Part shown: positions 1 to 64,000 of the stretch, one piece after another
How the letters are laid out: each line of letters begins with the position of its first letter
Numbering within the stretch: position 1 is the first letter of the stretch
DNA from: Aquirufa ecclesiirivi
Lineage (GTDB): Bacteria > Bacteroidota > Bacteroidia > Cytophagales > Spirosomataceae
Direction: 5' to 3'
DNA length: 64,000 nucleotides
Assembly: GCF_011250515.1 (NCBI RefSeq)
Contig: NZ_JAANOP010000006.1
Coordinates: forward strand, 1-64,000
Program-made: the position numbers and the translations under genes
Notes under the pieces: generated by a model
The model's input: only the letters and a program-made list of their open reading frames with translations
Told to the model about the DNA's origin: nothing
Databases searched by the model: none

Positions 1-3000
1 ACACAGCAACAGGCTATACCGGCATTAAGTCGATCACGTTCAGTGGAGCGAATGCTTCAAGTAGCCCAGCTACCAACCCAACCGTAGCAGGCACGAACTT
101 TGGTACAGCAACGAGTGTGACCTTCAGCAATGGAGTAGCGACAGCAAGCTTGAGCTTGTACCATGTCGAATCAGCAGTGGTAGCAGCAAGCGATGGAAGC
201 ATCACAGCAGCAGGATCTGACCGCTTAACTGTAGCTGTTTCTACAGGTAGCTTCTCGACCTTTGTTGTTACTATTAGTAGTCCACAACAAAGTGGAACAG
301 GATTTACTTTCGGAGGTACCAATACCTTAACAGCGAAAGATGCTTATGGTAATACGGTAACCAACTTTGATGCTTCAACCAATAATATTTCAGTAACTAG
401 TAGCTTGCTTGGAACAATTACTGGATTATCTGGAGTAAATAAGTTGTCAGGATCCGGTGACTTTGTGAGCGGTATAGCCAACATAAGCAATTTAACGTAT
501 ACAGGTGTTGCTGGTATTGGAACCTTTACCTTTACTCCAGCTACAGGTATAGCCGTAACCAGTTCGAATGTAACAATAAGTGCAGGTTCTGCCAGTAAGT
601 TCATTATTACAGGAACAGGCACCCAAACAGCAGGAGCTAGTCAAAACATAACGATTACAGCCAAAGATGCGAGTGGTAACACAGCAACAGGCTATACCGG
701 AGCTAAGTCGATCACGTTCAGTGGAGCGAATGCTTCAAGCAGCCCAGCTACCAACCCAACCGTAGCAGGCACGAACTTCGGTACAGCCACGAGTGTGACC
801 TTCAGCAATGGAGTAGCCACAGTGAGCATGAGCTTATACAAAGTAGAGTCGGCAGTGGTAGTAGCCACAGATGGCTCCGTGACAACCAGTGGATCTGATC
901 GCTTGAGCGTAACAGTAAGCCCAGCGGCATTTAGCAAATTAGCTTTAAGCTTAGCAGGACCACAGATTAATGCCGTAGCGTTTACAGGTACAAATACCTT
1001 GACGGCTTTGGATGCTTATGGCAATACGGTAACGGGCTTTGATGCGAGTGCGAATAACATCACGGTAACAACGACAGGCTTAACAGGTAGCATAACTGGA
1101 TTATCTGGAACGGATAAATTGAATAGTGCTGTTGACTTTAGCAGTGGAGTAGCGAACTTGACAAGCTTAGGCTTGAAGTACACAGGAACAGTAGGTTCTG
1201 GAACCTTCACGTTTACTCCTGCCACAGGAACGGCAGTAACGAGTGGAAGCATTACCATGAACGCTGGTTCTGCCAACCGTTTGGTTATCACTGGAACAGG
1301 TACGCAAACGGCAGGTACTACACAAACAATTACGATCACCGCGAAAGATGCGCAAGGAAATACCATCACATCTTATACAGGTGATAAGTCATTGACCTTC
1401 TCAGGAGCACTTAGCTCATTGAGTCCAGTGACTACTCCTAAAGTGACAGATAAAAATTCAAATCAAGTTAGTTTAGGAACCGCTGCTACTATCACATTTA
1501 CAAATGGGGTAGCAACGACCAACTTAGGCTTGTATTTGGCTGAATCAGTTACGATCGAAGTAAGTGATGGAACATTGTCAGCTACTGGAGCAGATCGTTT
1601 GGCAATTACAGTAGGTGTAGGTTCATTCTCTAAATTAGGATTAACCTTGGCTGCTTCTCAATCAAGTGGCACCGCCTTTACAGGTACTAATACCCTGACT
1701 GCTTTGGATGCCTATGGCAATACCGTAACAGGCTTCAATGCAGCTACGAATAATGTAACAGTTACATCTAGCTTAACAGGAAGCATCACAGGATTATCGG
1801 GTACTAATAAGTTAAGCGCTGCCGGTGACTTTGTCAATGGTGTAGCGAACTTAACTAGCTTAGGCTTAACCTTTACAGGAACTACGGGTACTGGTACATT
1901 TACCTTTAGTCCAGCTACAGGATTGGGAGTGACAAGCTCTAATGTGAGCATAAGTTCAGGTTCGGCAACACGTTTAGTCATTACGGGAACTTCTGCTACA
2001 CAAACAGCAGGTGCAACTCAGTCGATTACCATAACGGCCAAAGATGCCAATGGAAATACAGTGACAAGTTTCACAGGAGACAAAACACTCATATTCTCTG
2101 GTGCAAGCAATTCACCTAATGGAAACTTTATAGCAAGTGCCAATAATAAAACGGCTGTTGCAACCAATTTTGGAAGCAATACTATCCTAACATTTACCAA
2201 TGGTGTGGCTAGTTCTAGCTTGGTTCTATATGCAGTTGAAACAGCAAATATTGCTGTAAGTACTACTGGAATCACAGCCTCAAGCGGATCTGATCGATTA
2301 ACAGTATCGGTGAATGCCTCGACGTTTAATCAATTGACTTTGAGTTTAGCTGCGACTCAGTCAAATGGCATTGCTTGGACTGGAACCAATACCTTGACGG
2401 CAAAAGATGCTTATGGTAATACAGTAACAGGATTTAGTGCTGCTTCCAATAATATTACGGTTAGCTCTAGCTTAACAGGAAATATAACAGGATTGTCAGG
2501 AACCAATAAATTGAATGCAGCGGGGGACTTTGTGAATGGTGTAGCGAATTTAACTAGCCTAGGAATAGTTTACTCAGGTTTAGCAGGTTCAGTTAATTTT
2601 ACTTTCACACCATCAACTGGAATAGCGACAACAGGAGGTCCTGTTACCATTAATCCAGGGGCATTAAATAAATTGATTATCACAGGAGCAGGAACCCAAG
2701 TAGCAGGTACAGCTCAAACCATTACTTTGACAGCCAAAGATTCTGGTGGAAATACCATCACAAGCTATACTGGTACCAAGAGTTTAACATTCTCTGGAGC
2801 TACAGCTTCAACACTTCCGGTGACAAGCCCAATTGCTGCCAATACAGCCTTTGGTACTGCTACAAGTGTCGTATTTACCAACGGTGTCGCTACAGTTAGT
2901 TTGAACTTATTTAAAGTTGAAACTGCCGATATTTCAGTAACAGATGGTACAATTACTTCTACAGGTACTGATCGTTTATCGGTCAATGTCAATCCAGCTG

Positions 3001-4690
3001 TCTTTAGTAAATTACAAGTAGCTTTAGCCAGCACACAAGCAAATACGCTAGCATTTACAGGTACCAATACCTTGACTGCTTTGGATGCCTATGGTAACGT
3101 GGTGACCAACTTCGATGCTTCTGTGAATAACATTACTGTTAGTAGCAGTTTAACAGGTAGTATCTCTGGATTATCTGGAACAAACAAATTAAGTAACTCA
3201 GGTGACTTTATTAATGGTGTAGCTAACTTAACCACCCTTGGATTAACATTTACAGGAACGGCTGGAACGGGTACATTTACTTTCACTCCTGCAACAGGTA
3301 CCGCGGTAACAAGTACGAACGTAAGTATCACAAGTGGTAGTGCTATTAAATTCATTTTGACTGGTACAACAAGTCAAACAGCAGGTATTGCGCAAACCAT
3401 CACCATTACGGCTAAGGATGAAAGTGGTAACACGGTTCCTTCTTATACAGGTGCTAAATTATTGACTTTCTCTGGAGCAAATCCATCGACAAGTCCAATA
3501 ACGAAAGCAACTGTCGCTGCTACTGATTTTGAAACAGAAACAACCATTACATTCACGAATGGTGTCGCCACGGCTAATATGATTTTATATCATGTAGAAA
3601 GTGCAGTGGTTGCGGTGACAGATGGAAGCATTTCAGCTAGTGGAACTGATCGCTTAACCGTGGCAGTAACAGCGGGAAGCTTTAATAAATTAGCTGTAAG
3701 CTTAACTAGTCCTCAAAACAATGCAGAGACGTTCAAAGGTATTAATACCTTAACAGCGAAAGATGCTTATGGTAACACAGTAACAGGCTTTAATGCAGCT
3801 ACGAACAACATTAGCGTAAGCACTAGCTTAACAGGTGCTATTAGTGGTCTATCAGGAACAAATAAATTGAGTGCTGCTGGCGACTTTGTCAATGGTGTGG
3901 CTAATTTAACTAGCCTAGGCATGATTTATACTGGAAATCCAGGAACGGGCACATTTACCTTTACCCCAGCAACAGGTACAGCCATTACAAGTGGAAATAT
4001 CTTAATCAACGGAGGCGAGGCAACCAAATTAGTAATTACTGCAGCTGCTTCAACAGCTACTGCAGGTGTACCTCAAAGTATTACCATTACGGCAAAAGAT
4101 AGTAACGGAAATACATCGACAATTTATTCAGGTACGAAGTCATTGATTTTCTCTGGAGCGAGCAACTCTTTAAGTCCAGTAACCACGCCTTTGGCAGGAA
4201 GTACCAACTTTGGTTCTGCTACTTCCATTAATTTTGTCAATGGTGTAGCAACCTTGAATGTCACGCTTTACAAAGCTGAAACCGCATTAATCTCGGTTAC
4301 CGATGGAACCATCGTCAGTGCAGGAGCTGAGCGCTTAAGTTTAACAGTGAGTCCAAGCACCTTCTCTAAAATGTCAGTGAGCTTGGCATCTCCTCAAAAT
4401 AGTGCCGTAGCATTTACTGGAACAAATACATTGACGGCTCTAGATGCTTATGGTAACACAGTAACAGGCTTTAATGCAGCTACGAACAACATCAGCGTAA
4501 GCACTAGCTTAGCAGGAACGATTACTGGTTTATCGGGTGTTAACAAATTAACTAGCGCTACCGATTTTGTGGCTGGTATTGCTACATTGACTGGATTCAC
4601 TTATTCTGGTATTACAGGCTCTGGCACGTTTACCTTTACCCCAGCTAGTGGTACTGCTGTGACAAGCACGACAATTGTAATTAATGCCAA
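1..4690 (+). repeat. In-frame tandem repeats, 678-bp period, inside the giant adhesin
   Basis: The unit starting at position 1 recurs at 679, exactly 678 bp (226 codons) later, with very high nucleotide identity over at least 150 bp. Further, more diverged copies follow near 1330, 2010, 2710, 3400 and 4060. The gradient from nearly identical to diverged copies suggests that the left-hand units were duplicated most recently. This region is prone to recombination and to assembly collapse. Confidence 0.85.
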
Positions 4691-7600
4691 TGTAGCTAGC
4701 GGAGCTACTTCTACCTTGACTCCAATCAGTGCGAGTTTAGTAGCAGGTGCTACTCCACAGACATTAACTGTAACCGCAAAAGATGCCTCAGGTAATGCCT
4801 TAACCACTGGCGGTGCTACTGTAGTAATTTCCAAATTGTCTGGAGTAGGCACAATTTCTGCCGTGACAGATAATGCCAATGGTACATATACTGCCACTGT
4901 CAGCTCATTAGAAGCAGGAACAGGCGTATTTGTTGCCACCATCAATGCTAGTCCAGTATTGAGCGGTGCAGCTACCCAAACGCAAGCAAGTATCACCTTC
5001 ACTGTAGGGGCAGCCAATGCTACTGCATCCACATTAACTCCAACGACCGCTAATCTATTAGCAGATGGAAGTACACAAACATTGACTGTGACGGTTAAAG
5101 ACCAGAATGGTAATTTGATTACAACTGGTGGAGCTACTGTATTAATTACCAAATCATCGGGTGTAGGTACAGTTTCTGCTGTGACAGATAATGGCAATGG
5201 AACTTATACGGCTACCGTTAGTTCTACGACCCCAGGAACGGGTGTATTTGTAGCAAGCTTAAATGCTAACCCTGTCTTGAGTGGAACAAGTAGTCAAACA
5301 ACTGCTAGTATTACTTTCAACGCCGGTGCTGCTACGAAATTGATAATTACAGGTTCTGGTACTCAAACAGCCGGTGGGCAACAAATTGTCACCATAACAG
5401 CTAAAGATGCTAGTGGTAACACGGCCTTAGGATATACAGGATCTAAATTAGTAACCTTCAGTGGTGCTACTAGTTCAGCAAGTCCAGTGACAGCCCCAAG
5501 TATTGATGGGACTAATTTTGGTACAGCGACCAACTTAAACTTCACATCAGGGGTAGCTACTGCGGTCATGAGATTGTATAAAGCTGAAACAGCTACAATC
5601 ACAGCTTCAGAAGGCACCATGACAACGAGCGGTTCAGATCGCTTAACTGTAGCCGTGAATGCAGCGAGCATGTCTAAGTTTGAGCTGAACTTAACTAGTC
5701 CACAAGTAGCTGGCCAAGTCTTCGTAGGTGTAAATACCCTAACTGCTCAAGATGCGTTTGGAAATGTCATTACGAATTTCAATGCAAGCTCGAACAACGT
5801 GACGGTCACTTCTAACCTAGTAGGAACTATCTCTGGTTTGTCTGGAGTTAATAAATTGAGTGCAGCCACTGACTTTGTCAATGGAGTTGCCAACTTAACA
5901 AGTCTTGGTTTAATTTATACAGGAGAAATTGGTTCAGGTACTTTTACTTTCACCGCTTCTACTGGAGTAACCATCACTAGTCCAAGCATTACCTTAAGTT
6001 CTGGTGAAGCAGCTAAAATTAAGTTGAGCACCATTGCCAATCATATGGCAGGTCTATCACAAACAGTAACGGCCACTTTGGTTGACGTGACCAATAATCC
6101 AGTAAAAGCTACATCTAATGGAGTGATTACCTTGACCGTTAAAACAGGTACAGGAACCTTAATAGGAACCGTATCAGCCACCTTATTGGCTGGTTCGAGC
6201 TCCGTGGATATTAGCGGTTGGAATTATACGAAGAGTGAAACAGGTGTTGTGTTAGTAGCTACTGGAAGTGGGTTGTCGAGCAGCAATGTAACAGGCAAAA
6301 CAGGGGAGTCGAATGCCTTCAATGTTACAGCCGGTGCTCCTGCGAAATTTATTATAACCTCGAGTCAATCAACTGTTCAAGCTGGTAGTACCATTACTGT
6401 TACCGTAAAGGCAGTTGACCTATTTGATAACATTGTGACAAATTTCACAGGAGATCAATTGTTACAGTTCTTGGGAGCTTCACAGTCCCCTAATAGTTTA
6501 TTTAACCCTCAAGCAGGTGTTACTCAAACCGCTCCTGCCTCTATACCAAGTGATGCCAAAACGCAATCAAGAGTAGAGACAAGCAAGAAAACGACTAGCT
6601 CGACTGTTAATATTTTGAGTAGTGCTACGGGTGGAGCAAGTTTAGGAACTGTTAATACAGGAAAAGCCAATGCTACAGCAAACCAAACATTGAATGGTAT
6701 GACACCATTTGGTGCAAGCTTTACCGTGAAATTTGTGAATGGTGTAGCCACAGTACAATTAGTATTATTTGCAGCCGAGGTGGCTAATTTAGAGGCTAAA
6801 ACTTCAACAGGTTCAATTGTCACGAAGCCAGAAGATAAATTGCCTGTAACGGTCGTGCCATCTACCTTCTCAACCTTAGCCGTAGAATTGGATCAACAGC
6901 AAGAAGCTGGTAAACCTATCACAGGTTCAATGACGGCAATCGATGATTACGGTAATACGGTTACTTCGTTTAATGCGGCTGTCAATCCAGTTAAAATTGT
7001 AGTAACCAATATTTCAGGATCAACGACAACAGAACAAAATACCTACATTTTGTCTAAAGCAACGGACTTTGTTAGTGGTATCGCTGATTTCTCTGTCTTA
7101 GGAATTACCTATAAACAAGGTACTTCGGGCTCGAGTAAATTCACGATTACGCCAACAGAAGGAGCTGCGGTTCAAACACCGGAAATTGTGGTTGTCTCAG
7201 CAGATACTGATGGAGATAGTGTCTCTGATGAGCAAGAATTAATAGATAAAACGGACATGAACGATGGCTGTTCTTATTTGATGAGCTCGTTTGTGATGTC
7301 GAAAACATCCGCAGGCTGGAAAGCCATGGATTGCGACGGCGACGGTTCTCCAAACGGAACAGACATTGAACCATCCAACGCTTGTTCAGGTGGTGTGGCA
7401 GGTTATATTCCTCCAAAAGGAAGTATTGGATATGCCAAATATTTTGCGGGCGACTGCGATAGTGACGGTATTTCAAATGAAATGGAATGTAATGGTGGAT
7501 ACTTAGGAACAGGTACTTGCCAAGACTTTGATTCAGATGGTATTCCAAACTTCTTGGACCCAGATTCGGATAATGACGGTATCCTAGACATGATTGAGAA

Positions 7601-10097
7601 GAACATGGATAGCGATGGAGACGGTGATGCCAACTATTTGGATTTAGATTCTGATAACGACGGTATTTTAGATACTCAAGAAAGATCGTTCGATACAGAT
7701 GGTGATGGTGTTATGAACTTCTTAGATATTGATTCAGATAATGACGGAATCTTGGATGCTTGGGAAGGAACAGATAATAAGCGTGGAACCATCGATGATA
7801 ACTACGATGGCCGTGTGGATAAAAATGGTTCAAGTCCAGATGTCAACGGAAACGGATTAGCTGACTTCTTAGAAGGTAACCCAACGCCAGTGCCAGATAC
7901 GGATAAGGATGGAACACCAGATTACATCGACTTAGACTCGGATGGTGATGGAATCGTAGATAAGATTGAATTAACCAATGATGCAGATAAAGACGGAAGA
8001 CCAAACTACCGTGATAAAGATTCTGATGGGGATTGGTTAGGTGATAGCGATGAGCGTGATACAGATAATGACGGAGACCGTATTCCAAATTACTTAGATG
8101 ATGATTCGGATGGCGACGGAATTCCAGATGCATGGGAAGGAAAAGATAAGTGTAGAGAATGTGATAATTCGAACGATGACAATGACAATGGATGGGATGA
8201 TCGTGGAGAATACAAAGCGGTGATTGATTCGGACAAGGATGGTTCGCCAGACTTCTTAGACTTAGATTCAGATAATGACTGCATCCGTGACGGAGTGGAA
8301 GGTGGAGCAGATTGGGATCAAGATAAATTGGCCAACTTCCGAGATACAGATTCAGACGGAGATGGAATTTTAGATATTGTTGAAGTAGGAGATTGTACTA
8401 AACCATGGGATACAGATGGAGATGGCTTGAAAAACTTTGAAGATACCGATTCGGATGGTGACGGTATTCCAGATGCTATTGAGGCAGGAAAAGATCTTTC
8501 TAAACCAGTAGATACGGATGGCGATGGCATTCCAGATATGTTAGAATTGGATGCGGATAATGACAGCATTCCAGACAAAGTGGAAGTAGGCAGCGACGTA
8601 TGGAAACCTTTGGATACGGATAAGGATGGAAAATACGACTTCCGTGATACGGATTCAGATAATGATACAGTTTCCGATAAAATGGAAGTTGGTCCAAATC
8701 CAAACATGCCTAGAGATTCAGATAATGATGGTTTAGCCGATTTCCGTGATGTGGATTCTGATAATGACACCATGCCAGATGGCGTAGAAGTAGGTATCAT
8801 TAACGGTGCTCCAGTGGATACCGATAAAGATGGTCTTGCGGATATGTTGGATACCGATTCGGATAATGACACGATTCCAGATAGCATCGAAGCAGGAAAA
8901 GTACCATTGGTACCTTTGGATTCTGATGGAGATTTATTGCCAGATTACCGCGACATAGACTCGGATAATGATGGTATGCTAGATCGTTTGGAGGTAGGTG
9001 CAGATGTTAACAATCCTTTGAATACGGATGGAGATGTACTGGCAGATGGTACTCCTAAATACGATTACCGTGATACAGATTCAGATAATGACGGTATCCC
9101 AGATTTCATGGAAGCAGGCGCTGACCCATTGAAACCACAGGATTCTGACGGTGATTTGGTACCTGATTACCGTGAATTAGATGCAGACAATGACGGCATC
9201 CCAGATAGTGTAGAAGCTGGCAAAGATCCGATGATTCCTGTCGATACAGATAAAGACGGTAGAGCGAACTATACCGATACAGATTCTGATAATGATACCA
9301 TCTCGGATAAAATAGAGGCAGGAGATAATCCTAAAGTGCCAGTGGATACTGATAAAGATGGCTTGCCAGATTACTTGGATCTAGATACCGATGGGGATAC
9401 TATTCCAGATAAGGTAGAGGTTGGATCTGATCCAAACAGACCAGTAGACACGGATAAAGACGGTATTTATGATTTCCGCGATTTAGATTCTGATGCCGAT
9501 GGTATTCCAGATAAGATGGAAGCAGGATTAAATCCAAATATCCCAGATGATACCGATGGAGATGGTTTAGCCGATTATCGCGACGTAGATTCGGACAATA
9601 ATGGTATCTCGGATAAAGAAGAAGTGGGTCCAGATCCATTGCGTCCTATTGACACCGATGGAGATGGTGTACCAGACTACAAAGATCCAGATGATGATGG
9701 AGATAGTATTCCTGATAAGTTGGAAGATGATTTGAACTATGGTGCATTACCAGATTGCGATAAAGATGGTATACCAAATAGCAAGGATAAGGATATTTGC
9801 GAACCGTTTGTGACGCAAGGCTTCTCTCCAAATGGGGATGGTATCAATGATAAGTTTGTGATTCCTGGTATCATGAGTATGCCAAGCCACCACTTAAGCA
9901 TCTTTAACCGTTGGGGTAATATAGTTTACGAAACCGACAATTATAAAAATGATTGGGGTGGGGAGATACCAAAAGGCATAGGTGTTGTTCAAGGAGAAGG
10001 TACAATTACGGATGGTGTTTATTTCTACATCATCGACTTCAAGGGAGCAAAACCAAATATTCAATCATTCATTTATGTGAATAGATTGGATAAATAA
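1..10097 (+). CDS. Giant T9SS type B secreted repeat protein (5' partial)
   Basis: The frame is open from the first bases of the window, so the N-terminus and signal peptide lie upstream; an internal ATG at 117 is not the start. The visible part is over 3,360 residues. It holds (1) tandem units of about 226 residues, each with two Ig-like halves marked by 'TAKDAxGNT' motifs, over roughly 1-4690; (2) two invasin-type Ig-like domains at 4700-5320; (3) three more diverged units to 7190; (4) an Asp-rich stalk of many DxDxDG calcium-binding (TSP3-like) repeats at 7200-9790; (5) a C-terminal type B sorting domain (FSPNGDGIND, FNRWGN, DGVYFY) at 9810-10094. Family knowledge: such proteins are exported by type IX secretion and held at or released from the surface, often in adhesion or gliding. 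Proline is nearly always CCA, unlike the next gene. The ligand is unknown. Confidence 0.9.
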   Translation, partial: TATGYTGIKSITFSGANASSSPATNPTVAGTNFGTATSVTFSNGVATASLSLYHVESAVVAASDGSITAAGSDRLTVAVSTGSFSTFVVTISSPQQSGTGFTFGGTNTLTAKDAYGNTVTNFDASTNNISVTSSLLGTITGLSGVNKLSGSGDFVSGIANISNLTYTGVAGIGTFTFTPATGIAVTSSNVTISAGSASKFIITGTGTQTAGASQNITITAKDASGNTATGYTGAKSITFSGANASSSPATNPTVAGTNFGTATSVTFSNGVATVSMSLYKVESAVVVATDGSVTTSGSDRLSVTVSPAAFSKLALSLAGPQINAVAFTGTNTLTALDAYGNTVTGFDASANNITVTTTGLTGSITGLSGTDKLNSAVDFSSGVANLTSLGLKYTGTVGSGTFTFTPATGTAVTSGSITMNAGSANRLVITGTGTQTAGTTQTITITAKDAQGNTITSYTGDKSLTFSGALSSLSPVTTPKVTDKNSNQVSLGTAATITFTNGVATTNLGLYLAESVTIEVSDGTLSATGADRLAITVGVGSFSKLGLTLAASQSSGTAFTGTNTLTALDAYGNTVTGFNAATNNVTVTSSLTGSITGLSGTNKLSAAGDFVNGVANLTSLGLTFTGTTGTGTFTFSPATGLGVTSSNVSISSGSATRLVITGTSATQTAGATQSITITAKDANGNTVTSFTGDKTLIFSGASNSPNGNFIASANNKTAVATNFGSNTILTFTNGVASSSLVLYAVETANIAVSTTGITASSGSDRLTVSVNASTFNQLTLSLAATQSNGIAWTGTNTLTAKDAYGNTVTGFSAASNNITVSSSLTGNITGLSGTNKLNAAGDFVNGVANLTSLGIVYSGLAGSVNFTFTPSTGIATTGGPVTINPGALNKLIITGAGTQVAGTAQTITLTAKDSGGNTITSYTGTKSLTFSGATASTLPVTSPIAANTAFGTATSVVFTNGVATVSLNLFKVETADISVTDGTITSTGTDRLSVNVNPAVFSKLQVALASTQANTLAFTGTNTLTALDAYGNVVTNFDASVNNITVSSSLTGSISGLSGTNKLSNSGDFINGVANLTTLGLTFTGTAGTGTFTFTPATGTAVTSTNVSITSGSAIKFILTGTTSQTAGIAQTITITAKDESGNTVPSYTGAKLLTFSGANPSTSPITKATVAATDFETETTITFTNGVATANMILYHVESAVVAVTDGSISASGTDRLTVAVTAGSFNKLAVSLTSPQNNAETFKGINTLTAKDAYGNTVTGFNAATNNISVSTSLTGAISGLSGTNKLSAAGDFVNGVANLTSLGMIYTGNPGTGTFTFTPATGTAITSGNILINGGEATKLVITAAASTATAGVPQSITITAKDSNGNTSTIYSGTKSLIFSGASNSLSPVTTPLAGSTNFGSATSINFVNGVATLNVTLYKAETALISVTDGTIVSAGAERLSLTVSPSTFSKMSVSLASPQNSAVAFTGTNTLTALDAYGNTVTGFNAATNNISVSTSLAGTITGLSGVNKLTSATDFVAGIATLTGFTYSGITGSGTFTFTPASGTAVTSTTIVINANVASGATSTLTPISASLVAGATPQTLTVTAKDASGNALTTGGATVVISKLSGVGTISAVTDNANGTYTATVSSLEAGTGVFVATINASPVLSGAATQTQASITFTVGAANATASTLTPTTANLLADGSTQTLTVTVKDQNGNLITTGGATVLITKSSGVGTVSAVTDNGNGTYTATVSSTTPGTGVFVASLNANPVLSGTSSQTTASITFNAGAATKLIITGSGTQTAGGQQIVTITAKDASGNTALGYTGSKLVTFSGATSSASPVTAPSIDGTNFGTATNLNFTSGVATAVMRLYKAETATITASEGTMTTSGSDRLTVAVNAASMSKFELNLTSPQVAGQVFVGVNTLTAQDAFGNVITNFNASSNNVTVTSNLVGTISGLSGVNKLSAATDFVNGVANLTSLGLIYTGEIGSGTFTFTASTGVTITSPSITLSSGEAAKIKLSTIANHMAGLSQTVTATLVDVTNNPVKATSNGVITLTVKTGTGTLIGTVSATLLAGSSSVDISGWNYTKSETGVVLVATGSGLSSSNVTGKTGESNAFNVTAGAPAKFIITSSQSTVQAGSTITVTVKAVDLFDNIVTNFTGDQLLQFLGASQSPNSLFNPQAGVTQTAPASIPSDAKTQSRVETSKKTTSSTVNILSSATGGASLGTVNTGKANATANQTLNGMTPFGASFTVKFVNGVATVQLVLFAAEVANLEAKTSTGSIVTKPEDKLPVTVVPSTFSTLAVELDQQQEAGKPITGSMTAIDDYGNTVTSFNAAVNPVKIVVTNISGSTTTEQNTYILSKATDFVSGIADFSVLGITYKQGTSGSSKFTITPTEGAAVQTPEIVVVSADTDGDSVSDEQELIDKTDMNDGCSYLMSSFVMSKTSAGWKAMDCDGDGSPNGTDIEPSNACSGGVAGYIPPKGSIGYAKYFAGDCDSDGISNEMECNGGYLGTGTCQDFDSDGIPNFLDPDSDNDGILDMIEKNMDSDGDGDANYLDLDSDNDGILDTQERSFDTDGDGVMNFLDIDSDNDGILDAWEGTDNKRGTIDDNYDGRVDKNGSSPDVNGNGLADFLEGNPTPVPDTDKDGTPDYIDLDSDGDGIVDKIELTNDADKDGRPNYRDKDSDGDWLGDSDERDTDNDGDRIPNYLDDDSDGDGIPDAWEGKDKCRECDNSNDDNDNGWDDRGEYKAVIDSDKDGSPDFLDLDSDNDCIRDGVEGGADWDQDKLANFRDTDSDGDGILDIVEVGDCTKPWDTDGDGLKNFEDTDSDGDGIPDAIEAGKDLSKPVDTDGDGIPDMLELDADNDSIPDKVEVGSDVWKPLDTDKDGKYDFRDTDSDNDTVSDKMEVGPNPNMPRDSDNDGLADFRDVDSDNDTMPDGVEVGIINGAPVDTDKDGLADMLDTDSDNDTIPDSIEAGKVPLVPLDSDGDLLPDYRDIDSDNDGMLDRLEVGADVNNPLNTDGDVLADGTPKYDYRDTDSDNDGIPDFMEAGADPLKPQDSDGDLVPDYRELDADNDGIPDSVEAGKDPMIPVDTDKDGRANYTDTDSDNDTISDKIEAGDNPKVPVDTDKDGLPDYLDLDTDGDTIPDKVEVGSDPNRPVDTDKDGIYDFRDLDSDADGIPDKMEAGLNPNIPDDTDGDGLADYRDVDSDNNGISDKEEVGPDPLRPIDTDGDGVPDYKDPDDDGDSIPDKLEDDLNYGALPDCDKDGIPNSKDKDICEPFVTQGFSPNGDGINDKFVIPGIMSMPSHHLSIFNRWGNIVYETDNYKNDWGGEIPKGIGVVQGEGTITDGVYFYIIDFKGAKPNIQSFIYVNRLDK

Positions 10098-10101
10098 AGA
10101 G

Positions 10102-10132
10102 ATTGAATGGATGCCCTATACATCCATTCAAT
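10102..10132 (+). terminator. 12-bp perfect hairpin just after the first adhesin gene
   Basis: Arms ATTGAATGGATG and CATCCATTCAAT pair perfectly around a 7-nt loop, starting 5 nt after the stop codon. No T-run follows, so it may stabilise the mRNA end rather than terminate by itself. Confidence 0.5.
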
Positions 10133-10171
10133 AAGAGGGAAACCTCAAAAACATTAGAACACGGATTGCAG

Positions 10172-10204
10172 AAAGTCGGGACTTTTTAAGTTTCGACTTT
10201 TTTA
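10172..10204 (+). terminator. Probable Rho-independent terminator of the first adhesin gene
   Basis: AAAGTCG at 10172-10178 pairs with CGACTTT at 10194-10200 and is followed by further T residues. The terminator after the second adhesin (14457-14490) has the same outer stem sequence AAAGTC. Confidence 0.6.
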
Positions 10205-10363
10205 TTGGGCTAAAATTGACCCAAAAATTCCTATAAAAACGAGAACAAATTTTTAACCATTTAATAAGTATTATTCTATCAATCTTTAGATATTTGTGGA
10301 GCAATGAATAATTGCAAATTCTAACCACTAATAGCCAGACTAAACACCCAAGCATTTGGGTAT

Positions 10364-10371
10364 TAAGTTTG
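10364..10371 (+). promoter_or_regulatory. Bacteroidota -7 box upstream of second adhesin
   Basis: TAAGTTTG fits the TAnnTTTG consensus and lies 12 bp before the ATG at 10384, implying a very short leader. I see no convincing TTG -33 box at the usual spacing. Confidence 0.35.
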
Positions 10372-10383
10372 TGCACATAAAAA

Positions 10384-13300
10384 ATGTGTTCTAATCATCC
10401 TACCCATCAAAAAGCCATAGGCTTTTTAGGCCATTCGCCTAAGACAAATTTTTCATTCTTCTTTTGTGTATGTATTCCATTGATTTTCTTAAGCCTTGGG
10501 GCTAAAGCAAAAAGGATTCATGATAATGGATCACATGCTTTAATTCCGCCAAAGGAATGGAAACAGAAAGTGGAATCCCCTAGAAATAATCTAAACACTG
10601 GCTTGTCTGCTAAATATGTAAGTACGGCTACCCGCTTAAAAATAACAGGAGAAGCTCAGCAAATTGCTGGAACTAGTCAAGACATCACCATTACCGCACT
10701 AGATGATGATGGGAATGTGGATGTGAGCTATACAGGTACAAAAAACCTTTTTTTTTCTGGAGCAAGTACCGTTTTTGAGTTAGATTCCAGTGAATTAATA
10801 AGGCCAGGTGGAAAGGTTATAGTATTAGCGGATCTAAAACCAACAGTGAATGAAGTGAATTTTGAATCAACGCTATTTAGCGTCTTTTTTGCAAATGGGA
10901 TGGCTACTTTGTCTTTAACCTTATATAAAGCTGAAAATGCCATAATAACTGTTACAGATACAAATTCGGGAATAGTATCTTCAGGATCCGATCAACTTCA
11001 AGTCAATGTATCCCCTGATAATTTTAATAATTTTCGACTATATATTAGCCAAGAACAGTTTAATCGAATTCCCTTTTTGGGGAGAAATTTAGTGAAGGCT
11101 GTGGATAGGTATTATAATACCATTGTAGATTTTGATGCTAGTTTGGAACCTGTATTCATAAGACTTTCCAATTTACCAGGAATTTTTGTAAGAGCCTCTG
11201 GTTCAAATTTATTGAACTTGAAATCAGATTTTGTCCAAGGAGTTGCTGATTTAACAGCAATAGGAATGGTTTATTCTGGTAAAGCCAACGTTATTGGAAA
11301 TTTAATTGTTGGATTACACAATAATCAAAATGTAAACAATGCTATTCCCATGTATTATAGAGGAGGAGATGGGGCAAGTTTAAAAGTACTCAGTACTTCT
11401 GGAAATTCTAATTTAATTCGTAATGCTGGAAGAGATTTTGATATGATAATTAGAGCTTTTGATTTGGATGGGAATATCGCTGATTATTATAGAGGTAATA
11501 AATCCATCACTTTTTCTGCTAGTGCAAGTCTAGCCAATACAGGCCAAATCCCTCAAATTAATGAACGCAACATAGGTGAAGTAAATACATTTTTTTTTGA
11601 CAATGGCCAGACTCCCATTTCTGGTATACCCTCGATATTTTATAAAGTAGAAGAGTTTTACATTTCTGCCACAGATGGGACAATTTCTTCCTCTTCAATT
11701 TCTGATCAATTATTAGTTAAAATAAATCCTAATCCTACATTAGGAAGATTCAAAGCCCAATTATACAGTCCCCAAACCTCAGGAGAATCATTTATCGGAG
11801 AAAATACACTTACCGCTTTAGATATTTATGACAACGTTATCACTAATTATAATGCAGGAACCTCAGTAAATAATGTTCGAGTTACGACCAGTTTAAATGG
11901 AACCATCACGGGTTTATCAGGAGTCAATGTATTGAATCGAGCGGGTGATTTTGTCGGTGGTGTAGCCAATTTAACCCGATTGGGATTGAAGTTTACAGGT
12001 CGGGAAGGCGTAGGGACATTTACTTTTACCAGAAACCAAAATAATGTTTCTGGAACCAGCAATGCCATCACCATGTACTCCGGCGATCGGGACCAAGATG
12101 GCTTATTGGACACCTATGAAGTCGGGAATAATGCTGAATTACCTCATGATTCCGACCAAGATGGCTTAGTCGATTTCGTGGATAAAGATTCCGATAATGA
12201 TTCTTTATTAGATGTACTTGAGGGTGGGGGAGATACGGATCATGACGGTATTCCCAATTTTCTAGATCTAGATTCAGACGGAGATTGGTTGGGTGACAGT
12301 GATGAACGAGATGGCGACAATGATCTAGATGGTAAGCCCAATTACGTAGATGACGATTCTGATAATGATGGTATACCCGATGCTTGGGAAGGTAAAAATA
12401 AATGTACTACTTGTCTATCCAAACAAGATGATCAAGGTGATGGATGGGATGATCGTGGACAGTTTGTCGCAATAATAGATACCGATAAAGACGGCCAGCC
12501 TGATTTCCTTGACCAAGATTCAGATAATGATCAAATACCCGATCGTGTGGAATTGGGAGCAGATATAGACGGAGATGCTACTCCAAATTTTAGAGATTTA
12601 GATTCCGACAATGACGGTATTCCTGATACATTAGAAGCGGGTAATTTCGAACATCCCCGTGATACTGATTTAGATGGATTAGCTGATTTTGAAGATGTGG
12701 ATTCAGATAATGACGGCTTATCGGATCGAGTGGAGGTTGGCCCAAATCCTAACTCACCCTTGGATACAGATCAAGATGGGATTCCAAACTACCTAGATTT
12801 GGATGCAGATGGTGATGGCATTTCAGATGTCACAGAACTAAGTAAAAATCCATTGCATCCAGTGGATACAGATGCGGATGGACAGCCCGATTATTTGGAT
12901 CAAGATGCAGACGGCGATGGTATTCCCGATGCAATTGAAAAAGGAGCCAAGGCAATTCCTCAAGACTCAGATCAGGATGGTGCAGCCGATTTTCAAGATA
13001 CAGATTCTGATGGAGATAGTATTTCAGATAAGCTAGAAGCAGGAGCCAATCCCCTGATTCCTGTTGATACCGATACGGATGGTATAGCTGATATTTTGGA
13101 TTTGGATTCAGATAATGATGCTATTACGGATCAAATCGAAGTGGGAGAAAACCCGCTTCTCCCACTCGATACAGATTTGGATGGAATCGCTAATTATCGG
13201 GATGTAGATTCTGATGCAGACAGTATTCCAGATCAAATAGAAGTAAGTCAAAACAATGCAATACCCCTAGATACCGATTCAGATGGGAAAGCAGATTACC

Positions 13301-14430
13301 TAGATGCGGATGCGGATAATGACGGAATCCCAGATCAAATTGAGGTGATTTACAAAGGGGATAAGCCCGTGGATACCGATGCGGATGGCAAGGCAGATTA
13401 TATAGACTTAGACTCGGACGGGGATGGTATTGCTGACTTGTTGGAAGCTGGCGCTAATCCGCTCAAGCCTTTGGATACAGATCAGGATGGTTTGCCTAAT
13501 TTCCAAGATATTGATTCAGATGCTGATAGTATTTCAGATACCCAAGAAGCAGGATTAAATCCAGAAATTCCAGCTGATTTTGATGCAGACGGTATTCCCA
13601 ATTACATGGATGTAGATTCGGATAACGATACAATCCCCGACAAAGTTGAAGCAAAACCGGCTTTGGCTGGTCCAAAAGATACGGATCAAGATGGATTTGC
13701 TGATTATTTGGATCTAGATTCGGATAATGATAAAATTCTAGATCGTTTTGAAGTTGGGAAGGATGTGAATAATCCAATGGATAGCGATCAGGACGGAATT
13801 GCCGATTTTCGCGATGTAGATGCAGATGGAGATAAAATACCTGATGCAATTGAGGTGGGAAAGAATCCTTTAAGTCCAATAGATTCCGATGGAGACGGGA
13901 AACCTGACTACCTTGATATTGATTCCGATAATAATGGCATTATCGATACCGACGAGGTTGGTCCAGATCCTACGAATCCTCTAGATACAGATGGCGATGG
14001 AATATATAATTATTTGGATGCAGATGATGATGGAGATGGCTTAATAGATAAGCTAGAAGATGATGTCAACTTTGGGGCACTTCCAGATTGTGACCGTGAC
14101 GGAATACCTAATTCATTAGATGCTGATGTATGTGATACTTACCTGACCAATGGCTTTTCTCCTAACGGCGATGGCGTAAATGATTACTTTGTCATACCGG
14201 GAATTAAGTCTTTGCCTGACCATCATTTGAGTATTTTTAATCGATGGGGTAATCTGGTATATGAAACAGATAATTACCAAAATAATTGGGATGGACAATC
14301 CACCAATTTGGATATTCCTATGCTAGTTGACGGTAAAATTGTGGACGGTATTTATTTTTATCTGATTGACTTCAAGGGTCTTCGGCCTACGATTTCTTCC
14401 TTTTTATATGTCAATCGATTAAAAAAATAA
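10384..14430 (+). CDS. T9SS type B secreted protein with Ig-like repeats and calcium-binding stalk
   Basis: This 1,348-aa protein is a shorter paralogue of the upstream giant protein. A hydrophobic signal segment is at about residues 23-42, ending GAKA. Two to three diverged Ig-like repeat units follow (about 75-560), then an Asp-rich stalk of TSP3-like DxDxDG repeats (about 568-1245), then a type B sorting domain (FSPNGDGVND, FNRWGN, DGIYFY) from about 1253 to the end. Calcium binding by the stalk and export through the type IX system are inferred from the families. The start is the only suitable ATG before the signal segment; the N-terminal 22 residues are unusually long. Codon use differs from the neighbour: proline is mixed CCC/CCT/CCA here. 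It has its own -7 box and terminator, so it is probably transcribed separately. Confidence 0.88.
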   Translation: MCSNHPTHQKAIGFLGHSPKTNFSFFFCVCIPLIFLSLGAKAKRIHDNGSHALIPPKEWKQKVESPRNNLNTGLSAKYVSTATRLKITGEAQQIAGTSQDITITALDDDGNVDVSYTGTKNLFFSGASTVFELDSSELIRPGGKVIVLADLKPTVNEVNFESTLFSVFFANGMATLSLTLYKAENAIITVTDTNSGIVSSGSDQLQVNVSPDNFNNFRLYISQEQFNRIPFLGRNLVKAVDRYYNTIVDFDASLEPVFIRLSNLPGIFVRASGSNLLNLKSDFVQGVADLTAIGMVYSGKANVIGNLIVGLHNNQNVNNAIPMYYRGGDGASLKVLSTSGNSNLIRNAGRDFDMIIRAFDLDGNIADYYRGNKSITFSASASLANTGQIPQINERNIGEVNTFFFDNGQTPISGIPSIFYKVEEFYISATDGTISSSSISDQLLVKINPNPTLGRFKAQLYSPQTSGESFIGENTLTALDIYDNVITNYNAGTSVNNVRVTTSLNGTITGLSGVNVLNRAGDFVGGVANLTRLGLKFTGREGVGTFTFTRNQNNVSGTSNAITMYSGDRDQDGLLDTYEVGNNAELPHDSDQDGLVDFVDKDSDNDSLLDVLEGGGDTDHDGIPNFLDLDSDGDWLGDSDERDGDNDLDGKPNYVDDDSDNDGIPDAWEGKNKCTTCLSKQDDQGDGWDDRGQFVAIIDTDKDGQPDFLDQDSDNDQIPDRVELGADIDGDATPNFRDLDSDNDGIPDTLEAGNFEHPRDTDLDGLADFEDVDSDNDGLSDRVEVGPNPNSPLDTDQDGIPNYLDLDADGDGISDVTELSKNPLHPVDTDADGQPDYLDQDADGDGIPDAIEKGAKAIPQDSDQDGAADFQDTDSDGDSISDKLEAGANPLIPVDTDTDGIADILDLDSDNDAITDQIEVGENPLLPLDTDLDGIANYRDVDSDADSIPDQIEVSQNNAIPLDTDSDGKADYLDADADNDGIPDQIEVIYKGDKPVDTDADGKADYIDLDSDGDGIADLLEAGANPLKPLDTDQDGLPNFQDIDSDADSISDTQEAGLNPEIPADFDADGIPNYMDVDSDNDTIPDKVEAKPALAGPKDTDQDGFADYLDLDSDNDKILDRFEVGKDVNNPMDSDQDGIADFRDVDADGDKIPDAIEVGKNPLSPIDSDGDGKPDYLDIDSDNNGIIDTDEVGPDPTNPLDTDGDGIYNYLDADDDGDGLIDKLEDDVNFGALPDCDRDGIPNSLDADVCDTYLTNGFSPNGDGVNDYFVIPGIKSLPDHHLSIFNRWGNLVYETDNYQNNWDGQSTNLDIPMLVDGKIVDGIYFYLIDFKGLRPTISSFLYVNRLKK

Positions 14431-14456
14431 AATCTTAAGTGGTTTATTAAATGTAG

Positions 14457-14490
14457 AAAGTCGAGCGGTTTTACTGCTTGACTTTTTTTT
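14457..14490 (+). terminator. Strong Rho-independent terminator after second adhesin
   Basis: A 13-bp stem with two G-T pairs (left arm AAAGTCGAGCGGT, right arm ACTGCTTGACTTT) closes a TTT loop and is followed by a T-run. Confidence 0.8.
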
Positions 14491-14575
14491 ATAAAGAATA
14501 CCTATTTATAATTTTCATCAAATCGAATATCAATTTCTTGGACAATTTATATGAAATCTCATTCGTTAAACGGCT

Positions 14576-14666
14576 GATTAAACCTGCTTCCGCAACGCTG
14601 GCAGGGTTTGGAACCCTGACAGCGTTAGGAGTTTCGCTATTTTCCTGCGTGAAAACACGGTTTAAT
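14576..14666. repeat. Dispersed palindromic element, 15-3-15 core (copy 1)
   Basis: The core at 14594-14626 has arms AACGCTGGCAGGGTT and AACCCTGACAGCGTT around TGG, with one mismatch. An outer pair GATTAAACC (14576) / GGTTTAATC (14658) encloses it. It sits between convergent genes. Related cores occur at 33811, 39160 and 50788. The short open frame across it at 14478-14678 is not credible as a gene. Confidence 0.75.
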
Positions 14667-14674
14667 CCTGGCGT

Positions 14675-15514
14675 TTAGAAGCTTAATTCTTCCATTTTTA
14701 CTTCAGGATTCATCATATAAGTGATTAATGTTCCATCATTCAATACTTCCCCCACACGGTAACCTTTATACGGAGTACCCCAGCTCCCTCCAATATGGGA
14801 ATCAAATAAAAACGGAGTATTGTTCATCATTTTTACCCCATCTTGATCATGCTCATGTCCATGAAAGGCAGCCTTCACATTTGGGTAATTTTTCAACAAA
14901 TCAAAAAACTCAGGATGGTCAATCCCATGCTTGGTCCATTTGGCCTGAGGGATATGCAAAAACACTAAAACCTGCTTGTACTTTTTATGCGCGTCTAATT
15001 GCTCTTTCAACCAAGTTAAATCGGGGCAAAGGTACTTGCCCTGCTCATTGGATGTGTCACCTAATAAAATCCCTACTTTTTTATGTACTACTTGGTGATT
15101 CAATGGTGTTCCCCAAATGTCTTTCCAGTATTCCGGACTCACTAAATCATGGTTACCTCGGGTAACATAATAAGGCATTTTTAATCCGTCTATCTTCAGT
15201 TTGGCTTTGGGCATCCAAGTCTTATCATCGTGAACGATATCCCCGTTCATGACACAAAAATCCAATGGATTTTCTGCATGGAACTGGTTGATTTGTGCAA
15301 TGGCCTTATCCAACATTTCTTCAAAAGCGGTGTTTGGCTGGCCATAATGTATGTCAGAGGCTACGATAAAACGTAATTTTACTTTCTTACGATACGACTC
15401 GACTTCACTAGCACTTAATGCTTTGACTTGTCCAGAAAGGAGAAATATTGAAGCAAAAGAAACTTGTTGAATAAAATTTCTTCTGCTATGGGATAGCTGT
15501 TCTTTTTTTGACAT
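14675..15514 (-). CDS. Tat-exported calcineurin-like metallophosphoesterase
   Basis: This 279-aa protein begins with a twin-arginine signal (SRRNFIQQ followed by a hydrophobic stretch), so it is probably exported folded to the periplasm. The two-metal phosphoesterase motifs are present in order: DIHYG, NGDIVHD, RGNHD and GHEHD. The fold and length resemble CpdA-type cyclic-nucleotide phosphodiesterases and related phosphatases, but the substrate cannot be assigned from sequence. It is converging with the adhesin gene and shares no clear operon; its stop lies 8 bp from dispersed repeat copy 1. Confidence 0.85.
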   Translation of the reverse strand: MSKKEQLSHSRRNFIQQVSFASIFLLSGQVKALSASEVESYRKKVKLRFIVASDIHYGQPNTAFEEMLDKAIAQINQFHAENPLDFCVMNGDIVHDDKTWMPKAKLKIDGLKMPYYVTRGNHDLVSPEYWKDIWGTPLNHQVVHKKVGILLGDTSNEQGKYLCPDLTWLKEQLDAHKKYKQVLVFLHIPQAKWTKHGIDHPEFFDLLKNYPNVKAAFHGHEHDQDGVKMMNNTPFLFDSHIGGSWGTPYKGYRVGEVLNDGTLITYMMNPEVKMEELSF

Positions 15515-15624
15515 AGAGGTTTAGATTGAAAACTCAATTTATCTTTTTTAAACTATAAACTTATCCTTGTCCAAGATTCTTAATACTTTCTTAATTAAAA
15601 TATCCCAAGTAATTTTCGTTTTCT

Positions 15625-17262
15625 TTATTGTATTTCCCTAATCCTTACTGCCAAATAGGGTTTTTCTGGTAACCTGATTTTCTTGTAATCCTTATCGAAA
15701 AAGCGGTAATCTCTTTCTTTTCCAGTTTCAAAGATCTCGGGCAAAGTCCGAATCGTCATACCATAGGTATCAATAATATCTACCTTAAAACGAGTTCCAG
15801 CAGTCAATTTACCAAAGGCTCCGTTATTGATCGGTAAATTAAAAATCCAGTAATCTTGAATTTGTTTGCCAAAATAGACTAAATAATGACCCTTACCACC
15901 CGACGAAGTAACATTGTCACGAGATACATCCGACAAACTCATTGGGCCAGGACCTTCTTCCAAGATTTGCCTTAAAAAGCCCACTCTTTTCCAACTTTCT
16001 CCGATGAATCTTCCTCCTTTGGCCCAGAATATCGTATCTCGGTGGTCTTTGAACATAAAGGATTCTCCATGAGTTACATAGGTACCTCCTATGACACCGT
16101 TCCAAATCAAATGCGTCATCGTTTCAGGACTATAGCGACCCCAGCGTGATGTAAGATTGCCCTCATAGCCAACTTCATCCAAGACGATTGGCTTGTGATA
16201 AACATTTCGAAGCATAGCAGCGGAATTAGGACTTTGAACGGGCGACTCATCTTGAACGCTCACGTGGGTAAATTCAGGTTTCCAATAATCGTAATAAGTG
16301 GCTGTAGCTCCATGAATGGAACATAAATGACGGTAAGGGTCTGCTTTGACCACTGTTTTTGTTAATTCGTCCCAGTCCGCAATCGTTTTCGATTTGACAT
16401 AATCCCACTCATTGGCCATGGACCACCAGACATTTCTAAAAGATGAGATTCGAGCCAACAGATATTGAATATAGCGAATATTGACTTCCTTGGGCATGGC
16501 ATCAAATCCCCATCTTCCTTTGTCGTAGGGATGAAAAAGAATTAAATCCGCCTCGATTCCCATGTTTTGCAAAGCATCAATTTGTTTTTCCAATTGTTGA
16601 AAAAAAGCTGGATTAAACTGAGTGTAATCCCAAACTTTCACTTCATTTCCTTGGGCATCGCGTTTGGTTTCTTGTAGGACAAAGGGGTAAAGATTAGGTT
16701 CTTCTTTGACCAAATCATAGTTTTTAGGGAAAACACACATCCTGATTTTATTGAACCCTGATTTTTGTAGGGAATTTAATGTCAATTGTTGCAATTCAGC
16801 ACCCATGTGATTCCAAGCATAGGCAGTCGTGCCTAATGGATAGTAATTTTTATCATCGGAATAGCTGAAATGAAGCCCTTTTGTTTTTACTGGCCCATGA
16901 TTTTGTGCAGATGGAGTCACACATTCAAACGTCCCAGTCTTTTTATCCAGTCCTGGCACGTTGCTTATTGTCGTGTATTTCCATGATCCTAATCGAGTGG
17001 ACATAAATCGTAGTTTGAAACGATTGTTGCCATCATAAAAACCAGAAACGGTTAGCGTTGTATCTTGGTGAACAAATATGGCTTTGAATTCCACATCTTG
17101 AAATCCATTTCCTTTAAATGCTGTTTGATAGGTTAATTCCACTCGATTCCAGCGTTCCAATTGCTCTTGAGCTAGTCCAAATGATAGGCTAAATAGGAAG
17201 CTAATACATAATAGATATGATTTTAAATATCGAAGGGGATTCATGTAAATATGTCTTTGCAT
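15625..17262 (-). CDS. Secreted glycosidase-like protein (DUF5060 plus TIM-barrel domain)
   Basis: This 545-aa protein has an N-terminal signal peptide (hydrophobic stretch ending SLSFGLAQ). A DUF5060-type beta domain spans about residues 35-115, a glycoside-hydrolase-like barrel about 125-440, and a small C-terminal beta domain the rest. WWSMANEWD (Glu285) and VLDEVGYEG (Glu363) look like the acid/base and nucleophile pair of a retaining clan GH-A enzyme; that is inference from their spacing and context. The substrate is probably a plant or algal polysaccharide side chain, but I cannot name it. There is no SusC/SusD pair nearby, so this is not a classical polysaccharide utilisation locus. 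A second ATG at codon 7 is an equally possible start. Confidence 0.75.
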   Translation of the reverse strand: MQRHIYMNPLRYLKSYLLCISFLFSLSFGLAQEQLERWNRVELTYQTAFKGNGFQDVEFKAIFVHQDTTLTVSGFYDGNNRFKLRFMSTRLGSWKYTTISNVPGLDKKTGTFECVTPSAQNHGPVKTKGLHFSYSDDKNYYPLGTTAYAWNHMGAELQQLTLNSLQKSGFNKIRMCVFPKNYDLVKEEPNLYPFVLQETKRDAQGNEVKVWDYTQFNPAFFQQLEKQIDALQNMGIEADLILFHPYDKGRWGFDAMPKEVNIRYIQYLLARISSFRNVWWSMANEWDYVKSKTIADWDELTKTVVKADPYRHLCSIHGATATYYDYWKPEFTHVSVQDESPVQSPNSAAMLRNVYHKPIVLDEVGYEGNLTSRWGRYSPETMTHLIWNGVIGGTYVTHGESFMFKDHRDTIFWAKGGRFIGESWKRVGFLRQILEEGPGPMSLSDVSRDNVTSSGGKGHYLVYFGKQIQDYWIFNLPINNGAFGKLTAGTRFKVDIIDTYGMTIRTLPEIFETGKERDYRFFDKDYKKIRLPEKPYLAVRIREIQ

Positions 17263-17356
17263 TTTAAAGATGAATCAAAGCTACAAGTTTAAGCGTTTGC
17301 TCATCAAATATTATCGAGATTTTTGTTCTAAAATGATTAATTTGCAAGCCTATTTT

Positions 17357-17428
17357 GGCGCCATAGTTCAACGGATAGAATAGACGTTTCCTAAACGTTA
17401 GATGTGGGTTCGATTCCCGCTGGGGCCA
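17357..17428 (+). tRNA. tRNA-Arg (anticodon CCT)
   Basis: A cloverleaf can be drawn. The anticodon stem GACGT/ACGTT (one G-T pair) closes a TTCCTAA loop with CCT at 17390-17392. The T arm GTGGG-TTCGATT-CCCGC and a 7-bp acceptor with one G-G mismatch complete it; the discriminator is A. CCA is not encoded. Confidence 0.9.
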
Positions 17429-17563
17429 CTATGAAATGATAAGTTATAGGTTATAAATGGAGATTATTCAATTCTACATTCTACATTTTCCATTCTTCAT
17501 TGAGGTTAACCGCATGGTCATGTCGAATGACAGATAATATGGATTTGTAATCTCATGTTAAAT

Positions 17564-17588
17564 GTTGGCTTCGAGAGCCTCAGCCAAC
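17564..17588. repeat. Solitary copy of the GGCTTCGAGAGCC palindromic repeat
   Basis: This 25-bp sequence is identical to 35031-35055 and is the reverse complement of the unit forming the 34803-35490 cluster, apart from its end bases. A degraded second copy follows at once (ATCGAGAACTTCAGCC). Confidence 0.8.
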
Positions 17589-17780
17589 ATCGAGAACTTC
17601 AGCCTACATTATTCACAAACGATAGCATTCTACATTGAACGGTTAATCCCAACGAAAGATAGGAACGTAGCATGAGCGAAGCAAAAGGAAATTATAAATG
17701 ATGAATTATAAAGTATTAATGGTGGTGGCTAATTCTACATTCTACATTTTTCATTTTACATTCTAAACAGTCCTATGCTG

Positions 17781-18049
17781 AGTGACAATCGGTTCCGCGC
17801 AGCGGAATTCGTCTTAGGATTAACCGTATTTCTCTCGTTTTTTTTGTTTCTTTTTTTATGAAAAAAAAGAAAAACCATGAAAAGAATTGTTCCAATTAAG
17901 TTAATGATAAAATGAAAAAGAATAAGCCAGCCCTTTATCGTTTCATCATTTCATTAGGATTTTCTTTTTTTGAAAAAAAAGAAACAAAAAAACTTCTTTT
18001 TTTGTCGTGCAGCCAAGGCGAATTCCACTTTGCGGAACCGTGATTCACT
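17781..18049. repeat. Nested inverted-repeat element of about 270 bp
   Basis: Outer 37-bp arms (17781-17817 and 18013-18049) match at 28 of 37 positions; both contain AGTGA, GGTTCCGC and GGAATTCG in the same order. Inner T/A-rich arms (17837-17874 and 17959-17993) are also inverted copies, and each can fold on itself. The centre is about 85 bp with no open frame. It looks like a MITE-like or structured non-coding element; no transposase is present. Confidence 0.65.
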
Positions 18050-18356
18050 TCGCTATCGCCTATATTTTTGACGCCGACGCACATCGCCTATGCTGAGGTC
18101 AAAACCTCGTCTACCGCTTCGTTCATCACATTTCGCAGGGCTGCACGACGGTGTTTTCTATCAAAAAATCTACATGCTACATTTTACATGCTACATTGAA
18201 AGGTTAATTCCAAAGATTGTAAGGAGCCTAGATTTTATTAATCATTTTACCGCAAAATTCTTGCCTATATTTGAATGCATTATACCTGAAATTTGTTTTA
18301 ATGTTTTATGAAAATTTCTACATTTCCTCTGCTAATCCCTAAACCCTAATATCTTT

Positions 18357-18381
18357 AATTCTACATTCTACATTCTACATT
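18357..18381 (+). repeat. CTACATT heptamer array directly before copA
   Basis: AATT is followed by three perfect CTACATT heptamers, ending 3 bp before the copA ATG. The reverse-complement array lies on the copA stop codon (20756-20787). Confidence 0.85.
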
Positions 18382-18384
18382 GTC

Positions 18385-20757
18385 ATGAAACACACATACC
18401 CCATATCTGGAATGACTTGCCAAGGCTGCCGTAGCCACGTGGAGAAAGCACTCAACTCAGTCGAAGGAGCTGTGGCAACTGTCAACCTTGAAAAAGCAGA
18501 AGCGACCATCGAGATGGAACATCATATTTCCACTGAGATCTTTGAAAAGGCACTGCAAGCCAGTGGTGGTAATTACCACATTGGGCAAAGTCCGCAGCCC
18601 ATGATGGCTAAATCTAAACCTGTCGCCATTCAAGGGGCTTTGTATTATTGCCCCATGCATTGTGAAGGAGATAAAACCTACGATAAACCCGGTTCTTGCC
18701 CTGTTTGTGGTATGGACTTAGTCGCACAAGCGGGAAGCACAGAGGATGAAAATAGTACTTATAACAAGCTGCTGTTCAAACTAAAAATTGCCATTGCTTT
18801 CACCTTACCCATTTTCATCATTTCCATGACGGACATGATTCCTGGGAATCCTTTGTTCCAATGGGCTTCCATGACCACTTGGAATTGGGTGGAATTGGTC
18901 CTATCTATTCCAGTCGTCTTTTATGCCACTTGGATGTTCTTTGAACGTGCTTGGCAATCCTTGATGAGTCGACATTTTAACATGTTTACGCTGATTGGTA
19001 TAGGAGCGGGTGCGGCCTGGTTATTTTCGGTAATTGCCCTGTTTTTTCCTTCCATTTTTCCACATCAATTCCATTCCCACCATGGAACAGTCTATGTGTA
19101 TTTTGAAGCGGCTACCGTGATTTTAACTTTGGTACTTTTGGGGCAAGTCTTGGAAGCTCGAGCCCATGGAAAGACCAATGCAGCCATTCGTGAATTATTG
19201 AAATTGGTGCCCAATGAAGCCACTTTATTGCGTGATGGTAAAGAAATAATTGTGCCCATTGATCAAATACAAAAACTTGATTTAATTCGGGTAAAACCGG
19301 GGGAGAAGATTCCGGTCGACGGGCATATTCAGGAAGGACATGCCTCCATCGATGAATCCATGATTTCGGGGGAGCCAATACCGGTCGATAAGCAAGTGGG
19401 GGATATGGTACGGGCTGGTTCTATTAATGGGAATACCAGTTTTATCCTGCAAACGGATAAGGTGGGGGCTGAGACTTTATTGGCACAAATCATCGATTTG
19501 GTGCATCAGGCAAGTAGTTCCAAAGCACCTATCCAAAAAATGGCGGATACTATTTCTTCTTATTTTGTGCCTGCTGTGGTACTTTCTTCACTGCTTACTT
19601 TTATAGCTTGGGCTCTGTTGGCCGATGAAAATGCCTATACTTTTGCCTTTGTCAATGCCATTGCGGTCTTGATTATCGCTTGTCCTTGTGCGCTGGGACT
19701 GGCCACACCGATGTCGGTCATGGTTGGAGTAGGGAAGGGGGCTCAAAACGGTATTTTAATAAAGAATGCGGAGGCTTTGGAGAAATTGGCAGAGGTGAAT
19801 GTGGTGATTATCGATAAGACAGGTACGGTGACAGAAGGGAAACCTTCCTTGGAGAAAATGTTGGTCAGTTCGGAAGAGATTATTGAAAAAGATGTTTGGC
19901 AAAAAATCCTTTCCTTGAATATTTTGAGCGAGCATCCATTGGCCAAAGCTAGTGTGGTTTTTGCCAAGAATTTAGGGATTAGTCCTGTTCAAGTAAACCA
20001 ATTCGAAGCTATTTTGGGCAAAGGAGTTTTGGGGCAAATAGCAGGAAAGACCTATGCCATTGGTAATCAAAAACTGATGGAAGAGCGAGGTATCAATATA
20101 CCTGTAGATTTGTTTAAGCAAGTGTTGGCGGAGCAAAAACAGGGCAAAACGATTTCCTATTTTGCAGATGAAAAAGAGGCACAAGTAGCTTTGGTGATAA
20201 GTGATAAAATCAAAGAATCGAGTCAACAAGCCATCCAAGACTTACAGGCGGAAGGTTTGCAAGTCATTATGCTAACGGGCGACAATCAAGAAACAGCAGA
20301 TTTAGTAGGGAAGAAATTAGGTTTAGATGCTTGGAAAGCTCAGATGTTGCCTCAATCTAAACTGGATGAAATAGTACGTTTACAGACTGAAGGCAAAAAG
20401 GTAGCCATGGCAGGAGATGGAATCAATGACGCCCCGGCTTTATCTCAGGCAGATATTGGCATAGCTATGGGTACAGGCACCGACGTTGCCATAGAAAGTG
20501 CCGAAATAACCTTAATCAAGGGAGATTTACGGGATATTGCCAAAGCCAGAAAACTTAGCCAAATGGTCATCCGAAACATCAAAGAAAACTTATTCTTTGC
20601 CTTAGGTTACAATGTATTAGGTATCCCCATTGCCGCCGGAGTGCTTTACCCATTCTTTGGCACACTTTTATCCCCCATGCTCGCCGCACTTGCCATGAGC
20701 TTCAGTTCCGTATCAGTGATTTCGAATTCCTTGAGGTTGAGGGGGAAGGTGTTGTAA
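18385..20757 (+). CDS. copA: Copper-exporting P1B-type ATPase
   Basis: This 790-aa inner-membrane pump exports monovalent copper or a similar soft metal at the cost of ATP. An N-terminal HMA domain carries the metal-binding GMTCQGC (Cys12, Cys15). A second small metal-binding domain at about residues 88-112 has YYCPMHC and CPVCGMDL. The transmembrane CPC motif (IIACPCALG) is at about 433, the phosphorylated Asp in DKTGTVTEG at 477, an HP motif (SEHPLA) at about 514 and the hinge GDGINDAP near 680. CPC with the N-terminal CxxC fits the Cu+ class. No copper regulator or chaperone is next to it. The gene is tightly bracketed by inverted heptamer arrays at start and stop. Confidence 0.93.
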   Translation: MKHTYPISGMTCQGCRSHVEKALNSVEGAVATVNLEKAEATIEMEHHISTEIFEKALQASGGNYHIGQSPQPMMAKSKPVAIQGALYYCPMHCEGDKTYDKPGSCPVCGMDLVAQAGSTEDENSTYNKLLFKLKIAIAFTLPIFIISMTDMIPGNPLFQWASMTTWNWVELVLSIPVVFYATWMFFERAWQSLMSRHFNMFTLIGIGAGAAWLFSVIALFFPSIFPHQFHSHHGTVYVYFEAATVILTLVLLGQVLEARAHGKTNAAIRELLKLVPNEATLLRDGKEIIVPIDQIQKLDLIRVKPGEKIPVDGHIQEGHASIDESMISGEPIPVDKQVGDMVRAGSINGNTSFILQTDKVGAETLLAQIIDLVHQASSSKAPIQKMADTISSYFVPAVVLSSLLTFIAWALLADENAYTFAFVNAIAVLIIACPCALGLATPMSVMVGVGKGAQNGILIKNAEALEKLAEVNVVIIDKTGTVTEGKPSLEKMLVSSEEIIEKDVWQKILSLNILSEHPLAKASVVFAKNLGISPVQVNQFEAILGKGVLGQIAGKTYAIGNQKLMEERGINIPVDLFKQVLAEQKQGKTISYFADEKEAQVALVISDKIKESSQQAIQDLQAEGLQVIMLTGDNQETADLVGKKLGLDAWKAQMLPQSKLDEIVRLQTEGKKVAMAGDGINDAPALSQADIGIAMGTGTDVAIESAEITLIKGDLRDIAKARKLSQMVIRNIKENLFFALGYNVLGIPIAAGVLYPFFGTLLSPMLAALAMSFSSVSVISNSLRLRGKVL

Positions 20758-20787
20758 TGTAGAATGTAGAATTAGGAATGTAGAATT
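20756..20787. repeat. Inverted heptamer array overlapping the copA stop
   Basis: The reverse complement of the CTACATT array (AATGTAGAATGTAGAATT and a further copy) begins inside the TAA stop codon of copA. Seventeen bases can pair perfectly with the array at 18357-18381. Confidence 0.8.
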
Positions 20788-20851
20788 TTATTGTACTTAT
20801 GAATTAATTAGAAGATAAAAATTTAAGAATTTGATAATTTTCAATATCTAT

Positions 20852-20921
20852 TATTCCCAATTCTACATTCCCAATTCTACATTCCCAATTCTACATTCCC
20901 AATTCTTCATTCTCCATTCCC
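20852..20921. repeat. 14-bp tandem array AATTCTACATTCCC after hflX
   Basis: Three perfect and one imperfect copy of AATTCTACATTCCC lie a few bases past the hflX stop (hflX is on the minus strand). Read along the hflX transcript the array is in the purine-rich orientation, the same orientation as after copA. Confidence 0.85.
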
Positions 20922-20926
20922 ACAAC

Positions 20927-22198
20927 TTACTCTGGCACATACTCATCACTATGCCCCATCAAGTGATTACCGCTTAGCCAGTTCGGAAAGATTTGGTAGT
21001 GCTTATCTTTGATTAGGTTCATGACGGTTTCACGCAATTCGTTCAAATTGCTCTTTTGCTCGGCCGAGATAAAGACGGTTTTAGGTTGATTGGTTTGCCA
21101 GTGGGTTTGTTTCAAGAACTGAGTCACGCGATCCATCTTGCTCAATTCAGGTTCTCCATCCTCATTCAAGGCTGCGCCTTCAAAGAACACGTCTTCCACA
21201 GGGAATAAATCAATCTTGTTAAATACTAGGATGGTTGGCTTATCGCCCGCGCCCATTTCATTCAAAATCCCTTGAACAATCTCAATTTGTTCCTCAAAAT
21301 TCGGATGGGAAATGTCAACGACGTGTAAAAGTATATCGGCCTCTCTCACCTCATCCAAAGTAGATTTAAAGGATTCAATCAGCAGGGTAGGGAGTTTACG
21401 AATAAAGCCTACGGTGTCTGTCAAAAGGAAAGGAATACCTTCCCAGCTTACTTTACGAACAGTAGAGTCTACTGTAGCAAATAATTTATTCTCAGCAAAG
21501 ACATCAGCCTTAGCCAATTTTTGCATCAAAGTAGATTTACCTACGTTGGTATACCCCACCAAAGACACGCGCACCATGCGGTCGCGGTTCTTACGCTGAG
21601 TATAGGTTTGTCGGTCTATAGCCTCTAACTTTTCTTTCAAAAAGGCAATGCGGTCATTGGCAATACGACGGTCAGTTTCTAATTCCTTTTCACCTGGACC
21701 ACGCATACCCACACCACCTCGTTGCTTGGAAAGGTGAGACCACATGCGGGTCAAACGAGGCAACATGTATTGGTACTGCGCCAATTCCACCTGGGTTTTA
21801 GCCTGTACCGTTTTAGCTCTTTGAGCAAATATGTTCAAGATCAACAAACTACGGTCCAAAACTTTCATTTCTTTACCGCACAATGATATCTCGTATTCAA
21901 TGTTCCTAACCTGTGAGGGCGACAAATCATCGTCAAAGATGATCATATCCACATCTTTGTCAATCACATACCGAATTACATCATCCAATTTACCTTTACC
22001 CACATAGGTGCGGTTATCTGGCTTGGCTAGTTTTTGAGTAAAACTTTGCAAAGTCAAAACCCCTGAGGTAGAGGCCAAAAAAGCTAGCTCGGCCAGATAC
22101 TCGGCCGTTTGCTGTGCATTTTGTTTTTGAGTAGTCACAGCCACTAAGACGGCGGTTTCTTGCTCTTTATCAGTACTATATCCCTTTTCTTCTCCCAT
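20927..22198 (-). CDS. hflX: GTPase HflX
   Basis: This 423-aa protein is a ribosome-associated TRAFAC GTPase thought to split stalled or stressed ribosomes. An N-terminal HflX domain (about 25-120, with NRTYVGKGKLDD) is followed by a linker containing RGGVGMRGPGEKELE. The G domain has G1 GYTNVGKST, G3 DTVGF and G4 NKID, then the C-terminal tail. The length is normal for Bacteroidota. It is transcribed alone: a terminator lies upstream between it and the DUF2911 gene, and it converges with copA. Confidence 0.95.
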   Translation of the reverse strand: MGEEKGYSTDKEQETAVLVAVTTQKQNAQQTAEYLAELAFLASTSGVLTLQSFTQKLAKPDNRTYVGKGKLDDVIRYVIDKDVDMIIFDDDLSPSQVRNIEYEISLCGKEMKVLDRSLLILNIFAQRAKTVQAKTQVELAQYQYMLPRLTRMWSHLSKQRGGVGMRGPGEKELETDRRIANDRIAFLKEKLEAIDRQTYTQRKNRDRMVRVSLVGYTNVGKSTLMQKLAKADVFAENKLFATVDSTVRKVSWEGIPFLLTDTVGFIRKLPTLLIESFKSTLDEVREADILLHVVDISHPNFEEQIEIVQGILNEMGAGDKPTILVFNKIDLFPVEDVFFEGAALNEDGEPELSKMDRVTQFLKQTHWQTNQPKTVFISAEQKSNLNELRETVMNLIKDKHYQIFPNWLSGNHLMGHSDEYVPE

Positions 22199-22209
22199 AT
22201 ATAAGCTAA

Positions 22210-22239
22210 AAAAAGCCTTCCCGTTAAGAAAGGCTTTTT
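22210..22239 (-). terminator. Rho-independent terminator of the atpA-atpG-DUF2911 run
   Basis: Arms AAAAAGCCTT (22210-22219) and AAGGCTTTTT (22230-22239) flank a 10-nt loop. On the minus strand the stem is followed by a T-run. It lies 20 bp after the DUF2911 stop and 12 bp before hflX. Confidence 0.8.
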
Positions 22240-22258
22240 CAAATTAAGCAATTCTATT

Positions 22259-23083
22259 TTATAAGCCCTTAATTAATTTCTCATTAAGTGCTACGTAATC
22301 ATCATTTTTAGCAGCTTTCGCCAATTCAATGGATTTCAAAGCCGTTGCTTTGGCACCCGTTTTATCTCCCATTTTCGCTTGAATCTTCGCTTTTAAATGG
22401 AATACCCAAAAAGCTGTAGGATTAGAATCCGTTGCTTTTGAAACCCATTCCAAAGCCTTGTTTAAATCACGTCCCGTCTCAAAATAGTAGGAAGCAGACT
22501 CAAAATAGGGTTTAGTATCAGCACTCATCACTTTTTCAATGGAAGCAGCAATCTTAGCATCAATCTCTGTTTCTACCGGAATAGACACGAAAGTCTTTTC
22601 CCAAGATATTTGTATGAACATCTTATTAGCAGCAACTAGTTCAAATTGGTATGCCAAAGATTCCACAGGATATTGCAAAGTAGCTGTTGGTACAGATACG
22701 GTCAATACATTTTCCTCCGGGTGGTAATTGAAAACTCCGTCTGTTCCTTTATTTAAGATAATTTCCCAAGATTTCTCCGTAGGATTAATCATCAATTGGT
22801 AAGAACCAGCTTTCAAGCTTTTGCCCATGATTTTAACATCTTCACCAAAAGTGATTTTGGTAGGAGCATTGGCACCCGCTCTCCATAATTTGCCGAAAGG
22901 AACAATATCACCAAAAATCTTACGGCCACGTAGGGCAGGACGAGAATAAGTGATCTCTACAGATGAAAGAGAAAACTCTTGTTTGATGGTTTGTGTCGGA
23001 CTTGGAGTCGGAGTTTTGAATGATTGCGCTTGGGCATTCATTCCTAAAACTGACAAAACCAGAAGCAATATGATCTTTTTCAT
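22259..23083 (-). CDS. DUF2911 domain protein, exported
   Basis: This 274-aa protein has a cleavable signal peptide (MKKIILLLVLSVLGMNAQAQ). The DUF2911 domain follows at about residues 25-165 with the family hallmark ITYSRPALRGRKIFGDIVPFGKLWR (shown in part: SRPALRGRKIFG). The C-terminal 80 residues read as a helical, TPR-like segment (AKxQAKMGDKTGAKATALKS). The biochemical role of the family is unknown. It starts 5 bp after the atpG stop and ends at a terminator, so it is probably cotranscribed with atpA and atpG; whether it has any link to ATP synthase is not known. Confidence 0.85.
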   Translation of the reverse strand: MKKIILLLVLSVLGMNAQAQSFKTPTPSPTQTIKQEFSLSSVEITYSRPALRGRKIFGDIVPFGKLWRAGANAPTKITFGEDVKIMGKSLKAGSYQLMINPTEKSWEIILNKGTDGVFNYHPEENVLTVSVPTATLQYPVESLAYQFELVAANKMFIQISWEKTFVSIPVETEIDAKIAASIEKVMSADTKPYFESASYYFETGRDLNKALEWVSKATDSNPTAFWVFHLKAKIQAKMGDKTGAKATALKSIELAKAAKNDDYVALNEKLIKGL

Positions 23084-23088
23084 AGGAT

Positions 23089-23970
23089 TTAAGCAGATAA
23101 GGCCTCAGCTCCACCTACGATCTCAAGGATCTCGTTGGTAATTGCGGCTTGACGTGAACGGTTATATTCTAATTTCAATGCTTTAATCAATTCACCGGCA
23201 TTGTCTGTCGCCTTATCCATGGCTGTCATACGAGCACCATGCTCAGAAGCATTGGACTCTAATAAAGCACGGAAAATGGACAATTTGATGGATTTTGGAA
23301 TCAATTCATTGATGATTTCTGCCTCAGATGGTTCAAAAATATAATCCACTGCTGAAGGTTTTACATCACCTGTATTGCTTTCTTGCAAAGGCAATAATTG
23401 CTCCGTGCGAATGATTTGAGTCGCTACGTTTTTGAATTCGTTGAAAACGATTTCTACGACGTCGTATTGTTTTTCAGCAAAGCCATTCAATACTTCTTCT
23501 CCTATCAAACGCGCATTGCCAAAATTCAATTTGGTATAAATATCTTGGTAATCAGCGTTCAGCTTGTAGCCTCTACGACCTAAATATTCACCCCCTTTTT
23601 TACCTAATGGCATCACGGTTACTTGACCCGCTTGGTTCAAAGCCGCGTATTTTTGTTGAATTAAAGCAATGGTTGCTTTACCAATGTTCGCATTAAAAGC
23701 ACCACACAAACCACGGTCAGATGTTACCACCAAAATTAATACGTTTTTGATTTCACGTACTTCAGTGAATGGATTCTCTTTTCCTGCATCCGTACGTCCT
23801 GATACTGTCGCAATCATTTCTGATAACTTCTTAGAATAAGGGCGCATTTGGACAATGGCATCAGTGGCACGACGCAACTTCGCTGCCGAAACCATTTTCA
23901 TGGCCTTGGTGATTTGTTGCGTCGAATTAACTGAAACAATTCTATTTCTTACTTCTTTTAAGGAAGCCAT
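23089..23970 (-). CDS. atpG: ATP synthase F1 gamma subunit
   Basis: This 293-aa protein is the central rotor stalk of F1-ATPase. The N-terminal ASLKEVRNRIVSVNSTQQIT and C-terminal coiled-coil (MTAMDKATDNAGELI, YNRSRQAAITNEILEIVGG) are diagnostic. The middle holds the usual SDRGLCGAFN segment. It follows atpA by 14 bp and precedes the DUF2911 gene by 5 bp. Confidence 0.97.
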   Translation of the reverse strand: MASLKEVRNRIVSVNSTQQITKAMKMVSAAKLRRATDAIVQMRPYSKKLSEMIATVSGRTDAGKENPFTEVREIKNVLILVVTSDRGLCGAFNANIGKATIALIQQKYAALNQAGQVTVMPLGKKGGEYLGRRGYKLNADYQDIYTKLNFGNARLIGEEVLNGFAEKQYDVVEIVFNEFKNVATQIIRTEQLLPLQESNTGDVKPSAVDYIFEPSEAEIINELIPKSIKLSIFRALLESNASEHGARMTAMDKATDNAGELIKALKLEYNRSRQAAITNEILEIVGGAEALSA

Positions 23971-23984
23971 ACGATTCTAATTTT

Positions 23985-25565
23985 TTAAACTGCGTATTTA
24001 GCTGCTACTTCATTTCCTACACGCTTCAGTGTAGCTGTCAAGGTATCATCAAATTTACCTGCTCCTAAAGCATCCAATGTTGCTTTTTCAGTGGCACGTA
24101 ATACTTGGATGAAATCTTTTTCAAATTCACGTACTTTCTCTACGGGTACCTTATCCAAGTTACCTGTTGTAGCCAAGTAAATCATAGCTACTTGATCTTC
24201 TACGCGTTGTGGAGAGAATTGAGGTTGTTTCAACATCTCTAAGTTACGACGACCACGGTCGATCGTTAATTTGGTAGAAGCATCCAAATCAGATCCGAAC
24301 TTAGCAAAAGCTTCCAATTCACGGAATTGAGCTTGATCTAATTTCAAGGTACCTGCTACTTTCTTCATTGACTTAATCTGTGCGTTACCACCTACACGAG
24401 ATACCGAAATACCTACGTTGATCGCTGGACGAATACCGGCGTTGAATAAGTTAGACTCTAAGAAAATCTGACCGTCCGTAATCGAAATTACGTTGGTAGG
24501 GATATAAGCAGAAACGTCACCCGCTTGTGTTTCAATGATCGGAAGAGCAGTTAAACTACCACCACCTTTAACCAAATGCTTAATTGAATCTGGTAAATCA
24601 TTCATCGACTGAGCAATAGCATCCGAAGCATTTACTTTAGCTGCACGCTCCAATAAACGAGAGTGAAGGTAGAAAACGTCACCAGGATATGCTTCACGTC
24701 CTGGTGGGCGACGAAGTAATAAGGACACTTCACGGTAGGCTACAGCTTGCTTAGAAAGGTCATCATAAACAACCAAAGCAGCACGACCAGTATCACGGAA
24801 GAATTCACCAATCGCTGCACCTGTAAATGGAGCGTAGAATTGCATGGGAGCTGGATCTGCCGCACTCGCCGAAACGATTACGGTATACTCCATAGCACCT
24901 GCTTTACGCAATGTTTGCTCTACTTGTTTGATGGTAGATGCTTTCTGACCGATGGCTACATAAATACAAAAAACAGGCTCCCCTTTATCGTAAAATTCTT
25001 TTTGATTAATAATCGTATCAATACAAACAGCTGTTTTTCCTGTTTGACGGTCACCAATAACTAACTCACGCTGACCACGTCCTACTGGGATCATAGCATC
25101 GATCGCTTTGATACCTGTTTGAAGAGGTTCTGTTACGGGTTGACGGAAAATTACCCCTGGTGCTTTACGCTCCAATGGCATTTCGTATAAATCTCCCGTG
25201 ATAGGACCATTTCCGTCGATAGGCTCACCTAAGGTGTTTACTACACGACCTAAAATGCCATCACCCACTTTAACCGAAGCAATTAACTTGGTTCTCTTTA
25301 CGGTATCGCCCTCTTTCACCAAGGTGGATTCGCCTAATAATACGGCTCCCACATTGTCTTCTTCTAGGTTCAATGCCAAGGCTTTCAATCCGTTTTCAAA
25401 AACGATCAACTCACCTGCTTGTACATTGGATAACCCGTAAATACGAGCTACACCATCACCCACTTGGAGTACGGTACCTACTTCTTCTAATTCTGCTTGG
25501 GTCTTAGCCTGAGATAATTGCTCCCTAAGGATGGCTGAAACTTCGTCTGGTCTTACTGATGCCAT
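23985..25565 (-). CDS. atpA: ATP synthase F1 alpha subunit
   Basis: This 526-aa protein is the non-catalytic nucleotide-binding subunit of F1. The P-loop [10 protein letters not shown] and the signature [14 protein letters not shown] are clear. It leads the atpA-atpG-DUF2911 run. The upstream neighbour is a divergent isomerase gene rather than atpH or atpF, so the membrane-sector genes and atpD/atpC must lie elsewhere. A -7 box lies 58 bp upstream. Confidence 0.97.
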
Positions 25566-25622
25566 GTTAAAATGGAGTTTTCTGGGATGTTAAATACTTA
25601 TTTTGAACTAAATTTTCGGGTG

Positions 25623-25630
25623 CAAAATTA
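25623..25630 (-). promoter_or_regulatory. -7 box upstream of atpA
   Basis: On the minus strand this reads TAATTTTG, a match to TAnnTTTG, giving a leader of about 50 nt. The same octamer occurs before asnS. I see no TTG at the usual -33 spacing. Confidence 0.4.
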
Positions 25631-25805
25631 GTTATGAAATTTCAATATTCCCATAACTATTGCAAAAAATGTATGAATTCATAAGACTTTTTTTAGATAC
25701 ATGCCGTTAGGTCAATAGAGGCTCTGTTAAATGCCGTTAAAATAATTGAGAAAGAGCCATTTTTCTGTATCTTAGAGGCTTTGTTTGACTATATTAATAA
25801 AATCT

Positions 25806-26582
25806 ATGAAATTTCCATTGACACGATTAACGACTATTCTTACACTATCTGTACTATCTTTTTCCACTTTTGCTCAGACAAAACCTGCCGCTAAAACTAA
25901 AGTAGCCGCTAAACCTGCTGCTTCAGATCCTAAAGCGAAAGCCGCTCCTCATGCTGGTGCTCATTTTGCTAGTACGCTGGATTCTGTTTCTTATGCCGTA
26001 GGTGTTTTGGTCGCTCAAAATTTCAAATCTCAAAATGTTGTCTTGAAACCTGAAACCGTTGCCAAAGGTTTTGCTGCAGCCACACAAGGTAGCACTTTAA
26101 GCCTCAGCGAACAAGATTGCCAAAAAATAGTGAATAACTTCATGATGCGTAATCAGGAAAGACAAATGGCGGAAGGAGCCAAGCAGTTTTTGCCTAATAA
26201 AGAGGCTGGCGAAAAGTTTTTAGCCGAAAACAAAAAGAAAGCTGGTGTGTTAGTTACACTGAGCGGTTTACAATATGAAATCATCAAAGCAGGGGATGGT
26301 CTTAAGCCAACCTCTTCTGACAAGGTTAAAACCCATTATCATGGAACTCTGATTGACGGTACCGTGTTTGATTCTTCTGTGGACCGTGGAGAGCCAATCT
26401 CTTTCCCAGTTACAGGTGTAATCCCAGGTTGGGTAGAGGCTTTACAGATGATGCCAGTAGGTTCTAAATGGAAATTGTACATTCCTCAAGAACTAGCCTA
26501 TGGCATCCGCGGCGGTGGAGCAGCCATTAAACCTTATTCTGCCTTGATTTTTGAAGTTGAATTGATTGCCATCGAAAAATAA
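25806..26582 (+). CDS. fkpA: FKBP-type peptidyl-prolyl isomerase, exported
   Basis: This 258-aa protein is predicted to be a periplasmic or surface-anchored prolyl isomerase and chaperone. An open frame begins at a TTG at 25785, but the ATG at 25806 starts a proper signal peptide (MKFPLTRLTTILTLSVLSFSTFAQ), so I chose that. An Ala/Lys/Pro-rich linker is followed by an FKBP_N dimerisation helix domain (SVSYAVGVLVAQNFKSQ) and the FKBP catalytic domain from about residue 165 (YHGTLIDGTVFDSS, IPGWVEAL, IPQELAYG). It is followed 18 bp later by the Prc protease gene, a sensible envelope quality-control pair. The symbol is by family resemblance. Confidence 0.88.
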   Translation: MKFPLTRLTTILTLSVLSFSTFAQTKPAAKTKVAAKPAASDPKAKAAPHAGAHFASTLDSVSYAVGVLVAQNFKSQNVVLKPETVAKGFAAATQGSTLSLSEQDCQKIVNNFMMRNQERQMAEGAKQFLPNKEAGEKFLAENKKKAGVLVTLSGLQYEIIKAGDGLKPTSSDKVKTHYHGTLIDGTVFDSSVDRGEPISFPVTGVIPGWVEALQMMPVGSKWKLYIPQELAYGIRGGGAAIKPYSALIFEVELIAIEK

Positions 26583-26600
26583 CAAAACGTATTCAGGTAT

Positions 26601-28730
26601 ATGAAAAAGATACTGCCTATTTTAATCCCATTGTCACTTTTAGTGGTTTTGTTTTTACACGGCAAAAACCAAACTACTTTTCCTTCTACCAAATCCGTGG
26701 TGTATCAGGAAGGTGATTTACAACCCACCGATACTCAGCGCAAGGTGGAGCGATTGGTCTTTGGTATCTTGAGTAATTACCATTACCGTAAAATTCCGGT
26801 GAACGACTCGCTGTCGTCCAAAATCTACGATGCCTATTTGAAAGAGTTAGATCCCAATAAAGTTTTTTTCTTAGCTTCTGATGTGGAGGAATTGGAGAAA
26901 TACAGGTTAACCATCGACAATCAATTGAACGATGGTGATTTGACTTCGGCTTTTGCTATTTATAATCGTTACCAGCAACGCATGAAAGAGCGTTATGCCT
27001 ACATCGATCAAATCTTGCAAAAAATACCAGATTTTACGGTCGAAGAGACCTATCAACCAGGCAGAGAAAAAGCTCAATATGCGGCATCTAAAGAAGAGCT
27101 AAACGACTTTTGGCGTAAAGACGTGAAAAGACAATTGCTGGATTGGAGAATATCTGGAAAAGCGGACACCACAGCATTACGTGAGTTAAAAGATCGTTAC
27201 AAGCGTTCCGAAAAATACATGGCACGTACTCGATCAGAAGATGTGTTTCAGGTTTTCATGAATGCCTACACTGAAAGTATTGACCCGCACACTTCTTATA
27301 TGATTCCTCGTACGGCTCAAGCTTTCAATACCGATATGGCGCAGAGCTTTGAGGGAATTGGAGCTACACTTCGTTTGGAAGGAGATTATGTGACCATTCA
27401 GGATTTGATTCCAGGCGGTCCCGCATTTAGAAGTAAGCAAATCAATCCCAAAGACCGCATTATCGGTGTGGCTCAAGGAGATGATGGTACTTATGTGGAT
27501 GTGATAGGCTGGTTCACTGATGACGCCGTCAAGCTGATTCGTGGACCTAAAAGCACCGTGGTTCGTTTGAAATTATTGCCAGCAGGAGCTGGTGCAGGTT
27601 CTCCAGGTACGGAAGTTCGTTTGGTTCGTGAGAAAATTAAGTTGGAAGAACAAACAGCCAAAAAAGAGATTTTAACCTACAACCAAGGAGATAAGAAAAT
27701 TAAATTAGGTTTAATCACCATTCCCATGTTTTACCGCGATTTTGAAGGGGCGCGCAAAAGAGAATCGGATTTCAAATCTACTTCAGCTGATGTGAAGAAA
27801 TTCTTAACGGAGTTTAAAACAGAAGGTGTCGATGGATTAATCATTGACCTAAGAAATAATGGAGGTGGTTCATTGATTGAAGCAGTGGATTTAACGGGTT
27901 TATTCATTCCAAAAGGCCCTGTGGTGCAAAGAAAACAATCCGATGGCAAGATTACTCAGGAAGTAGACAAAGATCCAGAGCAATTCTACGATGGCCCTAT
28001 GGCGGTATTGATTAATCGTTTCTCGGCTTCAGCTTCGGAGATTTTTGCAGCGGCTATTCAAGATTATAAGCGCGGCATTATTGTAGGAGAACAATCCTAC
28101 GGTAAAGGCACGGTGCAGTCGGTGGTGGACTTGGATAATTACATGAACAACGAGAAAGAGCCTGTAGGTCAATTGAAAATTACCTTGGAGAAATTCTATC
28201 GTATCAATGGTAGCTCCACACAGCATAAAGGAGTAAGTCCAGATTTTGCACTACCTTCCGCATTTTCTGCCGAGGAGTTCGGAGAAAGCTCACAGCCTAG
28301 TGCTTTGCCTTGGGATATGATTCCAGCGACCAATTATCAAATCACATCCAACATCAATCCAGGGTTAATCAATAAGATGCAATCTAGCTTCCAAGCACGT
28401 TTGAAATCGAAACCTGATTTAATCAAGTTGAAAGATGATTTTGAACGTTGGAAAAAGATTAAGGAATTGAATTCTATTTCCTTGCAAATCGACAAGCGTA
28501 AGAAGGAGTTGGATGAGCAAAAGAAAAAGCCAGATGAGTCGCAAGCGGTCATGGATAACATTGCAAGTTCTGCAGCAGAAACACCAGATGGTGATAAGGA
28601 TAAAAAAGCATCAACGGCGGATAAGCATGCAAAAGATGTCTATTTAAAGGAAACGCAACAATTATTGGCAGACTGGGTCTTAGGTCCACTACCCACTAAA
28701 GTAGCGTCTAAGCCTTCGGCAAAGAAATAA
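26601..28730 (+). CDS. prc: Carboxy-terminal processing (tail-specific) protease Prc
   Basis: This 709-aa S41 peptidase degrades or trims proteins in the periplasm. An N-terminal hydrophobic signal or anchor (ILPILIPLSLLVVLFLHG) is followed by an N-terminal helical domain with DPNKVFFL and DPHTSYM. A PDZ domain lies at about 245-340 (GIGATLR, RSKQINPKDRI). The protease core has IDLRNNGGGSL, the nucleophile segment FSASASEIFAAA and the catalytic Lys segment SYGKGTVQ. A C-terminal Lys/Asp-rich DUF3340-type domain ends the protein. The length matches the Tsp/Prc class rather than short CtpA. Its stop overlaps the next start by one base (TAATG), so translational coupling with suhB is likely. Confidence 0.94.
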   Translation: MKKILPILIPLSLLVVLFLHGKNQTTFPSTKSVVYQEGDLQPTDTQRKVERLVFGILSNYHYRKIPVNDSLSSKIYDAYLKELDPNKVFFLASDVEELEKYRLTIDNQLNDGDLTSAFAIYNRYQQRMKERYAYIDQILQKIPDFTVEETYQPGREKAQYAASKEELNDFWRKDVKRQLLDWRISGKADTTALRELKDRYKRSEKYMARTRSEDVFQVFMNAYTESIDPHTSYMIPRTAQAFNTDMAQSFEGIGATLRLEGDYVTIQDLIPGGPAFRSKQINPKDRIIGVAQGDDGTYVDVIGWFTDDAVKLIRGPKSTVVRLKLLPAGAGAGSPGTEVRLVREKIKLEEQTAKKEILTYNQGDKKIKLGLITIPMFYRDFEGARKRESDFKSTSADVKKFLTEFKTEGVDGLIIDLRNNGGGSLIEAVDLTGLFIPKGPVVQRKQSDGKITQEVDKDPEQFYDGPMAVLINRFSASASEIFAAAIQDYKRGIIVGEQSYGKGTVQSVVDLDNYMNNEKEPVGQLKITLEKFYRINGSSTQHKGVSPDFALPSAFSAEEFGESSQPSALPWDMIPATNYQITSNINPGLINKMQSSFQARLKSKPDLIKLKDDFERWKKIKELNSISLQIDKRKKELDEQKKKPDESQAVMDNIASSAAETPDGDKDKKASTADKHAKDVYLKETQQLLADWVLGPLPTKVASKPSAKK

Positions 28731-29530
28731 TGGCTGATTTAGAGAAAATATTAGATCAATCTTTACCTCTGGTTCGAGAAGTTGGCCAATGGATACAATC
28801 CATGGTGAATCAGATTGCCATTGAACACATTCAATACAAAGGCAAAAACGATTTAGTTTCTTTTGTGGATCAGACGGCTGAAGTCCGTTTGAAAGAAGGA
28901 CTTGCATCCATTTTTCCTGAGGCAGGTTTTATTGCTGAGGAATCAGCATCCGATTTTTCAGAAGTAGGAGATGGTTATTATTGGGTAATAGATCCTTTGG
29001 ACGGAACGACTAATTTCTTGCATCAATTACCTATTTATGCAGTTTCCGTTGGTTTGATTTATCAGAAACAACCCGTCTTAGGTATGATTTATGAGCCCAA
29101 TCGGGATGAATTATTTTATGCGGTAAAAGGAGCTGGGGCACATTTGAATGGTTTACCTATTCGGGTTTCTTCGCAGCCTACATTAGAAAAGAGTTTGTTA
29201 GCAACGGGTTTTCCTTACCATGATTTCTCTTACCAAGACAAATATTTAACACTCTTGAAGGAACTCATGCAAAAAAGTCATGGTTTACGAAGAATGGGCG
29301 CTGCCGCCATTGATTTAGCTTATACTGCTTGTGGTAGATTTGAAGGTTTTTTTGAAGCTAATCTAAAACCTTGGGATGTAGCAGCAGGTAAAATCATCAT
29401 TGAAGAAGCAGGAGGGAAGGTGACTAACTTCTCAGGTGGTTCGGATGTGATTTTTACGGGTCAAATTATTGGAGCAGGGGCTATTTTTGAAGAATTTTTA
29501 GGAACTTTACAAACGCATTGGGAAAACTAA
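28730..29530 (+). CDS. suhB: Inositol-1-monophosphatase family protein
   Basis: This 266-aa protein is a Mg2+-dependent phosphatase of the IMPase/CysQ superfamily. Metal-binding motifs are present: Glu in IAEESA, DPLDGTTNF and WDVAAG near the C-terminus. The length is typical. The physiological substrate (inositol phosphate or a related sugar phosphate) cannot be fixed from sequence. It overlaps the prc stop by one base and is followed at once by a tiny membrane-protein gene. Confidence 0.92.
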   Translation: MADLEKILDQSLPLVREVGQWIQSMVNQIAIEHIQYKGKNDLVSFVDQTAEVRLKEGLASIFPEAGFIAEESASDFSEVGDGYYWVIDPLDGTTNFLHQLPIYAVSVGLIYQKQPVLGMIYEPNRDELFYAVKGAGAHLNGLPIRVSSQPTLEKSLLATGFPYHDFSYQDKYLTLLKELMQKSHGLRRMGAAAIDLAYTACGRFEGFFEANLKPWDVAAGKIIIEEAGGKVTNFSGGSDVIFTGQIIGAGAIFEEFLGTLQTHWEN

Positions 29531-29531
29531 T

Positions 29532-29690
29532 ATGCTTATGGAAAAGATCATTATCAGTCTCGTATTTGTTGGAGCAGTAGTTTATTTAGGGAGAATGGTC
29601 TATCGGATGTTTTTTTCCAAACAAGTGGGTTGTGCCAAAGGTTGCGGAACTTGTTCGGCAATGCCCACGGAAACCAACAATCCCGTTTAA
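29532..29690 (+). CDS. 52-aa FeoB-associated-type Cys-rich membrane protein
   Basis: A small gene of 52 codons fits the gap between suhB and the ABC exporter. It has one N-terminal transmembrane helix (about residues 5-20, IIISLVFVGAVVYLG), a short basic stretch, and a Cys cluster GCAKGCGTCSA (Cys34, Cys38, Cys41). This layout matches the small FeoB-associated/p12-like family, members of which often lie by ferrous-iron transporters; no feoB is in this window. It starts 1 bp after suhB stops, and its TAA is in frame with the next gene only 3 bp before that start, so it is well placed in the operon. An internal ATG at codon 3 is an alternative start. Confidence 0.75.
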   Translation: MLMEKIIISLVFVGAVVYLGRMVYRMFFSKQVGCAKGCGTCSAMPTETNNPV

Positions 29691-29693
29691 GCT

Positions 29694-31451
29694 TTGAAAG
29701 AGACGTCCAGCGGTAAAATAGTCGACTTACACATCATTCGCAGAATTTATGGGTTTATACAGCCATATAAATTCCGTTTTTGGTTATTGGTATTTTTGAT
29801 TCTTTGCATGGCAGGTGTTTCTCCTGTAGTCCCCTTACTCATTCGTTATACCCTTGATCATGATGTGGATATAACTCATATACAAGATCTCTTGCGTATG
29901 TTTTTCATTATGCTTGGGGTATTATTTTTGCAAACAGGTTTACAATTTTCTACTAGTTATTTAGCAGGTTATTTAGGTCAAACAGTAATCCGAGACATTC
30001 GAGTTACCTTATACCAAAAAATCATTAACCTACGATTGGCCTTCTTTGATGCCACACCCATTGGTCGCTTGGTCACTAGGACCGTTTCTGATATAGAAAC
30101 CTTGAACGATGTTTTTTCAGAGGGTTTAGCTTCCATTGCGGGGGATTTATTGCAGTTGTTTTTGATCGTGGGCGTCATGTTTTATACCGATTGGCGGTTG
30201 ACCTTGATCATTTTAGCTACGGTACCCTTCATGGTTTTATCGACCTACATTTTCAAAGAACACATCAAAAAATCCTTCAATGAGGTTCGTTTGGCAGTAG
30301 CCAATCTGAATTCCTTTGTGCAAGAGCATATTTCTGGAATGATGATTGTGCAATTGTTTCATGCCGAAAAAAGAGAATTAGTCAAGTTTCAAGAAATCAA
30401 TAAGGATCATCGTGATGCCAATATCAAGAGTATTTGGGCTTATTCGGTGTATTTTCCTGTGGCTGATGTGATTGCTGCTGTGGGTACGGGTTTGGTGGTG
30501 TGGATGGCTTCGACTTACATTTTGAAAGAACAACAAAGTGTGGGGACATTGACGGCTTTCATCATGTTCATCAACTTGTTCTTTAGGCCTATTAGAATGT
30601 TGGCCGACCGTTTCAATACCTTGCAAATGGGGATTGTTTCTACGGAAAGGATTTTGACACTCTTGGATTCAACGGATTATATTCAAAATAATGGGACACA
30701 TTTGGCCGACAAATTGGAAGGAAATGTGGAATTTAAAGACGTGACTTTTGCCTATAATGAGCCAGAATGGGTGGTTCGAAATGTGAGTTTTGAGGTGGAG
30801 GCAGGTAAAACCTTGGCCATTGTAGGGGCAACAGGGGCAGGTAAATCTTCCATCATTGGTTTATTAAGTAGAATGTACGATTGTCAATCTGGAAATATAC
30901 TGATTGATGGTATTGCTTTGACCGATTATGAAATAGGAAGTTTAAGAAAAAATATTGCGGTAGTATTGCAGGATGTGTTTTTGTTCAGTTCTACAATTGC
31001 ATATAACATTAATTTAGGAGATGAATCCATCAGTCAAGAAAAGATGGAGGAGGCCGCCAAAGCCGTTGGGGTGCATGATTTCATTATGTCCTTGCCGGGA
31101 GGCTATCAGTATCAAGTTATGGAAAGAGGGGCAACCTTGAGTGTAGGTCAGCGACAATTGATTTCCTTTGTAAGGGCATTGGTACATGATCCTAAGATTA
31201 TCATTTTGGATGAGGCTACTTCTTCGGTGGATACTGAAACAGAATTGATGATTCAAGAGGCCATCGCCACTTTAATGAAGGGGCGTACTGCTGTGGTGAT
31301 TGCTCACCGATTATCGACGATTCGTCATGCACACCAGATATTAGTGATGGACAAAGGATTGATTAAGGAACGAGGAAATCACGATAATTTGATTAAAAAA
31401 GACGGTTTATACGCTCAATTATACCATTTGCAATTTAGTAAAGCAGTTTAA
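29694..31451 (+). CDS. ABC exporter, fused membrane and ATPase domains
   Basis: This 585-aa half-transporter has an ABC_membrane type 1 domain with six helices (about 20-320) and a C-terminal ATPase domain. The ATPase has Walker A GATGAGKSS, signature LSVGQRQLISFVRAL and Walker B IIILDEATSS with the switch His in AHRLSTIRH. Note that the signature reads LSVGQ instead of LSGGQ. It resembles MsbA/multidrug/lipid exporters of the B subfamily; cargo is unknown. The start is a TTG, forced because an in-frame stop (that of the 52-aa gene) lies 3 bp upstream and the next ATG would delete the first helix. Confidence 0.9.
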   Translation: MKETSSGKIVDLHIIRRIYGFIQPYKFRFWLLVFLILCMAGVSPVVPLLIRYTLDHDVDITHIQDLLRMFFIMLGVLFLQTGLQFSTSYLAGYLGQTVIRDIRVTLYQKIINLRLAFFDATPIGRLVTRTVSDIETLNDVFSEGLASIAGDLLQLFLIVGVMFYTDWRLTLIILATVPFMVLSTYIFKEHIKKSFNEVRLAVANLNSFVQEHISGMMIVQLFHAEKRELVKFQEINKDHRDANIKSIWAYSVYFPVADVIAAVGTGLVVWMASTYILKEQQSVGTLTAFIMFINLFFRPIRMLADRFNTLQMGIVSTERILTLLDSTDYIQNNGTHLADKLEGNVEFKDVTFAYNEPEWVVRNVSFEVEAGKTLAIVGATGAGKSSIIGLLSRMYDCQSGNILIDGIALTDYEIGSLRKNIAVVLQDVFLFSSTIAYNINLGDESISQEKMEEAAKAVGVHDFIMSLPGGYQYQVMERGATLSVGQRQLISFVRALVHDPKIIILDEATSSVDTETELMIQEAIATLMKGRTAVVIAHRLSTIRHAHQILVMDKGLIKERGNHDNLIKKDGLYAQLYHLQFSKAV

Positions 31452-31475
31452 TTCGGACGTACGCACAATTATGAT

Positions 31476-31483
31476 TATCTTTG
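31476..31483 (+). promoter_or_regulatory. -7 box upstream of bamD
   Basis: TATCTTTG matches TAnnTTTG and lies only 7 bp before the bamD ATG, so the transcript would be leaderless or nearly so. A TTC at 31452 is a weak candidate for the upstream box. Confidence 0.4.
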
Positions 31484-31490
31484 CGCTCTT

Positions 31491-32381
31491 ATGAAATTGA
31501 AAAATTTAGTACTGATTCTTTTTGTAGCCGTAATTGGCTTAAGTTCTTGTGGGAAATTTGAGAAATTCCGTAAGAGTGCTAGTGTGCCGCTCAAATACAA
31601 GGCTGCGGTAGATTATTATAAAAAGAAGGATTTTGCCAAGGCTGGGATACTTTTTGATGAGATTCTACCTTTGTTAAAAGGTGATTCTACTCAAGAATTA
31701 GCCACTTTTTACCAAGCTTATTGTGATTTCAATACAGGTAATTATACCTTAGCCAATTCGCATTTTAAGAAATTTGCGGAAGTATTTTCTCGCAGTGAAT
31801 ATGCGGAAGAAGCGATATACATGTCGGCATTTGCTTTGTACAAAGACTCTCCTAATTACAATTTGGATCAAACAGGGACTTTGTCGGCTATCAACGAGAT
31901 TCAGAGTTATTTAAATAATTACCCAGATACCAAGTTTAAGGAAGAGTGCAGTAATATCATTCGGGAATTGCGTAAGAAATTAGAACGTAAAGCTTATGAA
32001 AAAGCGCGTTTGTACTATAAGACATCGCCTTTCAATATTGCTACCTTGAAATCTTCCGTAATTGAAATTACCAATTTTCAGCGTGATTTCCCTGATTCAG
32101 ATTACAACGAAGAAATGGCATATTTGAAGGTCTTATCACAATTTGAGTTGGCGAATAGCACCATTGAGATAAAACAAAAAGAACGTTATACAGATGCTTC
32201 CAAGTTTTATTTGGAGCTAGTAGATAAATATCCAAACAGCAATTATTTGAAATTAGCTGAGAAGATGTACACGAAAAGTGTTGAAGAGGTAGCTCGTATT
32301 ACTAGATTGGAAGACGAGTATAAGGCAGCTGTGGAAAAGGAGAAGGCGAAAACCTCCAAATTGGCCACCAGTCCTCAATAG
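31491..32381 (+). CDS. bamD: Outer membrane assembly lipoprotein BamD
   Basis: This 296-aa protein is the TPR lipoprotein partner of BamA in outer-membrane beta-barrel insertion. A lipoprotein signal ends in the lipobox LSSC, with the lipidated Cys at residue 20. TPR repeats follow (YKAAVDYYKKKDFAKAGILF, EAIYMSAFALYKDSPNY, FYLELVDKYPNSNYLKLAE). The length is close to the family norm. It heads a group with rpoZ and porD, an arrangement common in Bacteroidota. Confidence 0.92.
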   Translation: MKLKNLVLILFVAVIGLSSCGKFEKFRKSASVPLKYKAAVDYYKKKDFAKAGILFDEILPLLKGDSTQELATFYQAYCDFNTGNYTLANSHFKKFAEVFSRSEYAEEAIYMSAFALYKDSPNYNLDQTGTLSAINEIQSYLNNYPDTKFKEECSNIIRELRKKLERKAYEKARLYYKTSPFNIATLKSSVIEITNFQRDFPDSDYNEEMAYLKVLSQFELANSTIEIKQKERYTDASKFYLELVDKYPNSNYLKLAEKMYTKSVEEVARITRLEDEYKAAVEKEKAKTSKLATSPQ

Positions 32382-32401
32382 TTTTTACCAAAAATTTAGT
32401 C

Positions 32402-32409
32402 TAAATTTG
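32402..32409 (+). promoter_or_regulatory. -7 box upstream of rpoZ
   Basis: TAAATTTG matches TAnnTTTG and lies 19 bp before the rpoZ ATG, suggesting that rpoZ has its own promoter besides read-through from bamD. Confidence 0.35.
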
Positions 32410-32428
32410 CAATCTTAAATTTATAGAG

Positions 32429-32755
32429 ATGTCTAAGATCCAAACAAACCCATCGATCATCACCCGTGATGTTGATAAAATTGCCGAAAAGACGGGAAAT
32501 GTGTACGAATCAATTTCCATTATTTCGCAAAGAGCGCGTCAAATCTCTAGTAAGATGAAGGAAGAATTATCGGGTAAACTTTCTGAGTTTGCATCTTCAG
32601 TAGATAATTTAGAAGAGATATTTGAGAACCGCGAGCAAATTGAAATTTCCAAATATTACGAGCGTATGCCTAAGCCTTCGGCTTTAGCTATCGACGACTT
32701 TATGGCAGATAAAGTTGATTTTCGTATCCGTGAAGAAGGTACAGACGAAAAATAA
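32429..32755 (+). CDS. rpoZ: RNA polymerase omega subunit (Bacteroidota type)
   Basis: This 108-aa protein is a small RNA polymerase subunit that helps assemble beta'. The core omega segment (GNVYESISIISQRARQI) is recognisable, followed by a Bacteroidota-type C-terminal extension (SKYYERMPKPSALAIDDF). It lies between bamD and porD, its conserved neighbourhood. Confidence 0.9.
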   Translation: MSKIQTNPSIITRDVDKIAEKTGNVYESISIISQRARQISSKMKEELSGKLSEFASSVDNLEEIFENREQIEISKYYERMPKPSALAIDDFMADKVDFRIREEGTDEK

Positions 32756-32779
32756 TTTTATTTCGTTTGATTTCTAACC

Positions 32780-33688
32780 ATGAAATCTACTCCCTTTTTT
32801 CTGAGCTTAATCTTGTTGCTAACTTCCTGGGGACTTTGTGCCCAGGAGTTACAAGCAACAGTGACCATCAATACCGAGCAATTACAGCTCGATCAGCAGC
32901 GCGGAAGCAATCAAATCTATCCAGAATTACAAAGAACGATGCAAGACTTCCTGAATGGAAGACGCTGGTCCAATGATAATTTTGCTCCTGAAGAAAAAAT
33001 CAAAGTTAATATCAATTTACTTTTGACTAAAGCCACCTCGCAGGGCGACTTTGAGGCCAATGCTCGATTACAAGTATTGCGACCAGTATTTGGGACATCC
33101 TATGAAACGATAGTTTTGAACATCATTGATAAAAACTTCAATTTCAAGTATTTACTGGGCATGCCCCTGACTTATAACGACAATTCTTTTATTGATAATT
33201 TGAGTGCCATGTTGGCTTATTATGCCTATTTAGCTTGTGCTTATCAATATGATTCCTTTGGTAAAATGGGAGGGGATGTGTTCACTCAGAAGTTATTTAA
33301 CTTGACCAATTTGGCTCAAACTTCTGGCACTGGTTGGGGCGTAGTGAATGATGTTCGCAGTCGGGTTGCCATCTCGGAAAGCTTAATGAATCAGCAATTG
33401 CAGGGTATCCGAGAAGTAAATTATACGTATCACCGATTATTATTGGATACTTATAAAGATCAGCCAGATGAAACCCGAAAAGGAATCTTAGAGTTGTTGA
33501 ATCAAATTCGTCAAATCAATCAAATTCGTCCAGGTGCGGCTAACATTCGTATTTTCTTTGATGCCAAGGCTGATGAAATCTTCTCCATCATGGATGAAGC
33601 TAGTCCTAGCGAGCGCCAGCAAGCTTTTGCTTACCTCAGTTTATTGGACCCTATCCGCACAGAGACGTATAGGAAGTTAATTAGATAG
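32780..33688 (+). CDS. porD: Type IX secretion system protein PorD (DUF4835)
   Basis: This 302-aa protein has a signal peptide (ILLLTSWGLCAQ) and one DUF4835 domain over the rest (ELQATVTINTEQLQ, LLGMPLTYNDNSF, YYAYLACAYQYDSFG). The family is called PorD in Porphyromonas type IX secretion work; the exact role is not settled. It lies 24 bp after rpoZ. In many Bacteroidota coaBC sits between rpoZ and porD and recN follows porD; here neither is present. It supports an active T9SS, consistent with the sorting domains found on three proteins here. Confidence 0.9.
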   Translation: MKSTPFFLSLILLLTSWGLCAQELQATVTINTEQLQLDQQRGSNQIYPELQRTMQDFLNGRRWSNDNFAPEEKIKVNINLLLTKATSQGDFEANARLQVLRPVFGTSYETIVLNIIDKNFNFKYLLGMPLTYNDNSFIDNLSAMLAYYAYLACAYQYDSFGKMGGDVFTQKLFNLTNLAQTSGTGWGVVNDVRSRVAISESLMNQQLQGIREVNYTYHRLLLDTYKDQPDETRKGILELLNQIRQINQIRPGAANIRIFFDAKADEIFSIMDEASPSERQQAFAYLSLLDPIRTETYRKLIR

Positions 33689-33810
33689 ATATTCGTGATT
33701 TTGTTGGGGTAGATTTATCTTGACAGCTTTGTTGTGACAGGGTTTATTGGAGCAGGGCTTGTTGGGAGAGATTTGTTGGGAGAGATTTATTTGCGCAGGA
33801 TTGTTTGGAG

Positions 33811-33843
33811 AGATTTGTCAAATCTTCAAGATTTGACAAATCT
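33811..33843. repeat. Perfect 15-3-15 palindrome (copy 4 of dispersed family)
   Basis: Arms AGATTTGTCAAATCT and AGATTTGACAAATCT flank TCA and pair perfectly. The architecture matches the elements at 14594, 39160 and 50788; the shared inner block is TGTCAA. It lies between porD and the fic start, which argues against an upstream extension of fic. Confidence 0.75.
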
Positions 33844-33979
33844 AAGCGGAACGCAGATCATTTTCAATCTAGAGAATCTAATCCGTAATTTTTATCAAGT
33901 ACCTTATTTAAGGTTGAACATTTACTTATTTTGTTGGTTACATGGCATAGATTGTTTTGTACTTAAATATTACACTCTA

Positions 33980-34774
33980 ATGGAACTACTGCCTGTTGAA
34001 AAGATTCAAATTAATGCGCGTAAAATCGCCGAAATAGATAGCGTAGTAAAATCTATTTATCGTTTAATTATTTATAGCCGTTACCATTTAGATGATGATT
34101 TATTGGATATATATGTGACAGGCGTCAATGATTTGAAAGAACAATTAAGCATTAAAAATGCTCAAATGGAAGCTCAAAATGAGGAGGAAGCAATAGAGTA
34201 CGTCAAGAATTTGAAAGTTTCACTTGATTTCGTCATCTCTGAAATAGTGTTTCATCAAAATTTAAGCAAGGAGATTCAATTGTTCCAATTACTCCGCCTA
34301 GTCTCTCCGGAAACAAATGCTTTGCATCCTAATCGTTATCGACATACCATGGTACAAATTGGTGCACATATTTGTCCCGACCCAATGATGGTGCCAAGTT
34401 TGGTAGCTGAGCTTTTTTATCGAATTCAACACATTTCTAACCCCATCATTCGAGCAATTTACTTCCATCATGAGTTAATTCGTATTCATCCATTTGCGGA
34501 TGGTAATGGAAGAGTTACTCGAATTGCTAAAAATTGGATGCTCATGTATGAATTATATCCCCCTATTTTTATTAATGATGCTCCACAAAAAAAGGATTAC
34601 ATATCTACCTTAGCCAACAGTTTTAGAGAGTTAGAGAAATCACCCAACCAATGGAATCGTTATACCGAATTGTTTTTTGAACAAGAATTAGACCGACTTT
34701 TAATCAATTCTAATTTACTTTATGAAAGTATTAATTTGAAAGGGTTATCTAGGGAATGTCAAGGTGTAATTTAA
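33980..34774 (+). CDS. Fic domain protein (probable AMPylator)
   Basis: The frame is open from a GTG at 33734, but the first 82 codons run through the palindrome at 33811 and repeated GGGAGAGATTTG segments. I therefore take the ATG at 33980 as the start, giving 264 aa (MELLPVEKIQ...). The Fic core is complete: HPFADGNGRVTR supplies the catalytic His and the anion-binding GNGR. Family members transfer AMP or other phosphoryl-containing groups to target proteins, either as toxins or as regulators. No antitoxin-like partner is next to it and no clear inhibitory [ST]xxxE[GN] helix is seen. It takes the place where recN is often found after porD. Confidence 0.85.
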   Translation: MELLPVEKIQINARKIAEIDSVVKSIYRLIIYSRYHLDDDLLDIYVTGVNDLKEQLSIKNAQMEAQNEEEAIEYVKNLKVSLDFVISEIVFHQNLSKEIQLFQLLRLVSPETNALHPNRYRHTMVQIGAHICPDPMMVPSLVAELFYRIQHISNPIIRAIYFHHELIRIHPFADGNGRVTRIAKNWMLMYELYPPIFINDAPQKKDYISTLANSFRELEKSPNQWNRYTELFFEQELDRLLINSNLLYESINLKGLSRECQGVI

Positions 34775-35490
34775 TGCAATTAAATTAAGAAATCCTTTTT
34801 AAGTGGCTGAGGTTCTCGAACCCACAATGCTCAATTATTCAGGTGGCTGAGGCTCTCGAAGCCACGATGCTCATTTACTCTGGTGACTGAGGCTCTCGAA
34901 CCCACGATGCTCATTTACTCTGGTGACTGAGGCTCTCGAAGCCACAATGCCCATTTACTCTGGTGGCTGAGGCTCTCGAAGCCACAAAGATTGCTGAGTG
35001 ACATCAGAAATAAATTATATCCACAGGTAAGTTGGCTTCGAGAGCCTCAGCCAACTCTATTTCTAGGGGAAATTCACCCATGTGCCATATTGCTCTTAAC
35101 AGGTTAAAGCGAATTTTAATCTTAAATATTATCTAATGAATTCGTTCAATTGTTACCTTAAAATTTGATGTATCAACGATATAATTGCAATACGTGTTGC
35201 AAAAACTCTCGAACCCACAATGCCCATTCACTTTGGTGGCTGAGGCTCTCGAAGCCACCACATGAGGCTCTCAAAGCCACAATGCTCAATTATTCAGGTG
35301 GCTGAGGTTCTCGAAACCACGATGCTCATTTACTCAGGTGGCTGAGGTTCTCGAACCCACGATGCCCATTCACTTTGGTGGCTGAGGTTCTCGAAGCCAC
35401 CACATGAGGTTCTCAAAGCCACAATGCTCAATTATTCAGGTGGCTGAGGTTCTCGAAGCCACCATATGAGGTTCTCGAAGCCACTCTATG
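34775..35490. repeat. Cluster of 40-bp palindromic repeats between fic and tilS
   Basis: Block A (34803-34985) has five copies at an exact 40-bp period. Each is a 23-bp unit, GTGGCTGAGG plus CTCTCGAAGCCAC, followed by a 17-bp conserved tail such as AATGCTCATTTACTCTG. An inverted copy is at 35031-35055. Block B (about 35206-35490) has further copies with a higher-order 142-bp period (35236 and 35378). Stem GTGGCT/AGCCAC can form in each unit. About 140 bp of unrelated sequence separates the blocks. I see no gene here. Confidence 0.9.
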
Positions 35491-36832
35491 AAGCCACATG
35501 CTTATTTTCTAAAGTCAAAATGCACAGCCCCTCCGTCTTATCTGTCACCTTGTTGCGGTTATCAATCCGATGCCCCATCACCCAAACCACAGAACCTTTA
35601 CTCAAGACCAATTGAACATTTTTCTTCAAATTCAACGGCACTTTTTTATCGGTTAAAAAATCAGAAATTAATTTCTTTTGATTCATACCCAAAGGACAAA
35701 ACCAATCTCCTTCCTGGTATTTTCTGATTTCTAGTGGGAAATGCAAGGTCTCTGCATCTAAACAGGCCACGTGGGAACCTGTAGGAGGAGTGAATCCTTT
35801 TTCATTTTCTCCAAAATCAATGTGCAAAATCTGATGTCCTAAATCTACTTCCTCTGCTTCCTCATCCACTAGGATAGGTTTAAATTCAGATTGATCCTTT
35901 GGACTAATTACCCATTGTTGCCGATCAATATTCAAGATATGACTAGGTGATTCAAAAATTTTACCAATTTGTAGATCACCAGCTGCTAAAATATGCCCCA
36001 TGGCATCTGCCGTAAAATGATAAGCCAATAAAAGCTGCTGGCGCATCACTATCTCTTTCTCAACTAAACTCTGTTCACTTAATTGTATAAATAGGTTTCC
36101 TTGTGCGTCAGATTTACAACGTTCTTGTTTCCATATTTGAAATTCAGCTTGCATCCATTTTTCAATGGAAGCGATGTTGGCACTACTTTGAGCCACACTT
36201 TGCTCAAAATGGGGGTTTAATTCGATGAACTTTGGAATAATCTCATGCCGAATAAAATTCCTTTGATATTTCGTAGAAACATTAGAAGAATCTTCTCGCC
36301 AAGCCAATTTGTGACTAACTACAAAATCAAATATTTGCTCCTGATTTGCAAAAGCCATCGGGCGAATGATGTACCCATTTTTAACAGGTATCCCATGAAA
36401 GCCAGCTAGACCACTCCCTCTACTCAAATTCATTAATACAGTTTCTGCACTATCCATCTGATGATGTGCAGTAGCTATAAAATCATAGCCCTCCCTTTGT
36501 CGAATCTCCTCAAACCAATCATATCTCAATATTCTGGCAGCCATCTGTGTAGAAAGTTTCTCTTTCTCAGCAAAAGCTTTTGTATCAAAACAAATAGTAT
36601 AGTAAGGAACTTTTAAGGTCTTGGCCATTTTTTTGACAAATACCTCATCCGCCAACGATTCTTCACCCCGCAAACTGAAGTTGACATGCGCTATCCCAAA
36701 ATTAAATTTGGCCAACGAAAATAGTTTGGACATGATCATGGAGTCTATCCCGCCACTGACAGCCAACAATATTTTTTGATCGGCTTGGAATAAATTCTCT
36801 TTTCGGACAAATTGGATGAAATCTTCCAGCAT
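35486..36832 (-). CDS. tilS: tRNA(Ile)-lysidine synthetase
   Basis: This 448-aa enzyme converts C34 of tRNA-Ile(CAU) to lysidine, so that the tRNA reads AUA. The N-terminal PP-loop motif is AVSGGIDSM; ATAHHQMDSAET and the RRN-type segment KYQRNFIRHEI follow. A C-terminal TilS domain ends the protein. The last codons (Val-Ala-Ser-stop) are formed by sequence matching the neighbouring palindromic repeat (GTGGCTTC), so the repeat appears to have supplied the present stop codon. It is divergent from the OstA-like gene. Confidence 0.93.
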   Translation of the reverse strand: MLEDFIQFVRKENLFQADQKILLAVSGGIDSMIMSKLFSLAKFNFGIAHVNFSLRGEESLADEVFVKKMAKTLKVPYYTICFDTKAFAEKEKLSTQMAARILRYDWFEEIRQREGYDFIATAHHQMDSAETVLMNLSRGSGLAGFHGIPVKNGYIIRPMAFANQEQIFDFVVSHKLAWREDSSNVSTKYQRNFIRHEIIPKFIELNPHFEQSVAQSSANIASIEKWMQAEFQIWKQERCKSDAQGNLFIQLSEQSLVEKEIVMRQQLLLAYHFTADAMGHILAAGDLQIGKIFESPSHILNIDRQQWVISPKDQSEFKPILVDEEAEEVDLGHQILHIDFGENEKGFTPPTGSHVACLDAETLHFPLEIRKYQEGDWFCPLGMNQKKLISDFLTDKKVPLNLKKNVQLVLSKGSVVWVMGHRIDNRNKVTDKTEGLCILTLENKHVAS

Positions 36833-36884
36833 AAAAATGGTAAATTGCGTGATAAAGCCACGAAATTAACGATTCGCTTTCAAG

Positions 36885-38429
36885 ATGCGCTATAAATCGC
36901 CTATTTTCCTATTTATTCTACTTCTTTTACCTGTCTTAGCTTGGAGCCAAAGTCAAGTTCAAGTCATTTACGCGGATAGCCTTAACGGTATACAAGTAGA
37001 ATCTTCCATAATTAAAAAATTGATTGGGAAGGTGGTTCTTAGACAAGGTACAACGACCCTAACTTGTGATCAAGCCATTCTTAACAGTACCACCAATAAT
37101 GTAGAGGCATACGGTCACGTGAAAATTATCCAAGCAGATACGGTGACCATCACAGGTGATTCAGCCTTGTATAATGGTGACCTCCGACAAGCCTATATGT
37201 TGGGACGCGTGAAATTAGATGACCATACCATTATTCTGAATACCAATAAGTTGGATTATGACATGAATACCAAAATGGCCGTCTATCATACTGGAGCCAG
37301 AATTTTGGATAAGAAAACCACGCTTACCAGTAAAGAAGGGTTTTATAATACGGTGACCAAAAACTTTTTGTTCAAAGAAAAAGTACGTGTGCTTGATAAA
37401 GAGGGTGGAGCCCTTAAAGCAGATTCCTTGCGCTATAATACAGCTTCCAAAGAGGCTTTTTTCATTTGTCCAACGGAAATTATCAATAAGAAAGATACCG
37501 TTTACACCAAATCTGGCTTTTATAATACGCAAACCAAAGTCTCCAATTTTACAGGCCGATCAACGGCCAAAATGGAAGATTATACCTTAACAGCAGATAC
37601 ATTGTTTTACGATAGCCCTACCAAGATTGGCGTGGCCAAGGGTAATGTAGAATTTTTAAGCCAGAAGGATAAAGTTGTTTTAACGGGTAAGAATGGACGA
37701 TACAACGGTAAAACAGGAATTACTCGAGTCTATGGAAATGCGTTGATGCGAAACATCATGGAAAAGGATACCTTGTATTTAACAGCCGATACCCTGGTTT
37801 CTTTTGATAATAAACAAGATTCTGTGCGCAAGTTATATGCCTACAAGCATGTGCTGATTTATAAGTCGGATTTATCCGGTCGATGCGACTCCTTGGGATA
37901 TGATATGCGAGATTCCGTGATACATTTTTATCAAAAGCCCATTATTTGGACCAATGATTCCCAATCTACCGCTGATTCAATATCCTTATTTATGGTGAAT
38001 CAAAAGCTCAAGGAAATGCGCCTACGCGGTCATTCTTTTGTGATTTCAGCAGATTCTGCTTCACATTTTAATCAGATTAAAGGTCGAAAGGTCTGGGTCT
38101 TCTTCAAGGACGATTCTAAACTTCGACGAGTCAATGTGGAAGGTAATGGTGAAAGTATTTATTATGTCATGGACGACAAAAAAGTAACCACAGGTTTGAA
38201 CCGTGTGGAGTGCAGCCGTATGAACCTGTTTTTTGATGAAAATAAAGTCAAGCGTATTACGTTTATCACCAAGCCAGAAGCGAAGTTTGTTCCACCTAAA
38301 GAATGGAATGAAGATTTACAAGTTTTAGACGGCTATCGATGGCGAATCAATGAAAAGGTTACCTATAAAAAGTTAATGGAGGCGGTGAATGCACCGGAAT
38401 TGTCCATTCCAATTGTTAAAAATCCTTAA
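36885..38429 (+). CDS. OstA-like (LptA/LptD N-domain-like) exported protein
   Basis: This 514-aa protein has a signal peptide (IFLFILLLLPVLAWSQ) and repeating beta-strand units typical of the OstA/LptA jelly-roll (DQAILNSTTNNVEAYGHVKI, GDSALYNGDLRQAYMLGRVK, TADTLFYDSPTKIGVAKGNV). In proteobacteria such domains form the periplasmic bridge that moves lipopolysaccharide to the outer membrane; this longer Bacteroidota version probably has a similar role, but that is inference. No beta-barrel LptD C-domain is present. It is divergent from tilS and followed by a small type IX cargo gene. Confidence 0.8.
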   Translation: MRYKSPIFLFILLLLPVLAWSQSQVQVIYADSLNGIQVESSIIKKLIGKVVLRQGTTTLTCDQAILNSTTNNVEAYGHVKIIQADTVTITGDSALYNGDLRQAYMLGRVKLDDHTIILNTNKLDYDMNTKMAVYHTGARILDKKTTLTSKEGFYNTVTKNFLFKEKVRVLDKEGGALKADSLRYNTASKEAFFICPTEIINKKDTVYTKSGFYNTQTKVSNFTGRSTAKMEDYTLTADTLFYDSPTKIGVAKGNVEFLSQKDKVVLTGKNGRYNGKTGITRVYGNALMRNIMEKDTLYLTADTLVSFDNKQDSVRKLYAYKHVLIYKSDLSGRCDSLGYDMRDSVIHFYQKPIIWTNDSQSTADSISLFMVNQKLKEMRLRGHSFVISADSASHFNQIKGRKVWVFFKDDSKLRRVNVEGNGESIYYVMDDKKVTTGLNRVECSRMNLFFDENKVKRITFITKPEAKFVPPKEWNEDLQVLDGYRWRINEKVTYKKLMEAVNAPELSIPIVKNP

Positions 38430-38498
38430 AATTGGGCCTTTGGTCATTCAAAATGTACCATTTGACCTATTTCCATTTTTCTAACACAATAACTGTCT

Positions 38499-38506
38499 TA
38501 TTTTTG
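38499..38506 (+). promoter_or_regulatory. -7 box upstream of the type A T9SS cargo gene
   Basis: TATTTTTG matches TAnnTTTG and lies 19 bp before the ATG at 38526. Confidence 0.35.
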
Positions 38507-38525
38507 TTTCACCTTTGTTGAAATA

Positions 38526-39131
38526 ATGAACCGTTTTTTACCTCTATTGATTTCTTGTGTACTTTTTTTACTCTTCGTAGAGAGTTCATGGAATGTTAGT
38601 GCTCAAGGTGAAAGTAAATCTCGCTCTCGTTTAGAAATGAAATCAAAGCCATATCCGGTTAGATTACCTATTTTATTAGCTAAGAGAAGTTTCAAGATTA
38701 ATCCCCAGTTACAAACCAATTTAAATATTCAGGAGAATACCTACATCAGTCAGTTTTTGAAAAATACCTACGCTCAAGCTAGCACAACCAAGTCTGCTGA
38801 ACCGATGGGTATGGATCGTAAAGTTTATGAAGAGACAGGGACCAATGATAACTATTTGTTCCAGTCGGACCGCCTAGTAGTTTCCAATTTATACCCCAAT
38901 CCGGCCAGTGATTATGCCGACATTGATTTTCAAATGCTGACATCTAACCAAGAGGTGAAAATTGTGATGTACAACATTTTAGGTCAAGAAATCAAGGAGT
39001 TGATTTTAGATAAAGATCAACGAAATGCGCGTATTTCCTTACGCGACTTCAATAGTGGGATGTATATGTATCAACTGATGATTGATGGTCGATCCATTGT
39101 TACCAAGAAGTTGATTGTCAGAAAGCAATAA
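38526..39131 (+). CDS. Small exported protein with T9SS type A sorting domain
   Basis: This 201-aa protein has a signal peptide (LLISCVLFLLFVESSWNVSAQ), a short middle region of about 90 residues with no recognisable domain, and a C-terminal type A sorting domain (NLYPNPASDYADI, YNILGQEI, GMYMYQLMIDG, TKKLIV). The tail directs export through the type IX system and probable surface anchoring. With so little between the signals, the cargo may be a structural or regulatory surface peptide; its function is unknown. It converges with htpG, with palindrome copy 2 between them. Confidence 0.85.
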   Translation: MNRFLPLLISCVLFLLFVESSWNVSAQGESKSRSRLEMKSKPYPVRLPILLAKRSFKINPQLQTNLNIQENTYISQFLKNTYAQASTTKSAEPMGMDRKVYEETGTNDNYLFQSDRLVVSNLYPNPASDYADIDFQMLTSNQEVKIVMYNILGQEIKELILDKDQRNARISLRDFNSGMYMYQLMIDGRSIVTKKLIVRKQ

Positions 39132-39157
39132 ATTCAATTTGAAATTCGTTCGTTTAA

Positions 39158-39194
39158 ACAACGTCGGCAAGGTTTCAAACCTTGACGACGTTGT
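39158..39194. repeat. Dispersed 15-3-15 palindrome (copy 2)
   Basis: Arms AACGTCGGCAAGGTT and AACCTTGACGACGTT flank TCA, with one mismatch; AC/GT extends the stem at both sides. It lies between convergent genes and may act as a two-way terminator for the sorting-domain gene and htpG. Confidence 0.8.
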
Positions 39195-39205
39195 TCAGAA
39201 CATAA

Positions 39206-41032
39206 TTAAAATCCACTCACCGTTCTCTTAATGAAAGCTGTTAAATCAGCTCCCGTAAGTAGATTTTGAGATAATAAGGCTAAATCAGCAATTTGCTTCG
39301 CTAAATTTTTCTTTTCATCTTCAGAAGGTAAATCGATCAATTTATTGATCAGTGGGTGGTTGGCATTGATGGTTATTTGATAGGTCATTGGCATATTACC
39401 AAACATACCCATTCCTCCGCCACCAGTTTTTGACATATCACTCATACGACGCATAAATTCGTTTTGCGTTACGATAGCAGGTAATTCCTCGGGCGACATG
39501 GCTTCTACCACAACTTGTTTTTGCTTGTCATTTAACGTTTCTTCGAAAATAGCTTTCACCGCGGTCTTTTGATCATCCGTCAAAATAGCCTCTAGTTGAA
39601 TACCTGTATCAATCAATTTATCAATGGAATCCGCATCCACGCGTTTCCATTGCGTCTTTTCTATTTTTGATTCCATTTGATTGATAAAGTGAGCATCAAT
39701 CATCGAATCCATTTTTAATACGGAGTAACCTTTTTGTATGGCAGATTGAATAAAGGCATCTTGTTGCTGTACGTCTGTCGTATATAAATAGACTTTTTGT
39801 CCATCTTTATCCGTTTGTAAAGCTTGTACTTCCTCAGCATATTCATCTAGTGTATAGAGCTTGTTGGTAGTCGTTTCTACTAAACAAAAATCTTTTGCCT
39901 TCTCAAAGAATTTTTCATCGGAAATCATACCATATTTGATGAATAGGCCAATATTGGCAAATTTTTCCTCGAATCCTGGTCGATCAGATTTGAATAATTC
40001 TTGCAATTTATCCGCTACTTTTTTGGTGATGTAGCTATTGATTTTCTTGACATTCGAGTCCGCTTGTAAGAAACTGCGTGATACGTTCAATGGAATATCA
40101 GGTGAATCAATAACCCCATGTAAGAGCATTAAAAACTCCGGAACAATGTCTTTGACTTCGTCGGTAATGAAAACCTGGCGACTGTACAACTGGATTTTTT
40201 CTCTTTGTAATTGGAATTCATTTTTTACTTTTGGGAAGTACAGAATACCTGTCAAATTAAATGGATAATCCACATTTAAGTGTATCCAAAACAAGGGTTT
40301 CTCTTGGAATGGATATAATTCCTCATAAAAAGAGAGGTAGTCTTCGTCGGTTAATTCGGAAGGCGATTTAGTCCAAAGTGGAGAAGGATTGTTGATGATT
40401 TTATCTTGAAATTCAATCGGGATTGGCAAGAATTTACCATATTTTTCCAAGATGCTTTTTAAACGGAATTCGTCTAAAAACTCTTCCGAATCTTCTGCAA
40501 TGTGCATGATAATGTCGGTACCTCTTTCTGCTTTTTCCGCTGAATTGATGGTATATTCAGTTGATCCATCGCAAATCCATTGAGCAGCTTCTGCGCCTTC
40601 TTGGAAAGATTTTGAGATGATTTCTACTTCAGATGCAACCATAAATGCAGAATAGAAACCTAATCCAAAATGGCCAATAATGCCTTTGTCATCCCCTTTG
40701 TCTTTGTATTTTTCGACAAATTCTGTGGCTCCAGAGAAGGCAATTTGATTGATGTATTTTTTTATTTCCTCAGCCGTCATACCAATACCATTATCTGAAA
40801 TGGTGATGGTTTTGGCTTCTTTGTCAAAACTTACTTTGACTTTCAATTCTCCTAATTCGCCATTGAATTCACCAATGGAGCTTAATCTCTTAATTTTCTG
40901 ACTAGCATCTACGGCATTGGAGACTAATTCACGAAGAAAAATTTCGTGATCCGAATAAAGGAATTTTTTGATGATCGGAAAAATGTTCTCGGTGTGAATG
41001 GAGATATTACCTGATTCTTTCATAATGTTCAT
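39206..41032 (-). CDS. htpG: Molecular chaperone HtpG (Hsp90)
   Basis: This 608-aa cytoplasmic Hsp90 has the GHKL ATPase domain first (HTENIFPIIKKFLYSDHEIF shown in part as LYSDHEIFLRELVSNA, ISDNGIGM, GHFGLGFYSAFM). The middle domain carries RVFITD-like RQVFITDEVKD and SRSFLQ, and the C-terminal dimerisation domain ends the protein. The length is normal. An ATG three codons downstream (MKESGNISIHTEN) is an equally good start. It is transcribed alone. Confidence 0.96.
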   Translation of the reverse strand: MNIMKESGNISIHTENIFPIIKKFLYSDHEIFLRELVSNAVDASQKIKRLSSIGEFNGELGELKVKVSFDKEAKTITISDNGIGMTAEEIKKYINQIAFSGATEFVEKYKDKGDDKGIIGHFGLGFYSAFMVASEVEIISKSFQEGAEAAQWICDGSTEYTINSAEKAERGTDIIMHIAEDSEEFLDEFRLKSILEKYGKFLPIPIEFQDKIINNPSPLWTKSPSELTDEDYLSFYEELYPFQEKPLFWIHLNVDYPFNLTGILYFPKVKNEFQLQREKIQLYSRQVFITDEVKDIVPEFLMLLHGVIDSPDIPLNVSRSFLQADSNVKKINSYITKKVADKLQELFKSDRPGFEEKFANIGLFIKYGMISDEKFFEKAKDFCLVETTTNKLYTLDEYAEEVQALQTDKDGQKVYLYTTDVQQQDAFIQSAIQKGYSVLKMDSMIDAHFINQMESKIEKTQWKRVDADSIDKLIDTGIQLEAILTDDQKTAVKAIFEETLNDKQKQVVVEAMSPEELPAIVTQNEFMRRMSDMSKTGGGGMGMFGNMPMTYQITINANHPLINKLIDLPSEDEKKNLAKQIADLALLSQNLLTGADLTAFIKRTVSGF

Positions 41033-41117
41033 GAGGAGTGATTAAAAATCTTTAATTTGTTGCAGAAATAACAATTTCAAGTCCAATTATAGTTGAGGTG
41101 TCATATTGTCAGGAATT

Positions 41118-42062
41118 ATGTCGAAAATAAACTTACGAAGTGAAACAGATTGTCTCAATTGTGGAAATGAGGTGACGGAACGTTACTGTTCACATTGTGG
41201 ACAAGAAAATCGAGAACCCTATGAATCTTTTTGGTCATTGCTGGTACATTTCGTCGAAGATATCACCCATTTTGATGGAGCCTTTTTTCGGACCTGCAAG
41301 ACGTTATTTTTTTCACCTGGGGCATTAACGCAGGCATATTTGGCAGGGAAAAGAAGCTCATTTATCCATCCCATACGTTTTTACTTATTTACTTCTGCCT
41401 TTTTCTTCTTGACTTTGTTTTATGTATTTCAACCATTACAGTTTAAACTGAACAAAGATTTAAAATCCATAGAAGTGGCTTCATTTCAAGTGAAAGTGGA
41501 TAAACGTGATGCCTATTTGAATTCAAGCGAAATTCAATCCTACAAAAAAACTCAATTGGCTAAGCCTGAATCTGAACGAGATTCTCCTTTGTTGCAAAAC
41601 ATCATTGTTCATTTTTTTGAGCTTCAAAAAAAGTATCCAGAAAGCAAGCAATTTTATGAAGCATTATATGATGGGGTCACCCATAAAATGTCGCAGGTCT
41701 TGTTTTTGACAATACCTATTTTAGCATTGATTTTACAATTAGTATTCATTCGCAGGAAGCATTTTTACTTCATGCACCATGGGATATTTGTATTACATGT
41801 AGCCACTAGTTGGTTTATTGTATTGTTCATAAGAAACATATTAGATATAGTACAATTATCGTTATCATGGGAATTCCTTGATGTAATAAAAAGTTTCTTA
41901 ATGCTTGCATGGATTTATTTTTATTATCAAAGCTTCAAAAACTTTTATCAATTGAAAGCAGTTAAATCTGTCGGATTGTTTTTGACTTCATTCATTGCTC
42001 AATTAATTTTAGTTTTGATCGTTTTTGTGTCTTTGGTTTTATTCTCATTTTTTAGCCTCTAA
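41118..42062 (+). CDS. DUF3667 zinc-ribbon membrane protein
   Basis: This 314-aa protein starts with a four-Cys zinc ribbon (CLNCGNEV, YCSHCGQE), followed by the DUF3667 segment (HFDGAFFRTCKTLFFSPG, YLAGKRSSFIHPIRFYLF). Five or so transmembrane helices follow over the rest. The function is unknown in the family. An open frame begins at a TTG at 41106, but the ATG at 41118 (MSKINLRSETDC) is the likelier start. It is followed 9 bp later by the PorP/SprF-type gene and is probably cotranscribed. Confidence 0.82.
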   Translation: MSKINLRSETDCLNCGNEVTERYCSHCGQENREPYESFWSLLVHFVEDITHFDGAFFRTCKTLFFSPGALTQAYLAGKRSSFIHPIRFYLFTSAFFFLTLFYVFQPLQFKLNKDLKSIEVASFQVKVDKRDAYLNSSEIQSYKKTQLAKPESERDSPLLQNIIVHFFELQKKYPESKQFYEALYDGVTHKMSQVLFLTIPILALILQLVFIRRKHFYFMHHGIFVLHVATSWFIVLFIRNILDIVQLSLSWEFLDVIKSFLMLAWIYFYYQSFKNFYQLKAVKSVGLFLTSFIAQLILVLIVFVSLVLFSFFSL

Positions 42063-42071
42063 TTATCTATC

Positions 42072-43007
42072 ATGCGTAGCATTTTGCTTGGAGTTTTGTG
42101 TATTTGTACGGTTTCATTGTGGGCACAGCAAGAATCTTTACGAATGGTCTACCCTTTTATTCCTTTGTCCATTAATCCAGCAGAAGCAGGTGGCAAAGGA
42201 GTGGCCTCTGTGACCGGTATTTTTAGAAGAAAGCCCTTATTTCAGCAAACAGGTGGGGCTTCTTCTTCCCAACAGTACTTCAGTTTTGATATGCCGATTC
42301 AACAAGAGAAATGGGGTATTGGTTTTTTGGCATATAATACGGATCAATCCTATGGTCCAATAGGAGGGGGAATAGCGGCAAATTTGGGATTTGCAGGACT
42401 GTTGGCCAAGCGATTTGTCATAGGAAAAGGGCAGGGACTACAATTGGGACTTAATCTAGGTTTGAATCAATATCCTGTTTTAGGTAGGAATGGTACTTCC
42501 GAATTTGGTGGTAGTATAGGTTTTGGTATATCCTATCAATACGATAAATTAGAATTGGGGCTGAGTCGACCAACCCAAAGTTTAAGGACTTTGGAATGGA
42601 TCAATCCTAATCCTATTTATGCTAAAATAGGCTATCAACTAGTTCCTGGGCAAGGGAATTTATTGAAATTAGGGGCCTTGATGCGACTACAATATTCGGA
42701 AACACGCTTTGATTTGAATGCGGTATTTTGGTGGCAAGAAAAATTTGGTATTGGTATTTGGTGGCAAAACACAGGTTCTGAATTTTCGAATGAGGCTCTC
42801 TTAGGAAGTGTGGAAGTACCTTTAGGTAGAAATTTTCGAGTGGGTTATGCTTATGATTTTTTAGGAAAAAACTCAGTGTATTTAAGTCCTGGAATGACCA
42901 ATACGGGAACAAGTACAACACAAACAGCGGTCTCCGCTTACCATCAGATTTTTATGCGATATGAAATTGATTTAGGGAATGGAAAAATTGCGAATTTTAG
43001 ACCCTAG
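42072..43007 (+). CDS. PorP/SprF family type IX secretion membrane protein
   Basis: This 311-aa protein has a signal peptide (GVLCICTVSLWAQ) and a C-terminal outer-membrane beta-barrel-like body rich in aromatic and glycine strands. The family signature INPAEAG near the N-terminus, GGIAANLGFAG and LELGLSRPTQ fit PorP/SprF. SprF-type members act with type B sorting-domain proteins, helping export or hold them at the surface; thus it could serve the giant proteins at the start of the window, but they are 28 kb apart and this is inference. Confidence 0.85.
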   Translation: MRSILLGVLCICTVSLWAQQESLRMVYPFIPLSINPAEAGGKGVASVTGIFRRKPLFQQTGGASSSQQYFSFDMPIQQEKWGIGFLAYNTDQSYGPIGGGIAANLGFAGLLAKRFVIGKGQGLQLGLNLGLNQYPVLGRNGTSEFGGSIGFGISYQYDKLELGLSRPTQSLRTLEWINPNPIYAKIGYQLVPGQGNLLKLGALMRLQYSETRFDLNAVFWWQEKFGIGIWWQNTGSEFSNEALLGSVEVPLGRNFRVGYAYDFLGKNSVYLSPGMTNTGTSTTQTAVSAYHQIFMRYEIDLGNGKIANFRP

Positions 43008-43115
43008 GTATTCTGCTAAATAATTTGATTATCTATAGATATAATGATAAATTTTAAAGATTTTTTTCGGGGAATACTAAACAGTGCGAAATCCTTGGAA
43101 ATTTGTGCTCCAAAC

Positions 43116-43156
43116 GGGAAAAAACCCCAATTTTTTTGGGGATAATTATAATCCCC
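43116..43156 (+). promoter_or_regulatory. Overlapping hairpins in the sucA leader
   Basis: CCCCAA (43125-43130) pairs with TTGGGG (43136-43141). The same GGGG begins GGGGAT (43138-43143), which pairs with ATCCCC (43151-43156). GGG at 43116 can also pair with the first CCCC. The hairpins exclude each other. They lie in the 245-bp gap before sucA, about 100 bp before its ATG. No T-run follows either. Confidence 0.4.
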
Positions 43157-43252
43157 TTTGTAAATTGCGAAGATTTTTTAGACTAGAATAAATAAATTTT
43201 AACCAATCAATAACGTTTGAAACTTTTCTGGATTTAGGCCAGATTTTACATT

Positions 43253-45982
43253 ATGGATTCATTTTCCTACGTTGCCAATGCTGATACACAAGTTATTTCT
43301 GACTTGTTTGATGCGTATAGAGTTGACCCCAATTCAGTAGACAGTTCTTGGAGAGATTTTTTCAAGGGATTTGAGTTTGCTCAAACTTGGCAAGGAGAAG
43401 GCGTTTCGCCTTCAGGTGCCGTCTTGGACCAATCTCATATTCAGAAAGAAATGTCGGTCATCAGTTTGATCAAAGCATTCCGTTCTAGAGGACACCTCCT
43501 ATCCAAAACCAATCCTGTACGTGATCGTAAAGATCGTCAACCTCGCTTAGAGATCAAGGATTATTCCTTATCTGAGGCAGACTTGGATACCGTATTTCAA
43601 GCGGGAAGTTTTTTAGGTATTGGACCGGCTTCTTTACGGAAGATTTGTGAAGTATTAGAAAAAGTCTATGCTGGTTCCATTGGTTTTGAGTATTCATATA
43701 TTCGTGAGGTTCGCGTTAAAGAATGGTTAAGAAATAAAATAGAAAAAGAGGCATTATCATTTACGCCTTCTATTGATGAGAAAAAACAGATTTTACAAAA
43801 GCTGAATGAAGCGGTCGTATTCGAAAATTTCTTAGGTACAAAATATTTAGGTCAGAAGCGTTTTGGTTTGGAAGGTGGGGAAAGCACGATAGCTGGTTTA
43901 GATGCTATTATTAATAGAGCAGCTGATTTTGGTGTGAAGCAAGCGATGATTGGAATGGCTCACCGTGGTCGTTTAAACGTGTTGGCGAACATCATGCACA
44001 AGTCATACGAGGCGATCTTTGATGGTTTTGAAGGAAATGTGCCAGATCAAATTCATGGCGATGGCGATGTAAAATATCACTTAGGTTATTCAAGCCAACA
44101 TACTAGTCCTAATGGAAGCGAGATTACGTTGAAATTAGCACCTAATCCTTCTCACTTAGAGGCCGTTAATCCATTAGTTGAAGGGTTTTGTCGGGCTAGT
44201 GCCGATGCGCATTATGATGGAGATTATTCCCAAGTATTGCCCATTTTAATTCATGGTGATGCTGCTTTAGCGGGTCAGGGTATTGTTTACGAAGTGACTC
44301 AAATGGCCAAATTGAAAGGTTATTCTACTGGAGGAACCATTCACTTTGTGATTAATAATCAGGTTGGTTTTACGACCGACTTTGAGGATGCTCGTTCAGC
44401 TATATATTGTACCGATGTAGCTAAAATCATTGATGCCCCTGTATTTCACGTGAATGGAGATGATCCAGAGGCAGTGGTATTTGTGTCAAGAATGGCAGCT
44501 GAGTTCCGTCAGGAGTTTGGTCGTGATGTCTTTGTGGACATGGTTTGCTACCGTAGAAATGGTCATAATGAGTCGGATGAGCCTCGTTTTACGCAACCTA
44601 CTTTATATGCAAACATTACCAATCACCCTAATCCAAGAGAGATTTACACGCAAACCTTAATTAAGCGTGGTGATATAGATGCCAAATTGGCGAGTCAAAT
44701 GGATTCTGAATTTAAAGCGGAATTACAGGCTCGTTTGGACATGGTAAAACAAAAAGTTAAACCGCCTTATGTCCCATTGAAATTGGATAATAAGTGGTCA
44801 AACTTACGGTTCTCGAAGGCAGAGGATTTTGCTTCTTCGCCGAATACAGCCATTAGTAAAGCTGCGATTGATATGGTAGCTAAGGCTATTACTTCATTAC
44901 CAACAGGCTTTGTGGCATTGAAGCAAATTGAGAAAGTAATTTCAGATCGTAAAGGCTATTTTGAAAAAGGCGAATTGAATTGGGCTACTGCTGAGTTATT
45001 AGCATATGGCTCAATTTTGGCTGAAGGGAAAATGGTTCGTTTGTCAGGGCAAGATGTACAAAGAGGTACTTTTTCTCACCGTCACGCGGTTTTGCATGAT
45101 GCCAATACCAATAATAATTATTGTAATTTAGATCATATCAAAGAAGGACAAGAGAAGATGCAAATCTTTAACTCGTTGCTTTCTGAATATGGTGTTTTAG
45201 GATTTGAGTTTGGTTACGCATTAGCTAATCCAGATGCATTGGTGATCTGGGAAGCTCAATTTGGCGACTTTGCCAATGGGGCTCAAACCATGATTGATCA
45301 GTTTGTGAGTTCTCATGAATCGAAGTGGGGAACACAAAATGGATTAGTGATGCTTTTGCCACATGGATACGAAGGTCAAGGTCCAGAACACTCCAATGCT
45401 CGTCCGGAACGTTTCTTGCAATTAGCTTCAGAGAACAATATGGTAGTCGCTAATTTGACTACTCCAGCTAATATTTTCCATGCATTGCGCCGCCAGTTGA
45501 CTTGGGAATTCCGTAAGCCCTTGGTTGTGATGTCTCCAAAATCTATTTTCCGTCATCCCAAAGTGGTTTCACCGATTGAAGCATTTACCAAGGGTAAATT
45601 CCAAGAAGTGATTGGAGATGCTTATGTTGAAAAAGCAAAGGTTAAAAAAGTATTGTTGTGTAGTGGTAAGGTATATTTTGACTTGCTAGAAAAACAAGAA
45701 AAGGATGCTCGTAAAGATGTAGCGATTATTCGTATCGAGCAATTACATCCACTGCCTACGGCTCAAATAGAAAAGGAATTAGCTCAATACAAGAACGCAG
45801 ATGTTTATTTTGTCCAAGAAGAACCTGAAAATATGGGTTATTGGTCATACATCATCCGTGAATTTGGTTGGTCTAAATTTAAGGGATTGGTTGCACGTAA
45901 GAAGAGTGCATCTCCTGCTACAGGATTCTTAAAGGTGCATGCCGAAGAGCAGGCTGCCTTGGTTAATAAAGCATTTGAATAA
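43253..45982 (+). CDS. sucA: 2-oxoglutarate dehydrogenase E1 component
   Basis: This 909-aa thiamine-diphosphate enzyme decarboxylates 2-oxoglutarate in the TCA cycle. The N-terminal region (SWRDFFKGFEF) matches the E2-interacting segment of E1o. The active-site and cofactor motifs include MAHRGRLNVLAN, GDAALAGQG, NGDDPEAV with NNQVGFTT, and the transketolase C-domain (RGTFSHRHAVLHD, EAQFGDFANGAQ, PHGYEGQGPEHS). The length is typical. It leads sucA-sucB-lpd on the same strand. Confidence 0.97.
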   Translation: MDSFSYVANADTQVISDLFDAYRVDPNSVDSSWRDFFKGFEFAQTWQGEGVSPSGAVLDQSHIQKEMSVISLIKAFRSRGHLLSKTNPVRDRKDRQPRLEIKDYSLSEADLDTVFQAGSFLGIGPASLRKICEVLEKVYAGSIGFEYSYIREVRVKEWLRNKIEKEALSFTPSIDEKKQILQKLNEAVVFENFLGTKYLGQKRFGLEGGESTIAGLDAIINRAADFGVKQAMIGMAHRGRLNVLANIMHKSYEAIFDGFEGNVPDQIHGDGDVKYHLGYSSQHTSPNGSEITLKLAPNPSHLEAVNPLVEGFCRASADAHYDGDYSQVLPILIHGDAALAGQGIVYEVTQMAKLKGYSTGGTIHFVINNQVGFTTDFEDARSAIYCTDVAKIIDAPVFHVNGDDPEAVVFVSRMAAEFRQEFGRDVFVDMVCYRRNGHNESDEPRFTQPTLYANITNHPNPREIYTQTLIKRGDIDAKLASQMDSEFKAELQARLDMVKQKVKPPYVPLKLDNKWSNLRFSKAEDFASSPNTAISKAAIDMVAKAITSLPTGFVALKQIEKVISDRKGYFEKGELNWATAELLAYGSILAEGKMVRLSGQDVQRGTFSHRHAVLHDANTNNNYCNLDHIKEGQEKMQIFNSLLSEYGVLGFEFGYALANPDALVIWEAQFGDFANGAQTMIDQFVSSHESKWGTQNGLVMLLPHGYEGQGPEHSNARPERFLQLASENNMVVANLTTPANIFHALRRQLTWEFRKPLVVMSPKSIFRHPKVVSPIEAFTKGKFQEVIGDAYVEKAKVKKVLLCSGKVYFDLLEKQEKDARKDVAIIRIEQLHPLPTAQIEKELAQYKNADVYFVQEEPENMGYWSYIIREFGWSKFKGLVARKKSASPATGFLKVHAEEQAALVNKAFE

Positions 45983-46004
45983 TTAAAATAAAAGCCGAAC
46001 AACA

Positions 46005-47567
46005 ATGGCCATAGAAATGAAAGTGCCCGCTGTGGGTGAATCGATTACGGAAGTTACCGTTGCTACTTGGAATAAGAAAGAGGGTGATGTGGTGAAGTTA
46101 GACGAAGTTCTTTGTGAATTGGAGTCGGATAAAGCAACTTTTGAATTGCCAGCAGAAGCAGAAGGGATTTTACACATTGTAGCAAAGGAGGGTGATGTTT
46201 TACCCATTGGGGCTGTAATTTGTACGATTGAGGTAGTTGGTGCTCAAGCCGCTGCCCCAGCTCCTGCAGTCGTAGTGGCTGATAGTCCAGCGCCCGCGCC
46301 AATAGCAGCAGCGCCAGTGGCTCCTGCAGCAGAAAGCAAAGTATTAGAAGTTAAGGTTCCTCCAGTAGGAGAATCTATTACCGAGGTAACCGTTTCTGTT
46401 TGGAATAAAAAATCGGGCGATATTGTTACCTTAGATGAGGTTTTGTGTGAATTAGAATCAGATAAAGCGACGTTTGAATTACCAGCTGAATCAGCGGGTG
46501 TATTACAAATCGTAGCGGAATCGGGTGCTGTGGTTCCTATTGGTGGTGTTTTGGCTACTATTACTGTAGGAGCTGGTTCAAGCACCGTTGTAGCACCTGC
46601 AAATACAGTTCTTCCACCTGCAAGTACAGCCGTTGCACCTGCAACGACTCACCAACCTACGGAATCCTATGCAGCAGGACATCCATCACCAGCAGCAGCA
46701 AAAATTTTAGATGAAAAGGGAATTGCCGCTTCGCAAGTACCTGGAACGGGTGTTGGTGGAAGAATTACCAAAGACGATGCTCAAAATGCGCAGCCAGCAG
46801 CGCCTGCACCAGCAGCGCCTGCTCCAGCAGCTTCGGCAGTTGCAACAGCAACCATTGCTTCAGATGCACGTGGTTCTCGCCGTGAAAAAATGAGTTCATT
46901 GCGTAAAACAGTAGCTCGTCGATTGGTCGCTGTGAAAAATGAAACAGCCATGTTGACCACCTTCAATGAGGTTGATATGAAGCCAGTGATGGATTTAAGA
47001 TCTAAATACAAAGATAAGTTTAAAGAAAAGCATGGGGTAGGATTAGGCTTTATGTCGTTCTTCACCAAGGCGGTTTGCGTAGCTTTGAAAGAGTTCCCTT
47101 CGGTGAATGCTAAGATTGATGGAGATGAAATGGTTTTCCATGATTTCTGTGATATTTCTATTGCAGTTTCTGCACCCAAAGGTTTAGTGGTTCCTGTTAT
47201 TCGTAATGCAGAAAATCTAAGCTTGGCTGGAATTGAATCAGAGGTGGTTCGTTTAGCAGTGAAGGCACGTGATAATAAATTAAGTTTGGAAGAAATGACA
47301 GGAGGAACCTTTACGATCACCAATGGTGGTGTATTTGGGTCTATGATGTCAACTCCAATTATCAATGCCCCTCAAGTAGCTATTTTAGGTATGCATAATA
47401 TTGTGGAGCGCCCTGTAGTAGTGGATGGTCAAATTGTGATTAGACCGATGATGTACTTAGCTTTATCTTACGATCACCGTATTATAGACGGTCGTGAGTC
47501 AGTAAGCTTCTTAGTACGTGTGAAGCAGTTGTTGGAAGATCCTGCTCGTTTATTATTAGATATTTAA
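46005..47567 (+). CDS. sucB: Dihydrolipoyl succinyltransferase (E2o) with two lipoyl domains
   Basis: This 520-aa protein is the core of the 2-oxoglutarate dehydrogenase complex. It carries two tandem lipoyl domains (residues about 1-78 and 113-190), each with [13 protein letters not shown]; the lipoylated lysines are Lys43 and Lys154. Two Ala/Pro-rich linkers, a peripheral-subunit-binding domain ([26 protein letters not shown]) and the catalytic domain with [11 protein letters not shown] follow. Well-studied proteobacterial E2o proteins have one lipoyl domain and about 400 residues, so the duplication is notable. It lies 22 bp after sucA. Confidence 0.95.
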
Positions 47568-47573
47568 CAACGT

Positions 47574-47605
47574 GAATAGGCCTTTAGGGGCCTATTCCTT
47601 TTTTC
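47574..47605 (+). terminator. Rho-independent terminator after sucB
   Basis: GAATAGGCC (47574-47582) and GGCCTATTC (47589-47597) form a perfect 9-bp stem with a 6-nt loop, followed by a T-rich run. It separates sucB from lpd by a partial or full stop, so lpd may be expressed at a different level. Confidence 0.8.
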
Positions 47606-47614
47606 CATTACCTT

Positions 47615-49021
47615 ATGTTAGAATTTGATGTTGTCGTTATTGGTTCAGGTCCTGGTGGTTATGTTGCAGCTATTCGTGCATCCCAATTAGGATTCAAAAC
47701 TGCCATTATTGAAAAATATGCTGTGATGGGTGGAACCTGCTTAAATGTAGGTTGTATTCCTTCAAAAGCACTTTTAGATTCTTCGGAACATTATTACAAT
47801 GCAATTCATCATTTTGAAGAACATGGAATAATAGGAGGAAAGCCAAAAGTTGATTTAGAAAAAATGATTGCTCGTAAGGCAGGTGTGGTGGAAAAAATGA
47901 ATGGCGGCATATCCTTTTTAATGAAAAAAAATAAAGTGACTGTTTTTCATGGTTTGGGCTCATTCGAAAGCGCAAAAGTAGTGAAAGTCACTCAAGCTGA
48001 TGGAAAAGAGGAATTGCTAAGTGCAAAAAATATTATTATAGCTACAGGCTCTAAGCCAACGAATTTACCATTCATTCCAATTGATAAAACACGAATCATT
48101 ACTTCCACGGAAGCATTGAAGATGAAGGAAATCCCTAAACATTTAATTGTAATAGGGGCAGGAGTGATTGGCGCTGAATTAGGTTCTGTATATGCACGTT
48201 TGGGCTCAAAAGTTAGTTTTGTTGAATATGCCGATGGCATGATTCCAACCATGGATAGAACCATGGGAAAGGAATTACAAAAATCGATTGCTAAGTTAGG
48301 AGCTGATTTTTATTTCTCTCACCAAGTTACAGGAGCTGAAAATAAGGGAAAAGAAGTAGTCGTTAAAGCGAAAAATGCTGCTGGGGAAGAAGTAGAAATA
48401 AAAGGAGATTATTGTTTGGTATGTATTGGACGTAAGCCATATACAGAAGGTTTAAACTTAGCGGCCGCAGGTTTACAGGTGGATGAGCGCGGAAGAATAG
48501 CCGTAGATGAACATACTTTACAAACTTCTGTGCCAGGAATATATGCCATTGGAGATTTGATTCGTGGAGCTATGTTAGCTCATAAGGCAGAGGAAGAAGG
48601 AGTTTTTGTAGCCGAAGTAATCGCAGGTCAAAAGCCGCACATTAATTATAATTTAATTCCAGGTGTAGTTTATACATGGCCAGAGGTAGCTTCTGTTGGT
48701 AAAACTGAACAAGAGCTCAAGTCAGCGGGAATAGCCTATAAAGATGGGTCTTTCCCATTTAAAGCACTTGGACGTGCCGTTGCTTCGATGGATGTTGATG
48801 GCTTGGTAAAAGTTTTAGCAGATGCAAAAACGGATGAAATCTTAGGTGTTCATATCATTGGTGCTCGTGCAGCCGACATGATAGCGGAAGCAGTGGTAGC
48901 TATGGAATTTAGAGCCAGTGCAGAAGATGTGGCACGTATGTCACATGCCCATCCTACCTACACCGAAGCCATGAAAGAAGCTTGTTTAGCTGCTACCAGC
49001 AAAAGAGCTATTCACGCCTAA
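47615..49021 (+). CDS. lpd: Dihydrolipoyl dehydrogenase (E3)
   Basis: This 468-aa flavoenzyme reoxidises the lipoyl groups of E2 and passes electrons to NAD+. The FAD-binding GSGPGGYVAA, the redox-active disulfide GGTCLNVGCIPSKALL, the NAD-binding GAGVIGAELG and the C-terminal catalytic HAHPTYTEA are all present. The length is typical. It follows sucB by 47 bp with a terminator hairpin between, and it meets mscL tail to tail with 1 bp between stops. Confidence 0.97.
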   Translation: MLEFDVVVIGSGPGGYVAAIRASQLGFKTAIIEKYAVMGGTCLNVGCIPSKALLDSSEHYYNAIHHFEEHGIIGGKPKVDLEKMIARKAGVVEKMNGGISFLMKKNKVTVFHGLGSFESAKVVKVTQADGKEELLSAKNIIIATGSKPTNLPFIPIDKTRIITSTEALKMKEIPKHLIVIGAGVIGAELGSVYARLGSKVSFVEYADGMIPTMDRTMGKELQKSIAKLGADFYFSHQVTGAENKGKEVVVKAKNAAGEEVEIKGDYCLVCIGRKPYTEGLNLAAAGLQVDERGRIAVDEHTLQTSVPGIYAIGDLIRGAMLAHKAEEEGVFVAEVIAGQKPHINYNLIPGVVYTWPEVASVGKTEQELKSAGIAYKDGSFPFKALGRAVASMDVDGLVKVLADAKTDEILGVHIIGARAADMIAEAVVAMEFRASAEDVARMSHAHPTYTEAMKEACLAATSKRAIHA

Positions 49022-49022
49022 T

Positions 49023-49376
49023 TTATTCGCTCGCTTTTTCTTCGGAAGATTTAAAGCGGTTGGTCATTTTGATCAGTAAAAACATCACAAATGCGACTAA
49101 AATAAAGTCGATAAAAATGGTGATGAAGTTACCGTATTGAATGGCATTTTCTGGTGAAAGAATTTTGCCTGAAGCATCATATTGCGCTTCACTCAAGACA
49201 TATTTCATGGCTTTGAAATCTACTCCTGTGGTAAGTGCTCCTACAATAGGCATGATGACACCATCAATGAATGCGGTTGTAACTTTACCAAATGCAGCTC
49301 CCATAATAAAGGCCACCGAAATTTCGATTAGACTGCCTTTCATGGCAAATTCTTTGAACTCTTTGATCATACTCAT
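49023..49376 (-). CDS. mscL: Large-conductance mechanosensitive channel MscL
   Basis: This 117-aa inner-membrane protein opens under membrane tension to release solutes in hypo-osmotic shock. FKEFAMKGSLIEISVAFIMG holds the first helix (motif: KGSLIEISVAFIMGAAFG, in part), and the second helix is FITIFIDFILVAFVMFLLI. It is somewhat shorter than the E. coli protein, mainly at the charged C-terminal tail. It converges with lpd. Confidence 0.94.
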   Translation of the reverse strand: MSMIKEFKEFAMKGSLIEISVAFIMGAAFGKVTTAFIDGVIMPIVGALTTGVDFKAMKYVLSEAQYDASGKILSPENAIQYGNFITIFIDFILVAFVMFLLIKMTNRFKSSEEKASE

Positions 49377-49572
49377 AGTAATAAGGGTTTAATGGATTAA
49401 GGAATGGTATACAAGATGGTAGAAACATTTCATTGATTATGAACTCGACAAGGTTAAAAAACTTGTCAAACACATAGTCGTACAAAATTCGACTCCAAGA
49501 ACTTGATTTTTTTTTAAATTTCCATCAAAGACCGAGAATTGTTTCAAAACATATTCTTAGTCAATAATTGAG

Positions 49573-49580
49573 TAAATTTG
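49573..49580 (+). promoter_or_regulatory. -7 box upstream of the sialidase gene
   Basis: TAAATTTG matches TAnnTTTG. It overlaps the TTG at 49578, which is therefore unlikely to be a start codon, and leaves the ATG at 49599 with a leader of about 12 nt. Confidence 0.45.
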
Positions 49581-49598
49581 ATTTTATCGATCTTCGTC

Positions 49599-50759
49599 AT
49601 GAAAACATACCTCATTTTTTCGTCTTTATTTTTATTTTCCTGTGGACTTTTCGCGCAAAAGTCGGAGAAAGTAAGCGTTTTTACTTCTGGTCAGGATTCC
49701 TATGCCAGTTTTCGTATTCCTGCTATCATTAAACTTCCTCATGGTGAATTATTGGCTTTTGCAGAAGGAAGAAAGAAGAATGCGGAGGATTTTGGTAATA
49801 TCGATATCGTTTCTAAAATCAGTAAAGATGGGGGTAAAACCTGGTCTACCATTCAGAAGGTGGTGGATGTGGATTCATTGCAAGCTGGAAATCCAGCACC
49901 CGTGGTGGACTATTGGGATCCAGAATATCCACAAGGAAGGATTTTCTTATTTTATAATACAGGTAACAATCATGAAAATTTAGTTCGACAAGGTAAAGGG
50001 CTAAGAGAGGTTTGGTACATTACCTCCACCGATGATGGTAAGACTTGGTCAACGCCTGTCAATATAACCAAATCCGTTCATCGTCCATCCCAGGAGCCAT
50101 ATAAGTATACAGAAGATTGGCGCTCCTATGCCAATACACCTGGCCATGCCATGCAAATTAGTTCTGGAAGATACCGTGGTAGAATATATGTAGCAGCGAA
50201 TCATTCATCTGGTGCTCCTAAATCAGATTTCACAGATTATGTTTCACATGGTTTTTTTACAGATAATCATGGTCAAAGCTTTCAATTAAGTCAATCATTA
50301 GGGCTGCTTGGAAGCAATGAAGCTACAGCCGCTGAGTTATCGGATAATCGATTGTTATTGAATGCCAGAAATCAAAAAGGAGATGTTAGGACTCGTATTG
50401 CGGCTATTAGCTCAGATGGAGGAAATTCATGGGATAAAACGTATTATGAGACATCATTGCCTGATCCGGTTTGTGAAGGCTCATTACTATCTATAGGATA
50501 CAGACAAGGAAAAAGTGTATTAGCATTTTCCAATGCCGCTGACCAAGAAAATCGGAATCATTTGACCTTACGTATTAGCTTTGATGAAGGTTTAACTTGG
50601 CCAATCAGCCATGAAATAGAGGGCACGAATGATCCTGTCAAGTATCCAGATTTTACTGCGTATTCTGATATAGTGAAATTGGATGAAGATCGAATAGGTG
50701 TTTTATATGAACGAAATGATTATGCTGAAATCGCTTTTGTCAGCATCAAATGGGAGTAA
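49599..50759 (+). CDS. Exported exo-alpha-sialidase (GH33)
   Basis: This 386-aa protein has a signal peptide (IFSSLFLFSCGLFAQ) and a six-bladed sialidase fold. The FRIP motif (FRIPAI) supplies the first arginine of the substrate triad. Asp-box repeats follow: SKDGGKTWS, STDDGKTWS, SSDGGNSWD and SFDEGLTWP. AEGR carries the usual neighbouring acid/Arg. It would release terminal sialic acids from glycoconjugates; no sialic-acid uptake or catabolic genes (nan) are next to it. The frame is open from a TTG at 49578, but that lies in the promoter box, so I chose the ATG at 49599. Confidence 0.9.
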   Translation: MKTYLIFSSLFLFSCGLFAQKSEKVSVFTSGQDSYASFRIPAIIKLPHGELLAFAEGRKKNAEDFGNIDIVSKISKDGGKTWSTIQKVVDVDSLQAGNPAPVVDYWDPEYPQGRIFLFYNTGNNHENLVRQGKGLREVWYITSTDDGKTWSTPVNITKSVHRPSQEPYKYTEDWRSYANTPGHAMQISSGRYRGRIYVAANHSSGAPKSDFTDYVSHGFFTDNHGQSFQLSQSLGLLGSNEATAAELSDNRLLLNARNQKGDVRTRIAAISSDGGNSWDKTYYETSLPDPVCEGSLLSIGYRQGKSVLAFSNAADQENRNHLTLRISFDEGLTWPISHEIEGTNDPVKYPDFTAYSDIVKLDEDRIGVLYERNDYAEIAFVSIKWE

Positions 50760-50771
50760 AATTACATTTTT

Positions 50772-50865
50772 TTGGCTAAGTCCAGCCAACGCTGTCAAGG
50801 TTTGGAACCTTGCCAGCGTTAGCGATTTAGCTCAAGAAATTTCTTGGAAGGCCTTCCTTAGCCAA
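50772..50865. repeat. Dispersed palindromic element (copy 3)
   Basis: The core at 50788-50820 has arms AACGCTGTCAAGGTT and AACCTTGCCAGCGTT around TGG, with one mismatch. Outer arms TTGGCTAAG (50772) and CTTAGCCAA (50857) enclose it, plus an inner CAAGAAATTTCTTG palindrome. Overall size is 94 bp, like copy 1 (91 bp). It again lies between convergent genes. Confidence 0.8.
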
Positions 50866-50918
50866 ACGAATTAAAACTCAAAAAATGTATACTAAGATGA
50901 AGACTATCAAGTTCTTGA

Positions 50919-52289
50919 TTAATCTTCCACTTGAAGTGAATCGAAATCAATCACTTTAGTACGGGCATAAAAACGCCAAGATAGCAGTGCCGCGGAACAA
51001 ATCAGGCTACACGTTAATCCAATCCAGATTCCAACAGCCCCTAAGTCACCATAAATACCTAAGTAATAACTTAAAGGTATCCCAACACCCCAATAAGAAA
51101 TAACGGTTATTGCGGTGGGGATTTTGACATCTTGTAGACCTCTTAGTAAGCCTAAAGAAACAGCTTGAATGCCATCAAATAGTTGAAATATGGCCCCCCA
51201 AGTAACTAATGAAACAGCAATGACGATCACATCGGCTTCTTGCGTGTATCCACGTACTAACCAGGGTTTGAAAGTATACATAATGATGGCACAAATACCC
51301 ATAAACATGATGGATAGAAGCAAGGCGGCATTTCCTGAAACAAAAATCCCAGCTCGATTTTTTTCCCCAATATCTGTACCTACGTGAATTCCTCCAGCTG
51401 CTGCTATACCCGTGGCCATCATATACGTTAATGATGCCATATTGATGGCTACGATATGTGCAGCTTGAGCAGTTGAGGAAATCCACCCCATCATGACCAC
51501 AGCCATACCAAAGGTAGCTATTTCAAAAAATCCTTGGAAACCGGCAGGAATACCTACTTTTAAAATGGTCTTTTCCAGTACCCAAGTATGATGCTCAGAA
51601 CCCATATGAGCAAAATATTTAGTAAAAGAGCTAGATCGGAAGATGTATAAGCCCAGAGTAAGGGCCATAAATATGCGACAAAGCAAAGTAGAAATACCTG
51701 CACCAAATAAACCCATAGCTGGAATAGGTCCCAAGCCATTGATGCAAATATGATTGCCAATCACGTTCAAAACCAAGGCTATGATGGTGATATTCATCGC
51801 TATACTTGTTCTTTTTAGCCCGTCCGTAAAACTCTTAAATGCCGCAAATAAAAAGGTTGGGATGACCGAAATAGCAATCAACACCAAATAGGGCAGGGTC
51901 AATTCTTTGTTAATAGCACTTTGTTGGAAAAGGTCATAATTCCAACCAATTAGGGCAATGATAAAAATAGTTATTACTGAAAGGATTAAAGCTACTCGAA
52001 TTCCTGCCCGCATTAAATTCCCACACTCTGCGTCATTGTTTTCCGCCACTGTTTTAGAAATCATGGGTGAAATGATTTGTAAACAGATTAATCCAATAAT
52101 GGCAATGGTAAAAAATATGGAGCCAGCCATACCAGAGGCTCCTAGACTTTCAGCTACTTGAGACTTCATTTGACCCACTTGGATGGTATCAGCTAATCCC
52201 ATGAGCATCACACCTAATTGCCCGATAACGATGGGAAGAGCTAATTTGATTGTATGGATGATTTTTCCACCAAGTGTAACTTCCTGCAT
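50919..52289 (-). CDS. MATE family efflux transporter
   Basis: This 456-aa protein has about twelve transmembrane helices in two MatE halves (ALPIVIGQLGVMLMGLADTI; MATGIAAAGGIHVG in the second). Family members exchange Na+ or H+ for cationic drugs or other small molecules; the substrate is not predictable. It starts 3 bp after the murA stop and is the last gene of the minus-strand run asnS-dgkA-DUF4290-murA-MATE. Confidence 0.92.
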   Translation of the reverse strand: MQEVTLGGKIIHTIKLALPIVIGQLGVMLMGLADTIQVGQMKSQVAESLGASGMAGSIFFTIAIIGLICLQIISPMISKTVAENNDAECGNLMRAGIRVALILSVITIFIIALIGWNYDLFQQSAINKELTLPYLVLIAISVIPTFLFAAFKSFTDGLKRTSIAMNITIIALVLNVIGNHICINGLGPIPAMGLFGAGISTLLCRIFMALTLGLYIFRSSSFTKYFAHMGSEHHTWVLEKTILKVGIPAGFQGFFEIATFGMAVVMMGWISSTAQAAHIVAINMASLTYMMATGIAAAGGIHVGTDIGEKNRAGIFVSGNAALLLSIMFMGICAIIMYTFKPWLVRGYTQEADVIVIAVSLVTWGAIFQLFDGIQAVSLGLLRGLQDVKIPTAITVISYWGVGIPLSYYLGIYGDLGAVGIWIGLTCSLICSAALLSWRFYARTKVIDFDSLQVED

Positions 52290-52292
52290 GAT

Positions 52293-53600
52293 TTAAATAC
52301 GAACGATTTCTGCCCCTAAAGCATTTAATCGAGTATCAATGTTTTGATATCCTCGGTCAATTTGCTCAATATTATCAATGATGGAAGTGCCTGTAGCCGA
52401 CATCGCTGCAATTAATAAGGATACACCGGCACGAATATCGGGAGACGACATGCGTATTCCTTTTAAGTTTTGCTTTCTGTCGAAACCAACCACGGTCGCT
52501 CGGTGAGGATCACAAAGAATGATTTGAGCCCCCATTTCAATTAATCGGTCAACAAAGAAAAGTCGACTTTCAAACATTTTTTGGTGTATCAATACCGTTC
52601 CCTTAGCCTGAATGGCTGTCACTAAAATAATCGATAGTAGATCTGGCGTAAAACCTGGCCATGGATGATCTGAAATGGTCAACATAGAACCATCAATGAA
52701 GTTTTCTAATTCATAATGTTCTTGTGCTGGAACAAATATATCATCCCCACGAAACTCTAGTTTGATTCCTAGTTTGCGGAAAACATCTGGGATGATTCCT
52801 AATTCTGGAATTTTACAATTTTTGATGGTGATTTCTGACTGAGTCATCGCTGCCATTCCAATGAATGAACCAATTTCGATCATGTCAGGTAACATGGTAT
52901 GATCGGTACCACCAAGAATTTCAACACCTTCTATGGTCAATAAGTTGGAGCCAATACCTGAAATTTTAGCACCCATACGATTCAACATCTTACATAATTG
53001 CTGAATGTAAGGTTCGCAGGCGGCATGGTAAATGGTTGTGGTACCTTTCGCTAGAACGGCTGCCATCAGAATATTGGCTGTTCCAGTAACGGAAGCTTCA
53101 TCCAATAGCATGTAAGCACCTGTTAAATGAGACGCATCTACTTCATAAAACCCACCATCTTCGGCACTATAATTGAATTTAGCACCTAATTTCATGAATC
53201 CCATAAAGTGCGTATCCAATCTTCTACGACCAATTTTATCGCCACCTGGTGAAGGAATGCGGCCTTTTTTGAAACGGGCCAAGGTGGGTCCTAATAACAT
53301 CACAGATCCACGAAGGGCTGCTGCTTTAGCTTTATATGTTTCAGATTCTAAGTAGTCAATATTGACCTGAGAGGCATCAAATTCAACGCTAGATTCACTT
53401 AAACGACGAATTTTTACACCCATGTCGCCCAATAAATCAATTAATTGATTGACATCACGGATGTTGGGTATATTATGTATGGTGACAGGTTCAGCGGTTA
53501 ATACAACGGCACAAAGAATTTGTAATGCTTCGTTTTTTGCACCTTGAGGAGTAATTTCTCCTGATAATTTTCTACCACCTGTTACTTTAAATGAGGCCAT
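52293..53600 (-). CDS. murA: UDP-GlcNAc 1-carboxyvinyltransferase, Asp-type active site
   Basis: This 435-aa enzyme makes the first committed peptidoglycan precursor from UDP-GlcNAc and phosphoenolpyruvate. KNEAL and the catalytic-loop segment SPGGDKIGRRRLDTHF are present. At the loop position where E. coli MurA has Cys115, this protein has Asp121 (GGD instead of GGC). Asp at this site is known to keep activity but prevent covalent inactivation by fosfomycin. An open frame starts at a TTG at 53609, but the ATG at 53600 (MASFKVTGG) is the natural start. Confidence 0.95.
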   Translation of the reverse strand: MASFKVTGGRKLSGEITPQGAKNEALQILCAVVLTAEPVTIHNIPNIRDVNQLIDLLGDMGVKIRRLSESSVEFDASQVNIDYLESETYKAKAAALRGSVMLLGPTLARFKKGRIPSPGGDKIGRRRLDTHFMGFMKLGAKFNYSAEDGGFYEVDASHLTGAYMLLDEASVTGTANILMAAVLAKGTTTIYHAACEPYIQQLCKMLNRMGAKISGIGSNLLTIEGVEILGGTDHTMLPDMIEIGSFIGMAAMTQSEITIKNCKIPELGIIPDVFRKLGIKLEFRGDDIFVPAQEHYELENFIDGSMLTISDHPWPGFTPDLLSIILVTAIQAKGTVLIHQKMFESRLFFVDRLIEMGAQIILCDPHRATVVGFDRKQNLKGIRMSSPDIRAGVSLLIAAMSATGTSIIDNIEQIDRGYQNIDTRLNALGAEIVRI

Positions 53601-53609
53601 AAGGGTCAA

Positions 53610-54266
53610 TTATTTTTTATGATTTCTTGGATTGAAATTCCGATTGTTTCTGAAGTTTTTTCTGTAATTATTACCACCACGGTTATTACTTGGGCCGTTT
53701 GGATATTCGGGTGCATTGTATGCATTCCGGGCATTATTGGCTACTTTGGCATGGCCTAAACCTTCTTGAGACAATTCATCAACAATAGATCCTAATAGGT
53801 TTTCAGACATTTCTTTGATGTTTTGCCAAATGACCTGATCGTCTACCGTATCTTTATTCCAAGTAACATAAAAACCTTTCATTAAACGAGCAATATAAGC
53901 AACTAGGATTTTTTTGTCCTCCACTTTTTGTTCGGCAATGGCCCGTAGAATTAACAATTCTACGTTACGACCATAATGTTTGAACTTCAAATGGTGTTGG
54001 TTGTAATTGACTTTTTTCGGTGCTTTACCTACTGATTCAGGTGAGGGAGGTGGATAAGGTCCTTGTACATCCAATTGGAAGTTGGACATAATGTACAAGT
54101 CATCCCAAAGTTTTTTGGAATAGTCTTGGCTATTATCCTTCATTCCTGGATGTATCTGTTTCATGAGTTCAATCATGAGGAAAGCATATTTGGTTCTTTT
54201 CTCTCGATCTTGAATCGTCAGAATGTAGTTGACCAATTTTTGTACACTAGACCCGTATTCTTTCAT
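53610..54266 (-). CDS. DUF4290 domain protein
   Basis: This 218-aa protein has the DUF4290 region at about residues 1-170 (MKEYGSSVQKLVNYI, REKRTKYAFLMIELMKQIHP, FKHYGRNVELLILRA). A low-complexity Asn/Arg-rich tail (NNRGGNNYRKNFRNNRNF) could bind nucleic acid, which is inference only. The function is unknown. The gene pairs with murA just downstream, a layout commonly seen in Bacteroidota, and starts 15 bp after dgkA. Confidence 0.88.
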   Translation of the reverse strand: MKEYGSSVQKLVNYILTIQDREKRTKYAFLMIELMKQIHPGMKDNSQDYSKKLWDDLYIMSNFQLDVQGPYPPPSPESVGKAPKKVNYNQHHLKFKHYGRNVELLILRAIAEQKVEDKKILVAYIARLMKGFYVTWNKDTVDDQVIWQNIKEMSENLLGSIVDELSQEGLGHAKVANNARNAYNAPEYPNGPSNNRGGNNYRKNFRNNRNFNPRNHKK

Positions 54267-54281
54267 AATGTTGTGTCAATC

Positions 54282-54659
54282 TTAATTACTAAATACCAAT
54301 CGCATCCAAAGATGCGGAAAGGAAATAAGGCAAAAAACAAAGGCTGCCCAAATTGCCATGACTAAAACGGCACCAGCAGCGAAATCTTTTGCTTTTTTAG
54401 CCAAAGGATGATGTTCAGGTGCTACTATATCTGTGATGTTCTCCAGAGCCGAATTAATTAATTCGGCCATCCAAACGCCCGCAATAGCTAAACTAATCCA
54501 CAGCCATTCAATGGCCATAAAGCCTATGTTTATCCCTACTACTACGACTAAGATTGTAGCAGCGAGGTGAATTTTAGCATTATTTTCTTCCTTAATCAAA
54601 GTAATGATACCTGACCAAGCAATGGAAATACTGCGAAAAGCTTTAGCTAAATTGAACAT
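54282..54659 (-). CDS. dgkA: Diacylglycerol kinase-type (DgkA) membrane protein
   Basis: This 125-aa protein has the DgkA layout: an N-terminal amphipathic part (AFRSISIAWSGI), three transmembrane helices, the motif AELINSALENITD with the catalytic Glu region, and KAKDFAAGAV. It phosphorylates diacylglycerol or, as in Gram-positive bacteria, undecaprenol; next to murA the undecaprenol role is attractive but unproven. Its start is 1 bp from the asnS stop. Confidence 0.88.
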   Translation of the reverse strand: MFNLAKAFRSISIAWSGIITLIKEENNAKIHLAATILVVVVGINIGFMAIEWLWISLAIAGVWMAELINSALENITDIVAPEHHPLAKKAKDFAAGAVLVMAIWAAFVFCLISFPHLWMRLVFSN

Positions 54660-54660
54660 A

Positions 54661-56091
54661 TTAAAATTCTGCCGATTTAGGTGTTCTAGGGAATGGAATA
54701 ACGTCGCGAATGTTGCTCATACCTGTTACAAATAATACTAAACGCTCAAAACCTAAGCCGAAGCCAGCATGTGGCGCAGAACCAAACTGCCTAGTTTGCA
54801 AGTACCACCAAATGGAATCTTCTTCGATACCCACGTCTTTGGTGCGTTGAAGCAGTTTTTCGTAATCATCTTCCCTTTGTGATCCTCCAATAATTTCACC
54901 AATACCCGGAAACAAAACGTCCATCGCACGAACCGTTTTGCCGTCATCTTCTAACTTCATATAGAAGGCTTTGATTTCTTTTGGGTAATGAGTTAATATA
55001 ACCGGCTTTTTGAAATGTTTTTCTACCAAATAACGCTCATGCTCACTTTGTAAGTCGATCCCCCATTCCACAGGATAATTGAATTTCCCCTGTTTGTGAG
55101 CTTTTGATTGCAATAAAATGTCAATGGCTTCGGTATATGTTAATCTTTCAAACGTATTTTCAGATACAAATCTCAATTTCTCAGAAAGAGTCATCTCCGA
55201 TTGCTCTTCTTTTTTCTTCATTTTTTCCTCTTCCAACAAGCGTTTTTCTAGGAAAGCAATATCATCAGCACAATTTTCTAAGGCATAACGAATCAAACTT
55301 TTGGTGAAGTCTTCAGCCAAATTCATGTTGTCAATCAATTCAAAAAATGCCATTTCTGGCTCCACCATCCAGAACTCTGCAAGGTGACGTGTTGTATTGG
55401 AGTTTTCAGCCCGGAAAGTGGGTCCAAACGTGTAAATTTTCGAAAGCGCTAGGGCTCCTAATTCTCCCTCTAATTGTCCAGAAACCGTCAAATTGGTTTC
55501 TTTTCCAAAAAAGTCTTCCTTGTAATCAATTTTACCTTCTTCTGTCAAAGGAGGATTGATGGCCGGTAAAGTAGTTACTCGGAACATTTCTCCAGCTCCT
55601 TCTGCATCAGAGCCAGTGATAATAGGCGTATGCAAATAAAAGAAACCATGATCATTGAAATATTGATGTATGGCAAAGGCTAAAGCATGACGAATACGTA
55701 AAATCGCCGAAAAGGTATTGGTTCTAGGACGAAGATGTGCAATCTCACGTAAAAATTCCAAGGAGTGTTTTTTCGGCTGTAAAGGGTATTTTTCAGGATC
55801 AGCAGTTCCGTAAACTTGAATAGAAATCACTTGAACTTCTACGGATTGGCCTTGTCCTTGCGAAGGAATCAACATGCCTGTTACTGCAATGCATGAACCG
55901 GTAGTTACTAATTTCAAGGTCTCTTCTGAAACAACACCGTCAGAAACTACAGCTTGTATATTATGAATGGTAGATCCATCGTTCATCGCGATGAATGCTA
56001 CAGATGAAGATACACGTTTGGTACGAACCCAACCTTTTACCGTAACCAATTGTTGGTTCGGAGATTGAAGTAGTAATTCTTTAATTTGCAT
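54661..56091 (-). CDS. asnS: Asparaginyl-tRNA synthetase
   Basis: This 476-aa class IIb synthetase charges tRNA-Asn. The N-terminal OB-fold anticodon-binding domain ([23 protein letters not shown], in part [13 protein letters not shown]) is followed by motif 2 ([21 protein letters not shown], in part [15 protein letters not shown]) and motif 3 ([15 protein letters not shown]). A charged insertion around residue 295 ([14 protein letters not shown]) is of the kind seen in Bacteroidota versions. It leads the minus-strand run down to the MATE gene and is divergent from rpoN. Confidence 0.96.
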
Positions 56092-56111
56092 ATAAATAAA
56101 TGGTCAAATGG

Positions 56112-56143
56112 CCCCCAATTGGGGCAAACTAGTCTCAAAATTA
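56112..56143 (-). promoter_or_regulatory. -7 box and GC-rich palindrome before asnS
   Basis: On the minus strand 56136-56143 reads TAATTTTG, matching TAnnTTTG and identical to the box before atpA. Between it and the start lies the perfect palindrome CCCCAATTGGGG (56113-56124), which would fall in the leader RNA or be an operator. A CCCCAA/TTGGGG pair also occurs before sucA. Confidence 0.35.
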
Positions 56144-56216
56144 CGTACAAAAAACGGAATAATTTTATTTATTTATGAATTACAAGTATTTTTAAAAACA
56201 GGCCATCAAATCGGCG

Positions 56217-56224
56217 TATATTTG
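56217..56224 (+). promoter_or_regulatory. -7 box upstream of rpoN
   Basis: TATATTTG matches TAnnTTTG and lies 17 bp before the rpoN ATG. Confidence 0.4.
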
Positions 56225-56241
56225 TTTAATAGATTATAGAT

Positions 56242-57681
56242 ATGCAGGGATTATCACTCAAAATTTCTCAGCAACAACGGCTTTCTCCACAACAAATTCA
56301 GTTTGTTAAATTACTTCAAATACCTACTGCAGAATTGGCAGCTAGGATTGAGGAGGAATTGGAGGAGAATCCCGCTTTGGAAGAAGGTGTAGAAATTCGA
56401 GATTCGGATGAATTCGATGAAAAGGAAAGAGAGACTGTCGAGGACTTAGAGCGGGAGGAATTGGAGATCGGTGATTATCTACAAGATGATTATGCGGGCT
56501 ATAAAATGGCTGGTGATTCATATGATTCCCATGAGGAGTCTAAGGAAAGACCGATGGCCACTGTGGCTAGTGCAGAGGAATATTTGTTGATGCAAATTGG
56601 TTTTGTGTTAAAAGATGAGCGAGAAGAAATGATTGCCCATCAATTGATAGGTTCCCTGGAGGAGGATGGTTATTTGAGAAGGAATATTGAAAGTATTGTC
56701 AATGATTTAGCTTTCACCCAAGGATTTAATACGGATTTTGTAGAGGTTGAAAATGTATTGAAAAAAATTCAGGCATTAGATCCAGCAGGGATAGGGGCGA
56801 GAGATTTGCAAGAATGTTTATCCATTCAATTGCATCGCCGAGAGTCAGATCACCCAACTTGTTTATTGGCTATTCGCTTGATTGATGAGTACTTTGACGA
56901 GTTTTCAAAAAAGCATTTTGTTCAGTTGCAGCAAAAATTAGGTATTGATGAAAGTGAATTAAAAAAGGCCATTAACCTAATCAAACGATTAAACCCTAAA
57001 CCTGGGGGGGCAGAAGGAGGGAATTTAGCGCCTTATTTACAACCTGATTTCGTAGTGACTAATCAACATGGGAAATTGGATATTAAGTTGAATGGAAAAA
57101 ATGCCCCTGAACTACGCGTTAGTAAATCATTTCAGGAGATGTTACAAACCTATGATCAAGGAAATAAACAGCAAAAAGAGATTAAAGAGGCTGTCACCTT
57201 TATCAAACACAAATTAGATGCTGCTTCCTGGTTTATTCAAGCCATTCAACAGCGACAAGGGACATTGCTGAAAACGATGCATAGTATTGTGGCTCAACAA
57301 TACGATTTCTTTCTGACGGGAGATGATTCAAGTTTAAAGCCGATGAAGATGAAGGAAATAGCAGCATTGATCGAGATGGATGTTTCTACGGTTTCTAGGG
57401 TTGTTTCTGCGAAATCGGTACAAACAGATTTTGGTATATACCCTTTAAAATATTTCTTTTCCGAAGGAATTACTCATGAATCTGGGGAGGATGTTTCTAC
57501 CAGAGAAGTGAAAAATATATTGAGGGATATCATTGAACAAGAACCAGCACATGAGCCTTATCCAGATGAAACCTTAGAGTTGCTTTTAGCTGAGAAGGGT
57601 TTTGTGGTCAAACGCCGTACCGTTGCTAAATACCGAGAGCAACTGGGTATACCGGTAGCGAGACTTAGGAAAAAATTATAA
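56242..57681 (+). CDS. rpoN: RNA polymerase sigma-54 factor
   Basis: This 479-aa sigma factor directs RNA polymerase to -24/-12 promoters that need an AAA+ activator. Region I is Gln/Leu-rich (SLKISQQQRLSPQQIQFVKL, GLSLKISQQQ at the very start). An acidic region II follows, then the core-binding domain (EEYLLMQIG, ALDPAGIGARDLQECLSIQL). The HTH segment (MDVSTVSRVVSAK) and the C-terminal RpoN box (KRRTVAKYREQLGIP) are intact. It has its own -7 box and is followed at its stop by a heptamer-type array. Confidence 0.96.
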   Translation: MQGLSLKISQQQRLSPQQIQFVKLLQIPTAELAARIEEELEENPALEEGVEIRDSDEFDEKERETVEDLEREELEIGDYLQDDYAGYKMAGDSYDSHEESKERPMATVASAEEYLLMQIGFVLKDEREEMIAHQLIGSLEEDGYLRRNIESIVNDLAFTQGFNTDFVEVENVLKKIQALDPAGIGARDLQECLSIQLHRRESDHPTCLLAIRLIDEYFDEFSKKHFVQLQQKLGIDESELKKAINLIKRLNPKPGGAEGGNLAPYLQPDFVVTNQHGKLDIKLNGKNAPELRVSKSFQEMLQTYDQGNKQQKEIKEAVTFIKHKLDAASWFIQAIQQRQGTLLKTMHSIVAQQYDFFLTGDDSSLKPMKMKEIAALIEMDVSTVSRVVSAKSVQTDFGIYPLKYFFSEGITHESGEDVSTREVKNILRDIIEQEPAHEPYPDETLELLLAEKGFVVKRRTVAKYREQLGIPVARLRKKL

Positions 57682-57682
57682 T

Positions 57683-57720
57683 TTAATGGTGAATGGTAAG
57701 TGGTAAATTGTAAATGTAAA
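57683..57720. repeat. Reverse-oriented 7/14-bp array after rpoN
   Basis: AATGGTGAATGGTAAGTGG and following bases read, on the other strand, as TTTACAATTTACC... units. They start right after the rpoN stop. The complementary array is at 58196-58266, so the S23-type gene is bracketed by inverted arrays. Confidence 0.75.
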
Positions 57721-57797
57721 GGATATTTATCGATGGAGGATTTAATCATTTATTTGATAATTTGACTGAAAGCATTTAGATTGTATTGTTTCAAATG

Positions 57798-57805
57798 TAG
57801 ATTTG
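57798..57805 (+). promoter_or_regulatory. -7 box upstream of the four-helix-bundle gene
   Basis: TAGATTTG matches TAnnTTTG and overlaps the TTG at 57803, which speaks against that codon as a start. Confidence 0.4.
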
Positions 57806-57823
57806 GTAATTAAAATTTATCAT

Positions 57824-58189
57824 TTGAAACATAAGAATGTCATAAAATCAAAATCGTTTTTTTTCGCAATTCAGATTTGGCATTTGTATCATTATCTTGT
57901 TTATGAGAAAAAAGAATTTGTTCTTTCAAAGCAAATTTTACGAAGCGGAACAGCAGTTGGAGCAATTATTAGAGAAGCAGAACATGCCGAATCTAAATTA
58001 GATTTTAAACACAAAATGTCAATTGCTCAAAAGGAAATAAATGAAACTATATATTGGTTGGAATTATTAAACGAAATTAGTTACATAGAGGATGTTCGTT
58101 TTGTTAAATTAATGTCAGATAGTGATGAAATCTTAAGAATAATTTCAAAAATCATAATAACAGTAAAACATAACTTATCGATTAAGTAG
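57824..58189 (+). CDS. Four-helix-bundle protein (S23/23S-intervening type)
   Basis: This protein of about 121 aa matches the family by KSKSFFFAIQIWHLY, LSKQILRSGTAVGAIIREA, FKHKMSIAQKEINETIYWLELL. There is no ATG start; a TTG at 57803 lies in the promoter box, so I chose the TTG at 57824 (MKHKNVIKSKS), which also gives the usual family length. Members occur in 23S rRNA intervening sequences and, in similar form, as accessory proteins of diversity-generating retroelements, but stand-alone copies like this one are common in Bacteroidota and have no known function. The gene is bracketed by inverted 14-bp arrays, a sign of insertion as a unit. Confidence 0.8.
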   Translation: MKHKNVIKSKSFFFAIQIWHLYHYLVYEKKEFVLSKQILRSGTAVGAIIREAEHAESKLDFKHKMSIAQKEINETIYWLELLNEISYIEDVRFVKLMSDSDEILRIISKIIITVKHNLSIK

Positions 58190-58195
58190 CAAAGA

Positions 58196-58266
58196 ATTTA
58201 CCATTCACAATTTACCGTTCACAGTTTACCATTTACAATTTACCATTCACAATTTATAATTCATTC
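58196..58266. repeat. 14-bp array AATTTACCATTCAC before the enoyl-CoA hydratase gene
   Basis: About five imperfect copies of AATTTACCATTCAC end 2 bp before the ATG at 58269. The unit resembles AATTCTACATTCCC after hflX, so both belong to one A/T-rich family. The inverted counterpart lies at 57683-57720. Confidence 0.85.
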
Positions 58267-58268
58267 CC

Positions 58269-59048
58269 ATGTCTTCCTACCACTTTCTCAGCCTTAGTCA
58301 ATTGAATGGAGTTTGGACAATCCATTTAAAACGTCCAGAAGTGTACAATGCATTAAATGCAGGTTTGATACATGAGATCAGGGATGTAGCCGAAAAAGCC
58401 AAGGCTTCCGAATCTGCTCGGGTTTTGGTGATAACAGGTGAGGGGAAGGCATTTTGTTCTGGGGCTGATTTAAAATCGGGAACCAGTGATTCAGATTTAG
58501 GAGCGGTATTACGGTCGACATATAATCCGATGATTTTGGCATTACGAGGATTGGATAAGCCGGTCATTGGGGCAATCAATGGTCCTGCAGCTGGAGCGGG
58601 ATGTTCTTTGGCATTAGCTTGTGACTACATCATAGCGAAGGAAGGAGCATATTTTGCGGAGTTATTTGTGCAGATTGGTTTGACTTTAGATGCGGGGAGT
58701 ACAGCCTTTTTAATGCAGTCATTAGGTTATCATAAAGCATTTGAGTTGGCAGCAACGGCAAAAAAAATCTCTGCAGAAGAAGCCAAAGTATGGGGATTAG
58801 TGGCAGAAGTGGTTTCAGAAGAAAATTGGGAGAATCGTGTCCAAGCAATTGGTGAAGAATTTGCTCAACGGCCAACCTTGGCATTAGCGCTGATAAAAAG
58901 AGAATTGCAAAGGGCTCATCATCAGGATTTAGCCACTGTTTTAGAAATGGAAGCAGAAGCACAGCGACATGCCGGGTATTCCAAAGATTTCCAAGAAGGT
59001 GTTACTTCATTTCTTGAAAAACGTGCTCCCAAATTTGTAGGTAAGTGA
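58269..59048 (+). CDS. Enoyl-CoA hydratase/isomerase family protein
   Basis: This 259-aa crotonase-fold protein has the oxyanion-hole segments AFCSGADLKSG and GPAAGAGCSLALACD. At the second catalytic position it has LTLDAGSTAFL, where Asp replaces Glu; this is reminiscent of PaaG-type isomerases of phenylacetate breakdown (1,2-epoxyphenylacetyl-CoA isomerase). No other paa genes are near, so I leave the symbol blank. It starts 2 bp after a 14-bp array and is followed by tRNA-Arg(ACG). Confidence 0.85.
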   Translation: MSSYHFLSLSQLNGVWTIHLKRPEVYNALNAGLIHEIRDVAEKAKASESARVLVITGEGKAFCSGADLKSGTSDSDLGAVLRSTYNPMILALRGLDKPVIGAINGPAAGAGCSLALACDYIIAKEGAYFAELFVQIGLTLDAGSTAFLMQSLGYHKAFELAATAKKISAEEAKVWGLVAEVVSEENWENRVQAIGEEFAQRPTLALALIKRELQRAHHQDLATVLEMEAEAQRHAGYSKDFQEGVTSFLEKRAPKFVGK

Positions 59049-59133
59049 AAAATGGAATAAAATTGATTTTTTTTCGACAAGGTCTTTTCATATTCCCAAA
59101 GAAATTCTACCTTTGCAGTCCCGAATGGGAATT

Positions 59134-59207
59134 GGTTGCGTAGCTCAATTGGATAGAGCATCTCACTACGGATGAGAAGGTTTGGGGTTCGAATCCCTAC
59201 GCGACCA
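59134..59207 (+). tRNA. tRNA-Arg (anticodon ACG)
   Basis: The acceptor GGTTGCG pairs with CGCGACC (one T-G pair). The anticodon stem TCTCA/TGAGA closes a CTACGGA loop with ACG at 59168-59170. The T loop is TTCGAAT; the discriminator is A; CCA is not encoded. A34 implies modification to inosine to read CGN codons. Confidence 0.93.
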
Positions 59208-59224
59208 CACTAACTAAATATATA

Positions 59225-59262
59225 AGCCTGTAAATCATTGATTTACAGGCTATTTTGATTTT
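59225..59262 (+). terminator. Terminator after tRNA-Arg(ACG)
   Basis: Arms AGCCTGTAAATC (59225-59236) and GATTTACAGGCT (59240-59251) pair perfectly over 12 bp around ATT, followed by a T-rich stretch. Confidence 0.85.
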
Positions 59263-59314
59263 AGGGTAACCTAGGATTTTAAGGTATTAAAGTTTCTTCA
59301 TTCTAAAGAAAATC

Positions 59315-60508
59315 TTATTCTTTTATAATTAATCGTTTTATTAACAAAAAACTAGATTTTAAAAAACCTTTGAATGAATAAGTATTTGGATAATGATCCA
59401 TTCGTTTTAATGATTTAAAATATTTTAGATAGACTATTATATGTTTGATATAAGCGAAATCTTTATCTTGAAATTGGGTTGTTAAATATAAATGTCTTAA
59501 CGTTAGAGCTCTATTCTTACCCCAGTAGGAGGCTTTTTCCCATTCTTTAACGATTAAATCAATTTTAGAGCAATCAAAGTTATCCAAGTAATTATCTAAA
59601 ATGGAAGGTAATTTGTAATCTAAATAAGATTTCAAGATTGATAAAGCATTTTTGAATGCTGCTGTTAATCTAAAATCATCAACTTGTAATATAATTAATT
59701 CCCAATTGATTTTTTTATCATATTGATACATGAATGCATGAAAGTCTTGAATGTGCCTTAGTCTAAACCAAGATTCTTTTCCTCCATGGTGTGCTAATAA
59801 CATCCAAAATAAGCCTTCTGAATTAAGCTGTTGAGTTTCAATGCCGTTAAATTTCAATTTTTCGGTTAAATCAAATACTCGATTTATTAATGGTTTTTTT
59901 TCTTGATACTTTTGATAAAAAAAGTGCTGAAATAAATCCCAATGAAAATCTAGATTTATGATTCCTTTTTGTAAATGAATTTCATTGTGTAAACTTTGAT
60001 AGACAATTAACTCTTTTAAATCTTCAGGAAGATTATGAAGATGGCTAAGATTAGGTGAATTGATTCTGTAACCATCTTGAAGTAAAATTTCTAATCCTTG
60101 GATAAGATGTTTTTTTTCAATTAGTACATCTAAATCTGAGGTAGTTCGTACTTGTTTGTTTTGATAAATCCCTTGAATCAAAATATTTCCCTTTAATACC
60201 AATAAGGGAATCTGATGTTCGGAAAATAGTTTTAAAAGTCGAGTTGTCTCCGCGGCATATTGCAAATTTTTAACTACTTGCTGAGCCATAAATGATTTCA
60301 CCTCAGTTCGGATGCTCTCAGCCATGAATTTTTCCTTCCTTTCATAGGAAAATAAAAGCGCTTGAATTCCGTGATAACGATATAATTTTGATAATCTATC
60401 CGTATTGTAGGGTAAATTAGGAAAAATAGGGGCGAATCCTTCCTGTTCAAACTGATTTGTGATTGCTTGGATAAGTATGTCTAATTCGGGGGAAAACTCT
60501 TTTTTCAT
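59315..60508 (-). CDS. Nucleotidyltransferase family protein (NTP_transf_5 type)
   Basis: This 397-aa protein has the nucleotidyltransferase signature KGNILIQGIYQNKQVRTTSDLDVLI (in part VLKGNILI and SDLDVLI) at about residues 105-135; the two Asp of DLD should bind metal. The remainder is helical with no catalytic motif I know. The family is seen in peptide (RiPP, including some lasso peptide) and surface-polymer clusters, where it may transfer a nucleotide to a product; the substrate here is unknown. The start is the ATG at 60508, which overlaps the exporter stop by one base (TGATG); a GTG at 60511 is an alternative. Confidence 0.78.
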   Translation of the reverse strand: MKKEFSPELDILIQAITNQFEQEGFAPIFPNLPYNTDRLSKLYRYHGIQALLFSYERKEKFMAESIRTEVKSFMAQQVVKNLQYAAETTRLLKLFSEHQIPLLVLKGNILIQGIYQNKQVRTTSDLDVLIEKKHLIQGLEILLQDGYRINSPNLSHLHNLPEDLKELIVYQSLHNEIHLQKGIINLDFHWDLFQHFFYQKYQEKKPLINRVFDLTEKLKFNGIETQQLNSEGLFWMLLAHHGGKESWFRLRHIQDFHAFMYQYDKKINWELIILQVDDFRLTAAFKNALSILKSYLDYKLPSILDNYLDNFDCSKIDLIVKEWEKASYWGKNRALTLRHLYLTTQFQDKDFAYIKHIIVYLKYFKSLKRMDHYPNTYSFKGFLKSSFLLIKRLIIKE

Positions 60509-62271
60509 CACACCATTTGTTGATCATATAATTGTTTAAATAGACCATTTTTGTTTTTCAACTCATCAAAGCTTCCCTTTTCTACAATTTTGCCTTCATC
60601 CATGACATAGATATAATCACCTAATTTTAGGTTGTAAAGTCGGTGTGTAATAATAATGGTCGCTCTATTTGCTGCTAATTGTTTAAAATTTTGAAAAATG
60701 GTTGCTTCCGAGATGGCATCTAATGCACTGGTTGGTTCATCTAATACGACAAGATGACTAGGACGATAAAATGCCCTGGCAATAGCTAATTTTTGCCATT
60801 GACCTCCGCTAATCTGATGTCCACCTTCAAAAATTTTGCCTAATCTGGTATTATAGGATTGAGGAAGTTGTTGAATGAATTCTTCTGCGTCCGCTAATCG
60901 TGCAGCTTGTTGGACAGCCTCCATGTTAATTGGCTGATCTAAATTGCCCATGGCAATAATTTCTTTGATTTGTAAAAAGTACTTTTCAAAATCTTGAAAG
61001 ACAAATAGGCTGTTTTGCTTAAAATGGTCAGCATTTAATTCCTGATAGCGATGTCCATTCCAAGTGATTTCACCTTGACTTGGACTATATAAACCAGCTA
61101 ATAGTTTGATTAAAGTCGTTTTTCCTGCGCCATTCATCCCCACGATGGCAATTGTTTGACCAATTTGACAAGTCAAATTAATCTGTTCTAATGTATTTTG
61201 TGTTGATCCTGGATATTGAAAATCGACATGCTTGATTTCTAAGCCTTTACCTTCCACATCCATGGAAATATTGCCATGAATGGGTTTTTCTCTATCTAAT
61301 GCCAGAAACAGGTTAAAATCTTGAATAAATCTACGTTGTTGAAATAATTGAAGTAAGGAGTTTAATAGGGATTTTAATGTGCTTTGAATTCGCTGAATAC
61401 CTTGAATATAGACAATGAATAAACTGATACCAATCGATTGAGCGAAAGCCATTTGAGCTAATCCGTATAGAATATAAAACAAGATGGTCAATTCAAGTAG
61501 TTCTGTCAAAAAACCTAGACTAATTAACTTTTGTTGAAGAAGGTTCTTTTTAAAGAAAATGAATGCTTTAATCTCCTTTAAACGGTTTAGAATATACGTT
61601 CCAAAATTGAGTGTACGTAATTCTTTAGCATAGGCACTGCCAGTCAACAAATGGATTAAATAAAAAGACTCTCTTTCTTTACTAACTAGTAGTTTGTCAA
61701 GACGATGTAGTGCAAATCCTGAATACCATTTAATGATGCTTAGTGGAGCAGCAACAAATAATATTAACCAGGCATATGTTTTAATTAGTGTAAAGAAATA
61801 GACCATTAGTATAGTAAAAGTCAACAATTGCGTCAAAAATGACTTGAAGTTTTGGTAAATCAAAGGCAGATTTTGTTGTGATTGTTGCTGCGCTATATGT
61901 AAGGAGTCTTGATATTGGGCTTCTTCGTAATACGTATAGGGTATTGCGATTGCCTTGTTTAAAATTTTATAGACGATTTCATTCGTTATTTTTTGTTCTT
62001 GAATAAATGAAATATAGTTATCTACGTTAATTAATAATGATTGAAAAATTTGTAAACTAATTAGTATCGCAATCCATGTAATAACAGAGTTGATATTCGT
62101 CTGAGAGAGGTGGTTAAATTGATCAAATATATTTTTAGTTACAAATAAGAGTGCCGTTGGAATCAAAGCTAAAATCACAGCTATTAGAAGCTGGAATAGT
62201 GTATTCTTCTTATTTAATCCAAATAAGAGTTTATAAATCAGTACGAAATCTCGAATGATGCTGAATTTCAA
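60508..62271 (-). CDS. ABC exporter linked to the tailoring genes
   Basis: This 587-aa half-transporter has an N-terminal six-helix membrane domain (about 1-310) and a C-terminal ATPase domain with Walker A GMNGAGKTTL, signature ISGGQWQKLAIARAF and Walker B LVVLDEPTSALD. No N-terminal C39 peptidase domain is present. It is likely to export a peptide or lipid-linked product of the neighbouring enzymes. The membrane domain is only distantly like that of the exporter at 29694. It is the first gene of a minus-strand pair with the nucleotidyltransferase and divergent from the HPr-kinase-like gene. Confidence 0.88.
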   Translation of the reverse strand: MKFSIIRDFVLIYKLLFGLNKKNTLFQLLIAVILALIPTALLFVTKNIFDQFNHLSQTNINSVITWIAILISLQIFQSLLINVDNYISFIQEQKITNEIVYKILNKAIAIPYTYYEEAQYQDSLHIAQQQSQQNLPLIYQNFKSFLTQLLTFTILMVYFFTLIKTYAWLILFVAAPLSIIKWYSGFALHRLDKLLVSKERESFYLIHLLTGSAYAKELRTLNFGTYILNRLKEIKAFIFFKKNLLQQKLISLGFLTELLELTILFYILYGLAQMAFAQSIGISLFIVYIQGIQRIQSTLKSLLNSLLQLFQQRRFIQDFNLFLALDREKPIHGNISMDVEGKGLEIKHVDFQYPGSTQNTLEQINLTCQIGQTIAIVGMNGAGKTTLIKLLAGLYSPSQGEITWNGHRYQELNADHFKQNSLFVFQDFEKYFLQIKEIIAMGNLDQPINMEAVQQAARLADAEEFIQQLPQSYNTRLGKIFEGGHQISGGQWQKLAIARAFYRPSHLVVLDEPTSALDAISEATIFQNFKQLAANRATIIITHRLYNLKLGDYIYVMDEGKIVEKGSFDELKNKNGLFKQLYDQQMV

Positions 62272-62296
62272 TGTTGAACGGATTTGTTTGTATTTA

Positions 62297-62304
62297 CAAA
62301 GCTA
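62297..62304 (-). promoter_or_regulatory. -7 box for the exporter-nucleotidyltransferase pair
   Basis: The minus strand reads TAGCTTTG, matching TAnnTTTG, 25 bp before the exporter start. Confidence 0.35.
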
Positions 62305-62367
62305 TCCTATGTCGTTGATTTATCTCTAATCAGGATAGATATTCATTCATATATTTGATATTATCAT

Positions 62368-62375
62368 TAGTTTTG
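62368..62375 (+). promoter_or_regulatory. -7 box for the HPr-kinase-like gene
   Basis: TAGTTTTG matches TAnnTTTG and lies 22 bp before the ATG at 62398. A second match, TATATTTG, is at 62350-62357. Together with the minus-strand box this makes a compact divergent promoter region. Confidence 0.35.
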
Positions 62376-62397
62376 TAAAATAAATTTAACCTATTCC

Positions 62398-63315
62398 ATG
62401 TATAAATACGTTGCATTGGGAATGCAAATTCAATCTGAAATTGAAATTCCAGGCTTATTTCCTTTTGACTTCCAAGAAAGTGGGGGTACGGTCATGGTCA
62501 AAATGGGTACTGTACCAGAGACACTTCAAAATGAAATATTAGAAGTAAAGCCTTTTTCTTTCTTCAACGAGCGTGAGTTTATATATCATATTCCAGATGC
62601 AGCAAAATTTTATATTACGAATGGGGATAAAATACTAATAGAGCCATTAACGGATAATTTGGATGAAGTGTTTTTTTATCTATACACTGGTGTATTGGCT
62701 ACTGTATTATTTCAAAAAAATATACTTCCTTTTCATGTTTCAGGTGTAGTTCTTAAAAACAACACAGTTTTGCTTTTTGCAGGACACCAGAGAGCAGGGA
62801 AGTCTTCTACTTCTATCATGCTTCAAAATAGAGGATATTTGCCATTTACAGATGATACGGCTGTATTACAAGTTAAAAATGGACTTTGTTATGCAACTTC
62901 CTCATACCCGATTATTCGGGCAATGGAACGAACTTTAGAGAAGCAATCGGTCTATTCAGATGACGAAATAACGCCGAAAATTAAAGAAGGCTTTAAGTTT
63001 GGAATAAATTTTCATAAAAAGTTTACTCCTGAGCAGTTACCCGTTAGTGGTATCGTTTTTTTAAGTGAAGATGGGGATGAGGTAGAGATTTCGCCAATGA
63101 AATCAACAGAAGCCATAAAATGGTTAAAGTTTAATATTTATAGAAAACAGTGGGTCAATGGAATGAAAAAAGAACTTCTTGAATTTCAGACGATTTCACA
63201 AATTGCTCAGAGTAAATTACATTTTTTTTCAGTTAAGCGCCCTTGGGAATCCGATAGTTTTGAGATTTTAGCGCAAGCCATAGAAGATCAAGTCATTCAT
63301 CAAATTGGAAAATAA
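62398..63315 (+). CDS. HPr kinase-like protein
   Basis: This 305-aa protein has the HprK-type P-loop FAGHQRAGKSSTSIM at about residues 128-142 and the following TDDTAVL, where the Asp pair corresponds to the HprK catalytic acid. It lacks the N-terminal HprK domain and the full HprK/P signature, so phosphorylation of HPr is unlikely. Relatives of this type sit in RiPP clusters, including lasso peptide clusters where a kinase phosphorylates the C-terminal residue of the precursor, and in HprK-related systems of proteobacteria. Here it is divergent from the exporter and overlaps the sulfotransferase by 11 bp. Confidence 0.75.
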   Translation: MYKYVALGMQIQSEIEIPGLFPFDFQESGGTVMVKMGTVPETLQNEILEVKPFSFFNEREFIYHIPDAAKFYITNGDKILIEPLTDNLDEVFFYLYTGVLATVLFQKNILPFHVSGVVLKNNTVLLFAGHQRAGKSSTSIMLQNRGYLPFTDDTAVLQVKNGLCYATSSYPIIRAMERTLEKQSVYSDDEITPKIKEGFKFGINFHKKFTPEQLPVSGIVFLSEDGDEVEISPMKSTEAIKWLKFNIYRKQWVNGMKKELLEFQTISQIAQSKLHFFSVKRPWESDSFEILAQAIEDQVIHQIGK

Positions 63316-64000
63316 AAAGAATATAGTTTGGCTTGCTTCTTATCCTAAATCTGGGAATACTTGGTTTAGGAGCTTTATTTCAGCTCTTAGAAATAAAGGT
63401 GAAGTTGATATCAATGCTATTTCTACTGAAGGGATATTTTCTCAAAAAAGAGGGTTAGAAGAATGTTTGGATTTGGATGCAGATGAAATACCTGTGTCTA
63501 AAATGGATCAATTTAAACGCATATCTTTTGAGCACCAATCAAATACTTCTGCCATGAAGTGTTTTGTGAAAATCCATGATTTGTATTCCATGTCAAAAAT
63601 TGACCATCAACCTATTGTACCACAAGAGTCAACATTGGCAGCTATCTACTTTGTGAGAAATCCGCTGGATGTAACTATTTCAATGGCAAATCATAATGGA
63701 CAAACATTGGATGAGGCCATTGCCAAAGTAGTGTGTAATGAACATGCACATTTGGTTCATTCAGAAAAACATGCGCAAGATCAGTTTCAGCAATATTTAG
63801 GCACATGGAATATGCATGTGGAAAGTTGGAAAAATGTCTCAGCTTTTCCCGTAATTTTTATTCGATATGAAGACATGAAAATGAATCCCCAAGACTCATT
63901 TTCACAAGTTTTGAAACAGATTGAATATGAGGCAACTGAAGAAGAAATACAATTAGCTTTAGAAGCTTCCCAATTTGAAAAATTGAAAAATCAAGAAGTT
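63305..64000 (+). CDS. Sulfotransferase, 3' partial
   Basis: The frame runs open to the window end, giving 232 visible codons. The PAPS-binding loop (5' phosphosulfate) WLASYPKSGNTWFRSF is at residues about 8-23 and the 3'-phosphate-binding segment YFVRNPLDVTISMA at about 117. Both are hallmarks of cytosolic-type sulfotransferases that move sulfate from PAPS to hydroxyls or amines of small molecules, glycans or peptides. No ATG is available; a TTG at 63305 inside the end of the preceding gene is the likeliest start. The acceptor is unknown; context suggests the product exported by the neighbouring ABC protein. Confidence 0.85.
   Translation, partial: MENKKNIVWLASYPKSGNTWFRSFISALRNKGEVDINAISTEGIFSQKRGLEECLDLDADEIPVSKMDQFKRISFEHQSNTSAMKCFVKIHDLYSMSKIDHQPIVPQESTLAAIYFVRNPLDVTISMANHNGQTLDEAIAKVVCNEHAHLVHSEKHAQDQFQQYLGTWNMHVESWKNVSAFPVIFIRYEDMKMNPQDSFSQVLKQIEYEATEEEIQLALEASQFEKLKNQEV

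Follow-up and report, generated by a model that had tools for sequence, protein, structure and literature searches.

In a freshwater bacterium of the genus Aquirufa, genes for a nucleotidyltransferase (N), an ABC exporter, a kinase (K) and a sulfotransferase (S) stand beside a tRNA-Arg(ACG), and the question they raise is what molecule such enzymes would decorate. The window, a stretch of 64,000 nucleotides, corresponds to bases 1-64000 of a 190,949-base contig (C33), and the genes continue past its end. A sequence-only reading of the window had proposed a possible RiPP locus or decorated polymer and had noted four absent parts that could lie just past 64000: a precursor, a PqqD-like protein (B1), a transglutaminase-like protease (B2) and an asparagine-synthase-like cyclase (C). 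Pfam and profile matches confirmed the four genes beside the tRNA and, beyond 64000, all four missing parts were found (Table 1) rather than glycosyltransferases or housekeeping genes only, so that the genes past this point support a RiPP locus of the lasso type. The polymer proposal gained no support, and an exopolysaccharide or polymer locus was rejected: there are no glycosyltransferases in the nine larger genes scanned between the tRNA and the bestrophin gene (59315-73906), a stretch that, besides these nine, also holds two antisense ORFs of 92 and 108 codons.

Table 1. Features of the cluster, in contig coordinates.
Feature	Position	Strand	Match or remark
tRNA-Arg(ACG)	59134-59208	+	Borders the inserted cluster on one side
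N, NTP_transf_5 protein (place of PsmN)	59315-60511	-	PF14907, E 7.6e-40
ABC exporter	60508-62271	-	PF00005; broad MsbA/peptide-exporter type
K, HPrK-like kinase	62398-63315	+	Profile match and conserved residues
S, sulfotransferase, PAPS-dependent type	63305-64156	+	PF00685, E 1.8e-21; cut by the window at 64000
B1, PqqD-like	64162-64443	+	PF05402
B2, transglutaminase-like protease	64436-64861	+	PF13471, NF033537
Second-type precursor	64913-65065	-	
SET-domain protein, vSET-like	65133-65597	-	PF00856, 45.3 bits
C, asparagine-synthase-like cyclase	65667-67550	-	PF00733
Precursor array	67765-73271	-	13 intact ORFs; 4 further copies lack one
Array, intact ORFs 1-7	67765-67929, 68204-68389, 68531-68701, 69078-69245, 69693-69845, 69927-70085, 70185-70340	-	
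Array, intact ORFs 8-13	71130-71282, 71362-71514, 71599-71751, 71837-72061, 72428-72604, 73116-73271	-	
Array, copies without intact precursor ORF	68921-69015, 70479-70584, 70739-70814, 70918-71049	-	
APS kinase fragment	72725-72835	-	
APS kinase, whole	73334-73906	-	PF01583; far end of array

Since B1, B2, C and the precursors adjoin K, S and the exporter, a lasso-peptide-type cluster is the supported reading. A lasso cyclase is asparagine-synthase-like and lacks the glutaminase Cys; residue 2 of the cyclase is Asn or Ser in 10/10 aligned sequences (with an extra N-terminal stretch of two rows set aside), and the ATP loop is kept in the same alignment (n=10). The search against RiPP family models that had been suggested placed B2 over the cut-off of NF033537 (38.9 bits vs 33), with its catalytic C80 and H115 invariant in 6/6 aligned sequences, while the cyclase reached 226 bits with NF033535, below its cut-off of 525. 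B1 passed PF05402 (43.6 bits vs 23.4) and matched the NCBIfam lasso PqqD models below their cut-offs.

The suggested comparison of neighbours showed that the congeners Aquirufa beregesia and A. nivalisilvae each have a lasso cluster whose genes follow the same order, with tRNA-Arg(ACG) again as a border; no N gene is labelled in these two clusters (L014, L015) or their flanks (L109, L110). From tRNA-Arg to bestrophin there are 57 bp in a congener without the cluster (G115) vs 14.9 kb here, and by this comparison the cluster is inserted between the two genes. An integrase-carried island was rejected: none of the Pfam-scanned genes encodes an integrase, nor does any 15-base stretch of the tRNA recur elsewhere in the locus (L002, contig 59001-79000). 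The order APS kinase-N-ABC-C-SET-precursors-B2-B1-S-K is also found in L055, which belongs to a different family, and the SET-domain gene occurs in such clusters of two bacterial families.

Concerning the tailoring enzymes, Pfam gives no match for K at E 0.001 and NCBIfam gives weak ones only (HprK_rel_A, E 0.0011), and we consider K kin to HPrK because its profile matches solved HPr kinases (E 2.6e-4) and its His-Lys-Asp-Asp set (H113, K135, D152, D153) is conserved, being invariant in 8/8 aligned relatives. The start of S overlaps K by 11 bases. Its motifs YPKSGNTW, R114-N115-P116 and GxxGxWK, which serve 5' and 3' phosphosulfate (cofactor) binding, are invariant in 6/6 aligned sequences, and its predicted model has a pLDDT of 76.9. 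Its profile matches are structurally solved relatives, the glycopeptide sulfotransferases TEG12, TEG14 and StaL and also SULT1B1 (E 2e-21 to 4e-13), with the cofactor-binding motifs kept; their substrate class is unlike that proposed for S. In the SET protein N98, H99, P103, N104 and Y134 are invariant in 4/4 aligned sequences, and the NH..PN and Y motifs are marks of SET lysine methyltransferases. Its best profile match (E 6.1e-18) and best fold match is the minimal SET domain vSET of PBCV-1 (PDB 1n3j/3kma), named a histone H3 methyltransferase, whereas the protein here sits in a peptide cluster; as the model was built from 4 sequences and has a mean pLDDT of 59.7, the fold match is taken as support only. 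All NCBIfam matches shown for the ABC exporter fall below cut-off, and it is 84 and 88% identical to the proteins of the two congeners.

From gene content, motifs, conservation, the linkage of APS kinase and sulfotransferase and the insertion site, all read in the sequence, we infer reactions, residue assignments, threading, export and activity. We consider it likely that this is a many-precursor lasso cluster whose peptides are phosphorylated, sulfonated with PAPS from the linked APS kinase, probably methylated by the SET protein, and exported. B1 would bind the leader motif W-x-x-P-x-[IL]-x-x-W and B2 would remove the leader; C would then activate the ring Asp and join it to the new N-terminus, and this Asp would lie 7 residues from the N-terminus in most precursors, if the core start aligns with A1 of related clusters. 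K would phosphorylate hydroxyls of the peptide, and S would sulfonate peptide hydroxyls, likeliest those of Tyr (or Ser) at tail position Asp+6, with PAPS supplied by the cluster APS kinase. The SET protein probably methylates Lys, possibly at Asp+4, N may add a sugar to a phosphate, as reported for PsmN, and the ABC protein would export the peptide set.

APS kinase makes PAPS, the sulfate donor. Across 38 genomes of the genus, PF00685 proteins and full-length APS kinase both occur in one and the same set of five, while CysD is found in 35; all seven sulfotransferase matches lie less than 10 kb from an APS kinase. In 58 related loci, APS kinase accompanies S in 6/18 S+ loci vs 0/40 S- loci (Fisher 4.6e-4), or in 4/16 vs 0/40 with Aquirufa counted once (p 0.005), although 8 of the 40 S- loci show a cyclase match only and may not be lasso clusters. 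In one of the S+ loci with APS kinase (L095) this enzyme is a CysN fusion, which may serve general sulfur metabolism.

In 17/18 S+ loci K immediately precedes S in the same orientation, and the two genes overlap or are at most 20 bases apart in 16 of these 17 pairs. This coupling would also suit the same lasso cluster with S placing its sulfonate on the phosphate added by K, so that a mixed phospho-sulfo group results, comparable to the reported action of PsmN on phosphate; five S+ loci (L019, L069, L090, L092, L095) have predicted Ser-ending precursors and no Tyr in the last 8 residues. However, such a group has no citable precedent, and among the 13 intact array members here 12 carry Tyr at Asp+6 and 12 do not end in Ser, so we regard it as unlikely. 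For direct sulfonation of the peptide, the preferred reading, Tyr occurs in the last 8 residues in 10/15 S+ vs 5/24 S- loci (p 0.007), based on a rough automatic precursor count which for L055 gained two ORFs judged false and lost one judged real. Against kinase-bearing S- loci only, p is 0.036, and treating Aquirufa as a single case in addition weakens the association to p 0.07; we therefore do not claim Tyr as the proven sulfate acceptor.

Precursor copies number 18 in total, 14 of them intact, and 13 of the intact copies are in the 5.5-kb array; an rRNA operon in this ORF-poor 5.5 kb was ruled out by Rfam. The leader motif, in its aromatic-x-x-P-x-L form (the aromatic residue being Trp and the final one Ile or Leu), is present in 14/14 intact precursors. 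The main-type set (n=31) is under constraint, with pN/pS of 0.41-0.59. All 31 carry Tyr (23) or Ser (8) at Asp+6, a count limited to the main type, besides which the three Aquirufa clusters hold eight intact precursors of different types. At Asp+4, where SET may act, 9/31 have a residue other than Lys. A Bacteroidota-type promoter before each precursor was rejected (full consensus 0/31; -7 element 4/31, about chance density).

Thr at leader position -2 is the usual mark of lasso precursors, and it is absent from these, which have Glu, Gly or other residues there. With the core start inferred at index 16, the ring Asp or Glu spacing would be 7-9 in 31/31 main-type precursors and residue 1 would not be A, G, S or T in 8/31; Gly lies two residues before this start in 10/31 and could itself be residue 1, with rings of 9-11. 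We rejected a general start at this Gly14, because it exists in only 10/31 and five of those would give rings of 10-11. The missing Thr, the unusual residue 1 of some precursors and the predicted 7-residue rings, hard to thread according to the cited parts of PMC12427821, would agree with a cyclase that forms an unthreaded macrolactam. We find this improbable, since the B1-B2-C set and the leader motif match those found in lasso clusters, and cores of conventional form occur in relatives that share these enzymes, e.g. TL followed by AGGPGATDAGILS in L018. Huascopeptin is a known lasso peptide with a 7-residue ring (PMC12427821, in the part cited), and Ile(-2) in the BsfA/BsfB system indicates that Thr(-2) is replaceable (PMC10368454, in the part cited), there by Ile and here by Glu or Gly. 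That an ordinary phosphorylated or glycosylated lasso cluster merely neighbours an S and an APS kinase serving lipid or polysaccharide sulfation is very unlikely: other sulfotransferase-APS kinase pairs do exist in the genus with no lasso gene labelled in the surrounding 12-18 kb (G041:C11, G070:C17, G012, G183), but the K-S coupling, the recurrence of S beside lasso genes in several families and the absence of glycosyltransferases from the nine scanned genes argue against it.

The threaded, sulfonated lasso peptides that we prefer can be compared with known systems, as described in the cited parts of the sources. Paeninodin and pseudomycoidin, like this cluster, combine lasso machinery with an HPrK-like kinase (PadeK/PsmK) bearing His-Lys-Asp-Asp, and pseudomycoidin also has an N protein, PsmN (PMC9266682, PMC8498205), reported to decorate a phosphate with sugar. 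Their kinase targets the C-terminal Ser of the precursor, whereas most of the 14 intact precursors here are without it; unlike them, this cluster holds these 14 precursors together with S, APS kinase and SET. Lasso clusters from the rumen are likewise reported to contain kinase and nucleotidyltransferase genes (PMC7533575). The set had been called uncommon, and S does lie beside K and N, but a nucleotidyltransferase gene and a putative sulfotransferase gene, the latter beside lasso genes as here, were already mentioned for lasso clusters of Firmicutes (PMC8498205, citing Zhu et al. 2016); in its cited parts that article names neither an APS kinase nor a SET protein, and it reports no sulfated product there.

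The presence of sulfotransferase, kinase and nucleotidyltransferase genes in lasso clusters has already been published. In the open-licence PubMed Central literature we found no report of such a precursor array, a linked PAPS supply or a SET protein in lasso clusters, no paper on an Aquirufa biosynthetic gene cluster, and no statement of the largest precursor number in one lasso cluster. To our knowledge, sulfation of lasso peptides has been suspected and not yet demonstrated, the role of the sulfotransferase in these clusters having so far been a guess. As APS kinase is tied to the sulfotransferases by location and by genus-wide presence and absence, peptide sulfation becomes directly testable. 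More tentatively, one enzyme set with more than 12 precursor genes, shaped by duplication and loss, may produce a small-ring lasso library sulfated via local PAPS and methylated on Lys by the SET protein, which would be the first lasso peptides to carry sulfate and also the first SET-modified RiPP. The SET gene in lasso clusters of two families points to a chemistry for which we found no lasso-peptide precedent in that literature, and the array, with its related precursors all served by a single set of enzymes, offers a natural test of how far a lasso cyclase tolerates core variation.

The contig runs to 190,949 bases, of which the window covers the first 64,000, and reading past that point recovered the genes that the sequence-only reading had thought could lie there: a PqqD-like leader-binding protein (B1), a transglutaminase-like protease (B2), an asparagine-synthase-like cyclase and short precursors. 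The placement of four genes after tRNA-Arg(ACG) was likewise confirmed, and the assignments of the nucleotidyltransferase (NTP_transf_5, PF14907) and of the sulfotransferase (PF00685) are clear. The exporter is an ABC exporter of the broad MsbA/peptide-exporter type, although it falls below every NCBIfam cut-off shown. The proposed HPrK-like kinase gave only weak matches, but it retains, as do its relatives (8/8), the His-Lys-Asp-Asp motif, which is reported to be essential in lasso kinases (PMC9266682). A lasso-type cluster, whose products would be threaded, is well supported, apart from a missing Thr at leader position -2.

Features of the predicted cluster, in contig coordinates unless a congener's locus is named
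Feature	Position	Remark
tRNA-Arg(ACG)	59134-59208	
B1	64162-64443	past sulfotransferase
B2	64436-64861	after B1
Small precursor (other type)	64913-65065	strand opposite to B1 and B2
SET-domain protein	65133-65597	
Cyclase	65667-67550	
APS kinase	73334-73906	closes the array
Other-type precursors	L014:13405-14335	cluster of a congener
Other-type precursors	L014:15146-15547	cluster of a congener

Between the cyclase and the APS kinase, about 5.8 kb contain no ORF of at least 80 codons; short minus-strand ORFs stand there in an array, amid dense direct repeats. Ribosomal RNA was ruled out for this stretch with Rfam. With intact precursors from three genomes as input, a DNA profile found 18 copies in this cluster, 14 with an intact ORF and four without, one of which has lost its W-x-x-P segment while the frame stays open; the clusters of the two congeners G041 and G070 have 13 copies (11 intact) in one and 15 (14 intact) in the other. 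Since a fragment of the APS kinase gene sits within the array, besides the whole gene at its end, the duplication included part of that gene. Elsewhere among 58 loci, precursor candidates number mostly 0 to 4, the exceptions being L055, which belongs to a different family within the order (automatic count 7, six judged real by eye), and L017, a second lasso cluster of G041 (G041:C30:140001-160000; automatic count 8). The eight candidates of L017 are consecutive (13695-15928), most with a conventional TL/A start, making this the second case of a multi-precursor array in the genus.

The leader motif is W-[IV]-x-P-x-[IL]-x-x-W, and the core consists of small residues, an Asp and then, most often, G-G-x-K-x-Y. 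Related clusters of the genus have Thr at -2 and a clear core start (for example KENTL followed by AGGPGASDFGIFS in L016); the precursors of the window's cluster lack Thr at -2. Alignment on the leader Trp puts the predicted residue 1 of these precursors at index 16, and with this start the position of the ring Asp in 31 main-type precursors is 7 (25 precursors), 8 (four) or 9 (two). The sixth residue past this Asp is Tyr in 23/31 and Ser in 8/31. Eight further precursors with intact ORFs, all of other types, stand outside this count (one in the window's cluster, five in L014 and two in L015, the clusters of the two congeners). Leader and core pieces gave pN/pS of 0.41 to 0.59 in the three genomes, so the precursors are under constraint. 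Other precursor types (..INDGGLFS, ..LNPLKFL) lie near the SET gene in two of the three Aquirufa clusters.

As for the position beside a tRNA, already remarked on from sequence, it reflects an insertion site. Bestrophin matches at E 1e-80 occur in 7/38 genus genomes, namely the three that carry the cluster plus four lacking it. In cluster-free G115, enoyl-CoA hydratase is followed by tRNA-Arg(ACG), 57 bases (depending on the bestrophin start codon chosen) and bestrophin, while in the window's genome the cluster lies between tRNA-Arg and bestrophin, which are 14.9 kb apart; this tRNA also flanks the clusters of G041 and G070. G168 and G192 have this tRNA and then a different 403-codon gene ahead of bestrophin, so the gap may be a general insertion spot. 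For G090, the 3.9 kb covered show no tRNA. Neither an integrase among the Pfam-scanned genes nor a tRNA repeat in contig 59001-79000 (L002) was found. A short ORF at 57803-58189, between rpoN and enoyl-CoA hydratase, may resemble a four-helix-bundle (IVS/S23-type) protein.

The cyclase is matched at E 1e-60 in 7/200 family genomes, the window's included, and two genomes of the genus share the gene order; the NTP_transf_5 gene is absent from both congeners' clusters (L014, L015 and flanks). The cyclase of the window's genome (L002:6667-8550) is only 53% identical to each congener's (L014:11329-13272, L015:11225-13159), these being 77% identical to each other, whereas that genome's SET, B1, B2, sulfotransferase and kinase are closest to L015 at 78-90%; these identities suggest that the cyclase gene was swapped on its own. 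Outside the genus, the cyclase profile matched 17/391 order and 23/392 phylum genomes, and the sulfotransferase profile 8/396 class and 8/391 order genomes. With earlier loci these searches gave the 58 loci, compared as stretches of up to 20 kb, some shorter, and labelled with custom profiles. Eighteen have a sulfotransferase, a share that is not a frequency because 12 were found with the sulfotransferase itself; 8 of the other 40 are a cyclase match alone.

Among the 18, the kinase lies immediately upstream of the sulfotransferase, on the same strand, in 17 (the lone exception is L094), and it also occurs in 31/40 loci without sulfotransferase, so that the sulfotransferase seems an addition to the kinase. 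It might act on the phosphate placed by the kinase; we favour instead that both act on the same peptide tail, because the sixth residue past the Asp is fixed as Tyr or Ser. A Tyr within the last eight residues occurs in 10/15 sulfotransferase loci having precursors versus 5/24 without sulfotransferase (p 0.007; 0.036 and 0.07 under stricter counts).

As to sulfate supply, PF00685 matches occur in 5/38 genus genomes (G000, which is the window's, and G012, G041, G070, G183). PF01583 (APS kinase) matches exceed the cut-off in seven, two of which (G147, G195) have 42-position matches within longer frames; the remaining five are the same five genomes, a coincidence expected by chance about 2 in a million (kinship ignored). 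Each of the seven sulfotransferase matches there has an APS kinase no more than 10 kb away. CysD, an ATP sulfurylase subunit, is found in 35/38 (34 above cut-off), and APS should therefore be available nearly genus-wide. Across loci, APS kinase accompanies 6/18 sulfotransferase loci (L002, L014, L015, L055, L094, L095) versus 0/40 others (Fisher 4.6e-4; 0.005 if Aquirufa is counted once); that of L095 is fused to a CysN-like GTPase and is thus perhaps of general use. In L094 (G062:C1:692001-712000), an APS kinase and a sulfotransferase, with a second match of shorter length, accompany two lasso-type precursor ORFs; kinase and cyclase were not labelled within its 20 kb, and other lasso loci of G062 could serve its precursors. 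The sulfotransferase matches of L090 and L091 (G062, G073) have one in-frame stop each, possibly a sign of decay in some of the genes.

Peptide sulfation is the best reading of this indirect evidence, and peptide methylation by the SET protein (whose gene is present in 4/18 sulfotransferase loci versus 0/40 others) is plausible. L055 has the full set of APS kinase, NTP_transf_5, exporter, cyclase, SET, B2, B1, sulfotransferase and kinase. In the window's genome the combination comes with a large precursor array, a variation on a kind of cluster already known.
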